Source: Rhodobacterales bacterium
GTDB lineage: Bacteria > Pseudomonadota > Alphaproteobacteria > Rhodobacterales > Rhodobacteraceae
Direction: 5' to 3'
NCBI GenBank assembly: GCA_025362795.1
Contig: JANYFE010000067.1
Location: 1 to 64,000, forward strand
Length of the DNA: 64,000 nucleotides
A program made the position numbers and the translations under genes. The notes under the pieces were generated by a model, which saw only the letters and a program-made list of their open reading frames with translations, was not told the DNA's origin and ran no database searches. The stretch's first letter is position 1. Each line of letters opens with the position of its first letter. Below, one piece after another: positions 1 to 64,000 of the stretch.

Positions 1-3000
1 GCCGCCGTCGAGACTGTCATTGCCGTCGCCGCCAAAGACGCTGTCATTGCCGTCGCCCGCGTTCAGGCTGTCGTTGCCGGTGCCGCCATAGAGGCTGTCA
101 TTGCCGGTGCCGCCGAACAGGGTATCGTTGCCGATGCCGCCATAGAGGCTGTCATTGCCGCTGCCGCCGAACAGGGTATCGTTGCCGATGCCGCCGTCGA
201 GCAGGTCATTGTCGGCGCCGCCATCGAGGCTGTCATTGCCGTCGCCACCCGACAGCGTGTCATTGCCAGCATCGCCGGACATCGTGTCGTTGCCGGTGCC
301 GCCGTCGAGACTGTCGGTGCCGTCACCGCCGAACATGCTGTCATTGCCGTCGCCACCAAAGCTCGCGTCATCGCCGGTGCCGCCGAGGATCGTGTCGTTG
401 TCCGAGCCGCCATACAGAATGTCATTGGAGGCGGCGCCGTCGATGTAGTCGTTGCCCAGACCGCCGTAGAAAATGTTGGTGTAGACATCGCCGCTAAACC
501 CCTGATCGTCGAACCCGATCAGGGTATCGTTGAACGCGGAGCCGATGATGCCATCGACACCGCCGAGGATATCCCCCTGCGCGTCGCCGTAAAGCGCGGT
601 CCAGGTGCCAAGGTTGACAGAGACGGCAGCACCAGAGGCGGAGTAGTCCAGGTAATCCATCCCGGCGCCGCCGTAGAGGGTGTCGATCCCTGCCCCGCCG
701 GCAAGCGTGTCATCGCCGTCGCCGCCGTAGATGGCATCGGCCCCGGCCCCGCCCCAGAAATAGTTGTTGCCGGCATCGCCGGTCAGGATGTCGGCAAAAG
801 CCGAACCGATCAGATTCTCGATCCCGGTGAGGGTATCGCCCGCCGCATCGCCGCCAGACCCGCTGCCCGCAGACAGACTGGCGTTTACCGCGGCGGTCGA
901 GGCGGAGTAATCGGCGGTGTCGGTGCCGGTGCCGCCATCCAGCAGATCGGACCCGGTGCCGCCGATCAGCGTGTCATTGTCGGCCCCGCCGTAAAGCGAG
1001 TCCGTCCCCGCGCCGCCGTTCAGCAGATCCGCGCCCGCGCCGCCGTACAGGGCGTTGGCACTGCCGTCGCCGGAGAGCGTATCACTGAAGGCGGAACCGG
1101 TCAGGTTTTCGATGCTGGTCAGCGTGTCGCCAGCCGCAGCGCCGGTGCCGATGCCGGTGGCAAGGTTGAACGAGACGGCACCCGTGGCGAGGGTAAAGTC
1201 GGCTGTGTCGGTGCCAGCGCCACCGTCCAGCAGATCGGCCCCAGCTGCACCGCCCGACAGAGTGTCATTCCCGGCCCCACCATACAGCGCGTTGTTGCCG
1301 CTGGTGCCGGTCAGGCTGTCAGCTAGGGCTGAACCGATCAGATTCTCGATCCCTGACAGCGTGTCGCCTGCCGCATCGCCACCGCTGTTCACGCCGGTCG
1401 TCAGGTTGACGGTAACGCCGGAACCCGAGGCGCTGTAATCGGCGGTATCCGTCCCGGTGCCGCCATCCAGCAGGTCAGCGCCGGTGCCGCCCAGCAAAGT
1501 ATCGTTGTCCGCGCCGCCATACAGGCTGTCGTTGCCGGCAAGACCGGACAGGCTGTCGTTGCCGATGCCCCCGGTCAATTGGTTGGCATTGGCGTCGCCG
1601 GTCAGCGTATCGGCAAAGTCGGACCCGGTCACATTCTCGATCCCGGTCAAGGTATCGCCCGCAGCGTCGCCGCCCGAGACGGCTGCCATGCTAAGATTGA
1701 CGTTGACGCTCGCCGAAGAGGCGGAGTAATCGGCGGTGTCGATGCCGGTGCCGCCGTCCAGCAAATCGGACCCGGTGCCGCCGATCAGCGTGTCATTGTC
1801 GGCCCCGCCATACAGACTGTCATTGCCCGCGCCGCCCGACATGAGGTCATTGCCCGCGCCGCCGGTCAGGGCATTGGCCGCAACATCGCCGGTCAAAGTG
1901 TCGGCAAAACCCGAACCGGTCAGGTTTTCAATGGCAGTCAGCGTATCACCAGTCGCATCACCTGCCGTGCCCAGCCCGGTGGCAAGGCTGACTGCGACGC
2001 CGGCGGTCGACGTGGAATAGTCGGCGGTGTCCGTGCCGGTGCCACCGTCCAAGAGATCATTGCCTGCGCCACCTGTCAGCGTGTCATTGCCCGCGCCGCC
2101 GGACAGGACGTTGGCACCGGTGTCGCCGGTCAGGCTGTCGTTCAGGGCTGAACCGATCAGGTTTTCAAATCCGGTCAGTGTGTCGCCTGCCGCATCGCCG
2201 CCGCTGTTCACGCCGGTCGTCAGGTTGACGGTAACGCCGGAACCCGAGGCGCTGTAATCGGCGGTGTCCGTCCCGGTGCCGCCATCCAGCAGGTCAGCGC
2301 CGCTGCCGCCCAGCAAAGTATCGTTGTCTGCGCCGCCATACAGGCTGTCGTTGCCGGCAAGACCGGACAGGCTGTCGTTGCCGATGCCCCCGGTCAACTG
2401 GTTGGCTGCCGCGTCGCCCAACAAGATATCGACAAAGTCGGTGCCGATCAAATTCTCGATGCCGGTCAGCGTGTCGCCGTTGGCATCGCCCGCGCTGCCA
2501 AGCCCGGTTGTCAGGTTCACCGCGACGGCGGCGGTGGCACTGGAATAATCGGCGGTGTCGGTGCCGGTGCCGCCGTCCAGCACGTCATTGCCTGTGCCAC
2601 CGATGAGCGTATCATTGTCCGCGCCGCCATACAGACTGTCATTGCCCGCGCCGCCCGACATGAGGTCATTGCCTGCGGCGCCGGTCAGGAGGTTCGCGCC
2701 GGTATCGCCGGTGAGCGTATCGGCAAAGCCTGACCCGGTCAGGTTTTCAAACCCGGCAAAGCTGTCGCCCGCCGCATCGCCGCCCAGGGCGGTGCCGGTG
2801 GCCATGTCGACCGATACGCCGGCGGTAGAGGTGGTATAATCCAGCGTGTCGGTGCCGGTGCCGCCATCCAGAACATCGGCGCCCGCACCGCCCGCGAGGG
2901 TGTCATTGCCCGCGCCGCCGGACAGGACGTTGGCACCGGTGTCGCCGGTCAGGCTGTCGTTCAGGGCTGAACCGATCAGGTTTTCAACCCCGGTCAGTGT

Positions 3001-4464
3001 GTCGCCTGCCGCATCGCCGCCGCTGTTCACGCCGGTCGTCAGGTTGACGGTAACGCCGGAACCCGAGGCGCTGTAATCAGCGGTGTCCGTCCCGGTGCCG
3101 CCGTCCAGACTGTCAGCCCCAGCCCCGCCGATCAGGGTGTCATTGCCCGCACCACCAGACAGTGTGTTGGCGTTGGCATCGCCGGTCAGGCTGTCGTTGA
3201 AGGCGGACCCTGTCAGGTTTTCAACCGCGCTGAGGGTGTCGCCCGCCGCGTCGCCGCCGCTGCCGGCCCCGGTGGCCAGATTTACTGCCACGCCTGAGGT
3301 GGAGGCGGTGTAATCGGCCGTATCGGTGCCGGTCCCGCCGAATAGGCTATCCGCGCCCGCGCCACCGGACAAAGTGTCGTTGCCCGCAGCGCCATACAGG
3401 GCGTTGGCACCCGCGTCGCCCGTCAGGCTGTCGGCCAGAGCCGTGCCGATCAGGTTTTCAACCCCGGTCAGCGTGTCGCCCGCCGCATCGCCGCCGGTGT
3501 TCACGCCGGTGGTCAGGTTGACCGTCACGCCAGAGGTGGAGGCGGTGTAGTCGGCGGTGTCCGTCCCGGTGCCGCCGTCCAGCAGGTCTGCGCCCGCAGC
3601 GCCAGCCAGCGTGTCATTGCCCCCAGCGCCATACAGCGCGTTGGCGTTGGTGTCGCCCGTCAGGCTGTCATTGAAGGCAGAGCCGCCGAGGTTTTCAATG
3701 CCCGACAGCGTATCGCCCGCCGCATCGCCGCCACTGGCGGACCCGCTGGTCAGATTGACGGTCACGGCAGAGGTGGAGGCCGCATAGTCGGCCGTGTCGG
3801 TGCCGATGCCGCCATACAGCCCATCCGCGCCCGCGCCACCGGTCAGCGTGTCATTGCCAGCAGCACCATACAGCGCGTTCGCGGCGCCATCACCGGTCAG
3901 GCTGTCGTTCAAGGCAGAGCCGGTCAGATTCTCGATCCCGGTCAGGGTATCGCCCGCAGCGTCGCCGCCGGTGTTGATGTTGGTGGCAAGGTTGACGGTG
4001 ACGCCCGCGGTCGAAGCGGTATAGTCGGCCGTGTCGGTGCCGGTGCCGCCGTCCAGACTGTCGGCACCGCTGCCACCCGCCAGCGTGTCATTGCCAGCGC
4101 CGCCCAGCAGCGTGTTGGCATTCGCATCGCCGGTCAGGCTGTCGGCCAGACCGCTGCCAAGGACATTCTCGATCCCGGTCAGCGTATCGCCCGCCGCATC
4201 GCCGCCGGACCCGAGCCCCGTGGTCAGGTTGACGGTGACACCCAGAACCGACGCGGAATAATCGGCAAGGTCGGTGCCAAGGCCGCCGTCCAGCCGGTCG
4301 CTGCCCAGCCCCCCCGCCAGCGTGTCATTGCCGTCACCGCCGTAGAGTTGGTCATCCAGCAAGCCGCCATACAGCACGTCATTGCCCGCGGCACCGTAAA
4401 TGGTGTCGTTCAGGGCCGTACCCGTCAGGGTATCGTTGCCAGCGCCGCCGGTGATTGTCGCCAA
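1..4464 (-). CDS. Giant RTX (calcium-binding repeat) protein, N-terminal part
   Basis: The minus strand is open in one frame from 4509 to the window edge and reads as RTX nonapeptides (GGxGxDxLx), for example GGDGNDSLDGG at the left edge. At least 1,488 residues are visible; the C-terminus, where a type I secretion signal would lie, is outside the window. About 14 long units occupy roughly 900-4290. Each combines a TDTADY-S...GVTVNL segment, a GGDAAGDTLTGIENLTGSAFNDSLTG segment and two to four nonapeptides. The part below 480 is nonapeptides only. I chose the TTG at 4464 because it gives MATITGGAGNDTLTG, a common N-terminus of such proteins; an in-frame stop lies at 4510-4512 and no ATG is available. 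There is no signal peptide, as expected for type I secretion. Known for the family: Ca2+-dependent folding outside the cell. Inferred: a secreted adhesin or surface protein. No type I exporter gene is in the window. Confidence 0.88.
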   Translation of the reverse strand, partial: MATITGGAGNDTLTGTALNDTIYGAAGNDVLYGGLLDDQLYGGDGNDTLAGGLGSDRLDGGLGTDLADYSASVLGVTVNLTTGLGSGGDAAGDTLTGIENVLGSGLADSLTGDANANTLLGGAGNDTLAGGSGADSLDGGTGTDTADYTASTAGVTVNLATNINTGGDAAGDTLTGIENLTGSALNDSLTGDGAANALYGAAGNDTLTGGAGADGLYGGIGTDTADYAASTSAVTVNLTSGSASGGDAAGDTLSGIENLGGSAFNDSLTGDTNANALYGAGGNDTLAGAAGADLLDGGTGTDTADYTASTSGVTVNLTTGVNTGGDAAGDTLTGVENLIGTALADSLTGDAGANALYGAAGNDTLSGGAGADSLFGGTGTDTADYTASTSGVAVNLATGAGSGGDAAGDTLSAVENLTGSAFNDSLTGDANANTLSGGAGNDTLIGGAGADSLDGGTGTDTADYSASGSGVTVNLTTGVNSGGDAAGDTLTGVENLIGSALNDSLTGDTGANVLSGGAGNDTLAGGAGADVLDGGTGTDTLDYTTSTAGVSVDMATGTALGGDAAGDSFAGFENLTGSGFADTLTGDTGANLLTGAAGNDLMSGGAGNDSLYGGADNDTLIGGTGNDVLDGGTGTDTADYSSATAAVAVNLTTGLGSAGDANGDTLTGIENLIGTDFVDILLGDAAANQLTGGIGNDSLSGLAGNDSLYGGADNDTLLGGSGADLLDGGTGTDTADYSASGSGVTVNLTTGVNSGGDAAGDTLTGFENLIGSALNDSLTGDTGANVLSGGAGNDTLTGGAGNDLLDGGTGTDTADYSTSTAGVAVSLATGLGTAGDATGDTLTAIENLTGSGFADTLTGDVAANALTGGAGNDLMSGGAGNDSLYGGADNDTLIGGTGSDLLDGGTGIDTADYSASSASVNVNLSMAAVSGGDAAGDTLTGIENVTGSDFADTLTGDANANQLTGGIGNDSLSGLAGNDSLYGGADNDTLLGGTGADLLDGGTGTDTADYSASGSGVTVNLTTGVNSGGDAAGDTLSGIENLIGSALADSLTGTSGNNALYGGAGNDTLSGGAAGADLLDGGAGTDTADFTLATGAVSFNLATGIGTGAAAGDTLTSIENLTGSAFSDTLSGDGSANALYGGAGADLLNGGAGTDSLYGGADNDTLIGGTGSDLLDGGTGTDTADYSASTAAVNASLSAGSGSGGDAAGDTLTGIENLIGSAFADILTGDAGNNYFWGGAGADAIYGGDGDDTLAGGAGIDTLYGGAGMDYLDYSASGAAVSVNLGTWTALYGDAQGDILGGVDGIIGSAFNDTLIGFDDQGFSGDVYTNIFYGGLGNDYIDGAASNDILYGGSDNDTILGGTGDDASFGGDGNDSMFGGDGTDSLDGGTGNDTMSGDAGNDTLSGGDGNDSLDGGADNDLLDGGIGNDTLFGGSGNDSLYGGIGNDTLFGGTGNDSLYGGTGNDSLNAGDGNDSVFGGDGNDSLDGG
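905..4290 (-). repeat. Tandem 79-aa / 97-aa units inside the RTX gene
   Basis: The TDTADY-coding segment recurs at about 4268, 4031, 3794, 3557, 3320, 3083, 2846, 2555, 2264, 2027, 1736, 1445, 1205 and 917. Spacing is 237 bp (79 codons) or 291 bp (97 codons), with one 240 and one 288. The 54-bp difference is exactly two 9-codon RTX repeats. The region 1205-2027 (291+291+240) is a near copy of 2027-2846 (291+291+237), so there is also a higher-order repeat of about 819 bp. All units keep the same frame. Confidence 0.9.
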
Positions 4465-4732
4465 TTTGGTGTCCGCTCGTTTGGTCCCGATCTTGCGCCG
4501 GGGTTTGCCTCATGGCCCAATTTAGCCTTAATTGTGTCGAGATTGCGGCAAGCGCGGCTTTGCCGTTGATAATTGGGCAACAAAAGCAAGGAAACCGCAG
4601 GATTTCGCGGGTATTTCGCGGGACGGCAGGCCGGGCCGGCCTTATTGCTTTGTCAGACTGAAACGGCGGCGGTCCGCCCCACTGGCAGGCCGGCCAAACC
4701 CGGGGGAACCGGGACGGACGACAGAGCGGGTT
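4465..4732. other. Intergenic gap between RTX gene and ATPase gene
   Basis: The gap is 268 bases. It must hold the promoter of the RTX gene and the end of the lac-type operon. A GC-rich inverted repeat at 4628-4642 (AGGCCGGGCCGGCCT) lies 90 bases beyond the ATPase stop. It lacks a clear U-tract, so I do not call it a terminator. No other feature was seen. Confidence 0.4.
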
Positions 4733-5800
4733 TCAGCGGATGCGGCGGCCTGACGGCGCGAACAGAAGCGCTTTGCCAGCGTCAAAACGGGCGGTGATTT
4801 TCTGGCCCTGATGCAGGTCGCGGCCATCGTCAACGGCGACGGTCAGGATCTGGCCATCACCCTGACGGGCATAGGCAAAAGTCTCGCCGCCCAGATGTTC
4901 GATGATCTCTATTGTCAGGTCCAGAACCGCATCGCCGCCGCGCTTGAAATGCTCGGGGCGAATGCCGACGGTGACCAGATCGTCCTCGGACGGTGGCAGA
5001 TTGAAGCGTCCAAGGGGGATGGTCTGCCCGGCAAACTCGGTCAGGCGGATCAGCGCGCCTTCAACGCGGCCTTTCAGAAAATTCATCTTGGGGCTGCCGA
5101 TAAAGCCCGCGACGAACAGGTTGTCGGGGTCGTCATACAGGGTCAGCGGGGCACCGACCTGTTCCACGATGCCATCGCGCAGGACTACAATCTTGTCGGC
5201 CAGGGTCATCGCCTCGACCTGATCATGGGTCACATAGATGATCGTCGTGGCCAGTTCCTTGTGCAGGCGGGCAATTTCGATGCGCATATGCACGCGCAGT
5301 TCCGCGTCAAGGTTCGACAGTGGTTCGTCGAACAGGAAAACCTCGGGATGACGGACGATGGCGCGGCCAATGGCGACGCGCTGTCTTTGCCCCCCGCTAA
5401 GATCTTTGGGTTTGCGGTCGAGCAGAGGACCAAGTTCAAGGATGCGAGCGGCTTCGGCGACTTGTTTGGCCACCTCGTCTTTGCTTTGACCGGCAAAGCG
5501 CAGGGCAAAGCCCATGTTCTCGCGCACAGTCATGTGGGGGTAAAGCGCGTAGCTTTGGAACACCATCGCGATGCCGCGGCGTGAGGGGTCCACGTCATTC
5601 ATCAGCTTGTCACCGATGAACAATTCGCCGTCCGAGATGCCTTCCAGCCCCGCGATCATCCGCAGCAGGGTGGATTTGCCGCAGCCCGACGGGCCGACAA
5701 ACACCACGAATTCCCGCGGGTCGATATCAAGGTTGACGCCCTTGATGACCTCGACCGACCCATATGATTTCCGGACGTCGCGCAGTTTCAAGCCGCTCAT
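4733..5800 (-). CDS. Sugar ABC transporter ATP-binding protein (UgpC/MsmK/LacK type)
   Basis: This 355-residue cytoplasmic ATPase energises the permease pair encoded upstream. Visible motifs are Walker A GPSGCGKST (residues 36-44), Q-loop FQSYALYPHM (about 81-90), signature LSGGQRQR (134-141), Walker B VFLFDEP (154-160) and H-loop THDQ (191-194). A C-terminal TOBE-type region of about 120 residues is typical of CUT1 sugar ATPases. A GGAG sequence precedes the ATG. It is the last gene of the operon, starting 4 bases after the GH2 gene. Such ATPases are often shared among importers; a second copy lies at 41898-42980. Confidence 0.92.
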   Translation of the reverse strand: MSGLKLRDVRKSYGSVEVIKGVNLDIDPREFVVFVGPSGCGKSTLLRMIAGLEGISDGELFIGDKLMNDVDPSRRGIAMVFQSYALYPHMTVRENMGFALRFAGQSKDEVAKQVAEAARILELGPLLDRKPKDLSGGQRQRVAIGRAIVRHPEVFLFDEPLSNLDAELRVHMRIEIARLHKELATTIIYVTHDQVEAMTLADKIVVLRDGIVEQVGAPLTLYDDPDNLFVAGFIGSPKMNFLKGRVEGALIRLTEFAGQTIPLGRFNLPPSEDDLVTVGIRPEHFKRGGDAVLDLTIEIIEHLGGETFAYARQGDGQILTVAVDDGRDLHQGQKITARFDAGKALLFAPSGRRIR

Positions 5801-5804
5801 GTGT

Positions 5805-7997
5805 TTACTCCGCTGTCAGATGCAGGGTCTGGGTGCCCAGACGGTCGCTGGTGACGGTGATTTCGATGGAACCTGCCCCGGTGGACTGCACCCAGAAGCC
5901 GGTTGATCCGGCGCGCAGCGGCACCAGCGACGGGCCGATCAGCCGGGCACCCGTGACGGTGATGGCGACGGGTTCGGGAAAGAACGGCAGCTTGTTGCCG
6001 ACCTGATCCAAGGCGCGCACCATGACGCGGGTGGCCTCGTGGGCGGCAATCCGGGTCGTGTCCGGAGTGACTTGCAGCGTGGTCGCCACGGGGTCGGACA
6101 CAAAGCGGGCGGTGGCGACGGCCTTGCCGTTCAGATAGCCGGTGATCGTCGCATCTTCCCACATCATGCCCCACAGGCCCAATTCGTCATGGGTGAAATG
6201 GCGGCGGTCAAGGATGACCGGGGCATGCGGCAGGTGGGGGTATTTCTCGCGGTCCGGACCAACCCGTTTCAACCTGTGATTGCCGTAGGTCAGTTCGACC
6301 TCGTCGCAGTTGGTCAGGATGATCAGCGGCAGGACACCGCCGATGTTCCGCTCGCCCCGCGCCCAGAAGGTGACGGGTTTCAGGATGATGCCGTCTGCCG
6401 GGTCGGACTGACTGGCATAAGCGTAGGCTGCAAATTTCGGCTCGCGGAACATGTCCATGACGCCGTGGTGGCAAAGGCGGTCGCCAGAGCCGAAATCCTT
6501 GTGGGTATTGTAATCAAAGGCGCACCAGCCGATGCAACCGGCGATCTGCGGGTCGCCGTGCATGGCATTCAGTACCTCTAGATGCCGGGTGACGTGTTCG
6601 GCCTGACGCTGTTCCTGATCATTCGATTTGGTCGGATACATATGCCCGCCATATTCGGTGATGATATAGGGCACGACATGGGGCAGGCCGGTGACTTCCT
6701 GTTGCGGGCGCAGCGGGGTGCGGGGTCGGTTGCCGCCGTGTTCCTCGTTGCCCAGAATGAAGTCGTTCATCGTATAGACGTCTTCCAGCAGTTCGCTGTC
6801 GGTGATGTAGCGCACGCCGCCGGTCTGGCGGGTGCTGTCCAGCGCATGGGCCGCGGCGTTGGTTTGCAGATAGAAGTCGTGGTTGTCCTGCGACTCGTTG
6901 ATCCGGACGCCCCAGATAATGATCGACGGGTGGTTCCAGTCGCGGCGGATCATGCGACGGACGTTTTCCACCGATTCCTTTTGCCAGGCCAGATCGCCGA
7001 TGTGCTGCCAGCCGGGGATTTCCTCGAACACCAAGAGGCCCAACTCGTCGCAGCGGTTCAGGAAGTGGCTGCTTTGCGGGTAATGCGAGGTGCGGACCAG
7101 ATTGACGCGCAGGTCATGTTTCAAGATTTCGGCGTCTTTTTCCTGCGCGGCCCGGCCCAGGGCATACCCCGCATAGGGGAAGGACTGATGGCGATTGAGC
7201 CCACGAATTTTCAGGGGTTTGCCGTTGAGTTTGAACCCGTCGGAGGTGAATTCGGCAGAGCGGAAGCCGAAACGGCTGGTGGCGGTGTCTTGCCCCTGCG
7301 GCGTGTCGAGCGTCAGGTTGAGCGTATAGAGCGCCGGTGTCGTGGTGTCCCACAGGGTGATGTCCGCAAGGCCGGCAAGGGTCAGGGTGGCCGTGCTGCC
7401 CGTGACACTGGCCGAGGTCGTGGCGATTGTGGCACCGCTGGCGTCACACAGGGTGGCGGTCAAAGTGCCGGACACGGCCAGGTTTTGCGGGTTGTTCAGG
7501 GTGGTGGTGACAGTGACGGATTTGTGGGCGGCCAGCACATTCGGCGTTTCAATCTTGTGCAGGCCAATGCTGACGGGCGCTGTGACATTGAGCCAGACCT
7601 CGCGGTAAATCCCGGCATAGGTGAGGTAATCTATCGCCCCGCCAAACGGGGGGATTCCGGGGTTTTCGCTGCCGTCGACAATGACGGTCAGACGGTTGCC
7701 GGTCGGTTGCAGCAAGCCGGTCAAGCGCGCCTCAAACGGGGTATAGCCATCGGCATGGCGGGTCAGCAGGGCACCGTTCAGACTGACGCGGGCATTGGCC
7801 ATCGCCCCATCGAACACCACCGAAACCTCGCGTCGCGCCCATGTCGGGTCGGCGTCAAAGGTCTTTTCATAGGTGAAGACCCGCTGATAAACCCTTTCAT
7901 CGAAATAGGAAAACGGCAGGTCCACTGCATTATGCGGCAGGCGGACTGAGTCACAGCCCTCAAACAGCCAGTCAGCATTGAAGTCAGTCTTGGGCAT
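5805..7997 (-). CDS. Glycoside hydrolase family 2, probable beta-galactosidase
   Basis: This 730-residue protein has the GH2 order: jelly-roll sugar-binding domain (about 1-140), Ig-like domain (about 145-250), TIM barrel (about 255-545) and a C-terminal beta domain. The catalytic acid/base lies in WGVRINES (Glu368) and the nucleophile in ITEYGGH (Glu448). RTSHYPQS, which supports the active site, is at about 302-309. There is no signal peptide, so it should be cytoplasmic and act on sugars brought in by the neighbouring importer. GH2 also includes beta-glucuronidases and beta-mannosidases. A galactoside substrate is inferred from family and context only. Confidence 0.85.
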   Translation of the reverse strand: MPKTDFNADWLFEGCDSVRLPHNAVDLPFSYFDERVYQRVFTYEKTFDADPTWARREVSVVFDGAMANARVSLNGALLTRHADGYTPFEARLTGLLQPTGNRLTVIVDGSENPGIPPFGGAIDYLTYAGIYREVWLNVTAPVSIGLHKIETPNVLAAHKSVTVTTTLNNPQNLAVSGTLTATLCDASGATIATTSASVTGSTATLTLAGLADITLWDTTTPALYTLNLTLDTPQGQDTATSRFGFRSAEFTSDGFKLNGKPLKIRGLNRHQSFPYAGYALGRAAQEKDAEILKHDLRVNLVRTSHYPQSSHFLNRCDELGLLVFEEIPGWQHIGDLAWQKESVENVRRMIRRDWNHPSIIIWGVRINESQDNHDFYLQTNAAAHALDSTRQTGGVRYITDSELLEDVYTMNDFILGNEEHGGNRPRTPLRPQQEVTGLPHVVPYIITEYGGHMYPTKSNDQEQRQAEHVTRHLEVLNAMHGDPQIAGCIGWCAFDYNTHKDFGSGDRLCHHGVMDMFREPKFAAYAYASQSDPADGIILKPVTFWARGERNIGGVLPLIILTNCDEVELTYGNHRLKRVGPDREKYPHLPHAPVILDRRHFTHDELGLWGMMWEDATITGYLNGKAVATARFVSDPVATTLQVTPDTTRIAAHEATRVMVRALDQVGNKLPFFPEPVAITVTGARLIGPSLVPLRAGSTGFWVQSTGAGSIEITVTSDRLGTQTLHLTAE

Positions 7998-8009
7998 TTC
8001 AGGGCATTC

Positions 8010-8828
8010 CTATTTGACGCTTCCCAGCATGCCTTCGACGAAGCGGCGCTGGAGCAGAAAGAAAACCAGAACTGTCGGCAGCGTTGCCAGAACATTGGCA
8101 ACCATGATCAGGCCGTAGTCCGGGGTATAGGCCGAGGCGAGCGACGCCACTTCCAGCGTGATGGTCTTCATCTCGTTTTTCTGCACCACCATCAGCGGCC
8201 ACAGATAGGAATTCCAGTTGGTCATGAAGACGATGATCATGGCGGCGGCATAGGTCGACCGCATCACGGGGATGTAGATATAGGCAAAAATCTGCCATTC
8301 CTTCAGCCCGTCCAACAAGGCCGCATCGCGCAATTCGTGCGGGAAGGCCTTGGTGTTCTGGCGAAAGTAAAAGATCATGAAAATCGCGGCGATGCCCGGC
8401 AACATGATGCCGACATAGGTGTTCATCAGCCCGGCGCGCGAAAACATCATGAACAGCGGCACGATCAGTGCTGCAAACGGCACCGACAGCAAGAGCAGCA
8501 AGCCGCCAAAGATCCGGTCGCGGTTGCGTGAGCGGAACATCTCGAACCCGTAGCCCGCAAGCGAGGTGATGATCAGCGTCAGAACCGTCCCGGTAATCGC
8601 CACGAAGAAGGAATTGGCGAAAATGCGCGGGATGTCAGGGATCGCGAAAAACTTGGTGATGTTCACAATCAGATTGCTGCCAAAGGTCGCTTTGCCGCCC
8701 GTGATGTCGAGGGCGGTGTTGGTGGCTCCGACGATCATCCAGTAGAACGGAAAGATCGAAATGAACGCCGCAATCCACAGAACGGCCTGACTGGCGAGGT
8801 TGGCGGCTTGGTCAAGAGCGGCTCTCAT
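8010..8828 (-). CDS. Sugar ABC transporter permease, MalG/LacG type
   Basis: This 272-residue inner-membrane protein has about six membrane segments and the cytoplasmic EAA-type loop (ELRDAALLDGLKEWQIF) that contacts the ATPase. It is the second permease of a CUT1 importer. I place the start at the ATG at 8828 (MRAALDQAANL), one base after the stop of the upstream permease; a longer frame would overlap that gene. The preceding segment VLWIAAFISIFPFYWMIVG is the first membrane helix. Confidence 0.9.
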   Translation of the reverse strand: MRAALDQAANLASQAVLWIAAFISIFPFYWMIVGATNTALDITGGKATFGSNLIVNITKFFAIPDIPRIFANSFFVAITGTVLTLIITSLAGYGFEMFRSRNRDRIFGGLLLLLSVPFAALIVPLFMMFSRAGLMNTYVGIMLPGIAAIFMIFYFRQNTKAFPHELRDAALLDGLKEWQIFAYIYIPVMRSTYAAAMIIVFMTNWNSYLWPLMVVQKNEMKTITLEVASLASAYTPDYGLIMVANVLATLPTVLVFFLLQRRFVEGMLGSVK

Positions 8829-8829
8829 C

Positions 8830-9720
8830 CTAGCGTTCCTTCGCGACCTGGAACTGAATCCAGGACAGGATGCCAACCATGATCACGATCAGCCAGGACA
8901 CGGTTGCCGCATAGCCATAGCTTGGCACGTATTTGAACAAGAGGTTATAGATATACAAGGACAGCGTCAGCGTTGCATCCGCCGGATTTCCGCCCGCCCC
9001 GGCGCTGGCGGTGATGGTGTTGACCTCGTCAAACAGTTGCAGCGTTCCGATGGTCGACAGAACGGTGGTGAACAGGATCACCGGTTTCAGCATGGGCACG
9101 GTGATCTTGGTGAAACGCGCCCAGGCCGGCACACCGTCGATGCGGGCAACCTCATACATCGACGGGTCGATATTTTGCAGGGCGGCCAGATAAAACACCA
9201 TGTTATACCCGGTCCAGCGCCAGGTGATTGCCAATATGATCAGCACCTTGGCCCAGAATGGCTGGATCATCCAGCCGATGGGGGTGCTGATGATATGCAG
9301 GGCCATCAGCGTGTCATTGACCACACCATCGGCAGAGAACATGGATTTGAACAAGACCGAATAGGCCACAAGCGAGGTGACGCAGGGCAGAAAAATTGCG
9401 GTGCGCAAGATGGCGCGGCCCCGGAGGCGTGGGTTGTTCAAGGAGACTGCGAACAACAGCGCCAGCACGATCATGATCGGGACTTGCACGACCAGAAAGA
9501 TCAGCGTGTTAGTCAAGGCGTGCTGAAACACCGGATCCTTGGTCAGGCGAATGATGTTTGCAAAGCCGCCGAAGTGAAAGTTCAGGCCCTTGCCGGTCTG
9601 CATGCTCATCCACAGCGACCAGAAGATCGGATAGACCATGAAGATACCCAGCATCACCAGCGCGGGGGCGACAAAGGCCCAGCCCGTCAAATTAGCGCGC
9701 GAAGTTCTGCTGCCTGCCAT
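8830..9720 (-). CDS. Sugar ABC transporter permease, MalF/LacF type
   Basis: This 296-residue inner-membrane protein has six predicted helices. The EAA-like loop reads YEVARIDGVPAWARFTKITVP, the coupling site to the ATPase. The start at 9720 (MAGSRTSRANLTGWAF) is preceded by AGGA. The gap to the solute-binding gene upstream (about 138 bases) is filled by a strong stem-loop. It forms the importer together with its partner permease, the binding protein and the ATPase of this operon. Confidence 0.9.
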   Translation of the reverse strand: MAGSRTSRANLTGWAFVAPALVMLGIFMVYPIFWSLWMSMQTGKGLNFHFGGFANIIRLTKDPVFQHALTNTLIFLVVQVPIMIVLALLFAVSLNNPRLRGRAILRTAIFLPCVTSLVAYSVLFKSMFSADGVVNDTLMALHIISTPIGWMIQPFWAKVLIILAITWRWTGYNMVFYLAALQNIDPSMYEVARIDGVPAWARFTKITVPMLKPVILFTTVLSTIGTLQLFDEVNTITASAGAGGNPADATLTLSLYIYNLLFKYVPSYGYAATVSWLIVIMVGILSWIQFQVAKER

Positions 9721-9788
9721 GCCATGTCCTAGGTTCAAGAGGCCCGCCGTCCGCGGGCTGGTATCGGCGCGAGTGGGGTACAGGCGCA

Positions 9789-9848
9789 TTCCGCCCGGCG
9801 GCCGCCTGCCCCGGCATGACACCGGGGAGCGGACGGTACCGGGCGGAA
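9789..9848 (-). promoter_or_regulatory. Intercistronic stem-loop after the lac-type binding-protein gene
   Basis: A perfect 10-bp inverted repeat (TTCCGCCCGG at 9789-9798, CCGGGCGGAA at 9839-9848) encloses a smaller hairpin (CCCCGG at 9809-9814, CCGGGG at 9822-9827). It lies between the binding-protein stop and the permease start. No U-tract follows. Placement matches stem-loops that protect upstream mRNA so that the binding protein is made in excess (known for malE-malF). Confidence 0.65.
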
Positions 9849-9858
9849 CGCCGGTCTT

Positions 9859-11130
9859 TTATTGCATCTGCTGTTCAAGTTGCGCGTCGATGGCGACAAT
9901 CGCGTCATCAATGCTGCCACCCGCCACCAGACCCGGCAGTTGGGCCGTCACTGCGGCATCCGCTTCATTGGTGTAGACGCCATAGTTCACGCCCGGAATC
10001 TTGGCCTGCCAGTCCGAGAAATCAGCCCAGACTGCCTGACCGCCAAAGTAGTCGTCCTTGGCCGAATAGGCTTCGCCGTTGCGCGCCGGCAGATAGGACG
10101 AGAACGCGCCCTGCCCGACCAGAATTTTCTGGTAGAAGTCGACGTCCGTCGCCCATTCGGTTTTCAGGAAGTCGATCGCCGCATCCTTGCCCGGAGCCGA
10201 GGCCAGGACATACCAGCTGGACCCGCCGAGGTTGGAATAATGGGTCGCACCGTCGACGCCCGCCAGTTTCGGGGTCGGTGCCACGGCCCATTTGCCGGAC
10301 ATATTGTTGCCCTTGATGCCGCCGGTCATCCACACGCCGGTGAACACCCCGGCAACGTCGCCATTGTTGAAGGCGCCGGTGTAGTCGCCCCAACCGGAGA
10401 CGGCTTTGTAAAGGTCCGGTGTCTGCAGCATCTTGACCCAAGTGGTCAGCGCGGCCTTGAAAACCGGATTGTCCTTGATGTTGGCCGAACCGTCGGCCTT
10501 GAAGTACCACGACCCCGCCGATTGCATCATGATGCGGATCGCACCAGCGTCGTTCTGGTCGATCGAGAACATCGGCTTGCCGGTCTTGGCTTTGACCGCT
10601 TTGCCAATGTCGATCATCTGATCCCAGGTGACGTCCTGCAGGTCAGCGCTTTTATAGCCGGCCTCTTCCAGAAGGTCAGACCGGTAGAACAGACCCGACA
10701 CACCCGAATCGAAGGGCAGCGAATAGGTTTTGCCATCGACCGTCGCCAGTTCAACCTTGTAGGGTGCGAATTGCGAATAATCGATCTTGTCGGTCAGCGG
10801 CTCGAACGCGCCGGGGAAAGACAGCAGGTATTTCTTGGCGCCGTAATCTTCGACCAGCACGATGTCCGGCAGGCCATCGGTCTGACCAGAGGCAAGCTGG
10901 GTTTGCAGCTTTTGCTCCAGATCGGCCTTGGCAAAATCAACAACGGTGATTTTGACGTCAGGATGGCCGGCCGTGTAGCGGGTAATCGCCTCGTTCATCG
11001 CAGCGCCGTTGAATTCCGGTGCCCAGCACCAGACCGTCACGTCGGTCGCCATCGCAGTGGTGGCAAGTAGCAGGTTGACCCCCGCTGCAATCAGCAGCGA
11101 GCGGTGCCATTTGCTGGCATAGCTTGTCAT
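9859..11130 (-). CDS. Extracellular sugar-binding protein of the lac-type importer
   Basis: This is a 423-residue periplasmic protein. It has a signal peptide with a basic start (SKWHRS), a hydrophobic core LLIAAGVNLLLA and likely cleavage after AMA (residue 28). The mature protein begins TDVTVWCWAPEF and has the fold 1 pattern of CUT1 binding proteins (family SBP_bac_1), including GLPDIVLVEDYG and the GVWMTGGIKGNN hinge region. It is the first structural gene of the operon. Proximity to the GH2 gene suggests a beta-galactoside or related oligosaccharide, which is inference. Confidence 0.9.
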   Translation of the reverse strand: MTSYASKWHRSLLIAAGVNLLLATTAMATDVTVWCWAPEFNGAAMNEAITRYTAGHPDVKITVVDFAKADLEQKLQTQLASGQTDGLPDIVLVEDYGAKKYLLSFPGAFEPLTDKIDYSQFAPYKVELATVDGKTYSLPFDSGVSGLFYRSDLLEEAGYKSADLQDVTWDQMIDIGKAVKAKTGKPMFSIDQNDAGAIRIMMQSAGSWYFKADGSANIKDNPVFKAALTTWVKMLQTPDLYKAVSGWGDYTGAFNNGDVAGVFTGVWMTGGIKGNNMSGKWAVAPTPKLAGVDGATHYSNLGGSSWYVLASAPGKDAAIDFLKTEWATDVDFYQKILVGQGAFSSYLPARNGEAYSAKDDYFGGQAVWADFSDWQAKIPGVNYGVYTNEADAAVTAQLPGLVAGGSIDDAIVAIDAQLEQQMQ

Positions 11131-11241
11131 TGTCTTCCTCCCAGATGTGGGGCGCGGTTCCTCTTCACCCCATCATTCCCAAAGGCTAGCGCAGGAAAAA
11201 CCATCCGGCAAATAATTTCAGTAAATTTTTATCAACTCGAC
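11131..11241 (-). promoter_or_regulatory. Promoter region of the lac-type operon with candidate operator
   Basis: The 111 bases between the LacI-type gene and the binding-protein gene are much more AT-rich than their surroundings. An inverted repeat AATTT-CAGT-AAATT lies at 11214-11227. It could be the operator of the adjacent LacI-type regulator. A GGGAGGA ribosome binding site precedes the binding-protein ATG. No promoter boxes can be named with confidence. Confidence 0.4.
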
Positions 11242-12261
11242 TCAATCGGCCTTTGGCGGCCGGGTGCTGCCGCGCCAGATCATCCGCGAGGCGAGGATGG
11301 TGCGCTTGGCGATCTCGCGCCCTGCCGCCCGTTCCATCAGCAAATCAACGGCATTTTCGCCAATCTCTTCAGACGGTAAGCGCACGGTCGACAGCGGCGG
11401 GTTCAGGAACTGAGCCACCGAAATGTCGTTGAAACTGGCGATTGCGATGTCGTCCGGAATGCGCAGGCCAAGCTCGTGGATGGCACGGTACGCCCCAACC
11501 GCCATGTTGTCATTGCCGGCCACCAGCGCATCGGGGCGGCTGGGTTGTGACAGAATCGCCTTGGTCAGACGGTAGCCGCTTTCTTCGGTATTGCGGTCCA
11601 GGCGGCAGATTTCGGGGTCGAAAACGCCGAATTTGCGCATCCATGCGACATATGCCAGCCCCCGCTCTTCCCACTCGACCGTCTGGCCGGCGTGGCTGTG
11701 ATCCCACCACCCGATAAAGCCGATGCGGCGGTAGTCCATGTTGGCCAGGGCATTCAACAGCTTTCGCATCGCAAGGCTACGGTCGCTTTGGACGGCGTCA
11801 ATCTCGTCGTCCGGTGCTGCGAAATCGGCAAAGACCAGAAAGCGGCTGTGACGTTTCAGCCAGGCAACTTCCGCGTCATCATGCATGCCGATCGCGATGA
11901 CGCCTGACGCGGCCTGCAAGAGTTTGGGGTCGGGCATGGCGTCGGTGTGATAGACCTTCACCGCCTCGAGTTGCAGCGCGGCGCAGCGGCGTTCAATGCC
12001 AAGACGCAGACCGACGTAATAGGGATCGGCCAGTTCCTGATCGGGGCGCAGGAAATGGACCAGTGCAACCTTGGTGGGCTGGCGCTGCGGTGCCGTGCGG
12101 TTGCGGTTGCGCGGCGTGGCATAGTTCATCGCCTCTGCCGTTTCGATGATCGACTGCCGGGTCAGCGCGGTGACAGACAGCGTCGCGTCAAAGTTCAGCA
12201 CGCGCGACACCGTGGCCGAAGAAACCCCGACGGCGGAAGCAATCTGCTTGAGCGTAACCAT
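11242..12261 (-). CDS. LacI-family transcriptional regulator
   Basis: This 339-residue protein begins MVTLKQIASAVGVSSATVSRVLN, the LacI helix-turn-helix and hinge-region pattern (residues 3-24), followed by a periplasmic-binding-like sensor domain. Typical sensor segments are GFIGWWDHSHAG, DALVAGNDNMAVGAYRA and IASFNDISVAQFL. The ATG at 12261 is preceded by AGGGAC. It lies directly upstream of, and in the same direction as, the lac-type operon, so it probably controls that operon in response to the imported sugar or a product of the GH2 enzyme. Confidence 0.9.
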   Translation of the reverse strand: MVTLKQIASAVGVSSATVSRVLNFDATLSVTALTRQSIIETAEAMNYATPRNRNRTAPQRQPTKVALVHFLRPDQELADPYYVGLRLGIERRCAALQLEAVKVYHTDAMPDPKLLQAASGVIAIGMHDDAEVAWLKRHSRFLVFADFAAPDDEIDAVQSDRSLAMRKLLNALANMDYRRIGFIGWWDHSHAGQTVEWEERGLAYVAWMRKFGVFDPEICRLDRNTEESGYRLTKAILSQPSRPDALVAGNDNMAVGAYRAIHELGLRIPDDIAIASFNDISVAQFLNPPLSTVRLPSEEIGENAVDLLMERAAGREIAKRTILASRMIWRGSTRPPKAD

Positions 12262-12334
12262 AATGTCCCTGCGGTTTCGTACGCATGTGCATGGCATGAA
12301 GCCTGCCTTGCAGGCAATGGGCGTTTCGCTGCGC

Positions 12335-12953
12335 CTAAAACGCGACCTTGTCGCCCCCTTTCAAGCCCAGGATATCCCGTGCCTCATCCGGGCTGGCCAC
12401 CTCGCAACCAAGGCCTTCGATGATCCGGCGGAATTTGGCAACCTGTTGTGCATTGGAGATAGCCGGCGTGCCGCGGGCGATTTGCAGGCTGTCTTCCAGC
12501 CCCACACGCACATTGCCGCACAATCTGGCTGGCGGTGGTGGCAAGGCCCATCTGCGCACCGCCAGCGCCAAGCACGGACCAGCGGTAATCGTCGCCAAAC
12601 AGGCGGTCGGCCGTGCGTTTCAGGCTGCACATTTCCGGGCTGAACCGCAGGGCGGGGGCGATGCGTTCCTCGATGGTGTTTTTCAAGGAACCGCCGGTAT
12701 AGATGTTCACTACCGCGCCCGTCGCCAGTTTGACGCGGGGCAGGAACGCGGCGAAATCGTCTGGGTAGATTGACACGCCGCCGTCGGTGGGGCGGCGCGC
12801 GGGCAGGTGCAGTATGGCGGCCCCGGCCGCTGCCGCAGCGATGGCCTGGGCGGCAATGTCTTCGGCGGCGTAGGGCAGCGCGTCGGACATGGTGGGGGTG
12901 TGGATCGCCCCGGTGATGGCACAGGTGATGATGGTCTTTGGGCGCTTGGCCAA
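12335..12953 (-). pseudogene. Broken BKACE (3-keto-acid cleavage enzyme, DUF849) gene
   Basis: The 5' part encodes KTIITCAITGAIHTPTMS...VVNIYTGGS, the start of a beta-keto acid cleavage enzyme. At about 12617 the frame jumps from SPEMCSLK straight to RTADRLFGDDYRWSVLGAGG. In intact family members about 130 residues lie between these. A further frameshift at about 12525-12545 separates this from the true C-terminus NVRVGLEDSL...LGLKGGDKVAF, which ends at 12335. The metal site is also changed: the usual HLHARDP reads HLPARRP. The gene starts with TTG, 3 bases after the livM stop. It was probably the last enzyme gene of the Liv-type operon. Confidence 0.85.
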
Positions 12954-12956
12954 GGG

Positions 12957-13958
12957 TCAGACCTTGAACGTTGTGCGGTAGCCAACCGGGAACAGCGACC
13001 AGCCAAAGCGTTGGGCGGCATAGCCCCACAGGCCCTTGGGGGCGGCGAGCATGACCCCGATGGCCAGTGCCCCGAGGAACAGCAGGTAGACCGAACCGTA
13101 ATCGGCCAGAAACTCGCGGAGCAGGAAATAGACCAAGGTGCCGATGATCGGGCCTTCGATCGTGCCGATGCCACCGATGACCACGATGAAGATGACAAGG
13201 GCGGTCCAGTCGTTGACGCTGTACGCGGCGTCGGGCGAGACGCGCAGCTTTTGCAAGCTGATCAAAGCGCCGATCATCGCGGTGACGCCAGCGACGACGA
13301 TGTAGACGGCGTATTTCACCCGACCAATGCGGATACCAAGACTGGCTGAGGCGATTTCCGAGTCGCGGATCGCGGTGAGGGCCAGGCCGATGCGCGAACG
13401 CAACAGCACGTAGGCAAAAGCAAGGCAGCCGACGCCAAGCGCGAGGGCCGCCCAGTAGATCGAGGCCCCGCGGACAGACTTGGCACCGAGTTACTTGGCG
13501 ACAGCGGCGGGCAGGCTGATGCCGGAACCGCCTCCCAGCACGGTGGCTTGTGCGGCAATCAGGCGGAAGGTTTCCGCGACGACCCAAGTTCCGATGGCAA
13601 AATAGGCACCCTGAAGGCGAAAGACGAGGGCGGCGACGGGAATGGCAATGATGGCGGCACCCAGCCCTGCGAGCGGGATGGCGGCGAGAGGCGGCACCCC
13701 GAGGAACAGGGCAAGCGAGAACAACAGATAGCCGCCAAGGCCGACGTAAGCCTGCTGACCGACCGAAACGAGGCCGGTATAGCCTGCGAGCAGGTTCCAC
13801 AGGGTGGCGAGGGCGAGGTAAACTGCGAATTTGCCGATGAGGTGAAGCGTGGCAGAAGAGGCCCAGAACGGCGCGGCGGCCAAGCCGGCGATGACCATCA
13901 CGGCGATGATACCCGCAATGCGGCTGGACGGGGTGGAACGGGTGATGCTGTAGGTCAT
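12957..13958 (-). pseudogene. livM: Branched-chain amino-acid-type permease LivM, in-frame stop
   Basis: A 333-codon gene for the LivM family membrane permease begins at 13958 (MTYSITRSTPSS). Codon 156 (13491-13493) is TAA. On both sides the same frame reads as LivM: GGGSGISLPAAVAK before, then LGAKSVRGASIYWAALALGVG and LLRSRIGLALTAIRDSE after, ending with a typical GLWGYAAQRF tail. No frameshift is needed. A single substitution (for example TCA to TAA) explains the lesion, unless the stop is a sequencing error. The start overlaps the livH end by 4 bases (ATGA). Confidence 0.85.
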
Positions 13959-14818
13959 CCGTCCATTCTTGGGAACAGCCCCTTGGGTTTGAGGGCGAGG
14001 ATCAGCAGGAACGCGATGTGACCTGCAAGGAATTGAAAGCCGGGGTCGATTTCGGCGCCGAGGCCCTGCGCGACGCCGAGGATGACGCCGCCCGCCAATG
14101 TGCCCCACAGGTTGCCAAGGCCGCCGATGATCACCGCCTCAAAGCCGAAGATCAGGCGGCCCGGCCCCATGAGCGGGTCGAAGTTAGAACGGATGGCAAG
14201 GAAAACTCCGGCGATGGCGACGACAGCAAGGCAGAGCGCCATCGCCGAGGCATAGACGCGGCGGCGATCGAGGCCCATCAGTTCGGCGATTTCGGGATCA
14301 TCCGAGGTGGCGCGAAACGCCCGGCCAAGGGCAGTGCGATAGAACAGATATTGCAGGGCGGCGATGACGAAGATGGCGGTGGCGAACATCAGAAGCGGCA
14401 GGATGCCGATGCTGATACCTGCGGTGGTGAAGCTGGCGGTTTCCAACGCCCCGGCATTCAGCTTGCGGCTGTCGACGGTGAACGTTTCCAGAAGGCCGTT
14501 TTGCAAGATGACGGACAGGCCAAAGCTGACGAGCAGCGGCGGCAGCAGATCGGCACCAAGTGTGCGGTTCAGGATGCCGAGTTGCAGGGCATAGCCGAAG
14601 GCGGCCATCAGGGGGACGACGATGATCAAAGCGATAAGCGGGTGAAGGCCGGTCGTCTGGACCACGACCATTGCGGCATAGGCGGCGAGCACGATCAGGT
14701 CGCCGTGGGCGATGTTGACCAGCCGCATGACGCCGAAGATCAGGCTCAGTCCAGCGGCGAACAGGGCGCAAAGCCCGCCGACAAGGATGCCTTGGATTAT
14801 GGTGTTCAAGAGGTCCAT
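13955..14818 (-). CDS. livH: Branched-chain amino-acid-type ABC permease LivH
   Basis: This 287-residue inner-membrane permease is of the LivH family. It starts MDLLNTIIQGILVGGLCALFAAGLSLIFGV, followed by MRLVNIAHGD, a strongly conserved LivH segment. It is intact, in contrast to the neighbouring livF and livM. Family members import branched-chain amino acids, amides, urea or aromatic acids. The adjoining acyl-CoA and BKACE-type genes suggest an organic-acid substrate, which is inference. Confidence 0.9.
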   Translation of the reverse strand: MDLLNTIIQGILVGGLCALFAAGLSLIFGVMRLVNIAHGDLIVLAAYAAMVVVQTTGLHPLIALIIVVPLMAAFGYALQLGILNRTLGADLLPPLLVSFGLSVILQNGLLETFTVDSRKLNAGALETASFTTAGISIGILPLLMFATAIFVIAALQYLFYRTALGRAFRATSDDPEIAELMGLDRRRVYASAMALCLAVVAIAGVFLAIRSNFDPLMGPGRLIFGFEAVIIGGLGNLWGTLAGGVILGVAQGLGAEIDPGFQFLAGHIAFLLILALKPKGLFPRMDG

Positions 14819-15519
14819 TCAGGTTCCGAAATATGCGGCGGAAATGGCGTCGCGGCTGTGATCTGCGGGCTTGCCGGACAGCGATACGCGGCCTTCGACA
14901 AGGCACAGGAATTGCTGGGCGGCGGCGAGGGCGCGGGTGACGTCTTGTTCGACGAGGATGGCGCTCGTCCCCGTGCCAGTGATGCGGGGCGGTTGGGCAT
15001 AGATGTCCTTGATGACGATCGGGGCAAGGCCAGCGAGAGTTCGTCCAGCAAGATCAGGTCGGGGTTCGACATCAGCGCGCGGCCGATGGCGACCATCTGT
15101 TGCTGACGGCCACTGAGCGACGTGGCCGGCTGATGGCGTTTTTCGTGCAGGATCGGGAACAGGTCGTAAAGCGTTCTGAGCGACCACGGGCCGGGGCGGT
15201 TTACCTGACCGCCCAGGATAAGGTTTTCCTCGACCGACAGGAATTTGAACAGGCGGCGGCCTTCGGGAACCAGCGCGATACCCTGGGCGACAGTCGCGCT
15301 TGCGGGCAGGCCGGTCATGGTCTTACCGCGCCATGTGACAGAGCCCGAATGGGCGGTGACAAGCCCGCAGATGGATTTCAGAAGCGTGCTTTTGCCCGCG
15401 CCGTTCGCCCCGATCCGGGCAAAAACCTGGCCGGGTTCCAGTCTTAGGGATATCCCGTGCAAGGCCTGGAAGTCGCCGTAATAGGATACGAGGCCATCGA
15501 CAGTCAGGCCATCAGACAT
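14819..15519 (-). pseudogene. livF: Branched-chain amino-acid-type ATPase LivF, frameshifted
   Basis: The gene starts at 15519 (MSDGLTVDGLVSYYG) and shows Walker A GANGAGKST, signature LSGRQQQM and Walker B LILLDE. After LLDELSL the frame is lost. Its continuation, GLAPIVIKDIYAQ...ILVEQDVTRALAAAQ...ISAAYFGT, is found one frame over and ends at 14819, directly before livH. One missing G (minus strand) at about 15030 explains the break and would restore 233 residues. The livG stop overlaps the start. Confidence 0.88.
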
Positions 15520-16231
15520 GCGCGTCGGCCCCCATGTAGACCGACTGCACATCGTTTGACGCCAGGATTTCGGCGGGCAGGACATCCGCGATCTTGCGAC
15601 CGAAATCGACCACGATCAGGCGTTTGGCGACCGACAGCAAGGCGTGAACGACATGTTCGATCCAGACGATGGTGACGCCGGAGCCGTGAACATCTCGGAC
15701 CGCCGCCAGCAGGCTTTGGCACTCGTGTTCGGTCAGGCCCCCGGCAATTTCATCCAGCAGCAGCAGCGATGGATCGGTCGCCAGCGCACGCGCCATTTCA
15801 AGCCGTTTGCGTTCCAGAAGGGTCAGCGCCCCTGCCCGGCCATTGGCGCGGCGTTTGAGACCGGTAAGTTCCAGCACCTCGGTGGCGCGGGCTTCAGGGC
15901 CGGTGGCGTTCCGGCCAAAGGTCGCGCCAACCAGGATGTTTTCGAACACACGCATGCCGTTGAACGGATTGGGGATCTGGAAGCTGCGCGAAATCCCCAT
16001 GCGGCAGCGGGTGGAGGCATCTTGGGCGGTGATGTTCTGACCTTTGAACAGCACCTGCCCGGAGTTGGGGCGGACGATGCCTGCGACAAGATTGAAAAGC
16101 GTTGTCTTGCCCGCGCCGTTCGGGCCCAGAATGCCGACAAGTTCGCCCTGCCCCACGTCCAGCGAAATGCCATCGGTGACTGTGAGCGCACCGTAACTTT
16201 TGGACAGGTTTTCGAGGGTGAGAAGGGTCAT
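15512..16231 (-). CDS. livG: Branched-chain amino-acid-type ATPase LivG
   Basis: This 239-residue ABC ATPase shows Walker A GPNGAGKTT, the family-typical RSFQIPNPFNGMRVFENILVG stretch, signature-region LTLLERKRLEMARAL and Walker B LLLLDEIAGGLTEHE. I chose the ATG at 16231 (MTLLTLENLSKSYG). It is intact but serves a transporter whose livF and livM are broken. Its binding-protein gene (livK) is missing; an IS3-family element lies 68 bases upstream instead. Confidence 0.9.
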   Translation of the reverse strand: MTLLTLENLSKSYGALTVTDGISLDVGQGELVGILGPNGAGKTTLFNLVAGIVRPNSGQVLFKGQNITAQDASTRCRMGISRSFQIPNPFNGMRVFENILVGATFGRNATGPEARATEVLELTGLKRRANGRAGALTLLERKRLEMARALATDPSLLLLDEIAGGLTEHECQSLLAAVRDVHGSGVTIVWIEHVVHALLSVAKRLIVVDFGRKIADVLPAEILASNDVQSVYMGADAHV

Positions 16232-16429
16232 CTTAGGGTGCCCGAGGTCTTCGAAATCTCCGCAAGCGGCCCCCCGCCCAGCAAGGCGGAGGGGAGAGTG
16301 GTCTTGTCGCGGTTTGGTGCCGCTCATTTGATAGCGTAATTTGCAGCAAAGGAGATGAGCTATGGGCACAGTCAGGACGGATGAATTTCGCAAGGATGCG
16401 GTGCGGATCGCGCTGAGTTCGAAGGATCA

Positions 16430-16454
16430 GAAAATGATCTGGGGGATCATTTTC
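16430..16454. repeat. Palindrome A (GAAAATGATC arms)
   Basis: Perfect 10-bp arms (GAAAATGATC / GATCATTTTC) surround the loop TGGGG. It is preceded by AAGGATCA. It lies inside orfA and keeps the frame. Confidence 0.9.
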
Positions 16455-16655
16455 CCTGAGGACCGGCTTTCACGCAAACAGATTGCCGATGATCTTGGGG
16501 TCGGGATGTCGACGCTTAACATGTGGATCACGGCGCATCGTGACACCGATGTGGTGTCGGTTGAGGATCGTGAACTTGCCCTTGAGAACGAACGGCTCCG
16601 GCGCGAAAACCGCATTCTGCGCGAGGAGAGGGACATCCTAAACTGAGGAGGATTA

Positions 16656-16680
16656 GAAAACAGTCCGGGGGACTGTTTTC
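16656..16680. repeat. Palindrome B (GAAAACAGTC arms)
   Basis: Perfect arms GAAAACAGTC / GACTGTTTTC surround the loop CGGGG. The flanks are TGAGGAGGATTA on the left and CCGACGA on the right. It interrupts the end of orfA. Confidence 0.93.
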
Positions 16681-16982
16681 CCGACGAAGGCCACCCAGTT
16701 CTTCGCGAGCCAAAAGCCGTGAGGTTTAGGTTCGTCGAGGAACATCGCGGCAGCTTTGCAACGGATCGGTTGTGTCAGGTCATGAACGTCAGCCCGCGCG
16801 GTTTGCGGGCCATACGCCGCCGCCCTGCCAGCCGCAGGCCGCACACAGACATGGTCGTTCTGGCCCACATCAAAGAACAGTCGCGCCTGAGCCTGGGCAG
16901 CTATGGCAGGCCCAGGATGACGGAGGAGTTGAAAGATGTCGGGTTAGATGTTGGTCATCGCCGGGTCGGGCGCGTTCGTCGG

Positions 16983-17007
16983 GAAAACAGTCCCCCGGAC
17001 TGTTTTC
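16983..17007. repeat. Palindrome C (GAAAACAGTC arms, reverse orientation)
   Basis: It has the same arms as palindrome B with loop CCCCG. The flanks are the complement of B's: TCGTCGG on the left and TGAACCTCCTCA on the right. The element is therefore inserted in the opposite orientation. It truncates the first block of orfB. Confidence 0.93.
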
Positions 17008-17078
17008 TGAACCTCCTCACTGCGTGAGAACGGAATCATCGTTGAAAGAACACGTAAATTCAAGGTGGAGTAGGGTCA

Positions 17079-17103
17079 GGAAATGATCCGGGGGATCATT
17101 TCC
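17079..17103. repeat. Palindrome D (GGAAATGATC arms)
   Basis: Perfect arms GGAAATGATC / GATCATTTCC surround the loop CGGGG. It is preceded by GGAGTAGGGTCA and followed by CCGACGA. It is inserted in orfB after RKFK. Confidence 0.93.
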
Positions 17104-17489
17104 CCGACGACGCACCGACAACGATCATAAGTTCAACATCGCACCGAACCTGCTGGATCGTGACTTCGCGGCAGCTGGGCCGAACCAGAAATGGGCGGGC
17201 GACATCAGCTATATCTGGACCCGTGAGGGGTGGCTGTATCTGGCTGTGATCCTGGACCTCCATTCCCGGCGCGTGATCGGCTGGGCCGTCAGCAACCGCA
17301 TGAAACGCGATCTGGCGATCCGGGCGCTGAAGATGGCCATCGCTCTGCGATCCCCGCCGCCGGGCTGTATCTTCCACAGCGACCGCGGCAGCCAATATTG
17401 TTCGCACGACTACCGACGCATCCTGCGTGAGCATGGGTTCAAGGCGTCAATGAGCGGAAAAGGCAACTGCTATGATCGAGCCATGGGCG

Positions 17490-17510
17490 CCATTGGTTCA
17501 AGCCCAATGG
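17490..17510. repeat. Hairpin F of a different type inside orfB
   Basis: Perfect 7-bp arms CCATTGG / CCAATGG surround the loop TTCAAGC. It lies immediately upstream of palindrome E in the same 90-base insert and shares no sequence with palindromes A-E. Confidence 0.75.
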
Positions 17511-17533
17511 TGAGGGCAGCCGTTTTACGTCGG

Positions 17534-17558
17534 GAAAACAGTCCACTGGACTGTTTTC
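17534..17558. repeat. Palindrome E (GAAAACAGTC arms, reverse orientation)
   Basis: It has the arms of B and C with loop CACTG. The flanks are ACGTCGG on the left and TGATCCTCCTCA on the right. It replaces the codons that would carry the catalytic Glu of the transposase. Confidence 0.93.
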
Positions 17559-17778
17559 TGATCCTCCTCACCGTCTTCAAGACGATCAAGGCCGAGCTGA
17601 TATGGCGCAGGTCCTGGGAAGCACGCCGCCAGGCCGAAACCGCCATCTTCCAATATATCAACGGCTTCTATAACCCACGCCGTCGGCATTCAGCATTGGG
17701 AGGAAAAAGCCCCTTGGCCTTCGAACGCCAAGTGGCCTAAACAAGCACTTGGGGCGGCACAAATACGCGACAAGACCA

Positions 17779-18046
17779 GTCACCGCCTCCTGATCGATGC
17801 TGAGAACCGAGGAATGCGGCTCGGTCGGCCCCATAGGTTGGTCGGTCGCAGTCTCCCGCTTCCGCCATTTCTGCACGGTTGTCGGGCTGATCGAGTAGCG
17901 CCGCGATAGTGCCCTTACGCTCTCTTCACTCCGCTGTATCGCTCGACGGGCTGCCTCTTCCGTGGTGGCGCTGCCGTGTAAAACCTGTCCCATATTGCCT
18001 CCGTCACCGAGGCGTCAATTGTAACACCACAATGCGGGACTATACA
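17779..18046 (-). mobile_element. Truncated IS481-type element
   Basis: The minus strand encodes the N-terminus of an IS481-family transposase from 17993: MGQVLHGSATTEEAARRAIQ, then RALSRRYSISPTTVQKWRKRE and GPTEPHSSVLS. The similarity ends at about 17780, exactly at the right end of the IS3-type element. The outer end reads TGTATAGTCCCGCATTGTGG on the minus strand, a typical IS481 terminus. It is followed by TCTAGT, which matches the NCTAGN target described for IS481. The rest of the element and its other end are missing. Confidence 0.85.
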
Positions 18047-18047
18047 T

Positions 18048-18971
18048 CTAGTCCTCCAGAATGGTGTCGAGGCGCAGCAGGTGGCGGACGACCTTTTCGC
18101 GCAGGGCTTTGGCGTCGGCGGACGACCATGTCTGAAACCCCTGCCCCGATTTCATGCCAAGTTTGCCGTCTGCGACCATCTTTTGCAGCAGGGGCGACGG
18201 GCCCTGGCGGTTTTCCAGATCGGCCAGCACGGTATTGTGGATATCAAGCGTCAGGTCGGTGCCCACCAGATCGGCGTTTTCCAAGGGGCCGAGGACGGCA
18301 AGGCGCCGCCCAAAGCTGGCCTTGATGACCATATCAACCGACTTGGCGTCGCAGATACCGCGTTCAACCAGACTGATCGCCTCGCGCCACAAGGCGTGTT
18401 GCAGCCGGTTGCCGATAAAGCCGGGAACATCCTTTTCAACGCGGACCGGGGTTTTGCCGGCTTGTGCCAGCAAGTCCATCATGGCTGTCATGGTCGGTTC
18501 GGACGTGTCGGCGGTGCGGATCACCTCGACCAGCGGAATAAGGTGCGGCGGGTTCCACCAGTGGGTGCCAAGGGCACGCTGTTTCAACCGCAGACCGGAC
18601 TTGATTTCGGTGATCGGCATGACGGACGTGTTGGAGGCGAGGATGGCGTCCTCTCGCGCGTGGGCTTCGATTTCGGCGAAGATCGCCTGTTTCAGCGCCA
18701 TCTTTTCCGGCGCCGCCTCGAACACCACGTCGGCCTCGCGCACGGCACCGGGGATCGTGTCGAACACCTTGATCCGTTTCAAGGCGCGGGCGATGTCGGG
18801 TTCCGACACGCCCATCAGATGCAGGCTGTCGGTGACGCGGGCGGGCAAGGCGGCGCGGGCTTCCGGCATGGGGTCGGTGACAGCGACATGCTGGCCCACG
18901 CGCGCCAAGATCAGTGCGATGCCGTGGCCCATGAGACCCGCGCCGATCACCGCAATCTGCTGGGTTTTCAT
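18048..18971 (-). CDS. 3-Hydroxyacyl-CoA dehydrogenase family protein
   Basis: This 307-residue NAD-dependent dehydrogenase starts at the ATG at 18971 (MKTQQIAVIGAGLMGHG), which has AGGGG upstream. The Rossmann glycine motif GAGLMG, the substrate segment ASNTSVMPITEI and the catalytic His in THWWNPPHLIPLVEVI are present. A C-terminal helical domain with DVPGFIGNRLQHALWREA follows. Family members oxidise 3-hydroxyacyl-CoA or free hydroxy acids; the substrate here is unknown. Its TAG stop is part of the CTAG target next to the IS481 end, so the insertion just spared the gene. Confidence 0.88.
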   Translation of the reverse strand: MKTQQIAVIGAGLMGHGIALILARVGQHVAVTDPMPEARAALPARVTDSLHLMGVSEPDIARALKRIKVFDTIPGAVREADVVFEAAPEKMALKQAIFAEIEAHAREDAILASNTSVMPITEIKSGLRLKQRALGTHWWNPPHLIPLVEVIRTADTSEPTMTAMMDLLAQAGKTPVRVEKDVPGFIGNRLQHALWREAISLVERGICDAKSVDMVIKASFGRRLAVLGPLENADLVGTDLTLDIHNTVLADLENRQGPSPLLQKMVADGKLGMKSGQGFQTWSSADAKALREKVVRHLLRLDTILED

Positions 18972-18975
18972 GCCC

Positions 18976-19767
18976 CTACCCCGCCGGATAGCCGCCATCG
19001 GCGTATAGAATGTGGCCGGTGTAGAAATCGGACGCCTTGGAGGTCAGGAACAGCAATGGCCCGGCAAGGTCTTCGGGCTCGCCCAGACGGCCCTTTGGCA
19101 CGCGGGCGAGGAACCCGGCACGGACGGCTTTGGCGTTGTCGTTATCCTCGAACATCCAGGAGGTGAGCGGGCTGCGGAAAACGGTTGGTGCGATGGCGTT
19201 CACCGTGATGCCTAACGGCCCCAGTTCGCAGCCAAGCGCCTTGGTGATACCGTCCACGGCGGGTTTGCTGGCGCAATAGACGGTGTAGCCCGCGGGATGA
19301 CCGAGCAAACCGCGGGCGGAGGAGACGAGGACGATTTTCCCCTCACCCTGCGCCTTCATCTGCGGCGTGGCAGCGCGGGCGAGGAGCCAGCTTTGGGTAA
19401 CGTTGGCATCCATCACGGCCAAGAAGTCCGCCGGGGCCATCGCGTCGATCTTGGCGACCTTGTTCATGCCAGAGGCTATGACGAGGATATCGAGCCTGCC
19501 GTAGGTTTCGACGGCTTTGGCGACCAGCGCGGCGCAGGCGGCTTCGGTGTCGGGACGGGTATTGACCTCGACCACTTCGGCACCACTGTCGCGGCATTCG
19601 GTGGCGATGGCGGCGAGTTCATTGGCCTTACCAGCCGCCAGCACCAGCTTGCAGCCGGCACCCGCCATAACGCGGGCGGCGACCATGCCGAAGGCTCCGG
19701 ATGCGCCGGTGATCAGGGCAACCTTGCCTTTGACGTCGAACATAGCGAGCGGGTTCCGCAAGGTCAC
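18976..19767 (-). CDS. SDR-family oxidoreductase
   Basis: This 263-residue classical short-chain dehydrogenase has cofactor motif TGASGAFG, active-site Ser in VSSARG and YTVYCASK with catalytic Tyr and Lys. The C-terminal GHILYADGGYPAG is typical of the family. The GTG at 19767 follows GGAGG inside the cupin gene end; the ATG at 19743 is an alternative. The substrate is unknown. It lies in the IclR-linked operon between cupin and hydroxyacyl-CoA dehydrogenase. Confidence 0.87.
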   Translation of the reverse strand: MTLRNPLAMFDVKGKVALITGASGAFGMVAARVMAGAGCKLVLAAGKANELAAIATECRDSGAEVVEVNTRPDTEAACAALVAKAVETYGRLDILVIASGMNKVAKIDAMAPADFLAVMDANVTQSWLLARAATPQMKAQGEGKIVLVSSARGLLGHPAGYTVYCASKPAVDGITKALGCELGPLGITVNAIAPTVFRSPLTSWMFEDNDNAKAVRAGFLARVPKGRLGEPEDLAGPLLFLTSKASDFYTGHILYADGGYPAG

Positions 19768-20116
19768 GGCCTCACCTCCGGCGGATAGGGGAAGACGACC
19801 AGCATCTTGCAGACGTGGTTCGAGCGGTTGATGATTTCGCGCACTTCGCCGGGTGCAATGGTGGCCGAGTCCATTGGACCAAGCACGGTTTCCGTGCCGC
19901 CGATGATCACCGTCATCGCGCCTTCCAGCACGACATAGACCTTCTCGAATGGCGTCGCATCCGGCCCTGCCCCCCCCCCGGCAGAAACTGCGAATAGCCT
20001 ACCCATTGGTTCACCGGCCCACCCGGTTCAAACCCCTGCAAGCGGAAGCCGACGACACCGCGATGGTTCGGGGCCTCGTAGGTTTTGGCGTCTTCAAACC
20101 GCTTTACCAACATCAT
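19764..20116 (-). pseudogene. Small cupin-domain protein, frameshifted at a G10 tract
   Basis: The first frame reads MMLVKRFEDAKTYEAPNH and continues to VNQWVGYSQFLPGGG. The second frame continues GAGPDATPFEKVYVVLEGAM...LGPMDSATIAPGEVREIINRS, a cupin barrel, and ends at 19764. The break falls in a run of ten G (19970-19979, C on the plus strand). Eight or eleven G would join the two halves into one protein of about 117 residues. It may be a slippage-controlled gene, a decayed gene or a sequencing artefact. Confidence 0.8.
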
Positions 20117-20140
20117 CCGGCCCTCCTAAACCGTCGTGTC

Positions 20141-20977
20141 TTAGAACGCCTCGCCCGCCTCGATCCGGTAACCTTGCGATTTGTCGATCATGGCGACCAG
20201 CCGGATGATGCAGCCGTCGCCTCTGTCCCAGTTCCACGGGAAAAACGCGAAGGTGCAGCGTTTTCCGGTGACGGCGTCCAGATCGCCGCCGACGTTTTCG
20301 ATGCCGAGAATGCCCGCCTTGAACAGAATCTGATGGACAGGCTCCCACAGCGGAAAATCCTTTTTCCAGTCGCCGCCGCCGGTATGGTCGAACCATTCCT
20401 GTTCCAGATGCGGCAGCAGGGGACCGTTGCGCTGCGGGCCGATGGCGGTGGCGAGCGGGTGGTCGTTGGCCTGGGTGTCATGGCCGACGACCTCGACACC
20501 CTTTTTTACCATCCATTCCCCGGCCGAAGGCACAAATCCCGGGCAATAGGCGAAATAGTCGCCGTCCTCGTACTGATGGTGCCAGCCGGTGTTGATGATC
20601 AGCACATCGCCGGGGCGGATGGCGTGGCCGCAGGCGGCCTCCAGATCATCGCCGGTGATGAATTCCCATTTCTTCTTGGGCATGCCGACAACAATCCCGG
20701 TGCCAAAGAAATGCGGCAGCGGCACTTCGTCGATGAACGGCGTGCCCTGCACCACATGGGCGGGCGCGTCGATGTGGGTGGTTGCGTGCATCTTGGTGGT
20801 GATGCGCTGGCTGAGCACGCCGGACTTAGCCATGTAGTGGATACGCTCGATCTTGGTATCCTGAAAATAGGGCCAGCTCGGGTTCTGAAACCCGAAGCGG
20901 TGGGACAGGTTGTAAAACTCCAGCCCCATCGAGTTGTCGAGGTTGCCCTGAAATTCGATGCCGCGCACTTTGGCCAT
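20141..20977 (-). CDS. Cyclase-family metal hydrolase (kynurenine formamidase-like fold)
   Basis: This 278-residue protein has the cyclase-family metal motif HATTHIDAPAH (residues 64-74) and a second conserved region GDVLIINTGWH. Family members hydrolyse amide or lactam bonds (formylkynurenine, isatin). The start at 20977 (MAKVRGIEFQ) follows GGGAGGGG. It is the first gene of the IclR-linked operon, divergent from the regulator. The precise substrate cannot be told. Confidence 0.85.
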   Translation of the reverse strand: MAKVRGIEFQGNLDNSMGLEFYNLSHRFGFQNPSWPYFQDTKIERIHYMAKSGVLSQRITTKMHATTHIDAPAHVVQGTPFIDEVPLPHFFGTGIVVGMPKKKWEFITGDDLEAACGHAIRPGDVLIINTGWHHQYEDGDYFAYCPGFVPSAGEWMVKKGVEVVGHDTQANDHPLATAIGPQRNGPLLPHLEQEWFDHTGGGDWKKDFPLWEPVHQILFKAGILGIENVGGDLDAVTGKRCTFAFFPWNWDRGDGCIIRLVAMIDKSQGYRIEAGEAF

Positions 20978-21024
20978 CTTACGCCCCTCCCAAGCCGCTA
21001 TGTCCCACATATTGATACATATGC

Positions 21025-21055
21025 ACCGTATAGCGGTCAGTATGGATGTCCGCTA
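21025..21055. promoter_or_regulatory. Candidate IclR operator
   Basis: In the divergent gap between the cyclase and IclR genes an inverted repeat pairs TAGCGG (21031-21036) with CCGCTA (21050-21055). A shorter one (ACCG/CGGT) overlaps its left half. The location fits a shared operator. Confidence 0.35.
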
Positions 21056-21116
21056 GGTTGTCGCTGAATCGCATTGCGGGCTGGCTTCGGGTTTCAGAAG
21101 CTGGCAAAGGGGCGGA

Positions 21117-21845
21117 ATGATGGACGACGGCAAATCCCGAGACGGCATTCAGGTGATCGCCCGCGCCGCTGCGGTGCTGCGGGCGCTGAAGGACAGTCAG
21201 ACTGGTCTCAGCCTGGGGCAGATTGCTGAACGGGTCGGCCTGCCCCGCTCTACGGTGCAGCGGATCGTAGCGGCTCTGGTCGAGGAACGGCTGCTGATGA
21301 CCGCCCGCAAAGGCGTGCGGCTGGGGCCGGAGTTACAGAGTCTGGCAGAGGCGGCCCGGCACAGCACCGTCGACCTTTGCCGACCCTATCTTATTGAACT
21401 GGCTCATAAAACCAGAGAAACCGTCGATCTTTCGATGCCACGTGGCGGCCGCATGGTTTTCCTTGATCAGGTGCAGGGCATCCATCGGCTGCGGGCGGTA
21501 TCCTCGGTGGGTGAAGTGTTTCCGCTGACCACGACTGCCAATGGCCGCGCCTATCTGGCGCTTTTGGGCGATGAGACGGCGGCGGATCTGACACTTGGGG
21601 AATCGGGCGACTGGCCCGATCTGCACGACCGGCTGGTCAAAGTACGCGACGCTGGTTTCGCCGAGGATCTGGATGACCATACCGAAGGCATTTCCGCCGT
21701 CGGCATCGCATTTCGGGATCTGGCTGGCGACGTCTACGCGATTTCCGTTCCGATTCCGTCTTCGCGGTTTGCCGAGATGCGCACACCGGTGGTCGCCGCC
21801 CTCTTGACGCTCAAATCCGAACTTGCGCAGCTGTTCGAGGGCTGA
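21117..21845 (+). CDS. IclR-family transcriptional regulator
   Basis: This 242-residue protein has an N-terminal winged helix-turn-helix (GLSLGQIAERVGLPRSTVQRIVAAL, about residues 30-55) and an IclR effector domain (FLDQVQGIHRLRAVSSVGEVFPL...). It is divergent from the cyclase-cupin-SDR-HADH set and probably controls it. IclR proteins commonly bind aromatic or aliphatic acids. Its 3' end is 5 bases from that of the convergent dioxygenase gene. Confidence 0.9.
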   Translation: MMDDGKSRDGIQVIARAAAVLRALKDSQTGLSLGQIAERVGLPRSTVQRIVAALVEERLLMTARKGVRLGPELQSLAEAARHSTVDLCRPYLIELAHKTRETVDLSMPRGGRMVFLDQVQGIHRLRAVSSVGEVFPLTTTANGRAYLALLGDETAADLTLGESGDWPDLHDRLVKVRDAGFAEDLDDHTEGISAVGIAFRDLAGDVYAISVPIPSSRFAEMRTPVVAALLTLKSELAQLFEG

Positions 21846-21850
21846 TCCCG

Positions 21851-22720
21851 TCATGCCGGTGCCAAGACAAAATCATGTTCAACCAGATGGAACGGACTGC
21901 TGAAACCGGCCTCAGCGATGGTTTTGTCGGCGGTGGTCCAGTTGAATTTCGCCATCAGGCTGGCTTTGACGCCAAAGACGGCATCCGAAGTGATGTAAGG
22001 GTCGTCAGGGTCGAAGATATGCGTCACCAGCGACTGGAAGCCCGGCGCGTCGATCATGTAGTGCAGATGGGCGGGGCGGTAGGGGTGGCGTCCCAGGGCC
22101 CCGAGCAGTTTGCCAACCGGGCCATCATCGGGGATCGGATAGTATTTTGGCTTGACCCCGCGGAACCAGTAACATCCATCCGGGCCGGTGCGGAACACGC
22201 CGCGCAGGTTGAAATCGGGTTGAATGCCCTTTTGCTGCACATCGTAGAAACCTTCGTCATTTGCCTGCCAGACGTCGATTTTGGCCGAAGCTATCGGGTT
22301 GCCCGCCGTGTCGAGAATGCGGCCGCGCACCAGCATCGGTTCGCCCTTGGCATCAAGACAAATGTCGGCCCCCATCGGCAATTCGGGCGCATCGGCGATG
22401 TGGAACGGACCGAGCACGGTGGATTCAGAGGCGCCGTTGGGTCTGCGGTTGTTGATCGCATCGACCAGCATCGACACCCCCAGCACATCGGACAGCAAGA
22501 TGAACTCCTGGCGCCAGTCGGTGCAGGTGTGGCCGGTGTCGGTCAGGAATTTGACGGCGGTCAACCATTCCTCGGTGGTAGGCTCGATTTCTTTCACCGC
22601 CGCGTGCAGATGGCGCACCAGCACAGCGATGACCTGTGACAGCCGCGCATCCTTGGCGTTGCTGTTGCGCGCAATCACCACATCGGCGCTGCTTTCTTCG
22701 GTAAAATAGCCACTTTCCAT
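21851..22720 (-). CDS. Intradiol ring-cleavage dioxygenase, probable hydroxyquinol 1,2-dioxygenase
   Basis: This 289-residue non-haem Fe(III) enzyme has the N-terminal helical dioxygenase domain followed by the catalytic barrel. Likely iron ligands are Tyr159 (GFYD), Tyr193/194 (PKYYPIP), His218 and His220 (RPAHLHY), matching the spacing of catechol 1,2-dioxygenases. The start at 22720 (MESGYFTEES) is 4 bases after the monooxygenase stop. With maleylacetate reductase in the operon, hydroxyquinol is the expected substrate and maleylacetate the product. Confidence 0.87.
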   Translation of the reverse strand: MESGYFTEESSADVVIARNSNAKDARLSQVIAVLVRHLHAAVKEIEPTTEEWLTAVKFLTDTGHTCTDWRQEFILLSDVLGVSMLVDAINNRRPNGASESTVLGPFHIADAPELPMGADICLDAKGEPMLVRGRILDTAGNPIASAKIDVWQANDEGFYDVQQKGIQPDFNLRGVFRTGPDGCYWFRGVKPKYYPIPDDGPVGKLLGALGRHPYRPAHLHYMIDAPGFQSLVTHIFDPDDPYITSDAVFGVKASLMAKFNWTTADKTIAEAGFSSPFHLVEHDFVLAPA

Positions 22721-22724
22721 GGGT

Positions 22725-24491
22725 TTACCTCGCCAGAAGTTTTTTGAAGACCCGGCGCAATTCAGCGGCCGGGTTGTCGGCCAGACCCTCTGAACGCCAA
22801 CCAACATGGTGGTCGGGGCGCACCAACAGGCAGCCGGAATCGCTGATCTCGCGGATGCGCGCCCAGTCACCGGTATGATCCAGATAGGGGCGGCGAGGAC
22901 CGATCAGATGGGCCCTGATCGGCAGGCCAAGTTCCGCAGCGACTTCGTCCGCCGCCGATAGCCAAGCCGCGCCCCCGATGCCGGTAAAGATCGTAAATCG
23001 ACCATGGCCGCACAGGTCCAGCGTGGAGTGTTTGCCACCCTTGTCGTCGAACAGCCAGACATGGGGAAGGCGGGCGCCGGGCCATGTGGTTGGTTGATAG
23101 TGCAGTTCGGCGTCCAGATCGAAGGCCGGTTCGATCTGGCCATCCGTCACTATGGCGTCGGATCGGTAGCGCTGGTTCATCTCGACACCATGGGCGTCGA
23201 ATTCGTATTTCTTGAATGCGATGGCGTCCCGCAAAGCGGCGCGTTGGGCTTCGCCGGCGGACGTGGCATCGCAGCGCGCATCCATGCTGGCTTTGATCTT
23301 GTCGATATCAGTGCCGCCGGTCATGCCCAAAGCCTGAAAAATCGGACCGAATTCACCGATGGACTGGTTTGCGCGGGTGACGATTTGTTTGGCAATCGGC
23401 GCACGTTCCGTGGAAAAGCTGTCCAACAGCGCCGGGCCGGCGTGGCCTTTCAGCACTGCGGCCAGCTTCCACGCGAGATTGAACGCGTCCTGAATCGACG
23501 TGTTAGAGCCAAGCCCGTTCGACGGCGGATGGCGGTGCGCCGCATCGCCCATGATGAACACGCGGTCTTTTTGCATGCGGGTGGCGTACATGTTGTTGAC
23601 GGTCCATGTGTTGGCGCTGATGAGTTCAATTTCCAGCGCCGGGTCGCCCACAAGCTGACGGGCAACCTGGGTTGCAAGGGCCGCATCGACCACGGGAACC
23701 GGCTGACTGATGTCATAGCCCCAGACAATCAGCCATTCATTCCATGGCCTTATCATCCGAACCAGGCCCATTCCGATGCCCCCGACATCCGCACCCGGCT
23801 GCATAACCCAGTACAGAACAGAGGGACGGTGCGCGACGTAGCGGGACAGATCGGCGCGGAACAGGATGTTCATCGAACCGCCGACGCCCATGCGGCCCTC
23901 GAACGGCAAATTCTCCTGCTCTGCAACCAGAGAATTGCCGCCATCGCACCCGGCCAGATATTTGGAGCGTATGGTGACTTCGCGGCCGGTCAGGCGGTCA
24001 AGGCAGGTTGTTGTGACACCTGAACTATCTTGCACATGCCTTTGATATTCCGTGGACATTCGTGACTGCGTACCGCGAGAACAGGCGGTTTTGAACAGCA
24101 AGGGTTCCATGAAGGTCTGCGGCAGATCGTTCATCAGGGTGGGCGAGGACATCAGATGTTCCGCCTTGGCCATCGGATGGGTGCCCCAGGAATTCATCCG
24201 TCCGATTTCCTCGCCCGCGAGGCTTTCGCAGAAGATATTCTCGCCCATCAGGTGTTGCGGCGTGGCGTAAAGATACGCCTCGTCCTCGATGCCCAGATCG
24301 CGCAAAACCTCCATCGTGCGCTGGTTGGTGATATGAGCGCGGGGCGTGTTTGCCAACCAGCGATATCGGTTTATCACCATGTTCTCAATGCCATAGCTGG
24401 CCAGAAGTGCGGCAGTGGCGGACCCTGCGGGGCCAGTGCCGATAACCAGTACGTCGGTGGTGATGTCGGGCATATTCGTCTCCGGGGTCAT
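22725..24491 (-). CDS. FAD-dependent phenol/resorcinol-type monooxygenase
   Basis: This 588-residue group A flavoprotein hydroxylase has the FAD motif GTGPAGSATAALLASYG near the N-terminus and MGDAAHRHPPSNGLGSNTSIQDAFNLAWKL further on, as in TfdB and phenol 2-monooxygenases. A C-terminal thioredoxin-like domain is expected from the length. Its start overlaps the maleylacetate reductase stop (ATGA at 24488-24491). In this operon it most likely hydroxylates resorcinol (or a related phenol) to hydroxyquinol. A halophenol substrate cannot be excluded. Confidence 0.85.
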   Translation of the reverse strand: MTPETNMPDITTDVLVIGTGPAGSATAALLASYGIENMVINRYRWLANTPRAHITNQRTMEVLRDLGIEDEAYLYATPQHLMGENIFCESLAGEEIGRMNSWGTHPMAKAEHLMSSPTLMNDLPQTFMEPLLFKTACSRGTQSRMSTEYQRHVQDSSGVTTTCLDRLTGREVTIRSKYLAGCDGGNSLVAEQENLPFEGRMGVGGSMNILFRADLSRYVAHRPSVLYWVMQPGADVGGIGMGLVRMIRPWNEWLIVWGYDISQPVPVVDAALATQVARQLVGDPALEIELISANTWTVNNMYATRMQKDRVFIMGDAAHRHPPSNGLGSNTSIQDAFNLAWKLAAVLKGHAGPALLDSFSTERAPIAKQIVTRANQSIGEFGPIFQALGMTGGTDIDKIKASMDARCDATSAGEAQRAALRDAIAFKKYEFDAHGVEMNQRYRSDAIVTDGQIEPAFDLDAELHYQPTTWPGARLPHVWLFDDKGGKHSTLDLCGHGRFTIFTGIGGAAWLSAADEVAAELGLPIRAHLIGPRRPYLDHTGDWARIREISDSGCLLVRPDHHVGWRSEGLADNPAAELRRVFKKLLAR

Positions 24492-25546
24492 TGTGGCGGG
24501 TCGCCGTGCCAGGCGCGTTGCAACATTGCGCGAAGGGACGCGCGATCAAGGGGGCGCGGGTTCCAGTAAGGGTTTTCCAAGGCAAGTCCGACCGCGCGAT
24601 CAAGGTCAGATTCGGCAAGGCCAAAGTCGCGCAGCGCAAGCGGCGCACGCAAGCGTTTCGCAAAGCGATGCAGTTCGCAGCCAGCGGGGCCATTCAGCAG
24701 TTTATCAAGAGGATCAAGACCTTCTGAGCCGCCGTTATACGCAATGCTATGCGGCAGAAGGATTGCATGGGTTTCGGCATGCGGCAGAGCGAAACTGCCG
24801 CCGAGCGTATGGCACAATTTGTGATGCAGGCTCATCCCGACCTGGCCAAGAACGACGCCACACAGGAACGCGCCATATTGGCTGCGACCACGGGCAATAA
24901 GATTTTCGGGGTTTTCAATAACTTGTGGCAAGCTCTGCAACAACGCCTCCAGCCCCTGCATCGCAAGGGTGGCGGTCAGCGGGTTGCGGTCGCGGGCGTA
25001 GAGCGCCTCTGCGGCATGGGCCATTGCGTTCAGCCCGGAGGCAACCGTCAGCGCGATGGGCAGCGTGGCGACCAGGGTCGGGTCATAGATGATGACCTCG
25101 GGCTGGACCTTGGGGTTTGTGATCGTGGTCTTTTTGCCGGCTTCGGTCTGCCCAAGGATCGCGGTCGCTTCGGACCCCGCGTAGGTCGTGGGGATCGCGA
25201 TTTGCGGCAAGTCAGTGTGCAGCGCAAGCGCCTTGGCAAGCCCGATGGCAGAGCCGCCGCCAAGGGCCACCAGGCAATCAGCGCCGACGGATTTGACGAA
25301 TTCAAAAGCCTTTGCAGTTACTTCCATCGGCGTGTGCATCCTGGCACCGGCGTAAACCTCGGCAATCCGGGGGCCGACAGCCGTGGCGAAATTGCGGGCG
25401 TTGGCTTGTTGTGACGCGGTGGAAACCAGGAGCGCCCGTTGACTGCCCAGCGCTGCCAGTTCTTCTGCGACGGCGACGGCAGCCGGACCGCCAAAGCGCA
25501 CCCGCATCCGAGCCAATTGCAGTGTGAACGCGGTCTGAAACTGCAT
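24488..25546 (-). CDS. Maleylacetate reductase
   Basis: This 352-residue member of the iron-alcohol-dehydrogenase superfamily is of the MacA/TfdF type. GGGSAIGLAKALAL binds the nucleotide; PTTYAGSEATAILG and HHKLCHTLGGSFALPHAETHAILLP are typical of maleylacetate reductases. It reduces maleylacetate to 3-oxoadipate. A GGGGAG site precedes the ATG. It is the first gene of the cassette, divergent from the LysR regulator. Confidence 0.9.
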   Translation of the reverse strand: MQFQTAFTLQLARMRVRFGGPAAVAVAEELAALGSQRALLVSTASQQANARNFATAVGPRIAEVYAGARMHTPMEVTAKAFEFVKSVGADCLVALGGGSAIGLAKALALHTDLPQIAIPTTYAGSEATAILGQTEAGKKTTITNPKVQPEVIIYDPTLVATLPIALTVASGLNAMAHAAEALYARDRNPLTATLAMQGLEALLQSLPQVIENPENLIARGRSQYGAFLCGVVLGQVGMSLHHKLCHTLGGSFALPHAETHAILLPHSIAYNGGSEGLDPLDKLLNGPAGCELHRFAKRLRAPLALRDFGLAESDLDRAVGLALENPYWNPRPLDRASLRAMLQRAWHGDPPQ

Positions 25547-25626
25547 ACAACTCTCCCCATTTGCACTCTAACTTGGAAAGTTGTGGAACTTGATCGCAAA
25601 CCGGCATCATTATATAGCTATCAGGT
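25547..25626. promoter_or_regulatory. Divergent promoter region of the resorcinol cassette
   Basis: The 80 bases between maleylacetate reductase and the LysR gene are AT-rich and contain ATATAGCTAT at about 25612-25621, a small dyad. LysR regulators usually bind such divergent gaps at T-N11-A sites; the exact site is not clear. Confidence 0.35.
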
Positions 25627-26577
25627 ATGAAAATTGACCCAAGCCAGCTGGAAGTGCTCGCGGCGATTGTCGATTGCGGTGGGCTGACCGAGGGGGCGGC
25701 GATGCTTGGCAAGTCGCAGCCTTCACTGTCGCGCACGGTCGCGGCACTGGAAGCGCGGCTGGGGGCAGCGTTGTTTTACCCGGGTAGACGCCCCTTGGTG
25801 GCAACGGAACTGGGGCTGCGGCTGGCCGAAGAGGGGCGGCGCATCTTGCAGGCCTCTGGCGCAGCGGCTTTGGCGGTTGCCAGCTCCCGGGCGGGCAAGG
25901 CCGGGGCGGTTCGGATGGGGGGAACGCCGATTTTCATGGATGGCGTGATTGTTGCGATGATCGCAGGCTTCCAGATGCAGAACCCGGATGTCCGGATCGA
26001 GCAAAGCTATGGTTACGCTGGGGAATTGTCAGAGCGGGTGTTGAATGGCACGCTCGACCTGGCGATTTGTCCGATGCGGGCCGAGGATGTGGCGGCGGGT
26101 TTGCTGTTTGATGGGGTGTTGCCGGGGCGCAATGTGATTGCCTGCCGCGAGGGGCATCCGCTGGCGCGAGCGCATGCGGTGACCGCGGCGGATTTACTGC
26201 GCTTTGCGTGGATCGCGCCGCCCGCCAATTCGCCGCTGTTTCAGGATTTGCAGCGGGTTCTGAGCGGGCTGGGGGCGGAGACGTTTCGGGTCAGCTATTC
26301 GGGGGGCAGTCTTTCGGCGGTGATGGAGATGCTGGCGGGGTCGGACTCGCTGACGGTTCTGCCCTATTCGGTCGTGTTCAGCTTGCGGCGGCAATACCGG
26401 ATTTCGACACTTTCGATCAAGATCGAGCATCCGGATCGACGATTGGGGATATTGTCGGCCAACGGCGGCAATTTAAGTCCGGTGGCCAGGCGTCTGCGAA
26501 GTTTTGTGCTGGGGCAATTTGAAACTCTGGCGGCGACGATCCAGCACCGGGAGCGGCAGCAGGTGTGGCGGCGGTAA
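25627..26577 (+). CDS. LysR-family transcriptional regulator
   Basis: This 316-residue protein has an N-terminal helix-turn-helix (LEVLAAIVDCGGLTEGAAMLGKSQPSLSRTVAALEARLG) and a substrate-binding domain (GGTPIFMDGVIVAMIAGF...LDLAICPM). It is divergent from and probably activates the resorcinol cassette. The likely inducer is an aromatic substrate or ring-cleavage product. Confidence 0.9.
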   Translation: MKIDPSQLEVLAAIVDCGGLTEGAAMLGKSQPSLSRTVAALEARLGAALFYPGRRPLVATELGLRLAEEGRRILQASGAAALAVASSRAGKAGAVRMGGTPIFMDGVIVAMIAGFQMQNPDVRIEQSYGYAGELSERVLNGTLDLAICPMRAEDVAAGLLFDGVLPGRNVIACREGHPLARAHAVTAADLLRFAWIAPPANSPLFQDLQRVLSGLGAETFRVSYSGGSLSAVMEMLAGSDSLTVLPYSVVFSLRRQYRISTLSIKIEHPDRRLGILSANGGNLSPVARRLRSFVLGQFETLAATIQHRERQQVWRR

Positions 26578-26728
26578 AGACGTCCAGTTCTGGAAAGACT
26601 TCGGAAGTGTTTAATATCAATAGGTTGAGTTTCGATGATTTACGATCTGTTAAGATCTGTGGGATTTCGGTGTTGACGGGCGCAGAGTTTTCGAAAACGC
26701 AGTTGCGGCAGACCGCCCCACAGCCGCG

Positions 26729-27628
26729 TCACGTCACGTGCAGCCTTGGCTCGTCCATCTCGATCAGATCAACCGCGTGCGATCCTTTCTGGGGGCCGTC
26801 CAACCGCAGTCGCCCGGTCACGGGGGCGACGTCGCCGTAGTCGCGGCCATAGCCCACGACGATGTGATTGTTTTCGGCAAAGCAGGCATTGGTCGGGTCG
26901 TATTCGACCCAGCCCGCCTCTATCCCGGCCCAGGCGCGGGTCCAGGCATGCATGGCATCGGCGCCGGCCAGTCTGGGTTTGCCTTTGGGCGGCAAAGTGC
27001 GCAGAAACCCGGCGACATAGGCTGAAGGGATGCCCAAAGAGCGCAGGCCGGAAATCATGATCTGGGCAAAGTCCTGACAGACACCACGTCGCAAGCTGAA
27101 AGCCTCCGCCGGCGAGGTGTCGACTTCAGTCGCCTTGCTGTCGAACTTCATGCCAGAGTAGATAGCAAGGCCGAAGTGTTCGATGGCTTCGCGGACCGAG
27201 CTGGCCCCGGCGGTGGCGGTTCTGGCGAAGGCGGCAATCTCGATTCCTGCGGCGATGCGCGGCGAGGCGGCGGTAAAGTGGTGCGGCGAGTTGGGGCCAA
27301 GGTCGTAGACACCGTTCAGTTCGGCGGGAAGCTGCGCCAAGGGGGGCGACATGTCAAAGCCCTGCGGATCCGCCGTGCGCGACAGGCGGGCGGCCATGGT
27401 GATGACCAGTTCGGTCAAGCCGGGGGGCATGACAACCTCGATCACCTTGGTGCCAAAAAAGTCTGGGAACTCGCGGCGTTCCAACGGTGGCGGGGTGACG
27501 GTCAGGACCGAGGCAAGGACGGTTTGCGCGCCCGCGATTTCGGCGGGCAAGACGCGCAGCAGCTGGCGGCCCGACCCGGTGGGGCGGTCGAATTCATATT
27601 TGACCTTGAGGTTGAGGCCATAGCGCAT
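26729..27628 (-). CDS. Transglutaminase-like cysteine peptidase-fold protein
   Basis: This 299-residue protein has an N-terminal Bact_transglu_N domain and a transglutaminase core with Cys184 (RRGVCQDFAQIM), His227 (AMHAWTRAW) and Asp244 (VEYDPTNAC). I place the start at 27628 (MRYGLNLKVKYEFDRP), overlapping the upstream stop by one base (TGATG). It is the last gene of the ATP-grasp/alpha-E/amidoligase cluster. Family members are predicted peptidases or amide-bond enzymes; none of this cluster's biochemistry is visible here. Confidence 0.88.
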   Translation of the reverse strand: MRYGLNLKVKYEFDRPTGSGRQLLRVLPAEIAGAQTVLASVLTVTPPPLERREFPDFFGTKVIEVVMPPGLTELVITMAARLSRTADPQGFDMSPPLAQLPAELNGVYDLGPNSPHHFTAASPRIAAGIEIAAFARTATAGASSVREAIEHFGLAIYSGMKFDSKATEVDTSPAEAFSLRRGVCQDFAQIMISGLRSLGIPSAYVAGFLRTLPPKGKPRLAGADAMHAWTRAWAGIEAGWVEYDPTNACFAENNHIVVGYGRDYGDVAPVTGRLRLDGPQKGSHAVDLIEMDEPRLHVT

Positions 27629-30021
27629 CAGCGAAGATATTCCTCTGTCAGGCGTTCGGACAAGGCGGCGATGCGGTCGCGGAATTGCCACAAGGCTTCG
27701 GTGGTCAGGGTTTCGGGGGCTTCGGTGGCAAGTGCTGCATGGCAGCGCAGCATGTCGCGCGCCAAGGGTGACAAGGCACCATGGTCATTGGCCCCGGGCA
27801 GCATATCGACCTGTATCTGCAAGCCGTCAATCTGGTGGCGGATCGAGCGGGGGTTCAACGGGTCAAGCGCCAAGAGGTCAATCACGGTGTCGCGCGACGT
27901 GCGCATGGTAAAGCGGCGGCGGTGGGTCAGGACGGCATCGCCAACCTCGACCGCGAGGTCAAGTGCGCCTGCGGGTGCCTCCGGGTCGGCAAGGGTGGCG
28001 ACGAGGGCGGTCATGCCCATGGCGCGTTCGTGCAGGCGACCGATGGTCAGAAAGCGCCAACCAAAGAAGCGGTACATGTTTTCATGCACAAGGCCAGAGA
28101 TGCCCGCGAGTTTGCGCAGCAGCGAACTGAGGGCCCGGGCCGCATCATCGCCAGGGGTGACGGTGGTGGCCATGCGGCGGGCGGTTTTGTTCAGATCTGC
28201 CAGAGCCGACCAGGCGTCAGGCGAAAAACGGTCGCGGACTTGCCCGGCGCTGCCGGTGGCGTCTGAAAGAGTGTCGAGCAGGCCCTGGGGGATACCGGTG
28301 TCAGGATCAACGCCAAGGGTTTCCAGCAGCGGGTCAAGCACGTCAAGCAGCGGTTTGGCCATCGCGCCCGACTCGGCGAGGCGGATGTTGCGGGCACGCA
28401 GCAGGCGGACGATCACTTCAGTCCGTTCGATATAGCGGCCAAGCCAGAACAGGTTGTCGGCGGCCCGGGCGGGCAAGGCACCGGGCGTGGTGCGGCGGTA
28501 AGGACCGGTGGGCGGTGCCACCATGCTGACGGCGGGGACCGCGTCTTTGGTGACAATCCAGACATCTGCCGCCGATCCACCCCGCTGCATGGCGACAGCG
28601 GCGGGGTCTGGCGTCGCGCCGATGCGGGCAAAGCCACCGGGCATGACCTGCCAGCCCTTGGGGGTGCGGGCGAGGAAAACGCGCAGGATCATCGGACGCG
28701 GGGCAAGCTTGCCATCGACCAGCGCGGGGGTGGTGGACAGCGTGACGGCCTCTTGCGCCACATAATCCGCGCCATTGGCAAGTCGGTGAGCCAGTTCAGC
28801 CGGGGTCAGGTCGGAGGCCAGCTGGGTCTCACCCTGCCGGTCAAACGGCATGCCGGTGGCCAAGGCGGGGCTAAGGACCATGCGCTGCGGGGCCGACTTG
28901 ACCCGGGCGCGTTCGGTGGCACCGCCGCACCACCAGGTTGCAATATTTGGAATGGCAAGGTCGGCCCCCAGCAGGATCGGCGCGAGTTTCGGCAGGAACG
29001 CCATCAGGGCACGGGTTTCCAGAATGCCGGAGCCAAGCGCATTCACCAGCGTCAGGCCCTGCGTGCGCAGCGCCGAGACGAGGCCGGGCGTGCCGAGGCG
29101 GGACTGGGGGTTCAATTCCATCGGGTCGGCATAGCTGCTGTCAAGCCTGCGCCACAGCACATCGACCGGGCGCAGGCCGGAAATGGTGCGGACTTTCAGG
29201 GCACCGTCATCGACGACAAGATCCTCACCCTGAACCAGCGTGAAGCCAAGGTAGCGGGCGATATAGGCATGTTCGTAATAGGTCTCATTCAGGGGACCGG
29301 GGGACAGGATCACCACGCGGCTGTCGCGGTCTTGTCGCAGGCTTTGCAGCGTATCGCGGAAGTCGCGGAAGAAACCCGCAAGGCGGTGGATATGGCCGTC
29401 GCCGTAGATCTCGGCAAAGGCGCGGGAGGTGGCGACGCGGTTTTCAAGGGCGTAACCGGCACCGGAGGGGGCCTGCGTTCTGTCGGCCAGAACCCACCAC
29501 TGGCCATCGGGGCCACGGCCAATCTCGAACGCGACGAAATGCAGGTAATGGCCGGTATGGGGGCGGATGCCGACCATGGGCCGCAGCCATTCGGGGTTGG
29601 ATGCGATCAGGGCGGGGGGCAGCAGGCCTTCGGACACCAGACGGTTTTCGCCGTAAAGGTCGGCCATCAGGGCTTCCAGCAGGTCGGCGCGTTGGGTCAG
29701 GGCTTGCGAGACATGGACCCAATCGGATTCGTCGATCAGAACCGGGATCGGACTGAGCGGCCACGGGCGTTCGGTGGACTGACCTGCGCCGTATTGGCGG
29801 AAGAACACGCCTGAATCGCGCAGGTATTGTTCGGCGCGGGCCTGACGGAGGGCGATTTCGGCGGGCGGCAGGGCGGCGAAGGCTTCGGCGAAGGCTTGCC
29901 ACAGCGGGCGAATCTGGCCCTGCGCGTCGACCATTTCGTCAGGGGTGCTGCCCAAAGGTTTGTAGTCGCCAAGGCTTTGCAAGGGCGCGGGTTTGGCCTT
30001 GGCTGATTTCTTGTCTGCCAT
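27628..30021 (-). CDS. Circularly permuted ATP-grasp ligase fused to an alpha-E domain
   Basis: This 797-residue fusion has an N-terminal circularly permuted ATP-grasp domain (about 60-480) with segments LSPIPVLIDESDW, LADRTQAPSGAGYALENR and TWWCGGATERARV. From about 490 it is an alpha-E (DUF403) domain, starting ARAADNLFWLGRYIERTEV. In many bacteria these are two adjacent genes. The ATP-grasp domain is predicted to form amide bonds; the alpha-E role is unknown. It sits between the DUF2126 amidoligase and the transglutaminase gene. Confidence 0.88.
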   Translation of the reverse strand: MADKKSAKAKPAPLQSLGDYKPLGSTPDEMVDAQGQIRPLWQAFAEAFAALPPAEIALRQARAEQYLRDSGVFFRQYGAGQSTERPWPLSPIPVLIDESDWVHVSQALTQRADLLEALMADLYGENRLVSEGLLPPALIASNPEWLRPMVGIRPHTGHYLHFVAFEIGRGPDGQWWVLADRTQAPSGAGYALENRVATSRAFAEIYGDGHIHRLAGFFRDFRDTLQSLRQDRDSRVVILSPGPLNETYYEHAYIARYLGFTLVQGEDLVVDDGALKVRTISGLRPVDVLWRRLDSSYADPMELNPQSRLGTPGLVSALRTQGLTLVNALGSGILETRALMAFLPKLAPILLGADLAIPNIATWWCGGATERARVKSAPQRMVLSPALATGMPFDRQGETQLASDLTPAELAHRLANGADYVAQEAVTLSTTPALVDGKLAPRPMILRVFLARTPKGWQVMPGGFARIGATPDPAAVAMQRGGSAADVWIVTKDAVPAVSMVAPPTGPYRRTTPGALPARAADNLFWLGRYIERTEVIVRLLRARNIRLAESGAMAKPLLDVLDPLLETLGVDPDTGIPQGLLDTLSDATGSAGQVRDRFSPDAWSALADLNKTARRMATTVTPGDDAARALSSLLRKLAGISGLVHENMYRFFGWRFLTIGRLHERAMGMTALVATLADPEAPAGALDLAVEVGDAVLTHRRRFTMRTSRDTVIDLLALDPLNPRSIRHQIDGLQIQVDMLPGANDHGALSPLARDMLRCHAALATEAPETLTTEALWQFRDRIAALSERLTEEYLR

Positions 30022-30027
30022 AAGGTA

Positions 30028-33000
30028 TCAGACCCCGAGGGGGCGGCGCAGGTCAAGCGTCATCGGGAATTCGCGGTTGGTGCGTTCTGCGGGGATGGTG
30101 CGGGCGGCACCCGGGCTGTGGCCCATGGGGGTGAACCGCGACAGGCGGCGGGCTTCGGCCTCGTTTCCGTTGACCGGGAAGGTGTCATAGCTGCGGCCAC
30201 CGGGATGGGCGACGTGGTAGACACAGCCGCCGAGGCTGGTGCCGGTCCATGTGTCGAAGATGTCGAAGGTCAGGGGGGCATCGACGGGCAGGACAGGGTG
30301 CATGGCACTGGAGGGTTGCCACGCCTTGTAGCGGACGCCTGCGACGGCCTCGCCTGCGCCGATGTTGGCGAGGGGGACCTTGCGGCCATTGCAGGTGACG
30401 ATGTAGCGGTCTGGCTCGCTGGTTGTGAGTTTGACTTGCAGACGTTCGGTGCTGCTGTCGGTGTAGCGGACGGTGCCGCCGATGGCGCCGGTTTCGCCAA
30501 GGACGTGCCATGGCTCCAGCGCCTGCCGGATTTCCAGCTTGGTCGCCTCGTAGGTGACTTCGCCGCAGAACGGGAAGCGGAACTCGCCTTGGGCCACAAA
30601 CCATTCTTCGCGCAGGGGGAAGCCGTGCTGGGCAAGGTCGGCCAGCACGTCGCGGAAGTCCTGCCAGACGTAGTGCGGCAGCATGAAGCGGTCATGCAGG
30701 GCGGTGCCCCAGCGGGTCAGATCGCCCTGCTGCGGGCTTTTCCAGAAGCGGGCGATCAGGGCGCGGATCAGAAGTTGTTGGGCCAAGGACATGCGCGCAT
30801 CTGGCGGCATTTCGAAGCCACGGAATTCGACAAGGCCGAGGCGTCCGGTGGGACCATCGGGCGAGAACATCTTGTCGATGCAGATCTCGGCGCGGTGGGT
30901 GTTGCCGGTCACATCGGTCAGGATGTTGCGGAGCAGCCGGTCGGTGAGCCACGGGAAGGGTTGCGGCCCCTGCCCCGGCATCGGGATTTGGGAGAGCGCG
31001 ATTTCCAACTCGTACAGGCTGTCGTGACGCGCCTCGTCGATGCGCGGGGCTTGGGAGGTGGGGCCGATGAACAGGCCGGAGAACAGGTAACTTAGCGACG
31101 GGTGGCGGTTCCAGTGCAGGATCAGGCTGGCGAGCAGGTCGGGGCGGCGCAGGAAGGGGCTGTCGTTGGGGGTGGAGCCGCCGACGACGACGTGGTTGCC
31201 GCCGCCGGTGCCGCAATGCTTGCCGTCGATCATGAACTTGTCGGCACCAAGGCGGGTCTGGCGGGCCTCTTCATAAACCGCGGTGGTGATGTCGATGCAG
31301 TCCTGCCACGTGCTGGCGGGGTGGACGTTCACCTCGATCACGCCCGGATCGGGGGCGACGCGGATGACATTCATCCGCGGGTCGTGGGGCGGGGCATAGC
31401 CTTCGATATGCACCGGCAGATTCAGGCGCTTTGCAGCGGCCTCGGCGGCACGCAACAGGTCAAGATAGTCCTCCAGACTGACCACCGGCGGCATGAACAC
31501 GCAAAGGCGGCCATCGCGGGCCTCGACCGACAGGGCGGTGCGGATATGGCCGTCAACTTCGCGCAGGGGAGAGCCTTGGTTGATCTGATCGGCCTGCGGC
31601 GTTGCGGCGACGAAACTGGCCAGCGGTTGCGATTTGCGTTCGGGGGTCAGCGGGTTGACATCCGGCAGCGGCGCACGCGGAACGGTCGGGTCAACCGGGT
31701 TGATGTAGGGGTATTGCGACGGCGGCACGAAGGGCAGACTTTCCAGCGGCAGGCGGTAGCCGACCGGGCTGTCGCCGGGGACGAGGAACATGTGGCCGCG
31801 CCGCAGGCTCCACTTTTCCGACCGCCAGCGTTTGCCGGTGGCGCGGGATTGCCAGCTTTGCACCGGCAGGATGAAGCCTGAAGGCTCGGTCAGGCCCCGG
31901 TTGAACACGGTGGCAAGGCGGTGGCGCGCCTCTGGGTCTTTCAATTCGGAATTGGCGGGGGTCACGTTTTCGGGCAGGTTGGCTTCCTTGACCAGCCATT
32001 CGGCAGGGTCTTCGAAGGCGGGCAGGATGTTGCTGTCGTCAAGGTCCAGATCAGCGGCGATTTCGCGCAGCAATTCCTGCGCCTGCAACGGGCCGACGCC
32101 GGTTTGCGCACCTTCGGTGGCGATCAGTGCTTCATCCGCCCAGATCGGCTGACCATCGGTGCGCCAATACAGCGAGAAGGTCCAGCGCGGCAGGGTTTCG
32201 CCGGGATACCATTTGCCCTGCCCGTAATGCAGGAAACCGCCCGGCGCGAAACGGTCGCGCAGGCGGCGGATCAGATTATCAGCCAAGGTGCGTTTGGTGG
32301 GGCCGACGGCGGCGGTGTTCCATTCGGGCGCTTCGAAATCGTCGATGGACACGAAGGTGGGTTCGCCGCCCATGGTCAGGCGCACGTCGCCTTCAGCTAG
32401 GGCGGCATCGACCTTGTGGCCAAGGGCGTTGAGCTCGTCCCATGCCTCGTCGCTGAACGGCTTGGTGATGCGGGGGTGTTCGGCGGTGCGGGTGACCGTC
32501 ATCGCAAAGTCGAACTTGGTTTCGGCGTAGCTGGCGACGCCTGATATCGGTGCGGCGCTGCGGTAGTGGGGCGTGGCGGCGAGGGGGATGTGAGATTCGC
32601 CGGTCAGCAGGCCGGAAGTGGGATCAAGGCCGATCCAGCCGGCGCCGGGCAGGTAAACCTCGCACCACGCATGGAGGTCGGTGAAGTCAACCTCGGTGCC
32701 GGAGGGGCCGTCGAGCGATTTGAGGTCCGGGCGCAACTGGATCAGATAGCCCGACACGAAGCGGGCGGCGAAACCGAGGTTGCGCAGGGCCTGGACGAGG
32801 AGCCAGCTGCTGTCGCGGCAGGAGCCGGACAGGACGGTGAGGGTTTCCTCGGGCGTCTGCACGCCGGGCTGCATGCGGATGGTGTAGCCGACCTTGCCTG
32901 CGACCATGGCGTTCAGCATGACGACGAAATCGGTGGTGCGGCGGGCGTCTTTGGGAACGGTGTTGAGGAAAGCTTGCAGGGCGGGGGTCATCGGATCGGG

Positions 33001-33357
33001 GTGGCGGTAGATCGCAAGATCTTCGACCATGTCGGGCGTGTAGTCGAACGGGTAGTTTTCGGCGGTTTCCTCGACGAAGAAATCGAACGGATTGTAGACG
33101 GTCATGTCGGCGACCAGATCAACTTCGATCTTGAGTTCCGTCACGGGCTCAGGGAACACGAAACGGGCGAGCCAGTTGCCGAACGGATCCTGCTGGTGGT
33201 TGACGAAATGACCGGCGGGCGAGACTTTCAGGCTGTGGGAAATCACCCGGGTGCGGCTGTGCGGGGCGGGGCGCAGGCGGATGATCTGGGGGCCGAGGAT
33301 GACCGGGCGATCATATTGGTAGTGGGTCAGGTGGTGGATGCTGGCTGTGATCGACAT
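30028..33357 (-). CDS. Transglutaminase-domain / DUF2126 putative amidoligase fusion
   Basis: This 1,109-residue protein starts [19 protein letters not shown]. The N-terminal Bact_transglu_N domain and transglutaminase core carry Cys180 ([10 protein letters not shown]), His229 ([11 protein letters not shown]) and Asp245 (IGLDPTSG). From about 310 on is the long DUF2126 region ([14 protein letters not shown]...FGWLTDRL-like segments, [20 protein letters not shown]). DUF2126 is classed as a putative amidoligase. Together with the downstream ATP-grasp-alpha-E protein it suggests synthesis or modification of a peptide. The 6-base gap to the next gene indicates one operon. Confidence 0.88.
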
Positions 33358-33463
33358 GTTAATTCCCAATTGCCTGCCTTCACTATCAGGCACCACGCCA
33401 CTGGCCCGGTCAAGTGGCGACCGGACCGGAAGATTTCTCGCCTAGTGCCTTTTCCTTACGCAA

Positions 33464-33760
33464 TTGTCGCGGTCTCGCCTGAAGTTTAGGCGAAAACCGG
33501 GTGGATCCGCTGGGGTTGCGGCCAACGACCGCCGCCTGAAAACCGACATTCGCGGTTACTGCACCACCCGGCTGGGCCCGCCGCTGTATCGCTATCGCTA
33601 CAAGGATTTACCGCAGGTCTATGAGGGTGTCATGGCGCAGGATGTGGGCGTGATGCATCTTGGTGCGATCAAACGCCTGCCCTACGGCTATCTGGCGGTC
33701 GATTGCGCCAAGCTGGGGCTGGGGCTGGGGATGGGAATGGCGATGCGCCGCGTCGCCTGA
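33464..33760 (+). pseudogene. Fragment of a tail-fibre/S74-type chaperone domain
   Basis: The frame reads NDRRLKTDIRGYCTTRLGPPLYRYRYK, then VYEGVMAQDVG and LPYGYLAVDCAKLGL. This is the pattern of the endosialidase-type intramolecular chaperone found at the C-terminus of tail fibres and some surface proteins. The upstream part has no credible start (only TTG at 33464) and no fibre domain, so it is probably a remnant or a very small gene. It ends 48 bases before the convergent MFS gene. Confidence 0.55.
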
Positions 33761-33807
33761 CGCAGTCGCCACAGCGCGGCCCTGCGGGCGTGCCGCAGGA
33801 ATGGGCG

Positions 33808-35436
33808 TCATATCTGGTCGGTGCCAACTTTCAGATGCACCTCGTGATGGGACGCCACGCTTTGGCGTTCGATCATGCGGTGGACGCGGGGCGGTTCGGA
33901 CCCGCGGTGCAGGGTCAGCACGCGGTCGGCGACTTCCGCATCGGCCTTGGTGCGGCGCATGTTGTGGCGCAGGTAATCGTTCCACGTTGCGACGTGGTAG
34001 CTTTCGATCCACTGGTCAGGGTGTTCCAGATCGCGCAGCAGCACCCACTGCCGGGCCCCATCACGCCTGCGGATGCGGCGGCGTTCGGTCATCACCTCCA
34101 GGAATTCTGGGATGTCACGGTCGTCGATCTGATAGTCGATCATCACCATGACGGGACCCGACCGCCCGCGCAGATCAAGTTGCAACAACGGTTCGCGGAA
34201 ACGGTCCAGAGGGTCGAGGTCGGCGGTGCCAAATTCCGGCAGAACAGCCCAGAAGCCGACCACGCCGCCCAGAAAGAGTGAGATGGCAGAGGCCACGAGT
34301 GCGCCTTCGGTGCCGATCGTCTCTGCGAGGGCACCCCAGATCAAGCTGCCGATGGCGAGGCCGCCGAATGTGGCCATCTGATACAACGACAGGGCGCGGC
34401 CAACGACCCAGCGGGGCGAGGACAGCTGGACGGTGACGTTGAAAAGCGACAGCGCCAGCACCCAGCATGCCCCGGTCAACATGATGGCGGGCAGGCTGAC
34501 CCACAGCATCCGGCTTTGCGACAGGATCAGGACACCTAGGCCAAAGCAGGCAAATGCGGCGCGGACCAGCCCTTCATTGGTCATGCGCTGGCGCAGCGTG
34601 GCGTTCAGCAGGCCACCACCGATCGCGCCAAGACCAAAGGCCCCCAGCATGATGCCATAGGTGAACGCGCCGCCCTGAACCAGGTCGCGGGCCACCAGTG
34701 GCAGCAGGGCCAGAACACTGATGGCGCCCAGACCGAACAGCAATCCACGCAGCATGACCTTCAGAAGGTTCGGCGACATGGCGACATAGCGCAGGCCCGC
34801 GCCCACCGCGGGGCCAAAACTTTCGCGCGGAACAATGGTCGGTCTGACGGCGGGCCGCCACAGGATCAGGGTCGCCAGAAAGGGCAGGTAGCTGACTGCG
34901 TTCACCGCAAATGCGGCGGCGGCCCCGGCGGTGGCGACAATCACACCCCCCAGCGCAGGCCCGATCGAACGCATCAGGTTGAACCCCATCGAATTCAGCG
35001 ACACCGCCTCGGGCAGGTTTTCGCGCGGCACGATGTCACCCAGTGCGGCCTGCCATGACGGGTTGTTGAGGGCAGTGCCAAGACCGATCAGAAAGGTGAA
35101 TCCCAACAGCGTCCACGGTGTCAGGATACCACTGTAGGCGGCAGCGACAAGGGCAACGGACGCCACCAGCATCAGCGCTTGGGCGATCAACATGATCTGA
35201 CGGCGGTCGTAGTTGTCGGCAAGCGCCCCAGCCGACAGCGAAAACAGCATGATCGGCAGGGTGCTGGAGGTTTGCACCAGCGCGATCATGCTGGGCGATG
35301 TGGTCAGGCTGGTCATCAGCCAGGCGGCCCCGACGGATTGGACCAGACCGCCGAAGTTCGACACCTGACTGGCGGCCCAGAACTGGCGAAAAACCTTGTG
35401 GCGCAACGGGGCAAGGGCAGAGACGGGATGCGGCAC
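33808..35436 (-). CDS. MFS transporter of the MFS_3 (enterobactin-exporter-like) family
   Basis: This 542-residue inner-membrane protein has about 12 helices starting FRQFWAASQVSNFGGLVQSVGAAWLM and the loop GALADNYDRRQIM (MFS motif A). A soluble C-terminal ABM-like domain of about 110 residues (VMIDYQIDDRDIPEFLEVM...HVATWNDYLRH) is typical of this MFS subgroup. I chose the GTG at 35436 (MPHPVSALAPLRHKVF), preceded by AGGA. A longer frame would overlap the LacI gene. The substrate is unknown; export of a small molecule is likely. Confidence 0.87.
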   Translation of the reverse strand: MPHPVSALAPLRHKVFRQFWAASQVSNFGGLVQSVGAAWLMTSLTTSPSMIALVQTSSTLPIMLFSLSAGALADNYDRRQIMLIAQALMLVASVALVAAAYSGILTPWTLLGFTFLIGLGTALNNPSWQAALGDIVPRENLPEAVSLNSMGFNLMRSIGPALGGVIVATAGAAAAFAVNAVSYLPFLATLILWRPAVRPTIVPRESFGPAVGAGLRYVAMSPNLLKVMLRGLLFGLGAISVLALLPLVARDLVQGGAFTYGIMLGAFGLGAIGGGLLNATLRQRMTNEGLVRAAFACFGLGVLILSQSRMLWVSLPAIMLTGACWVLALSLFNVTVQLSSPRWVVGRALSLYQMATFGGLAIGSLIWGALAETIGTEGALVASAISLFLGGVVGFWAVLPEFGTADLDPLDRFREPLLQLDLRGRSGPVMVMIDYQIDDRDIPEFLEVMTERRRIRRRDGARQWVLLRDLEHPDQWIESYHVATWNDYLRHNMRRTKADAEVADRVLTLHRGSEPPRVHRMIERQSVASHHEVHLKVGTDQI

Positions 35437-35602
35437 AAAGGCAATCCTGAAAGGCCCCTGACGGTGGGGGTGGATGGCGCAGTATTCCGGCAAGGGTCCA
35501 GGAGGGTCAAGGGCGCCGCGATGACAGGGACGTGACAACGCAAGCGGGGCGCGGGTCAAACGTCTTGGAAAAACTTGGGCAGCTGACCCGCTCCGGCCGA
35601 CC

Positions 35603-36691
35603 TCAGCGCGGGACGGCCACAGAGCTGCGGGTGACAAGGGTGCATTCCAGTTCGACCCGGGCCGCGCCCCCTGCCCCGGTCGCCAGCCGCTTGGCCGCCC
35701 AGCCGCCCATCGCGCGGTGCGGCAAGATCAGGGTGGTCAGCCGCGGATGCAGGTGGCGCGAGATTTCTTCGTCGTCAAACCCGACCACCGACATATCTTG
35801 CGGAATATGCAGACCCGCTTCTTTCAGCGCCTCGTAACAGCCGACCGCCATCCGGTCGTTCTGGCAAAAGATCGCGGTGGGCGGTTCAGGCAACGCCAGC
35901 AGCGCTTGCGTCCCATCATAGCCCGAGGAGGGCGACCAGTTGCCGCGCCTGACCAATGCGGCATCAAAGCCGATACCTGCCGCCGCCAGTGCCTGACGAT
36001 ACCCCTTCTGCCGGTCGCGCGCCGCCTGCATCCACGGCTCGCCAGTGATCATGCCGATCCTGCGGTGGCCATGGTCGATCAGATGCTGCGTCGCCCTGCG
36101 ACCGCCTGCGGTTTCGGCGGGCAGCACAGATGGCAGCTGGCCCGCCTCGTCGTAACAGTTCAAAAGCACGATGGGCACGCCCAGCGCCAGCAATTCGGCA
36201 GGCAAAGTCACCTTCCGGGTGAAGATCGTCATATAGATCAGACCGGCCAAAGGCTGACGGGTCAGCACCCTGATCGCCTCGCGCTCGGTTTCCAGATCAT
36301 TGCTGGTCTGGGTGGACAACACGATGCGGCCATCTTCCCAGCACGCCGCCCGCGCTCCGTCAATGGCGACAACGGCCTCGGGGCTGGTGGCAAGCTGGTC
36401 CACCAGAAAACCGACCGGATCGGAATGAGTTGCGCTGGGACGGGGTTCCAGATGGGCGAAGGTTGGCGGGGCATAGGCCAGCTTTACGGCGGCCGCGATC
36501 ACCCGCGCCCGGGTTTCGTTCGAGATTTTGACGCCCGGCGCCTTGTTCAGCACAAAAGACACCGTGGCCTGCGAACAGCCCGCCTCCAGTGCCACATCGG
36601 TCATCGTCACCCGACGGGTCGGCGCAGTTGCAGCTTTAAGGCCTGTCCGGGGTTTGCCGCCGGGACTGGATCTGGTCTGGCCATCACTCAT
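35603..36691 (-). CDS. LacI-family transcriptional regulator
   Basis: This 362-residue protein has a helix-turn-helix at about residues 29-52 (VTMTDVALEAGCSQATVSFVLN) and a LacI/GalR sensor domain (GFLVDQLATS, MITGEPWMQAARDRQKGY, PTAIFCQNDRMAVGCYEAL, SVVGFDDEEISRHLHP). The long basic N-terminal tail is unusual; the start at 36691 (MSDGQTRSSPGG) may be too early. It is divergent from the broken ribose-type ABC operon and probably regulates it. Confidence 0.87.
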   Translation of the reverse strand: MSDGQTRSSPGGKPRTGLKAATAPTRRVTMTDVALEAGCSQATVSFVLNKAPGVKISNETRARVIAAAVKLAYAPPTFAHLEPRPSATHSDPVGFLVDQLATSPEAVVAIDGARAACWEDGRIVLSTQTSNDLETEREAIRVLTRQPLAGLIYMTIFTRKVTLPAELLALGVPIVLLNCYDEAGQLPSVLPAETAGGRRATQHLIDHGHRRIGMITGEPWMQAARDRQKGYRQALAAAGIGFDAALVRRGNWSPSSGYDGTQALLALPEPPTAIFCQNDRMAVGCYEALKEAGLHIPQDMSVVGFDDEEISRHLHPRLTTLILPHRAMGGWAAKRLATGAGGAARVELECTLVTRSSVAVPR

Positions 36692-37017
36692 CACACGCCC
36701 ATGCCCCTTTTGAACTTTGCGCAACCCTGCTTCGCAAGTCCGGCTTTTATCCGGCAAGACCTTACCGCTTCCAGCCATTAATAATCATAAATTCTGTTTG
36801 ACATAGAATATTCGCTGCCGAAGATGTCAATTGCGGACCAACCACACCGGATCGGGGCCGTAACCCGAACTTTTGTGACCTGACTGGGACGACAGGTGAT
36901 TTGCGGTTCTGCCACAAGGGCGGGGCCAAGGCGTTCGCGCTGCACGCAGCCTTTCAAACCTGCCGCCTCAAAGCCTTCGTCAACAGACAGAATTTTCGCT
37001 TCTTGGGAGGACTTCAC
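36692..37017. promoter_or_regulatory. Divergent regulatory region (326 bases)
   Basis: This gap separates the LacI gene from the ribose-type binding-protein gene. It is AT-rich around 36780-36815. An inverted repeat ATTCT (36791-36795) / AGAAT (36805-36809) surrounds a TTGACA at 36798-36803. It is a plausible operator overlapping a promoter, but no good -10 is visible. GGGAGGA precedes the TTG start at 37018. Confidence 0.4.
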
Positions 37018-37967
37018 TTGAAAACCGCACTTAAACTTGCCGTGCTTGCCTTGGCCGGAACGGCTCTTGTTTCGCCCGCCGTGGCGCAGGAAAAAAGCAG
37101 ATCGCCTTCGTGGTGAATGCGTCATCCGACTTTTGGAAACTGGCCGAGGCGGGTGTCGCCAAGGCGCAAAAAGAACTGCCTGACTTTGAACTGCAGTTCA
37201 AATACCCCGCACAGGGCACCGCAGCGCTGCAAAACGCGCTGATGGATGACCTTGTTGCCGCCGGAACGGATGCGATCATGATCTCGTCCGCCGACCCAAA
37301 GAACTCGATTGACGCGTTCAACAAGATCGCCGGACAGATCCCGCTGTTCACCACCGATAGCGATGCGCCGTCGTCGAACCGCATCGCTTACCTTGGCTCG
37401 TCCAACGAACTGGCGGGCGAACAGGCCGGCGGCGAGATGGTCAAAGCCCTGCCGGGCGGTGGCAAATGCATGGGCTTTGTCGGCTTCCTGCAGGCGGACA
37501 ATGCCAAGGAACGTATCGCCGGGTTCAAGAAGGCGATCGAGGGTCACGGCATCGAACTGGTCGACGTGCGCGGCGATGACGTGGACTTTGCCAAGGCCCG
37601 CACCAATGTCGATGACGTGATCGTCGCCAATCCGGAAATCACCTGCATGGTCGGTTTCTATTCCTACAACCCGCCGAAAATCTACGAGGCTCTGCAAGCT
37701 GCGGGCAAACTGGGCACGATCACCGTCGTCGCCTTTGACGAAGACCCGGTGACGCTGGGCGCGGTCAAGGAAGGCTCGTTTGCCTCGACCGTGGTGCAGC
37801 AGCCGTTCGAATGGGGCTATCAAGGCATGAAGCTGATGGCGGCCTATCTGAATGGCGACAAGTCGGGCGTGCCGGCCGACGGGCTGATCATCGTGCCGAC
37901 CAAAGTGGTCAACAAGGACAATGTCGACGAATTCTCTGCCGACCTGAAAGCCAAGATTGGCGGCTGA
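37018..37967 (+). pseudogene. Ribose-type periplasmic sugar-binding protein, frameshifted
   Basis: The TTG at 37018 follows GGGAGGA and encodes a signal peptide (MKTALKLAVLALAGTALVSP, AVAQ|EK). In the A6 run at 37091-37096 the frame is lost. One more A would give AQEKKQIAFVVNASSDFWKLAEAG and a complete 316-residue protein ending KAKIGG. The mature part is a class B binding protein (DAIMISSADPKNSIDAFN, FDEDPVTLGAV). The break may be real or a homopolymer error. Confidence 0.85.
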
Positions 37968-37985
37968 GGGATTTGGTTTATAGTT

Positions 37986-38012
37986 CCGGCGCTGCACCGG
38001 TTGCAGCGCCGG
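37986..38012 (+). promoter_or_regulatory. Stem-loop between binding-protein and ATPase genes
   Basis: Perfect 11-bp arms (CCGGCGCTGCA at 37986-37996, TGCAGCGCCGG at 38002-38012) surround a 5-base loop. It is followed by GATTTTC, too weak for a strong terminator. It is likely an mRNA-stabilising or attenuating hairpin. Confidence 0.65.
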
Positions 38013-38031
38013 GATTTTCAGGGAAATTCGC

Positions 38032-39570
38032 GTGAATCTCATCCAGTCTGCAGACCCGTTTCTGACGCTGAAAGCCGTGCGCAAATCCTATACCGGTGTG
38101 CTGGCGCTCGCCGGGCTTGATCTTGTCATCCGCCCCGGTGAAGTCGTGGGACTGGTGGGCGAGAATGGCGCGGGCAAGTCGACGCTGATGAAGATATTGG
38201 GCGGCGTGATTGCGCCCGATAGCGGCGAGATCGTGATCGACGGCAAAAGTTTCGCCGCCCTGAGCGTCAAACAGTCGATAGGTTCGGGGATTGCCTTTGT
38301 GCATCAGGAACTTAACCTGTTCGACAATCTGGACGTGGCGGCGAATGTCTATATCGGCCGCGAGCCACGCAAATACGGCATCCTCAATCTGGTCGATACC
38401 GCGCGGCAACAGGCGGCGGTGGCGCCCTTGCTGGAACAACTGGGGGCCAATTTCGCGCCCGACACGCTGGTGGCCCGCTTGTCGCTCGCCCAGCAGCAAC
38501 TGGTCGAGATTGCCAAGGCTTTGTCCTATGACGCCCGGCTGGTGATCCTGGACGAGCCGACCAGCAGCCTGCCCTATGCCGAGACCGAACGCCTGCTGGG
38601 CGTGATGGACCGGCTGCGGGCGCGGGGCATTGCGGTGGTGTTTGTTTCGCACCGCCTGCACGAGGTTGAACGCGCCGCCGACCGGGTCGTGGTCTTGCGC
38701 GATGGCCAACTGGTCGGGGAACTGGCACGCGGCGATGTGAGCCACGACCGCATGGTCAAGCTGATGATCGGCCGGGATCTGAAAGGAAATTATCTGCCGC
38801 CGCGGCAACCGAAAGGTGCTGTGGCCTTGTCAGTGCGCGGCATCCGGACGGCTACCTATCCCGGTCGCGCCGTGGATCTGGACCTGCACAAGGGTGAAAT
38901 CATGGGGCTTGCCGGGCTTGTCGGATCGGGCCGCACCGAGTTGGCGCGGGCGCTGTTCGGCATAGACCCGATCCTGGGTGGCACCGTGCAACTGGACGGC
39001 GTTCCGGTGGTGATCCGCAATTCCCGTCAGGCCGTGGCACGCGGGGTTTTTCTGGTGCCGGAGGACCGCAAGGCGACCGGCGTGATCCTGGACCTGCCGG
39101 TGGCGCAGAACATCACCCTGCCTGACTTGCCGCGTTACGCCAGCGGTCCGCTGGTGTCTGCGGGTCTGGAGAATGCGCGGGCGACACAAAGCCGTGCGAG
39201 CCTTGCCATCAAGACGCCGGACATCCAAACCCGGACCAAGCTGCTGTCGGGCGGCAATCAGCAAAAGGTGGTGCTGGCGAAATGGCTGGCGATGCAGCCC
39301 AAGGTAATGATCTTTGACGAACCAACCCGCGGCATTGATATCGGCTCCAAGTCAGAGATTTACCGTCTGATGCGCGGGCTGGCCGATCAGGGCGTGGCGG
39401 TCTTGATGATTTCCTCCGACATGGAGGAGGTTATCGGCGTGTCGGACCGGGTGACGGTGATGCACGAGGGTCGCATCAGCGGTGTCTTGGACCGCGCGGA
39501 TTTCAGTGAGGAAAACGTGCTGCAACTGGCGGTGGGCCGGGCAGCGGTGCAGGGCGGGAGCAGGGCATGA
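38032..39570 (+). CDS. Ribose/xylose-type sugar ABC ATPase (two ATPase domains)
   Basis: This 512-residue CUT2 ATPase has an N-terminal domain with Walker A GENGAGKST and signature LSLAQQQLVEIAKAL. The degenerate C-terminal domain has VGSGRTELARALFG, LSGGNQQKVVLAKWLAMQPKVMIFDEPTRGIDIGSKSEIY. The GTG at 38032 follows AGGGA. It is intact, although the binding protein and permease of the same operon are broken. The end overlaps the permease start (ATGA). Confidence 0.9.
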   Translation: MNLIQSADPFLTLKAVRKSYTGVLALAGLDLVIRPGEVVGLVGENGAGKSTLMKILGGVIAPDSGEIVIDGKSFAALSVKQSIGSGIAFVHQELNLFDNLDVAANVYIGREPRKYGILNLVDTARQQAAVAPLLEQLGANFAPDTLVARLSLAQQQLVEIAKALSYDARLVILDEPTSSLPYAETERLLGVMDRLRARGIAVVFVSHRLHEVERAADRVVVLRDGQLVGELARGDVSHDRMVKLMIGRDLKGNYLPPRQPKGAVALSVRGIRTATYPGRAVDLDLHKGEIMGLAGLVGSGRTELARALFGIDPILGGTVQLDGVPVVIRNSRQAVARGVFLVPEDRKATGVILDLPVAQNITLPDLPRYASGPLVSAGLENARATQSRASLAIKTPDIQTRTKLLSGGNQQKVVLAKWLAMQPKVMIFDEPTRGIDIGSKSEIYRLMRGLADQGVAVLMISSDMEEVIGVSDRVTVMHEGRISGVLDRADFSEENVLQLAVGRAAVQGGSRA

Positions 39571-40547
39571 ACAAAAAAGACCTCGGGCTGTTGGTGCTGA
39601 TCATCGTGGTGGCGCTGGGGGTCTACTTGCGCAACCCGCTGTTCCTGTCTGCCAACAACATTGCCAACACCGCCAATCTGATCGGGCTGTTCGGGCTGTT
39701 TTCCATCGCGCAGGGCTTTGTCATCATTACCGGCGGCATTGATCTGTCTGCAGGATCGCTGATCGCTCTGCTGGGCGTGTTGTTCGTCAGTATGGTCGGC
39801 AGCATGGGTATTTACTAGCCGGCGGCGATGGTGATGGTGATGGCCGTCGGGCTGGTGTTGGGACTGGCGCACGGCCTGCTGATCACCCAGCTAAAGATCC
39901 AGCCCTTTGTCGTCACCTTATGCGGGTTGTTGATTTATCGCGGCGCAGCAAGAGGTTACACGGCAGACGCCACGGCGGGCTTTCCGTTTGGCAGCACATA
40001 TCCGGGTCTGGATTTCTTTACCAACCGGATCTGGGGCATACCGACCGCCACCTATGTCTTGCTGGTGGTCGCGGTGATTGCCTGGTTCGTGCTGCACCGG
40101 TCGGTCTTTGGCCGCTACCTGTTCGCCGTCGGCAAGAACGAAGAGGCGGCACGGTTTTCGGGCATTCGCACCGATCTGGTGATCCTGTCGGCCTATGTGA
40201 TCTGCGCCGGCCTGACCGCCTTCGCCTCGATCTTCTTTGCGATGTATACAAGGTCGGTCGCCCCGTCGTCGCATGGCAATTTCTACGAGCTTTACGCGAT
40301 TGCGGCAGCGGTGCTGGGTGGGTTTTCGCTGCGCGGTGGCGAAGGGTCGATCATCGGCGTGGTGCTGGGCACGATCCTGTTGCAGATCTTGCAGAACCTC
40401 GTGAACCTGCTGGGCATCCCGTCCTCGCTGAACTTCGCGGTGATGGGCGGGGTCATTCTGGCCGGGGTGCTGGTGGATCAGCAGTTCAGCACCTTGCGCG
40501 ACCGCCGCATGAAGGCGCAGTCGGCCAAGGCGATGGCGGGCGGCTGA
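39567..40547 (+). pseudogene. Ribose-type sugar ABC permease with in-frame amber codon
   Basis: A 326-codon RbsC-type permease gene is interrupted by TAG at codon 84 (39816-39818). Before it reads GGIDLSAGSLIALLGVLFVSMVGSMGIY; after it, in the same frame, PAAMVMVMAVGLVLGLAHGLLITQLKIQPFVVTL. A TGG (Trp) to TAG change is the simplest cause. The rest, including AVGKNEEAARFSGI and GGFSLRGGEGSI, is normal. Confidence 0.85.
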
Positions 40548-40855
40548 CCTGGCTCGGGCACAGAAAGTGTCGCCCGGCCAGATCAGCGCATTGGTGCCCC
40601 GATGATGCGCTGCGGCCTTTGGCCACTATGGCCAGGAAAAGACCGCACACAAAGCCGCGCCCGCGTGCCGTGACCCCGCGTCACGCCGAAAGTTACCCAA
40701 AGGTCAAACGCTCCAAATTATTGTTAAAAATCAGTACCCTGAAAAATGTCCACATGTGGACGTTAAAAAAACCGGCCCGGCCCGCCTGAGCACCGCCACC
40801 GCCAATTCGCGGCCCGTCTTCGCGTTTGCGGGCCCGCCGAACGCGGCGCAAGGGA
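40548..40855. other. Intergenic stretch of 308 bases with a 14-bp perfect palindrome
   Basis: The gap separates two convergent genes. At 40748-40761 lies the perfect palindrome GTCCACATGTGGAC, flanked by A-runs on both sides. On the minus strand it is followed by ATTTTTC and could end transcription of the epimerase gene. No coding frame with family similarity was seen. Confidence 0.5.
40748..40761 (-). terminator. Possible terminator/palindrome downstream of the epimerase gene
   Basis: GTCCA-CATG-TGGAC can fold as a 5-bp stem. A T-run (ATTTTT) follows on the minus strand and another precedes it. It could instead be a repetitive palindromic element. Confidence 0.35.
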
Positions 40856-41851
40856 CTAGTTTTTTGAGAGCCAACGGTCCACAATTTGGCCTTCGATGTC
40901 CAAAGAAACAAGTTGGACATGTGCATGGTCCATCGCGTCGACATAGCCCCGAAAGCAGGCATCCAGGTCCGGAGCGGGCCGAAATTCGGGGAAGTCGGCC
41001 AGAAAACGGCCCATGGAATGCCAAAGGTCAAACTGCGTCTGCTCGTGATAAAGGCAGTTCGCGGGAACCGAGGGATGGCTGGCCAGATAATGCCTAGGGA
41101 TCATTACAGGCCGCAGTTCTGCCCCGGCGGCGCTGGCGATACGCGCCATATAATCAAGGTGGTCGATCGGCGCATTGGGCGAGCCGACGGTATAGTCGCG
41201 GTTCAATGCCGCAGCCGACCCGGCGGTAAGGGCGATCATCCGACCGGTGTCCGATGCATCGGAGGTATGGATCCAGCCCCGCCGTGTTCCATCCAGAGAA
41301 GCGTCCGGGACCGGAACGGGCAGTCCGAGGCGCAGCCGCGCGATCAGATTTCGGGCGGAGCGGTCAAAGATCGAAATGACGAAACCCCGCCCGGCCGAAA
41401 ACGTGGGGCGGACGATGGTCAAGGCGATCCCGCGCAGCGCAAGATCGCGTTTCAAAGCCAGCTCTGTCGCGCGTTTCTCGGCCGCATAGGCGCTGGTTGT
41501 TGGTGACCAGACACCGGACTCGACCATCGGCAGCTGGGTCAGCGGCAGGCCATAGACATCGACGGTGCTGACGAAGACGACTTGCATGACGCACGACGGC
41601 AATGCTGCTGCCAGGGCACTGGCCTCGATTCGGTTGAAGCAGACGAAATCGATCACTACGTCTGGCTTGAACGCGGCAAGGGCGGCCCGCAGCGCGAAAG
41701 TGTCATGACGGTCGCCCGCAAAGGTCTGCCCTTGGGCATCAGGAGCGATACTGCGCCGAAAGACGGCGACTTCGGCCCCTTGTGCGACCAGAGCCGCGTG
41801 GGTGTGGCCGGAAATGACACCAGAACCACCAATGATAAAGATTCTGGCCAC
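40856..41851 (-). CDS. NAD-dependent epimerase/dehydratase-family protein
   Basis: This 331-residue extended SDR has the glycine motif IGGSGVISG near residue 7, active-site segment VFVSTVDVYG and catalytic Tyr/Lys in SAYAAEKRATE. RPTFSAGRGF and GWIHTSDASDTGRM follow the family pattern. It begins 46 bases after the ATPase gene and is probably the last gene of the apiosidase/ABC operon. A nucleotide-sugar or free-sugar oxidoreduction is likely; the substrate is unknown. Confidence 0.82.
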   Translation of the reverse strand: MARIFIIGGSGVISGHTHAALVAQGAEVAVFRRSIAPDAQGQTFAGDRHDTFALRAALAAFKPDVVIDFVCFNRIEASALAAALPSCVMQVVFVSTVDVYGLPLTQLPMVESGVWSPTTSAYAAEKRATELALKRDLALRGIALTIVRPTFSAGRGFVISIFDRSARNLIARLRLGLPVPVPDASLDGTRRGWIHTSDASDTGRMIALTAGSAAALNRDYTVGSPNAPIDHLDYMARIASAAGAELRPVMIPRHYLASHPSVPANCLYHEQTQFDLWHSMGRFLADFPEFRPAPDLDACFRGYVDAMDHAHVQLVSLDIEGQIVDRWLSKN

Positions 41852-41897
41852 CAGTCACGCTCCCTTGTTTGAATTTCGTGCGATTGTGTGGGGGGTG

Positions 41898-42980
<1,083 letters not shown>

Positions 42981-42992
42981 GACTTCAACTCC

Positions 42993-44570
42993 TTAACGGT
43001 GCAGGACCAATACCATGTCCAGCGGATGGCCATCGCTGTCGGTGCCGGGGGGACAGGTAAAGGCTGCGCCGTCGGCTGTGGCGGGTGCCCAGACGGCGCT
43101 GCGTGGGTCGAACCACTGTGCGTTTGCCCCCGCAAACGCAATTTCCGCGGTGCCGCCGGCCGGATAATAGACCACAGCAACTTCACCGCTGACCGATTTC
43201 AGGGCAAGCGGTCGATACCCGGTGGCGAAACTGCCCCTGACCAGATCAGACGCGGGGCGCAGCGTTTCGAAGGGCACCGCTTCGGTCAGGAAATTCCGGA
43301 TCACCGTGATATCGGCCGTGCCCGGCTGATCCCGGTCCAGCAGCATCCACGGACCCCAGGAGTTTTCCTGGCCGTTGATCATGCCCATTGCCTGGCTGAT
43401 CCCGCGCCAGGCGGATCGTCTGGTGTGGTTGCGGTCGCAGAATTCGTGGTGCGGCAGCTTGTTCTCGAAGTCGGGATTGCGCTCGTAGCCCCATTCCGCA
43501 AACAGTCTGGCCCCCTGCCAACCGGCAAAGGCATGCTGGATCACCTCCTCGATCCCCGCTGCGAGCCAGGCATTGTCCTTGTCCCGCGTGCCCCAGTATT
43601 GAAAGTTGACGCTGTCGATCGCTTCTGGATCGGCGCGGAAGCGGTCGGCAAAGGGCGGGACCACCGGACCGTTATGACAGGTGACAAGGTGGCCATGGGG
43701 GGCGGTGTCCTTGATCCAGCGCGCCACGCGGATCAGCCAGCGGTCGGCCGCCGGTTTCCAGTTCCAGTCGCCGTTGGGGTAATATTCGTATTCATTCAAC
43801 GGCGTCCAGAAATACACGCAGTTGTAGGCATCATAGCGCGCAATCACATAGCGCATCCAAAGCTGTTCCCATTCGGGCGTGAACACCATGCGGTGGTTGA
43901 ACGGAAATTCGAAGCCCCAGCCTTCCATGATAAGTTCCAGCCCAAAGCCCATAGCCTCGATCCGCGCGATCGAGCCATCGACGGCCTTGAACCAGTTCAG
44001 ATTGAACAGATCGAACCGGGGTGCGGTGGCCGAACCGCCCCAGGGCCACATTGGCCTTGTCTGCCAGTTGAAATCCCCGGCCGGCGGATGAAAGGCGCTG
44101 ATGGTCAGCCGGGTGCGCAGCAGGTTGAAGCCCTGCGCCTTGCGCCGTTCCAGAAAGCCCGGAATGTCGCCGCCGCAGTATTCCATGCCGAACAGGTCAT
44201 AGACCGTGTCGCCCACGGCCAGGAACGGCGTGCCGTCCTCAAAGGAATAGCCCCAGCCGGTGTCCGGTGTGGCGCGCAATGTGCCGCGCGTGACATTCGC
44301 CGTTGCCTTGAAACGTCCGGACATAGCGAAGTCCGGGTTGTGGGGCCGTGAGGTGAGCTGGAAAGTCCAGTCCCCGACCTCGCCCGGATTGAAGCGAAGC
44401 CGCCAGATCCCGTCGCCATCATAGAATGTCGGCATCGTGACCGTGCTTCCCGACGGACTGGTCAGGACGCAATCCACCTGAACGTCGGCAAACGGGCTGT
44501 AGTAAGCTTTGTGGCTTTCAAATACCCATTCACCCACGGTGCGAATGGGCAGGGAAGCGGGGCCAGTCAT
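42993..44570 (-). CDS. Apiosidase-like glycoside hydrolase (DUF5060 + DUF4038/GH140-type)
   Basis: This 525-residue protein has an N-terminal DUF5060 beta domain (EWVFESHKAYYSPFADVQVDCVLTSPSG...) and an apiosidase-like TIM barrel (PFLAVGDTVYDLFG, LNEYEYYPNGDW, RLFAEWGYER). A C-terminal beta domain follows (VAVVYYPAGGTAEIAF). The Glu of LNEYEYY and of AEWGYE are candidate catalytic residues. There is no signal peptide, so it should act on imported apiosides. The ATG at 44570 has GGAGA 6 bases upstream. Known for the fold: GH140 includes RG-II apiosidase. The specificity here is inferred from fold and from the linked ApsD/ApnL genes. Confidence 0.7.
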   Translation of the reverse strand: MTGPASLPIRTVGEWVFESHKAYYSPFADVQVDCVLTSPSGSTVTMPTFYDGDGIWRLRFNPGEVGDWTFQLTSRPHNPDFAMSGRFKATANVTRGTLRATPDTGWGYSFEDGTPFLAVGDTVYDLFGMEYCGGDIPGFLERRKAQGFNLLRTRLTISAFHPPAGDFNWQTRPMWPWGGSATAPRFDLFNLNWFKAVDGSIARIEAMGFGLELIMEGWGFEFPFNHRMVFTPEWEQLWMRYVIARYDAYNCVYFWTPLNEYEYYPNGDWNWKPAADRWLIRVARWIKDTAPHGHLVTCHNGPVVPPFADRFRADPEAIDSVNFQYWGTRDKDNAWLAAGIEEVIQHAFAGWQGARLFAEWGYERNPDFENKLPHHEFCDRNHTRRSAWRGISQAMGMINGQENSWGPWMLLDRDQPGTADITVIRNFLTEAVPFETLRPASDLVRGSFATGYRPLALKSVSGEVAVVYYPAGGTAEIAFAGANAQWFDPRSAVWAPATADGAAFTCPPGTDSDGHPLDMVLVLHR

Positions 44571-44594
44571 GATAGTCTCCAATCGGTTGATGCG

Positions 44595-45440
44595 TCAGCC
44601 TTTGACAGCGCCGGCGGTCAGACCGGCGACGAAATAGCGTTGTAGAAACAGGAAGATGATCAGCACCGGGATGATCGAGATCAGAACCCCGGCCTTCAGC
44701 AGCGTGTATTGCGAAGAATGTTCGCCCTGAAACTGCAAAAGGCCCAAGGGCACGGTCCGCGAGTCCGAGGCACTGGTCAGGACAAGCGGCAGCAGGAATT
44801 CATTCCAGGTTGCCAGCGTATCAATGATGAACAAGGCGGCCAGCGGCGGCACCGACAGGGGGATCATGATCTTGCGGAAGATGGTGATTTCGGACGCGCC
44901 GTCGACCCGGGCCGCTTCGACCAGTTCGGTCGGGATCTGCCGGAAAAATCCCCTCATCACCAGAATCTGCAAGGGCAGTCCGAAGGCGAGGTAAGGCGGC
45001 AAGAGCGCGAACAACGAGTTCGACAGGCCCAGCGCTTTCATCATCAACACCAAAGGTTGCAGCGCGACCTGCACCGGGACGGCCAGTCCGATCAGGAAGA
45101 ACAGAAAGATCGCATGCCGCCCGCGAAACGACATCTTGGCCAGCGGATAGGCGGCCAGAGAAGCGAGGGCGATGCCAAGCGGCACTTTCATTGCGATGAT
45201 GAACAGGCTGTTCTTGAAGTAGATGCCAAAGCCGCCCGTGCTCCAGGCCTTGACGAAATTGCTCCACAGGAACTTTTCCGGCCAAGTGAATACGCCATGC
45301 ATCATCATGTCACCCTGCGAGCGCAGCGACGTCAGGATCACCGAGACAAAGGGCAGCAGCCAGACCACTGACAACAGGATCATGCAGCCCAAAACAAGCC
45401 AGGAGCCGGCGGTCATGCGCGGGCGCGGTGCGGTTTGCAT
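44595..45440 (-). CDS. Sugar ABC permease, MalG type
   Basis: This 281-residue inner-membrane protein starts [18 protein letters not shown], two bases after the upstream permease stop. The EAA loop [21 protein letters not shown] contacts the ATPase. Typical end: [17 protein letters not shown] longer frame upstream would overlap the neighbouring permease and was rejected. Confidence 0.9.
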
Positions 45441-45442
45441 CG

Positions 45443-46369
45443 CTATTCCTTTGACATGTGGCGGATGTAGGGAATGGCGAGCACCAGGATGATCGAGGCG
45501 ATCACCCAGGCAATCGCAGCGCCATACCCTGCATGATAATACTGAAAGGTTTGAAAATACATCCAGGTGCCCAGCACCTGCGTCACCCGACCTGGCCCGC
45601 CATAGGTCATGGTGTAGATCAGATCGAACACCTTGAACCCGCCGATCACCGCCAGCGACAGTACGATCACATGGCTCTCGCGCAGACCCGGCAATGTGAC
45701 ATGGCGAAACCGCTGCACGGCATTTGCCCCGTCCACCCGCGCCGAATCGTAATAGTCGCCGTTGATGGCTTGCAGGCCCGCAAGATACAGGATCATGGGC
45801 AGCCCGACACTGCCCCAGACATAGGTGATGAACACCGACGGCATGGCCATGTCGAAGCTTGACAGCCACCCGCCGGCCAGATTTCCAAGCCCCACCCAGT
45901 GCAGGAACAGGTTTATGGCGCCGAAATTGGGGTTGTACATCCAGCTCCAGATCAGGCCGACCGAGACGAGCGGCAGCACGGCTGGCGCATAGATGATGGT
46001 GCGGAACGCCAGCGTGCCCGGCATCCTGCGGTTGAGGATCAGCGCCATCAGCAGGCCAAGCGATGTCGGGATGGTCAGTGCGCCAAGGGTCCAAAGAACG
46101 TTGTTGTAAAGGGCGGTCTGCGCCACATCGTCATGGAACAGAAAGTCGGTGTAGTTCTTCAGGCCAACAAATGTGTAGTTCGCCGACAGCCCGTCCCAGT
46201 CCAGAAAGCTGGTCCAGAGCGAAACCAACATCGGATACACAAGGAATCCCAGATAGAAGATCATCGCCGGTGCAATGAAGAGATACGGCTGCAGTTTTGT
46301 CAGCCTGCGCTGACCCTTCGACCTGGTCCGGCGCGGAACCTGTCCGGATACCTGAATTCCCTGCATCAT
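45443..46369 (-). CDS. Sugar ABC permease, MalF type
   Basis: This 308-residue inner-membrane protein has a basic N-terminus ([11 protein letters not shown]), then [23 protein letters not shown] and five more helices. The EAA loop is [22 protein letters not shown]. It forms the channel together with its partner at 44595-45440. Confidence 0.9.
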
Positions 46370-46398
46370 GTCCCTGTCAATGTCACTGGAAACGAACA

Positions 46399-46429
46399 GC
46401 TACCGCCCCCGAAGGTTGGAGGCGGCAGC
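46399..46429 (-). promoter_or_regulatory. Stem-loop after the CUT1 binding-protein gene
   Basis: Arms GCTACCGCC (46399-46407) and GGCGGCAGC (46421-46429) pair with one mismatch around a 13-base loop, between the binding-protein stop and the permease start. It is placed like the stem-loops after the other binding-protein genes of the window. Confidence 0.5.
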
Positions 46430-46445
46430 GCGTTGTGGACGGCGC

Positions 46446-47690
46446 TCAACCTTGCTTGGCTTTCCAGGCTGCGGCCTGCTTTTGCATCAGCGCCGCACAA
46501 TCGGCCGGCGTCAGCTTGCCGGCGACGATGCCGTCCTGCACTTCGAAGAACGTGTCCATCAGCTCTTTTTCGAAGGCCTGATCGGTTGGCGGATAAGCCG
46601 GCCGGTCAGACTGGGTGATATCGACGATCTGGCAGGTGATCGGCAGTTTGGCGCAATCGGGCGTGATGCCAATTGTGGCAGAGGCGCCAAAGGCATCGGG
46701 ATGCGCCTTGATCGTTTCGGCGTTGGTAATGTAGTCCAGAAACTTCGCCGCAGCCGCCGGGTTCTTGGAACCAGCCGCGATCATCCACTGTTCCGGGAAC
46801 GCGGAATAGCGGTCGGGCGCATGATCAGTCGGCGGCAAAAAGAAGCTGTAGACGCTGGGGTCAACACCGGCGTCGGTGATGGCCGGTTCAAACCACGGTC
46901 CTTCCAGGATCATTGCCGCCTTGCCCTGATAGATCGCAAAGCGGGCATCATCCGGCGAGACATTCAGGAAATCGGGCACCAGCCTGCCCTTGGCGATCCT
47001 GTCCGCCAGTTTCTGATAGCTGGCAACCACACAGGGCTGGTCCCAGCTTTCGGTCAGGGCGTTCAGGCCGTCATGCACGTCCGGGCCGCAGCTTGTCTCG
47101 ATGAACCAGTCGACAAGACGCATCACATGCCAGCCGAACTTGCCGCCGGTCGTGGCGCAGTGGATGCCAGCAGCCTGAAGCACCGTGCAGACGTTTTCCA
47201 TCTCGGCATAGGTCGTCGGAACCGTCAGGCCATTGGCCTCGAAGATGTCCTTGCGGTAAAAAAGCCCCATGCCCTGACCATGGAAAGGCACGCCATAGGT
47301 TTTGCCGTCAACGCCCAGACGGTCGATGATCCACTTCGGGAAACGCTCGCTCCAACTGTACTGCTTGTAAACGTCGTTCAGCGGCATCACCTGGCCGGCC
47401 TTGATGAACGGGCCGGCAACCGTGCCGCCCCACATGAAGAACGCATCCGCCGGATCGCCGCTGGCCATCGCGGTGCGCAGCATGTCGGGATACATGGCCG
47501 CGCCGCTGCCGGCGGTGTTTTCCATGGTGACGGTCATGCCCGGGTTGGCCGCCTGAAAGGCGTCAATCACGGTCTGAAATTTCGCGGCCCCGTCGCCATC
47601 GAAGATGCCAGCGAGTCGAATGTCCTGTGCAAGGGCCGGCGCCGCCACGAGCGCCCCCAGAACCGCCAGGTTGCGTAACATTGACTTCAT
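46446..47690 (-). CDS. Extracellular sugar-binding protein, CUT1 type
   Basis: This 414-residue periplasmic protein has a signal peptide (MKSMLRNLAVLGALVAAPALA|QD). The mature part shows the SBP_bac_1 pattern (FQAANPGMTVTMENTAGSGAAMYPD, DAFFMWGGTVAGPFI, GKAAMILEGPWFEP). It is the first gene of the operon with the apiosidase-like hydrolase, preceded by the shared GntR-type motif. The ligand may be an apiose-containing saccharide (inference). Confidence 0.9.
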   Translation of the reverse strand: MKSMLRNLAVLGALVAAPALAQDIRLAGIFDGDGAAKFQTVIDAFQAANPGMTVTMENTAGSGAAMYPDMLRTAMASGDPADAFFMWGGTVAGPFIKAGQVMPLNDVYKQYSWSERFPKWIIDRLGVDGKTYGVPFHGQGMGLFYRKDIFEANGLTVPTTYAEMENVCTVLQAAGIHCATTGGKFGWHVMRLVDWFIETSCGPDVHDGLNALTESWDQPCVVASYQKLADRIAKGRLVPDFLNVSPDDARFAIYQGKAAMILEGPWFEPAITDAGVDPSVYSFFLPPTDHAPDRYSAFPEQWMIAAGSKNPAAAAKFLDYITNAETIKAHPDAFGASATIGITPDCAKLPITCQIVDITQSDRPAYPPTDQAFEKELMDTFFEVQDGIVAGKLTPADCAALMQKQAAAWKAKQG

Positions 47691-48017
47691 TTGAATCCTC
47701 CCAGATCCGTTGGATTTTCAGGGCAGTCGCCCCACATCGCCCCTCTAGTGAGATAGTCATTATACCAATATATCAATAATGACAATATGATTATCCGCCC
47801 TCTGCACGGCAGTCCGACTGATTTAATCTGTGCAAAAGGGATGTATCTGGTCTGGTTTAAGGCTGGCGGATGTGATGGCGGGCCATTGGCGCAACCAGCA
47901 GGGTCGGAATAGCACCGGGCAACTAACCTTGGACGGCGCGAAACAAGGCCCACGCCGCCGCAACGACCGGTCCAGCAAACGCCTCGCCCCGGAATCCGGG
48001 ACTGGCCGAAGATCGGG
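47691..48017. other. Intergenic stretch of 327 bases upstream of the CUT1 operon
   Basis: It holds the operator-like motif at 47756-47783 close to the binding-protein start. The remainder, next to the transketolase gene end, shows no clear terminator and no credible gene. Confidence 0.5.
47756..47783. promoter_or_regulatory. GntR-type operator candidate, site 1
   Basis: GTCATTATACCAAT (47756-47769) matches the motif found before the other two operons. GTCATTAT and ATAATGAC (47776-47783) form a perfect 8-bp inverted repeat. The direct repeat ATACCAAT-ATATCAAT lies in the centre. It is 66 bases upstream of the binding-protein start codon. Confidence 0.65.
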
Positions 48018-48986
48018 TCATGTGCGGCGCAACAGGTCCAGCGCCTGCGCGACGATGTTCTCGGCACTCAGCCCCAGGCTGGCGCGCAGGTCATGCGGCG
48101 GGCCGATGGGCGGAAAGCTGTCAGCAATGCCGATCCGGCGGACCGGTCCATGCGGCACCTCGGCCAGCGCCTCCAGAACCGCGGCACCTAGCCCGCCGAT
48201 CACCGAGTGTTCCTCGACCACGATCATCGCGCGGGTCTGTCTTGCGGCGACTTCCAGCGCGGCCACATCAAGCGGCTTTACCGTATGCAGGTTCAGCACA
48301 CGCGCGGCGACGCCCATGCTACGCAGCGCGTCTGAAGCCAGCACCGCTTCGACCACCATGGACCCATTGGCAACAAGGGTCAGGTCATCGCCTTCGCGCA
48401 GACGCACTGACCTGCCGATTTCAAAGGGCCGGCCGGGTGCATTGAACGTCCATTCCGCCCCCCGCCCCAACCGGATATAGATTGGCGCGGCCGCGGGGTG
48501 ACGCATCGCCGCCCGCAGGCAGGCGTCAACTTCGACCGCATCCGAGGGCACCAGCACGATCATCCCAGGGATGGACCGCATGATCGCCACGTCTTCACAG
48601 CTTTGATGCGTCGGGCCGCCGACACCATAGGACAGCCCGGCGCTCTGGCCCGCAAGGATCACCTTGACGCCGTTGTATGCAACGTCGAGCTTGGCCTGTT
48701 CCACGGCCCTGAGCGCGGTAAAAACTGCATATCCACTGATCAGCGGCAGTTTGCCCGACAGGGCAAGCCCGGCGGCCACGCCTGTCATGTTCTGCTCGGC
48801 GATGCCCAGATTGAACATCCGCCCCGGATACGCCGCCCCGAACCTGTCGATACCGGTGGCATACATCAGGTCTGCGGTCAGAACGACAAAATCATCCCGC
48901 TCGCCTGCCAGGTCCAGAATGGTTTCGCCAAACTGCTGGCGGATCGATTTGGTCGGCAGCGCGGCGCGGGCGTCGGCTAGGGTCAT
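48018..48986 (-). CDS. Split transketolase, C-terminal subunit (first pair)
   Basis: This 322-residue protein holds the pyrimidine-binding and C-terminal transketolase domains. NLGIAEQNMTGVAAGLALSG carries the catalytic Glu that activates thiamine diphosphate. GVGGPTHQSCEDVAIMRSIPGM is the usual substrate-loop region. The start overlaps the N-subunit stop (ATGA at 48983-48986). Split transketolases act on pentose phosphates or, in apiose metabolism, on apulose 4-phosphate (AptAB). The substrate is not decided by sequence. Confidence 0.85.
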   Translation of the reverse strand: MTLADARAALPTKSIRQQFGETILDLAGERDDFVVLTADLMYATGIDRFGAAYPGRMFNLGIAEQNMTGVAAGLALSGKLPLISGYAVFTALRAVEQAKLDVAYNGVKVILAGQSAGLSYGVGGPTHQSCEDVAIMRSIPGMIVLVPSDAVEVDACLRAAMRHPAAAPIYIRLGRGAEWTFNAPGRPFEIGRSVRLREGDDLTLVANGSMVVEAVLASDALRSMGVAARVLNLHTVKPLDVAALEVAARQTRAMIVVEEHSVIGGLGAAVLEALAEVPHGPVRRIGIADSFPPIGPPHDLRASLGLSAENIVAQALDLLRRT

Positions 48987-49828
48987 TGCAGTGCCCCGAG
49001 TTCCGCCATCGCCATCGCGTACTGGGTGTTCGAGATGGAATCCGAATGCCAGCTGCGGACATCTTCCATAAAGCTGACGCCCTTGCCCTTGACGGTATCG
49101 GCAATCACCATATGAGGCCGGTCATGTCCCATCAGGCGCCGCGGTGCCAGCACCTGCAACAAGGCGTTCAGATCATGTCCGTCAACCCGGCTGACCTCCC
49201 AGCCGAAAGACAGCCACTTGTCCACCAGAGACCCCATCGGCATCACATCGTCCGTCCGTCCGTCTACGCACAGCCCGTTGTTGTCGATAATGCCCACAAG
49301 GTTGCCAAGGCCGTATTTTGCGGCCGCCATTGCGGCTTCCCAGACCGAACCCTCGTTGATCTCACCGTCACCCATCAGCACATAGGTCATGTAGTCCTTG
49401 TGATCGAGCCGCGCGGCCAAAGCCATCCCGACGCCGATGGAAAGCCCGTGGCCCAACGAGCCAAGCGAGGCGTCCACTCCGGCTTGATAGCGACGCGACG
49501 GATGTGTCATCAGCCGTGCGCCAACATGGGTTTCATATTCCGCGATCCAGTCTTCGGGGATGAACCCGCGCCGGATCAATGCCGAATATAGCGTCGGCGC
49601 GGCGTGACCCTTGCTGAGAAGAAAGCGGTCCCGGTCGGGCCAGTCTGGATTGGTCGGGTCAATCCGCAACGTCGCGAAATACAGAACCGTCACGATGTCG
49701 GCGCAAGAATAGCAGCTGCCGAAATGGCCGTTACCAGCTGCTTTGAACATCCGCGCGGTGTCGATGCGGTTCTGTTGCGCCATGTCGGCCAGCGCGTTGC
49801 CCGACAAGGGCTGAAACGTCAAAGCCAT
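48983..49828 (-). CDS. Split transketolase, N-terminal subunit (first pair)
   Basis: This 281-residue thiamine-diphosphate-binding subunit has the motif MGDGEINEGSVWEAAMAAAKYGLGNLVGIIDNN, the substrate-phosphate region SKGHAAPTLYSALIRRG and GSLGHGLSIGVGMALA. Its start overlaps the upstream C-subunit by 10 bases. It pairs with 48018-48986 to form a complete enzyme. Confidence 0.88.
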   Translation of the reverse strand: MALTFQPLSGNALADMAQQNRIDTARMFKAAGNGHFGSCYSCADIVTVLYFATLRIDPTNPDWPDRDRFLLSKGHAAPTLYSALIRRGFIPEDWIAEYETHVGARLMTHPSRRYQAGVDASLGSLGHGLSIGVGMALAARLDHKDYMTYVLMGDGEINEGSVWEAAMAAAKYGLGNLVGIIDNNGLCVDGRTDDVMPMGSLVDKWLSFGWEVSRVDGHDLNALLQVLAPRRLMGHDRPHMVIADTVKGKGVSFMEDVRSWHSDSISNTQYAMAMAELGALQ

Positions 49829-50796
49829 GCCTTGACCCTTTCCACGATAGTTTTTGTAGAAATGCCATAGCGGTCATGCAGGGTCGGCAACGCACCGGCG
49901 TCCAGAAATGCATCAGGCAGTGCGATCTGCCGCATCGGCGCTGCGCCGCCATGCAGAGCGGCCTGCGCCAGCACCGCCTCGCCAAACCCGCCCGGCGTGG
50001 TGTGGTTCTCGGCCACGATGATCAGACGTCCGGGGCGCTGCAACGCCGCGGTGATCGCCGCCAGGTCCAGCGGTTTCACCGTCGGCATATGCAGAACCCC
50101 GGCGTCGATCCGGTCACCGGACAGCGCGGTTGCAGCCTCAAGCACCCGCATGGTCAGGATGCCGGTCGAAATGAACAGCACATCCGCGCCGTCGCGCAAC
50201 AGCCGCGCCTTGCCGATCTCGAACCGCCCGGCGAAGTCATCCAGCACGCGCGGCACATGACCGCGCAACAGCCGCATGTAAACCGGCCCCACGTGGTTCG
50301 CGGCAGCTTCCGTGGCCTGTTCGACGTCGACGGCATCGCAGGGGTCGATCACGACAAGACCGGGAATTGCGCGGAAGATGGCAAGATCATCGGTGCCCTG
50401 GTGGCTGGGCCCATAGCCGGTGGTCAGGCCGGGCAAAGCACAGGCGATCTTGACGTTCAGCCGGTCTTCAGCAATCGCCATATAGATGAAATCATAGGCC
50501 CGGCGGGCCGCAAACACCGCATAGGTCGTCACAAAGGGCGTGAAGCCCTCGCGCGCCATTCCCGCAGCGGATGCCATCAGCAGCTGTTCTGCCATGCCCA
50601 TCTGGTAGAATCGGTCCGGATGCGACTCTGCGAAAATATGCAGGTCGGTGTATTTGCCAAGATCGGCGGTCATGCCCACGATATCGCTGCGGGTCTCGGC
50701 CAATCGGGCCAGCGTGTGGCCAAAGGGCGCGGTCGTCACCTTCTGCCCATCGGCGGCAAGCGAGGCGATCATCGCACTGGTTCTGAGCCTGGTCAT
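49819..50796 (-). CDS. Split transketolase, C-terminal subunit (second pair)
   Basis: This 325-residue C-terminal subunit reads QMGMAEQLLMASAAGMAREG with the catalytic Glu, and GPSHQGTDDLAIFRAIPGL. I chose the ATG at 50796 (MTRLRTSAMIASLAADGQ), overlapping the N-subunit stop (ATGA). It is clearly divergent from the first C-subunit, so the pairs are not a recent duplication. Confidence 0.85.
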   Translation of the reverse strand: MTRLRTSAMIASLAADGQKVTTAPFGHTLARLAETRSDIVGMTADLGKYTDLHIFAESHPDRFYQMGMAEQLLMASAAGMAREGFTPFVTTYAVFAARRAYDFIYMAIAEDRLNVKIACALPGLTTGYGPSHQGTDDLAIFRAIPGLVVIDPCDAVDVEQATEAAANHVGPVYMRLLRGHVPRVLDDFAGRFEIGKARLLRDGADVLFISTGILTMRVLEAATALSGDRIDAGVLHMPTVKPLDLAAITAALQRPGRLIIVAENHTTPGGFGEAVLAQAALHGGAAPMRQIALPDAFLDAGALPTLHDRYGISTKTIVERVKAWL

Positions 50797-51650
50797 TCGG
50801 CGGCCCCCGCGTGCAGATCCGCAATCGCCTTGGCCCATTCCTCGGGTTCGATCCGGATGAAATGGGTCTTGTCGCGGGCTTCGAGGAAAGGCACGCCCTT
50901 GCCCATCAACGTGTCGCACAGGATGATGCGGGGCATGGCATCCGGAAGTGCGCGGGCGGCGTCAAACGCAGACAGGACGGCGTCCATATCGTTGCCATCG
51001 ACCCGCGCTACCCACCAGCCAAACGCCCGCCACTTGTCGGAAAGCGGTTCGAATCCCAGGGTGGTCGACGAAGGCCCATCGGCTTGCTGGTTGTTCACAT
51101 CGACAATCGCGATCAGATTGCCAAGCTTCCAGTGACTGGCCGACATGGCCGCTTCCCAGGTTGCGCCCTCGTTCAATTCGCCATCTGACAGCAGCACATA
51201 GACGAAACTGTTCGACGCCTTGCGCTTCAGCCCAAGACACATGCCGATCGCGATGGGCAAGCCGTGCCCCAGCGAGCCGCCGGTAATTTCCATGCCGGGC
51301 GTGTAATGCGCCATGCCCGACATCGGCAGGCGGCTATCATCGGCACCATAGGTTTCAATTTCGGATTGCGGCAGAACCCCCGCTTCGATCAGCGCGGCAT
51401 AGAGCGCGATGGCGTAATGCCCGATCGACAACAGAAATCGGTCCCGGCCGTCCCATGAAGGATCGGCGGGCCGGTACACCAGCGCCGCAAAATAGGCGAC
51501 CGCCAGCACATCCGCGACACCCAGCGCCTGTCCGACATATCCCTGACCCTGAACGGCTGCCATTTTCAGGGCGAAATCCCGAATCCGTGTGGCCCGGATG
51601 CGCAACTCGGCAAGCTGTGCGGGCCGGTTGGAAAGGTGTTCGCTCCGCAA
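50793..51650 (-). CDS. Split transketolase, N-terminal subunit (second pair)
   Basis: This 285-residue subunit has LSDGELNEGATWEAAMSASHWKLGNLIAIVDVNN as its thiamine-diphosphate motif, SIGHYAIALYAALIEAG and GGSLGHGLPIAIGMCLGL. I chose the TTG at 51650 (preceded by AGGG), because the ATGs at 51749/51746 would overlap the operator motif and the first pair's N-subunit has nearly the same length. It is the first gene of the transketolase operon. Confidence 0.82.
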   Translation of the reverse strand: MRSEHLSNRPAQLAELRIRATRIRDFALKMAAVQGQGYVGQALGVADVLAVAYFAALVYRPADPSWDGRDRFLLSIGHYAIALYAALIEAGVLPQSEIETYGADDSRLPMSGMAHYTPGMEITGGSLGHGLPIAIGMCLGLKRKASNSFVYVLLSDGELNEGATWEAAMSASHWKLGNLIAIVDVNNQQADGPSSTTLGFEPLSDKWRAFGWWVARVDGNDMDAVLSAFDAARALPDAMPRIILCDTLMGKGVPFLEARDKTHFIRIEPEEWAKAIADLHAGAAE

Positions 51651-51741
51651 TGATTGGCCCTGCCCTGCACTAAGTCTTGACAACCTGCACTGGCCAAGCC
51701 CAAAAAAGCAGACTTGAGTGGAGTGCTGACAAATTGATACA

Positions 51742-51755
51742 GTCATCATACCAAT
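51742..51755. promoter_or_regulatory. GntR-type operator candidate, site 2
   Basis: GTCATCATACCAAT lies in the divergent gap between the transketolase operon and the GntR gene, with ATTGATAC just upstream (51733-51740) as a possible second half-site. The position allows control of both directions. Confidence 0.65.
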
Positions 51756-51816
51756 CAGTCAACACCTATTGACCTGTCCTTCTCCCGCCGTCCTGCGCAA
51801 CTTTGGGGTACCCTGT

Positions 51817-52551
51817 ATGGAGAACGAGTCTCCGATCGTCCGCCGCAAACTCTCTCAAGAGGTTTTTGATCGATTGTTGCAGTGGATCAACGACGGCGAA
51901 TACCCGCCCGGTTCTTTGCTGCCCCCAGAGCGCCAGTTGATGGAGGTGTTCAAGGTGGGCCGCCCCGCGGTGCGCGAAGCACTGCAAGACCTGCAACGGC
52001 TGGGGCTGGTTTCGATCACCCATGGCGGCGGGGCCAAAGTGACCGAACCCACGGCACAGTCGGTTCTCAGCCAGATCGCGGTGACGGTGCATCATGTGCT
52101 GGCCAGCTCACAGCAAAATCTGGTGCATCTGAAGGAAACCCGCACCTTTTTTGAAGTGGGCATGGCGCGGATCGCGGCAGCGCGTGCGACAGATGCCGAT
52201 GTCGCCGACCTGCGCCGCATCCTGTCCAACATGGAAGCTTCGGCAACGGAATTCGCCGCGTTCATGAAACACGATATCGATTTCCACCGCCGCATTGCCA
52301 CCATCACCGGCAATCCGATCTATGTGGCGGTCAGTGAGGCGCTGCTGACATGGCTCAGCAAGTATCACATCGGCGAGTTGCGCAAGGTGGGACGCGAAGC
52401 GCAGACCTTGGAAGAGCACCGCCATATCATTGACCGCATCGCCTTGCATGATGTCGAAGGCACCGCCGCTGCGATGCAGGTTCACCAGACCCGCGCCGCC
52501 GATCTTTACGCCTCACATTCCGACGAAAAAGTGATCAACGCCGTCCGGTAA
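51817..52551 (+). CDS. GntR/FCD-family transcriptional regulator
   Basis: This 244-residue protein has an N-terminal winged helix-turn-helix (YPPGSLLPPERQLMEVFKVGRPAVREALQDLQRLGLVSITHGGGAKV) and an FCD ligand domain with metal-binding residues (DIDFHRRIA, EHRHIIDRI). The start at 51817 (MENESPIVRRKLSQEV) follows the operator region. It is the only regulator among the three operons that share the GTCATNATACCAAT motif, so it is the best candidate for controlling them. The likely ligand is a sugar acid. Confidence 0.9.
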   Translation: MENESPIVRRKLSQEVFDRLLQWINDGEYPPGSLLPPERQLMEVFKVGRPAVREALQDLQRLGLVSITHGGGAKVTEPTAQSVLSQIAVTVHHVLASSQQNLVHLKETRTFFEVGMARIAAARATDADVADLRRILSNMEASATEFAAFMKHDIDFHRRIATITGNPIYVAVSEALLTWLSKYHIGELRKVGREAQTLEEHRHIIDRIALHDVEGTAAAMQVHQTRAADLYASHSDEKVINAVR

Positions 52552-54359
52552 GGTTTCAGCACAAGGCCGTCAACCGGGGTCGCAACCCATGATCCATCCG
52601 CCGCCAGAAGGCGGGCCTGTCCCGTTTGGGGCAGGTTTGGCCGCACCGCGGCCTCGCCAATGTTCGAGGCAAGCATATGGGTCAAGCCGCCGCTGTCCCA
52701 CGCCACCACCGCCAACCCCGGGCAAGTCGCCTCGCGGCGGACGCATCCCGCCGCGGCCGCAAGCGTGGTCTGAACTGTCAGAAGCGGAACCGGCCTTTGC
52801 TCCACACCGATCACACCAAACGGACCAAAGGGCGCGGCCAGTATCAAGCAGACCACAGCCGATCCGGCGCAGGCGGCAGCTAGGCCGACAGCATACGCCG
52901 CGCCAAACAACGCGGCATGCCTTGGGTCATTTTCGGCCATCGCAATCCGCTTGTTTTGCGGGTTTGCAGCGACCGAGGCACCATAGGGCGCATGCCGGGC
53001 ACCCAGCGTGCAGGGGCCAAGCCAGATAGGCCGCCCGCCCGACAGATGCGCCGCCGAGGCGAGGATCGCAGGATAAACCGACAGGGTCTGCATCGCCGAA
53101 ACATCATCTGCCGCATGCACGATGCCGCAACCGCCAAAATAGACACCATCCGCCAGTGGTCCGGGTGGGTTGCGGTTGAACTCTGTGAAGAATGACGTTG
53201 TGCCCGCCACAACGCGCCCCGTGAAACCCGCGGCCCGCAGCGCTGATACCAGATTATCCACTGGCACTTCACCGGGCGGCAGGCTGGCGGTTGGCGAAGT
53301 CTTAAACTCGCGGCGGGGGGCGACCAGCAGGTCGCGCGGTGGGTTGTCCCTGCCAAGCGCCTGCATCAAGGCCGCCACCTCGGCAGTTGCATCGTGGGCG
53401 GGAAAGATGGCCTCGACCACCGGGGCCGCGCCGATTGCCGTTGCAAGCGCAAGGCCGGCGGCAAGCTCAACGGCCCCCTGCCCCGGCACCCAGCGCAGGA
53501 CAAGACGCTGCGCGATGCCGCGCGGAAGGCGCGCGGCATCGCCCGCCAGCGCCTCGGGCCGGTCGGCAAACAGCGCCATTTGCGGCATGGCGCCTATGAC
53601 AGGGCCCCACCGCAAACGTGGATCGCCCGCCTTGGCAATGTTGCCACCTGCGCCGGGCTGTGCAGCGGCGATGGTCACTGTGACGCTTTGATGGTCCTGC
53701 GTTCCTTTTGTCAGAACATAGGGTTTCGGTCGCGACAGCGGGCGCACAAAGGTCTTGAACGACGCATCGGCCCAGTTGCGTTGATCTTCCATCTCGAAGG
53801 CATCACCCGTCATCGCGACCCGCACTGACAGACCCGGTTCCGGCGCATGCGTCATGGCGGCAATGTCCGTCGCCGGGGCGTTGGGGTCGATCTGTTCGGG
53901 AAACCGCAGAGAAATTCGCGCCCCCTGCGATGTCTCGATTGCCAAAGGCAGTCCCGCAACCTCGGCGGGGTGCAGCAGCACAAAGCCGATCCGGTTGGTG
54001 GGGAAATCACTGACCGCAAGGCCCGAAGCGACCATCGCAACCACACCGTCGGCCGCGCCGGAGGTGGTCATGTCATAGTCGAACCGCCCTTCCGGCCCTT
54101 CGCAACGTGCGCGGTAAGTGACGGCAAACCGTGCCGGGCTTTCCGTCACGCGCAGTTCCGTGATCAGCGGCGCATAGGTGCCCCAGCCGGTATCACGCGC
54201 GAGGTAGTTGATGGCGCGCAGCACCTCGATCCCGCCAAAGCAGATGGATCGCAGATTTCCGTCCTCCAGAATGGCCGAGACGGCACCTGCCCGCAGGCTG
54301 CGGCGGGCGGGCGGCGGGTCATCGGTGCCAAACAGGTCTTTTGCGCTAGCCTCCGTCAT
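52506..54359 (-). CDS. apnL: D-apionate lactonase-like protein
   Basis: This 617-residue cytoplasmic protein begins DLFGTDDPPPARRSLRAG...ILEDGNLRSICFGGIEVLRAINYLARDTGWGTY, the N-terminal pattern of D-apionate lactonases. A TIM-barrel-like middle (VEAIFPAHDATAEVAALM, TSFFTEFNRNPP) and a C-terminal beta domain follow. It would open D-apionolactone to D-apionate, the step after ApsD, which is encoded two genes upstream. Its 3' end overlaps the convergent GntR gene by 46 bases. Recognition is from memory of the family, without an alignment. Confidence 0.72.
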   Translation of the reverse strand: MTEASAKDLFGTDDPPPARRSLRAGAVSAILEDGNLRSICFGGIEVLRAINYLARDTGWGTYAPLITELRVTESPARFAVTYRARCEGPEGRFDYDMTTSGAADGVVAMVASGLAVSDFPTNRIGFVLLHPAEVAGLPLAIETSQGARISLRFPEQIDPNAPATDIAAMTHAPEPGLSVRVAMTGDAFEMEDQRNWADASFKTFVRPLSRPKPYVLTKGTQDHQSVTVTIAAAQPGAGGNIAKAGDPRLRWGPVIGAMPQMALFADRPEALAGDAARLPRGIAQRLVLRWVPGQGAVELAAGLALATAIGAAPVVEAIFPAHDATAEVAALMQALGRDNPPRDLLVAPRREFKTSPTASLPPGEVPVDNLVSALRAAGFTGRVVAGTTSFFTEFNRNPPGPLADGVYFGGCGIVHAADDVSAMQTLSVYPAILASAAHLSGGRPIWLGPCTLGARHAPYGASVAANPQNKRIAMAENDPRHAALFGAAYAVGLAAACAGSAVVCLILAAPFGPFGVIGVEQRPVPLLTVQTTLAAAAGCVRREATCPGLAVVAWDSGGLTHMLASNIGEAAVRPNLPQTGQARLLAADGSWVATPVDGLVLKPYRTALITFSSECEA

Positions 54360-54667
54360 GTCTTGGCGTTTTCCGTCACGCTGAAGAAATCGACGGTCTT
54401 GGACAGGATCATCGACCGCGTGACCGCGTCAAAGGTCAGGAAATGCTCTGAACGCAGATGGCGCTCGAACGCGCTGCGGTCGGAATAGATTTCGTACAGC
54501 AGCACGCTGCCGGCCGGCCCTTGCACTGGCATCAGCACATCAAAGCGCAGACAGCCGGGCTCTGCCGCCACGGATTGCGCGGCATTGGCGCGCACCGCGA
54601 CAAAGAACGCGGCGTAGTCGGTCTCAACGACTTCAAGCCGCACGGTCAGCGCAAATGTCGGCGTCAT
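54356..54667 (-). CDS. Small ABM-domain protein (putative quinol monooxygenase type)
   Basis: This 103-residue protein shows the antibiotic-biosynthesis-monooxygenase fold pattern: FALTVRLEV, ARANAAQSVAAEPGCLRFDVLMP, VLLYEIYSDRSAFERHLRSEHFLTF. The start at 54667 overlaps the ApsD stop (ATGA), the end overlaps the ApnL start (ATGA). Many sugar operons carry such a gene (for example L-rhamnose mutarotase-like roles); the function here is unknown. Confidence 0.8.
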   Translation of the reverse strand: MTPTFALTVRLEVVETDYAAFFVAVRANAAQSVAAEPGCLRFDVLMPVQGPAGSVLLYEIYSDRSAFERHLRSEHFLTFDAVTRSMILSKTVDFFSVTENAKT

Positions 54668-55707
54668 GCGGGTCGCCAAGCAAAGGGGACTTCCGCGTTG
54701 TGTGACGCGGCCGCGCGGTAGGCGGCATCGACAAGCGCAAAAGTGCGCAGGTTGTCCTCGCCCGACGTTTCCGCCGCAACACCGCGACCAAAGCAATCCA
54801 GGAAATGTGCACAGGCCGCGAACGCGCCTTCCTGGCTGGCATGCCACGGCTCTGCCGTCCAGGGCAGCAGCGGTGAAGAGATATCCTGCACTGTGGTCGT
54901 GCCCTGCCGGATCACGCTCATCCGATATCCGGGATGCACGATCAGCGTGCCGTCGGGGCCCTCGATTTCCATCAGTGTCTGGGGAAAGGGGTCAGGGTCG
55001 CGCTGTGCCTGATAGGTGCATTCGACCACGCTGACCGCACCATTTTCATGGCGCAGCAGCATGGTCGCGGTATCCTCTCCCAGCAGTCCGGGGCGCCTGT
55101 GCTGGGTTTCGCAAGACAGACGCGCCACCTCGCCCATGATCGCACGGGCAAGATCCATCACATGAATGCCCACATCGGCGATCACCAGGTTGGGTTCGTG
55201 CAGGAAATAGGGCTGGGCCGCGTAAACATCAAAGCCGGTGCGAAACAGGATGCGGGCCCAGCTGGGTTGGCCGATCATGCCTGCGGCAATCGCCTTGCGC
55301 ACCGCGCGCATCGGCGCCTGGAACCGGAAATTCTCATGCACCGCCAGCCACACCTCGGCCTTGTGGGCAGCCGCGACGATCGCCATGCAGTCGGTCAAAG
55401 TCGAAGCAAAAGGCTTTTGCACGATGACGGCAATGCCATGTGAAATCGCCAACTCTGCCAACGGGCGGTGAGTTTCGTGGCGCGTCACAATATCAACCAG
55501 ATCGGGCTTTTCCGCCCGCAACATGGCGTCAGCATCCGTGTAATACGGCACGCCATAGCGCGCACCGGCCGACTTTGCCTTGTGCGCATCCACGTCGCAG
55601 ACTGCCGCCAGATCAGCACCTTCGGGCCGCAGATGGTGCCAGGATTGCAGATGGTTCTCGGCGTAAAAACCGCAACCGATGACGGCGACCCGGACCCTGC
55701 CGCGCAT
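54664..55707 (-). CDS. apsD: Gfo/Idh/MocA oxidoreductase, probable D-apiose dehydrogenase
   Basis: This 347-residue NAD(P)-dependent enzyme has the Rossmann motif VIGCGFYAENHLQSWH, the family's catalytic Lys in VQKPFASTL (EKP-like), HENFRFQAPMRAVRKAI and the C-terminal sheet with VADVGIHVMDLARAIMG. D-apiose dehydrogenase (ApsD) is a known member of this family and oxidises D-apiose to D-apionolactone. The assignment rests on the family and on the ApnL neighbour. The start at 55707 overlaps the FAH stop by one base. Confidence 0.72.
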   Translation of the reverse strand: MRGRVRVAVIGCGFYAENHLQSWHHLRPEGADLAAVCDVDAHKAKSAGARYGVPYYTDADAMLRAEKPDLVDIVTRHETHRPLAELAISHGIAVIVQKPFASTLTDCMAIVAAAHKAEVWLAVHENFRFQAPMRAVRKAIAAGMIGQPSWARILFRTGFDVYAAQPYFLHEPNLVIADVGIHVMDLARAIMGEVARLSCETQHRRPGLLGEDTATMLLRHENGAVSVVECTYQAQRDPDPFPQTLMEIEGPDGTLIVHPGYRMSVIRQGTTTVQDISSPLLPWTAEPWHASQEGAFAACAHFLDCFGRGVAAETSGEDNLRTFALVDAAYRAAASHNAEVPFAWRPA

Positions 55708-56564
55708 CACGCCGGCCCCAGAATGTGATTTCGCAATACGCCGACACCCTCGGCCTCGATCTCGATCACATCGCCCGGCTGCATGAACACCGGCGGTTTC
55801 TGGAACAGGCCGACGCCGGCCGGCGTGCCGGTGGTGACGATATCGCCCGGTTCCAGCGGCATCACCTGTGCCAGATGGCCGATCAGCTGCGGCAACGAGA
55901 ACAGCCAGTCTGCCGTAGTCCCGTTCTGCATCACTTTGCCGTTCAACCTTGTTTTCAACGCGACCCGGTCCGGATGCGGCATGGCATCGGCGGTCAGGAT
56001 GCAGGGACCGATCGGTGCAAATCCGGCAAAGTTCTTGCCCAGCGTAATCTGGTTGTCCTTGAACTGCACGTCGCGGGCCGAAACATCGTTCAGCAGCGTG
56101 TACCCGAAGATCGCCGGCATCACCTGATCCGGTGTGGGCCGGTGCAGAGGCTTGCCAATAACCACGGCGAATTCGACCTCGTAATCCAGTTGCTCTGTCA
56201 GCCGCGATTTCACGATTCCTGCGTCAGGGCCGGTGATCGAGGACGGCAGCTTGGCAAAGAAGAACGGCTCGGTCGGCATCACCGCCTTGGGGTTTTCCAG
56301 CGCATGCGCCTTGTAGTTGACGCCCGAACACAAGACCTTGCCCGGGCGGATCGGCGCGTGAAGCTGGACATCGACAAGGGGATGACGCGGTGCCTTGGGC
56401 CAGCCAGCCCGCACCTGTGCCAGAGCCTGCGCACCGCCCAAGATGATCCCAAGCAGATCAAGCCCCAGACCGGCGCCGGTCAGGTTTGCCACCAGATCTT
56501 CGATCAGCACGCCGGTTTGCCGCGCCTCCGGACGGTCCTTGAAAGAAAAGGTAACCAGCTTCAT
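55707..56564 (-). CDS. Fumarylacetoacetate-hydrolase-family protein
   Basis: This 285-residue enzyme has the FAH core: metal-ligand motif DYEVEFAVVIGKP, FGYTLLNDVSARDVQ and the catalytic-loop sequence KNFAGFAPIGPCIL, GDIVTTGTPAGVG. FAH enzymes hydrolyse C-C bonds of beta-diketo acids, decarboxylate oxaloacetate-like acids or dehydrate sugar acids. In this operon it might act on an oxidised apionate derivative (inference). It overlaps the alcohol dehydrogenase stop (ATGA at 56561-56564). Confidence 0.85.
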   Translation of the reverse strand: MKLVTFSFKDRPEARQTGVLIEDLVANLTGAGLGLDLLGIILGGAQALAQVRAGWPKAPRHPLVDVQLHAPIRPGKVLCSGVNYKAHALENPKAVMPTEPFFFAKLPSSITGPDAGIVKSRLTEQLDYEVEFAVVIGKPLHRPTPDQVMPAIFGYTLLNDVSARDVQFKDNQITLGKNFAGFAPIGPCILTADAMPHPDRVALKTRLNGKVMQNGTTADWLFSLPQLIGHLAQVMPLEPGDIVTTGTPAGVGLFQKPPVFMQPGDVIEIEAEGVGVLRNHILGPA

Positions 56565-57580
56565 TTCGGCTCCATCAGAAAGACTGCCTTGTGCATGGCC
56601 ATCGGGTTTTCCGCGAGTTGGGCAAAGACAGTGGGTGCGTCTTCCAGTTTGAACCGGCTGGCGATGGACGGATATTGGATGCGTCCCGAGGCCAGAAGGG
56701 ACAGTGCGACTGGAAAGCAGTCGACCGAGGCGCGCGAGCCCAGAATTGTCACCTCTTTGCGGGTGAAATCAAGGCCCGGCAGGGTGATCCCCAAACCCCT
56801 CTTCACCAGGCCCAGAATAACGATCCGCCCCCCGGCGGCAACAAGGTCAAGCGTCTGTTCCATCGCAGAAGCAGCACCGGTGGCTTCCATGACGACCGGC
56901 ATGCCTTCGCCCTTGGTCAACTCCAACACGCGGTCTAGCAGGCCCTCGCCGCCCGCCACCGGGATCGCGCCCAGTCGCGCGGCAATCGCAAGCCGCTCGG
57001 TGGACAGGTCGGTCGCATAGACCTTGGCCCCGATGGCGCGGGCAACCTCGACCACAGCCAGACCAATCGGCCCCGCCCCCAACACAAGAACGCTGTCTTC
57101 GGCGGTGACCATGCCGCGCCGGCACCCCTGAACCCCGATGGCGACGGGTTCGGCAAAGGCCGCCGTGAAGTCGTCCAGCACATCCGGCACAAGGTTCAGG
57201 TTTTTGGCCGGCGCGGTGACATATTCGGCAAAACCACCCTCGCGGTGAATGCCGACGATCGCCAGCTTGGCGCAGCAATTGCGCTTGCCGATGCGGCAGG
57301 GATAGCAGGTGCCGCAGCCGATGAACGGGTCCACCACGACGCGGGTTCCGGGGGCCGGTCCGTTGCCGCCCTCCCCATAGCTGACGACACGGCCTGCAAT
57401 CTCGTGGCAACCAATCCGCGGATAACTGACATAGGGATTCTTGCCGGTGTAGATGTACAGATCGCCGACACACAGCCCAGCGGCGGCGACCTTGACCAGC
57501 ACTTCGCCGGAACCGGGCCTGGGCATCGGCGCATCAACCATGCGAATGGCCAAAGGCGCGTCAAACAGTGCGGCGCGCAT
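56561..57580 (-). CDS. Zinc-dependent medium-chain alcohol dehydrogenase
   Basis: This 339-residue MDR enzyme has the catalytic zinc ligands Cys (GLCVGD) and His-Glu (GCHEIAG), the structural zinc cluster GCGTCYPCRIGKRNCC and the NAD-type Rossmann motif VLGAGPIGLAVVEVARA ending in Asp (YATD). It resembles sorbitol or threonine dehydrogenases. It probably oxidises a hydroxyl of a sugar acid in the apiose operon. The start at 57580 is one base after the MBL gene. Confidence 0.87.
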   Translation of the reverse strand: MRAALFDAPLAIRMVDAPMPRPGSGEVLVKVAAAGLCVGDLYIYTGKNPYVSYPRIGCHEIAGRVVSYGEGGNGPAPGTRVVVDPFIGCGTCYPCRIGKRNCCAKLAIVGIHREGGFAEYVTAPAKNLNLVPDVLDDFTAAFAEPVAIGVQGCRRGMVTAEDSVLVLGAGPIGLAVVEVARAIGAKVYATDLSTERLAIAARLGAIPVAGGEGLLDRVLELTKGEGMPVVMEATGAASAMEQTLDLVAAGGRIVILGLVKRGLGITLPGLDFTRKEVTILGSRASVDCFPVALSLLASGRIQYPSIASRFKLEDAPTVFAQLAENPMAMHKAVFLMEPK

Positions 57581-57581
57581 C

Positions 57582-58391
57582 CTAGTGCACCCCCACGACG
57601 TCGCCGGCCGGATCGACATCGATCCAGTCACCGGGCCGCAGAAGATAGGGCGTGGCAACAGCCTCGCCGCGGGCCTGTGCCGCTGCATGATGGGTCATGT
57701 AATCGGCCACGTCGCGGTCTCCGTCCAGGGTGATGTAGTGGCAAGGAAGAACCGACTTCAGCCCCAGCCATTGGGTGGCAAGCAGGCCCTCGTACGGGCT
57801 CATTTCTCCGGTCAGCATTTCCCCGGGCATGGGGTTCAGGTGCAGGATCTCTTGCGGGTTGGCGATACCGATGCAGCCGATATTGGGCTGGTAGAGCATG
57901 GCTTGCAACTTCATGTCAGTGAAGATCGCCGTGTCGCCATAATGATAAAAGCGCACATTCTGATCCGCGTAGACGATATAGGCCATTGGCACGCCAGAGA
58001 TGAAGCTGCCGTCCTTCAACCGGATTTGCGACCAGTGGTGGCATTCAAGCGGCTGCACCTCGATACCGGCAACCTTGACCCGGATACCCCAGGTCGTCGC
58101 GCGGATTTGGCTTGCCGGGATGCCGCGGTCCATCAGCCACGCCTTTACCTCGCCGCCGCAGATCACCGGGCAGCCATAGCGCGCGGCAATTTTGTCAGTA
58201 TCGCCCAGATGGTCAAAGGCCGCGTGGCTGACGATGACAAGATCAACCTTGTCGAAACTGTCAGACTTGACCAGCGATCCGGGGTTCTGGTCCAGAAACG
58301 GATCGCAAAGAATCCGCAGTCCCGAACGGGTGATGATTTCGTAAGCCGCAACGCCGTGAAACCGGATGCGTGTGCTGGGAGCCAAGTCCAT
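57582..58391 (-). CDS. Metallo-beta-lactamase-fold hydrolase (UlaG-like)
   Basis: This 269-residue protein has the MBL fold: VIVSHAAFDHLGD at the metal motif, ECHHWSQ, YHYGDTAIF and VLPCHYITLDGD. The canonical HxHxDH reads H-A-A-F-D-H, so the second His is replaced by Ala, which may leave only one metal site. UlaG-type members open lactones of sugar phosphates; a lactonase role in this operon is plausible but would overlap ApnL. The start at 58391 is MDLAPSTRIRFHG. Confidence 0.8.
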   Translation of the reverse strand: MDLAPSTRIRFHGVAAYEIITRSGLRILCDPFLDQNPGSLVKSDSFDKVDLVIVSHAAFDHLGDTDKIAARYGCPVICGGEVKAWLMDRGIPASQIRATTWGIRVKVAGIEVQPLECHHWSQIRLKDGSFISGVPMAYIVYADQNVRFYHYGDTAIFTDMKLQAMLYQPNIGCIGIANPQEILHLNPMPGEMLTGEMSPYEGLLATQWLGLKSVLPCHYITLDGDRDVADYMTHHAAAQARGEAVATPYLLRPGDWIDVDPAGDVVGVH

Positions 58392-58455
58392 CAAGAACCT
58401 ATGATGTTGAAGGGAGAATGATCCTGCTGGGAGCAAGTGCAGGACCATTCATTTC

Positions 58456-58486
58456 CCGGCGTCGGACGGGAGTGGCCCGACGCCGG
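58456..58486 (-). promoter_or_regulatory. Stem-loop after the ribose-type binding-protein gene
   Basis: Perfect 10-bp arms CCGGCGTCGG (58456-58465) and CCGACGCCGG (58477-58486) surround an 11-base loop, just after the stop at 58497. On the minus strand GAAATG follows, so there is no U-tract. It is probably an mRNA-protecting hairpin. Confidence 0.65.
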
Positions 58487-58496
58487 AATTGTGTGC

Positions 58497-59516
58497 TTAC
58501 TTGACGCCGAGCGCGGTCAGAACCTTGTCGACATTGTCCGCCGAAACGACGAGCACGCCGGTGTCCAGATCCGGGATCGCCCGGCCGCCATTGGCGGCAT
58601 CCAGACCGGCCGTCTTCAGGCCGCTGTGGTTGTAGTCATGCAGCAGCTTGATCGCGTAATAGATGAACAGCTCGCGGTTCTGCACCACGATGCCGTTGAC
58701 CCAGCCTTCCTTGGCGGTCTTGAAGAAGTCCGGGGTCTGCTCCATCGCCGTCACCACGATCTCGCCCGGGTTCTTGCCAGCTTCCCGAAGCGCGGTCACG
58801 ATGCCGGCACCAGATTCCGAGTCAAAACCGGCGAAGGCCTTGATATCGGGATGTGCGGCCAGCAGCGCCGCAGTCACCTGGGCGGCTTTTTGGGCGTCGC
58901 CGCCGTCGTCCTCGTTTGCGACGATCTCAATTTTGCCGGCACCATTCGCCGCAATATACGCGTTGAAGCCCGCCACTGCTTCACGCATGTTGCCTGCGTT
59001 GATGATCGACATCGTGGCAACCTTGCCGCCATCTGGCAGAGCCTTCATGATTGACTTGGCCTGCGCCACGCCGACCTGCGTCCAGTTCGTGCCGATATAG
59101 GCAAGGCGACCCGAATCCGGCAGATCGCCGTCATCCACGACCGTTGGCACGCCCTGTTCCAGGCAGCGTTTCACGGGTTCGGTCAGCGACGGATCCCAGC
59201 CGCCCACCACCGATACGCCCGAGGGATGCTGGGCGCAGACCTGATCGACCGCCGAGATGAAACCGGGCAGATCAAAGTCGGTCGGGCCGGCTACGATGAC
59301 GCGGACGCCCAGTTCGTTGGCGATCTTTTCCATGCCGACATAATCATATTGCACGAACAGCGGCAGGTTGGCCTTGTTGGAGATCCAGTAGTAGGTCTCC
59401 TTCGCATCGGCAGGCCCGAAAGCCGATTCCTGCGCCATGACCGGCAGCGCGTGTGCGCCTGTCAAAATTGTGCCAAGCGCAAGCGCACCGGCGATCTGTT
59501 TGGTTAGTCTCAGCAT
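58497..59516 (-). CDS. Ribose-type periplasmic sugar-binding protein
   Basis: This 339-residue class B binding protein has a signal peptide (MLRLTKQIAGALALGTILTG, likely cleavage after VMA). The mature part includes YVGMEKIANELGVRVIVAGP, GGWDPSLTEPVKRCLEQGVP and AFAGFDSESGAGIVTALRE. GGAGG precedes the ATG at 59516. It feeds the permease and ATPase encoded upstream in the same operon; free D-apiose or a branched sugar is a reasonable ligand (inference). Confidence 0.88.
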   Translation of the reverse strand: MLRLTKQIAGALALGTILTGAHALPVMAQESAFGPADAKETYYWISNKANLPLFVQYDYVGMEKIANELGVRVIVAGPTDFDLPGFISAVDQVCAQHPSGVSVVGGWDPSLTEPVKRCLEQGVPTVVDDGDLPDSGRLAYIGTNWTQVGVAQAKSIMKALPDGGKVATMSIINAGNMREAVAGFNAYIAANGAGKIEIVANEDDGGDAQKAAQVTAALLAAHPDIKAFAGFDSESGAGIVTALREAGKNPGEIVVTAMEQTPDFFKTAKEGWVNGIVVQNRELFIYYAIKLLHDYNHSGLKTAGLDAANGGRAIPDLDTGVLVVSADNVDKVLTALGVK

Positions 59517-59592
59517 ATCATTGTCCTCCTTGGTGACAAAATTCCGTTGCATTTTCCGCCGGTTGTGTCCGGCGACCTTGTGTTGTTTTCGC

Positions 59593-60594
59593 TCAGCCGC
59601 GGCCCGGGGTTTTGAAGCGGTCAAGGGAAACGGCGAACAGCAGCACCAGACCCACCACGATGCCCTGCCAGAACACACCGACCGAATTGATGATCATGGC
59701 GTTCTCAACCAGGGCGATGAACAGTACGCCCATGATACCGCCAAAGATCGTGCCCTCGCCGCCCTTGAGGCTGGCGCCGCCAAGCACGGTTGCCGTGATG
59801 ACCTTGAGTTCGATGCCGACGCCCGCATTCACGACGGCAGAGTTAAGCCGGGCCGCATAAAGTGCGCCGGACAGACCCGCCAGCACGCCCATGATGACAA
59901 AACCGATCAAAATCAGCCGGTCCACCCGGATACCGGACAGCTGTGCTGCGCGGGGGTTGCCGCCGATGAAGTAATACTGCCGGAAGAACCGGGTCCGCGC
60001 GATCAGCCATCCGCCGCCCAGCGCGATGACCAACATCACCCAGAACAGCGACTGGATGCGCAGCAGCGGATCGGCCACCCGCCCGAAAGCCGCAAATTCG
60101 TCAGAAATCGGTGTGACACCCGTGCCCGCAGTCACATAGGTCAACCCGCGAAAGATTGTCAGCGTGCCCAGCGTCGCGATCAGCGCGTTGATCCCGATCC
60201 GTGTGACGATCAGCCCGTTGATCAGCCCGGCGATGCCGCCCACCACCAGACCGGCCAGCATCCCGGCATAGGGACCATAGCCCAGCCAGTTGGGCGAGGC
60301 GACCACCCCGGCCCAGACCCCGGCGAGCGCCAGCGTCGATCCGCAGGACAAATCAAACGTCCCGGCAATCATCAGCAGCATCATCCCGCAAACCAGAATG
60401 CCCACCGGTGCAAGATTGAGCAGAACCGCGCGCATGTTGGACGCGGTCGGAAAATTGTTGGGATAAACGGCGGCCATGACGCCCGCCAGAACCAACACCA
60501 GGATGAACAGGGTCAGCTCGCGCGAATTGGCCAACTTGCGGACCACCCGCAAAAGCAAGGCGTCACGTTGCGTTGCGGCGGTGGTATCGGTCAT
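59593..60594 (-). CDS. Ribose-type sugar ABC permease
   Basis: This 333-residue RbsC-family permease shows MMLLMIAGTFDLSCGSTLALAGV, IGINALIATLGTLTIFRGLTYVTAG and the conserved FIGGNPRAAQLSGIRV and GGASLKGGEGTIFGG. Its start overlaps the ATPase stop (ATGA). It belongs with 58497-59516 and 60591-62120. Confidence 0.92.
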   Translation of the reverse strand: MTDTTAATQRDALLLRVVRKLANSRELTLFILVLVLAGVMAAVYPNNFPTASNMRAVLLNLAPVGILVCGMMLLMIAGTFDLSCGSTLALAGVWAGVVASPNWLGYGPYAGMLAGLVVGGIAGLINGLIVTRIGINALIATLGTLTIFRGLTYVTAGTGVTPISDEFAAFGRVADPLLRIQSLFWVMLVIALGGGWLIARTRFFRQYYFIGGNPRAAQLSGIRVDRLILIGFVIMGVLAGLSGALYAARLNSAVVNAGVGIELKVITATVLGGASLKGGEGTIFGGIMGVLFIALVENAMIINSVGVFWQGIVVGLVLLFAVSLDRFKTPGRG

Positions 60595-62120
60595 GCGTCT
60601 GCTCCCACCGTGGCGCGTGACGCGGCAACGGATGCTGTGAATTTGGTGGCCAGTCGAAGCACGCTTTCTTCGGTAGCCTCGCCGCCGTTCAGGGTGCCGA
60701 CCGTGCGGCCCTCCGCCATCACGATGATGCGGTCGGCCAGCGCCAGCACTTCGGGCAAGTCAGACGACACGACCAGCAAGGCCACGCCCTTGGCCGCCAG
60801 GGCCCGCAACAATCGGTAGATTTCGGCCCTCGCCCCCACATCCACCCCGCGCGTCGGTTCATCGACAATCAGAAGCTTTGGCTCCATCGCCAGCCATTTG
60901 GCCAGCAAGACCTTCTGCTGATTGCCGCCGGACAGATTGCCGACCACCTGGCGCACCGACGGCGTGGAAATCCGCATTTCCACAACAAAGTTCTGGGCCA
61001 GAGCCTCCGCCTTGGCTTGAGAGAATTTTGCGCCGTCCGAAACCTTGTCCAGCACGGTCGCGGCGATGTTGTTCACGATGTCCATGCCCAGAAACAGGCC
61101 CGAAGTTTTCCGGTCCTCGGGCACCATCCCCACCCCGGCCGCCTTGGCGTCCCAGGTGCCGCCCGGCCGATAGGCATTGCCGTCGATGGCGATGGTGCCA
61201 CCGCTGCGCTTGCGTGCGCCGAAAATGGTTTCGCAAAACTCGCTGCGGCCCGATCCGATCAGGCCCGCAATGCAGACAATCTCACCCGCACGAACGGTGA
61301 CAGAGGCATCCCGGACCATGACGCCCGCGGCCACCTGCCGGGCCTCCAGCACGACGCGGCCCGGCACACGACCGTCCGCCTGCCGGTGCAGATGGACATC
61401 CCGGCCCACCATAAGCCGGATCAACTCGTCGGTGCTGGTCGCCGCCACATCCCGCGTTCCGGCAAGCCGCCCGTCTTTCAACACGGAAACCCGGTCGCAC
61501 AGCGCAAAGATCTCGGCCAGACGGTGCGAGACATAGATGATCGAAACACCGGACTGGGCCAATTTTCGCACCACATCGAACAGTCGATCGGTCTCGTTCA
61601 GCGTCAGGGCGGCCGTCGGCTCATCCAGGATAAGCAGTTTCAGATCATGCGACAGCGCCTTGGCGATTTCCACGATCTGGGCCTGCGCGGCCGACAATTC
61701 CGCCACCCGCCGGGCCGGATCGATGGCAACACCCAACTGGCCAATCAGTCGCGCCGCCTCGGCCCGCATCTGGTCCACCAGCACCTGACCAAACCGCCCC
61801 ACCGGCTGGCGGCCGGCAAAGATGTTCTCGGCCACGCTGAGTTGCGGCACCAGCGAGCCTTCCTGATGCACAATACCGATGCCCAATGCGCCCGCCGCGC
61901 GTTCGTCTTGCAGACGGACCTCTTCGCCATCAATCAGGACCGTGCCGGAACTTGGCGCGTGGATGCCGGCAACAATCTTGCCAAGCGTGGACTTTCCCGC
62001 GCCATTCTCGCCCAGAAGCGCCCGAATTTCACCGCGCTCTACCGAAATGCTGACGTCCTCCAAGGCGATCACGCCCGGAAACCGCTTGGACAAACCCTGT
62101 ACTTCCAGACGCGCCGCCAT
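60591..62120 (-). CDS. Ribose-type sugar ABC ATPase (two domains)
   Basis: This 509-residue CUT2 ATPase has Walker A GENGAGKST, LSAAQAQIVEIAKAL and LLILDEPTAALT in the first domain. In the second are LIGSGRSEFCETIFG and LSGGNQQKVLLAKWLAMEPKLLIVDEPTRGVDVGARAEIY. The ATG at 62120 overlaps the upstream stop (TGATG). Confidence 0.92.
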   Translation of the reverse strand: MAARLEVQGLSKRFPGVIALEDVSISVERGEIRALLGENGAGKSTLGKIVAGIHAPSSGTVLIDGEEVRLQDERAAGALGIGIVHQEGSLVPQLSVAENIFAGRQPVGRFGQVLVDQMRAEAARLIGQLGVAIDPARRVAELSAAQAQIVEIAKALSHDLKLLILDEPTAALTLNETDRLFDVVRKLAQSGVSIIYVSHRLAEIFALCDRVSVLKDGRLAGTRDVAATSTDELIRLMVGRDVHLHRQADGRVPGRVVLEARQVAAGVMVRDASVTVRAGEIVCIAGLIGSGRSEFCETIFGARKRSGGTIAIDGNAYRPGGTWDAKAAGVGMVPEDRKTSGLFLGMDIVNNIAATVLDKVSDGAKFSQAKAEALAQNFVVEMRISTPSVRQVVGNLSGGNQQKVLLAKWLAMEPKLLIVDEPTRGVDVGARAEIYRLLRALAAKGVALLVVSSDLPEVLALADRIIVMAEGRTVGTLNGGEATEESVLRLATKFTASVAASRATVGADA

Positions 62121-63061
62121 CACGCGGCCCGGCCGGCGGCCAGATAGCGCGCCTGTGCTGCTTCGATCATCGACACCATTGTCTGATTGACCGGCGTTGC
62201 GACGCCGGCTTTTTTGCCCGCGGCGACAATCGCGCCATTGATCACTTCGATCTCGGTCTTTCGTGCCGCTTGCACGTCTTGCAACATCGAGGCCTTGCCG
62301 CCCACCGCCTTTTGCAGCAGCCCGGTGATCGCCGCCCAGCGCCCGTCGTAATCCAGCGCGACGCCGCTGGCGGCGGCCACATCCACCACTTCGTGCAGGA
62401 TCGCGGCCATCGCCTGCTTTGCGCCGTCAAATGCCACCAGTTCATGGGCAAAAAAGCCCAGCAGCGCCGATGTTGGCAAGGTGCAGGCATTCAGCGCCAG
62501 TTTTTTCCAGATCTCGTCCAAAATCCGGTCGGTGACTGCAGTTTCGATCCCGGCCGCGCGGAACACCGCCGCCACCGCTTCGACGCGCGGGGTTGCCGCG
62601 CCAGAAAGCTCGCCCAGATACGTCAGGCCCGTTCCGGGATGCTTGACCTGACCCGGCCCCAGCAACGTGCCGCTGTGATAGGTCAACCCGACAATGACCC
62701 GGTCCGTCCCGGCAACGGCCCCGATGCGGTCCGCATTGCCCCAACCGTTCTGCAGGCTCAGGATCGCGGTCTGCGGCCCCATCATCGGCAAGGCAGAACC
62801 GATAGCGGCCTCGGTGTGATAGCATTTCACGAAATTCACGATCAGATCAACCGGACCGACCCGCGCCGGATCATCGGTGGACGCGACCGCGATCTTTGCA
62901 ACCGATCCGTCCTTTTCCTCGATCGACAGGCCGCCTCCATTGATCGCATCAATCGCTATGCGCGAGACATCGATCAATGTCACCTCATTCCCGGCACGTG
63001 CGAGATAGCCGCCAAACAGCCCGCCCATCGCACCGCCACCGCCCAAAATGGCAATCTTCAT
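62120..63061 (-). CDS. Ketopantoate-reductase-family protein (2-dehydropantoate 2-reductase-like)
   Basis: This 313-residue protein starts MKIAILGGGGAMGGLFGGYLARAG (Rossmann GxGxxG) and has the KPR core: VKCYHTEAAI, LSLQNGWGNAD, DEIWKKLALNACTLPTSALLG with the catalytic Lys, and a C-terminal helical domain (QDVQAARKTEIEVINGAI). It is the first gene of the ApsD/ApnL operon, far from any pantothenate gene. D-apionate and pantoate are both branched 2-hydroxy acids, so oxidation of apionate at C2 is a plausible role (inference). Confidence 0.87.
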   Translation of the reverse strand: MKIAILGGGGAMGGLFGGYLARAGNEVTLIDVSRIAIDAINGGGLSIEEKDGSVAKIAVASTDDPARVGPVDLIVNFVKCYHTEAAIGSALPMMGPQTAILSLQNGWGNADRIGAVAGTDRVIVGLTYHSGTLLGPGQVKHPGTGLTYLGELSGAATPRVEAVAAVFRAAGIETAVTDRILDEIWKKLALNACTLPTSALLGFFAHELVAFDGAKQAMAAILHEVVDVAAASGVALDYDGRWAAITGLLQKAVGGKASMLQDVQAARKTEIEVINGAIVAAGKKAGVATPVNQTMVSMIEAAQARYLAAGRAA

Positions 63062-63126
63062 TCAACGTCTCTTTCTCTTGCCAGGTTTCGGGGCGTTTTG
63101 ACGGCGGGCGTCGACTCGCTCGAAAA

Positions 63127-63140
63127 GTCATCATACCAAT
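63127..63140. promoter_or_regulatory. GntR-type operator candidate, site 3
   Basis: GTCATCATACCAAT is identical to site 2. It lies 66 bases upstream of the KPR start codon, the same distance as site 1 from its gene. Confidence 0.65.
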
Positions 63141-63171
63141 TTAGATCAACTTTTGACTCCCCGTCAAGCCA

Positions 63172-63185
63172 AGTGGTATGTTGAC
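63172..63185. promoter_or_regulatory. GntR-type operator candidate, site 4 (inverted)
   Basis: AGTGGTATGTTGAC reads GTCAACATACCACT on the minus strand, matching site 3 at 12 of 14 positions. Its inverted position relative to site 3 could allow cooperative binding. Confidence 0.5.
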
Positions 63186-63393
63186 TACCAGATGCGGTGA
63201 GTTTTCCGGCGCCGCTGGCCGCCAGCACAACCCTGACAATTGGAACGACAGGGCCAGTCCGGCGACGGGTAGGTTTTCGCGCCCGGATGGCAGGGCGCGA
63301 CTTGATTGCAACCCGACAGCGCTTGCCAAAAGATTGGGCGATGCACGGGCTGACAGTGGTTGGCTGTGGGCTCAGAGGGACGGAGGGCCGGCT

Positions 63394-63998
63394 ATGTTTC
63401 TGGTGTCAGGGGCTTCAGGCAACAGCTAAAGTCAGGTGATTGACGTCCTGGACCGCCGCAATCTGGCCTTCCGGACCGCCGCGCGTCGCGCCACTGAAAG
63501 CCGCTGCGTTCCCTCCGACTTTTGCGACCGCGCAACCTTGCCGGGCGCTCTTTCTGGTACAAAGGGCGTGTATCTTCTTTGCCCGCCAGCCATCGCGAAC
63601 ATGTCGCAAACGCTGTTGCCCTTCGTTGACGCAATACGGGATGCGGACGCAGGGCCAATCGAGTGCCTGTCGGGCGCGGGGGCCGGATCACCCTGCCCGC
63701 TGGCGACGGGCGCATAGCGTTTATCGATATGCCCAATCTGGCCGAGGCCGCGGTGGACGCCTTGTACGGACCTACGGTGTTGGCGGGCAAGGCGGTCACG
63801 CTGACCGGGCCGCGGGCGATTGGATTTGACGAAGTGGCCACCCTGATCAGCGCAGCGGCAGGTCGACCAGTCAGATATGATCGCGTGTCACGGTTGCTGG
63901 GACGACCTGCCACGGACATCGCCACTTTTGTCAGTGACAACCGCGCGATGTGGCGGGCGGGCGAAAACCTGTCGGCAGGCAGGCCGCGAACGCCCTGA
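63394..63998 (+). pseudogene. NmrA-like NAD(P)-binding oxidoreductase, decayed
   Basis: It starts MFLVSGASGNS, then has an in-frame TAA at 63427-63429 and continues SQVIDVLDRRNLAF...TKGVYLLCPPAIANMSQTLLPFVDAIRDA. At about 63640-63680 a large part of the protein is missing and the frame changes. It resumes with GRITLPAGDGRIAFIDMPNLAEAAVDAL...GRPVRY, then a second deletion before RLLGRPATDIATFVSDNRAMW. Intact relatives are about 280-290 residues. Confidence 0.82.
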
Positions 63999-64000
63999 GG

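Follow-up and report, generated by a model that had tools for sequence, protein, structure and literature searches.

A candidate mobile hairpin repeat in the transposase genes of Rhodobacterales

An IS3-family element and its palindromes

The window, meaning the whole 64-kb stretch of DNA that was analysed, carries an IS3-family element that holds a cluster of short palindromes. The features are listed below, with scores from the covariance model R1 described in the text.

16299..17778, plus strand: IS3-family element with ends TGGTCTTGTCGCG... inverted; the terminal inverted repeats match at 25 of 30 positions
about 16362-16643, plus strand: orfA of the IS3 element
16719-17737, plus strand: orfB of the IS3 element, in pieces
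16416..16463, plus strand: palindrome A, element copy, 43.6 bits
16642..16689, plus strand: palindrome B, element copy at the orfA/orfB junction (A-run), 71.2 bits
16974..17021, minus strand: palindrome C, inverted element copy, 72.7 bits
17065..17112, plus strand: palindrome D, element copy, 63.4 bits
17490..17510, no strand assigned: sixth palindrome, CCATTGGTTCAAGCCCAATGG (CCATTGG..CAATGG), family 4, inserted next to E
17525..17572, minus strand: palindrome E, inverted element copy, 66.5 bits

The transposase of the window IS3 is matched as four consecutive pieces by the NCBIfam profile NF033516 (best value 1.9e-48 in a profile search), and a homologue search found relatives of the element in 46 of 149 family genomes. 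The original prediction had described palindromes A to E and was right in their coordinates, in the perfect 10-bp arms around a 5-base centre, in the two arm types and in the inversion of C and E relative to B and D; when folded, each arm reaches 11 bp and the loop shrinks to 3 nt. R1, which was built from 60 copies (58 at other loci plus B and D of the window), recovers all five as copies of a single element of about 44-49 nt and gives no other full-length match in the window, where none had been noticed before. Upon dinucleotide shuffling of the window, the expected number of palindromes is 0.00 for the GAAAACAGTC arm type and 0.02 for the other. The prediction had counted five palindromes only and overlooked the sixth, which lies inside the IS, is unrelated to A-E and is not present in the IS homologues. 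Inserts related to this sixth palindrome occur at four other loci (L169, L105, L158 and L174).

The rest of the 3.84-Mb genome contains one clear extra copy according to R1 (C10:1434-1481), which adjoins an IS3 orfA-like frame, and a bare palindrome at C94:9212 that the model scores as a non-member. Five of the six model-recognised copies of this genome thus sit in one IS of 1.5 kb.

Insertion, ends and fold

The comparison with palindrome-free copies of the IS that the original prediction had called for was carried out, and many such copies exist. The alignment has clean empty sites for A to E and shows that they are insertions into the IS and not parts of it, and the idea that they form an integral component present in all copies is refuted. 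Palindrome A accounts for a net gain of 42 bp that, as had been pointed out, keeps the orfA frame; its right end has diverged (CCCTGAGGA) and it is missing in about 20 homologues in the alignment with IS3 relatives. The net gain is 43 bp for B, whose site is filled in L159, L168, L177 and L048 and empty in L174 and others, for C, which sits between VGR and LMREN of the transposase, and for D, which sits between KV and TTDSNH. Palindrome E adjoins the catalytic-E motif DNAAVETFFK and is entangled with a further palindrome, and its site is also filled in L160, where the gain is again 43 bp. Since IS3 elements change frame between orfA and orfB, the position of B at their junction would fit a functional part of the IS such as a frameshift or anti-read-through signal. 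This reading is barely credible, as most homologues have no palindromes, the sites vary and the same element is found in unrelated IS families.

The size of the insert was defined from 72 junctions across other ISs for which an empty homologue is available, and 62 of these show a gain of +42, +43 or +45 net (21, 29 and 12 junctions, respectively). The most common value, +43, shifts the reading frame, and therefore the in-frame insertion known from Rickettsia palindromic elements, which the original prediction had invoked, is not the rule here. In the cleanest pair, a Paracoccus aminovorans IS110 that carries the element in frame is compared with an empty P. yeei IS110 of 96.7% identity, and ATGATG(CATC)GTGGACG becomes ATGATG(TATGAGG...CGACGATTG)GTGGACG, so that the native CATC is replaced. 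Approximately four native bases are likewise replaced in other near pairs (AAAA at site B and GAGT in an IS5 element), and no target site duplication was seen in the clean filled/empty pairs. The P. aminovorans IS110, located on plasmid IV (L228, WP_074967680.1), is annotated as intact despite its in-frame element, which adds 15 residues (YEEGQKTVRGTVFPT).

Insertions occur in both orientations and in all codon phases. The flank preferences are weak, with a purine or G before the element and GG after it, and the flank comparison established no common target motif beyond these. At its outer edges (columns 2-3 and 47-48) the element has base pairs that covary and look constant within an insertion site, which gives the impression of ends tailored to the target, and a plain insertion model does not account for such site-specific pairs. 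A 4-bp palindromic target of the form NTAN' (YTAR-like), which the complementary outer base pairs had suggested, was rejected since the clean empty sites CATC, AAAA and GAGT do not fit it.

The hairpin is preceded by ATCA(G), has an 11-bp stem that starts with G:C and is followed by the tail CTGATCC. The stem sequence varies strongly while pairing is kept, with 127 double-change cells compared to 31 expected, a value reached in 0 of 500 shuffles. In addition, a helix of G:C pairs and two tandem G.A/A.G steps, with an ATCA bulge, is possible between the conserved strands GAGGAGGATCAG and CCCGACGA, and the inner G.A/A.G step is swapped for G:C/C:G in 12 distinct sequences and for C:G/C:G in five. 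The G.A steps are confined to one strand, and this points to a single strand, either RNA or single-stranded DNA, as the likely working form.

Transposase genes as habitat

A strict-pattern scan in which each species was represented by one genome gave more than 100 loci among the matches listed, nearly all of them in Rhodobacterales, and removal of near-identical flanks left 145 distinct sites among these matches, a number that overcounts independent events because many same-site insertions are inherited. By similarity to transposase seeds, transposase sequence adjoins 125 of the 145 listed sites (86%) and lies on both sides in 81, compared to 29 of 420 control points in the same loci at more than 2 kb from any copy; the seeds were derived from the insert flanks themselves, and therefore the odds ratio between these two counts is partly circular. 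Independent evidence comes from the HMM counts. The right flanks of 138 sites match NCBIfam transposase models many times, with up to 30 hits for IS5, 27 for IS3, 12 for IS256, 8 for IS481, 4 for IS630 and 2 for IS110, as well as hits for IS66 and IS21, and match only a handful of other gene families; the left flanks are concordant. Four further sites appear transposase-like by eye, and about 10-14% of the listed sites have no transposase sequence. Judged from these flanks, the host of the element is transposase genes in general, in at least eight IS families across Rhodobacterales. The original prediction of a short palindromic family nested in or targeting this one IS therefore stands with regard to insertion and clustering, whereas the host range turned out to be wider; an even spread through the genome, which would have spoken against it, was not found either, as copies are concentrated beside transposase sequence.

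Outside ISs the element is found in tRNA-derived repeats and a few intergenic sites. In Nitratireductor aestuarii (L083, L084, L140 and L144) several copies lie in tRNA-like sequence that is not transposase, and this is the only clear expansion seen away from ISs. Another alphaproteobacterium (L269, G378:C112 1-640) carries a tandem array with a period of about 110 bp derived from the 3' part of a tRNA-Val gene, and in every unit of the array the T-loop region holds a variant form of the element.

Within the group of the window IS3, at least four palindrome families occupy common hot spots at positions 313-323, 587-603, 655-661 and 1016-1033 of a 1253-bp empty reference. Mapping of the filled state on the IS tree gives at least 6, 7, 5 and 5 changes at B, C, D and E, respectively, and insertion events are therefore recurrent. 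Taking all hosts together, the nearest homologue is an empty one in 32 of 91 cases. Palindromes of family 2 lie within a few nucleotides of the site of C in L158, L173 and L182. This second family is a bulged hairpin of Rhodobacteraceae (CTCGGCAGATTGC..GCAATCGCCTGCCGGGCAG; L238-L263, L158, L159, L162, L170, L173 and L182) with a net gain of about 38-42 bp, and by eye approximately 23 of its 27 distinct sites are in transposase genes. A third insert, a 57-bp double hairpin (GAGTTCAA...GATCCGGGGGATC...GCGCAG), is present near site E in L168 and L177, between NCYD and NAA of the IS3 transposase.

ISs laden with inserts are able to multiply. Phaeobacter porticola (G075; L243, L252, L257 and L259) has four IS3 copies that are 98-99% identical in differing surroundings, one of them on plasmid pP97_b, and all contain the B insert and about six palindromes each, of two families. 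They have an orfA frameshift in common, two of them carry a deletion of approximately 125 bp, and no empty copy of this IS3 was detected in P. porticola by pattern search. Paracoccus MKU1 likewise harbours several identical element-bearing copies near contig ends. Dead, insert-laden IS copies thus still multiply, presumably by means of a transposase that acts in trans. Their multiplication could also be accommodated if the transposase stayed functional because the insert is removed from the RNA, like an intron, or skipped by ribosomes, like a byp element. This alternative is very improbable given that both orientations are found and that the P. porticola copies have the further lesions just described; moreover, as four native bases are replaced, removal of the insert would not restore the gene.

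Mobilisation and relation to known repeats

The element belongs to the general kind of non-autonomous mobile hairpin repeats, as its copies are dispersed, share one fold and lie at sites that are empty in relatives. The favoured reading, with a probability of roughly 0.55, is that it is a REP-like mobile hairpin that resides in transposase genes, is moved in trans and spreads by riding on ISs. A trans-acting enzyme would move the hairpin, probably in single-stranded or RNA form, and place it in short target sites that may recur in conserved transposase segments. The ISs would then be both preferred target and vehicle on which the element crosses species, and being dispensable, present in many copies, mobile in trans and passed on by horizontal transfer they would give it a lasting home. 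Several observations weigh against this reading: the analysis found neither a mobilising enzyme nor a larger parent element, the flanks show weak preferences only, the outer base pairs do not fit plain insertion, and some copies lie outside ISs.

RAYT (PF01797) is the mobiliser of REPs in other bacteria, and such a transposase had been suggested in the original prediction. A search for Y1 transposases of the IS200/RAYT type (PF01797) found none in 12 of 12 carrier genomes, i.e. that of the window and 11 others, while the same search was positive in control genomes. The absence of RAYT from these carriers favours a trans-acting enzyme of another kind. The size and single-hairpin form do resemble REPs, but together with the missing PF01797, the lack of a GTAG tag and the intragenic siting largely refute the reading as a GTAG-type REP moved by a RAYT (IS200/IS605 HUH transposase), of which very little likelihood is left.

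The main rival of the mobile-hairpin reading, possible though on balance unlikely, is tolerance combined with hitchhiking, according to which insertion is without preference and copies are purged from useful genes but survive in dead ISs that multiply in trans and travel between species. The multiplication of frame-shifted copies in P. porticola and of identical copies in Paracoccus MKU1 is in support of it, as are the lack of a strong target motif and the modest number of copies, which ranges from a few to tens per carrier genome. However, insertion without preference predicts that intergenic or neutral DNA should dominate, in contrast to the small share of sites without transposase sequence, and neither the concentration of nearly all copies of the window genome in one IS nor the hot spots that unrelated palindrome families have in common within a few nucleotides, in one IS group, is readily explained by it.

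A more doubtful reading is that a hairpin-based system actively recognises transposase genes, through a guide or a shared DNA/RNA feature, and plants hairpins in conserved motifs, as a natural silencer or a homing parasite, with unrelated palindrome families sharing machinery and hot spots. Less probable still is active defence or homing, in which a host- or element-encoded system would recognise transposase genes and insert a hairpin, often with an in-frame stop, in order to disable them. The near-exclusive siting at conserved motifs of unrelated transposase families would agree with this, and of the 45 sense-oriented insertions whose frame is clear, 29 have the position of the TGA of TGAGGAGG in phase, more than one third, although several of these read GGA there. 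The bias is weak when each distinct site is counted once (about 14 of 27), so a design around codon phase or stop codons is unconvincing. Further points weigh against active defence: numerous insertions lie antisense or contain no stop, the gene stays open in one IS110 copy, the element also occurs in tRNA-derived repeats and no associated gene is known.

On the mobile-hairpin reading, a small mobile repeat makes its home in larger jumping genes, and inactivated ISs can go on spreading with their hairpin cargo. The repeats living in these transposons come with filled sites and their empty counterparts, have defined ends and a covarying fold and share hot spots, and for this reason the movement of palindromic repeats that have no transposase of their own becomes directly testable. 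If the preference for transposase genes were active, it would represent a new way of transposon targeting.

Intergenic DNA is where small palindromic repeats have mostly been described. A search of the literature, with subscription journals largely outside its reach, found no earlier description of palindromes inside transposase genes. The element behaves as a non-autonomous small palindromic repeat, yet it fails the defining features of each named family. It is small, non-autonomous, dispersed and hairpin-shaped like GTAG REPs and REPINs, but its conserved strand has neither a GTAG nor a GGAG tag and it is not extragenic. With MITEs it has in common that it is short, palindromic, non-autonomous and dispersed, while target bases are replaced instead of duplicated. 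Rickettsia palindromic elements comprise several palindromic families of about 150 bp that reside in frame within coding genes, which are unrelated and mostly metabolic (PMC10969869); the present element is similar in that several families are inserted within coding genes, and differs in its net size of 42-45 bp, its often frame-shifting insertion and its location in transposase genes.

The CGTC-tagged REPs are small single-hairpin repeats of Alphaproteobacteria with no known transposase, characterised by stems of 8-9 bp that start with A-T, loops of 4-5 nt and a CCA tail; they are found mainly between genes, and their association with transposase genes was judged only fortuitous (Di Nocera et al. 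2013, PMC3733652). On its other strand the present element begins with CGTCGGG, but those bases lie within the G.A/G:C helix, and its 11-bp stem starting with G:C, ATCA bulge, tandem G.A pairs and CTGATCC tail set it apart. Membership was rejected on stem start, stem length and tail, and its life in transposase genes is the opposite of what the CGTC survey described.

Two Brucella sequences are of note. The Bru-RS repeats are palindromes linked to IS711 (PMC2266754), but in that pairing it is the repeat that receives the IS, the opposite of what is seen here, and a relation is only possible. Among the sequences found, the nearest relative is a hairpin within the Rfam family RF02604 (Brucella sRNA CI153, BASRCI153), which matches window positions 17510-17571 with 27.6 bits, far below the gathering score of 137, as a local match to one hairpin. 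The RF02604 model holds a hairpin, GGGGAAATCAGTCCACTGGACTGATTTCTGATCC, that is very similar to that of the element, and this likeness raises the question of whether the Brucella CI153 sRNA belongs to the present repeat family.
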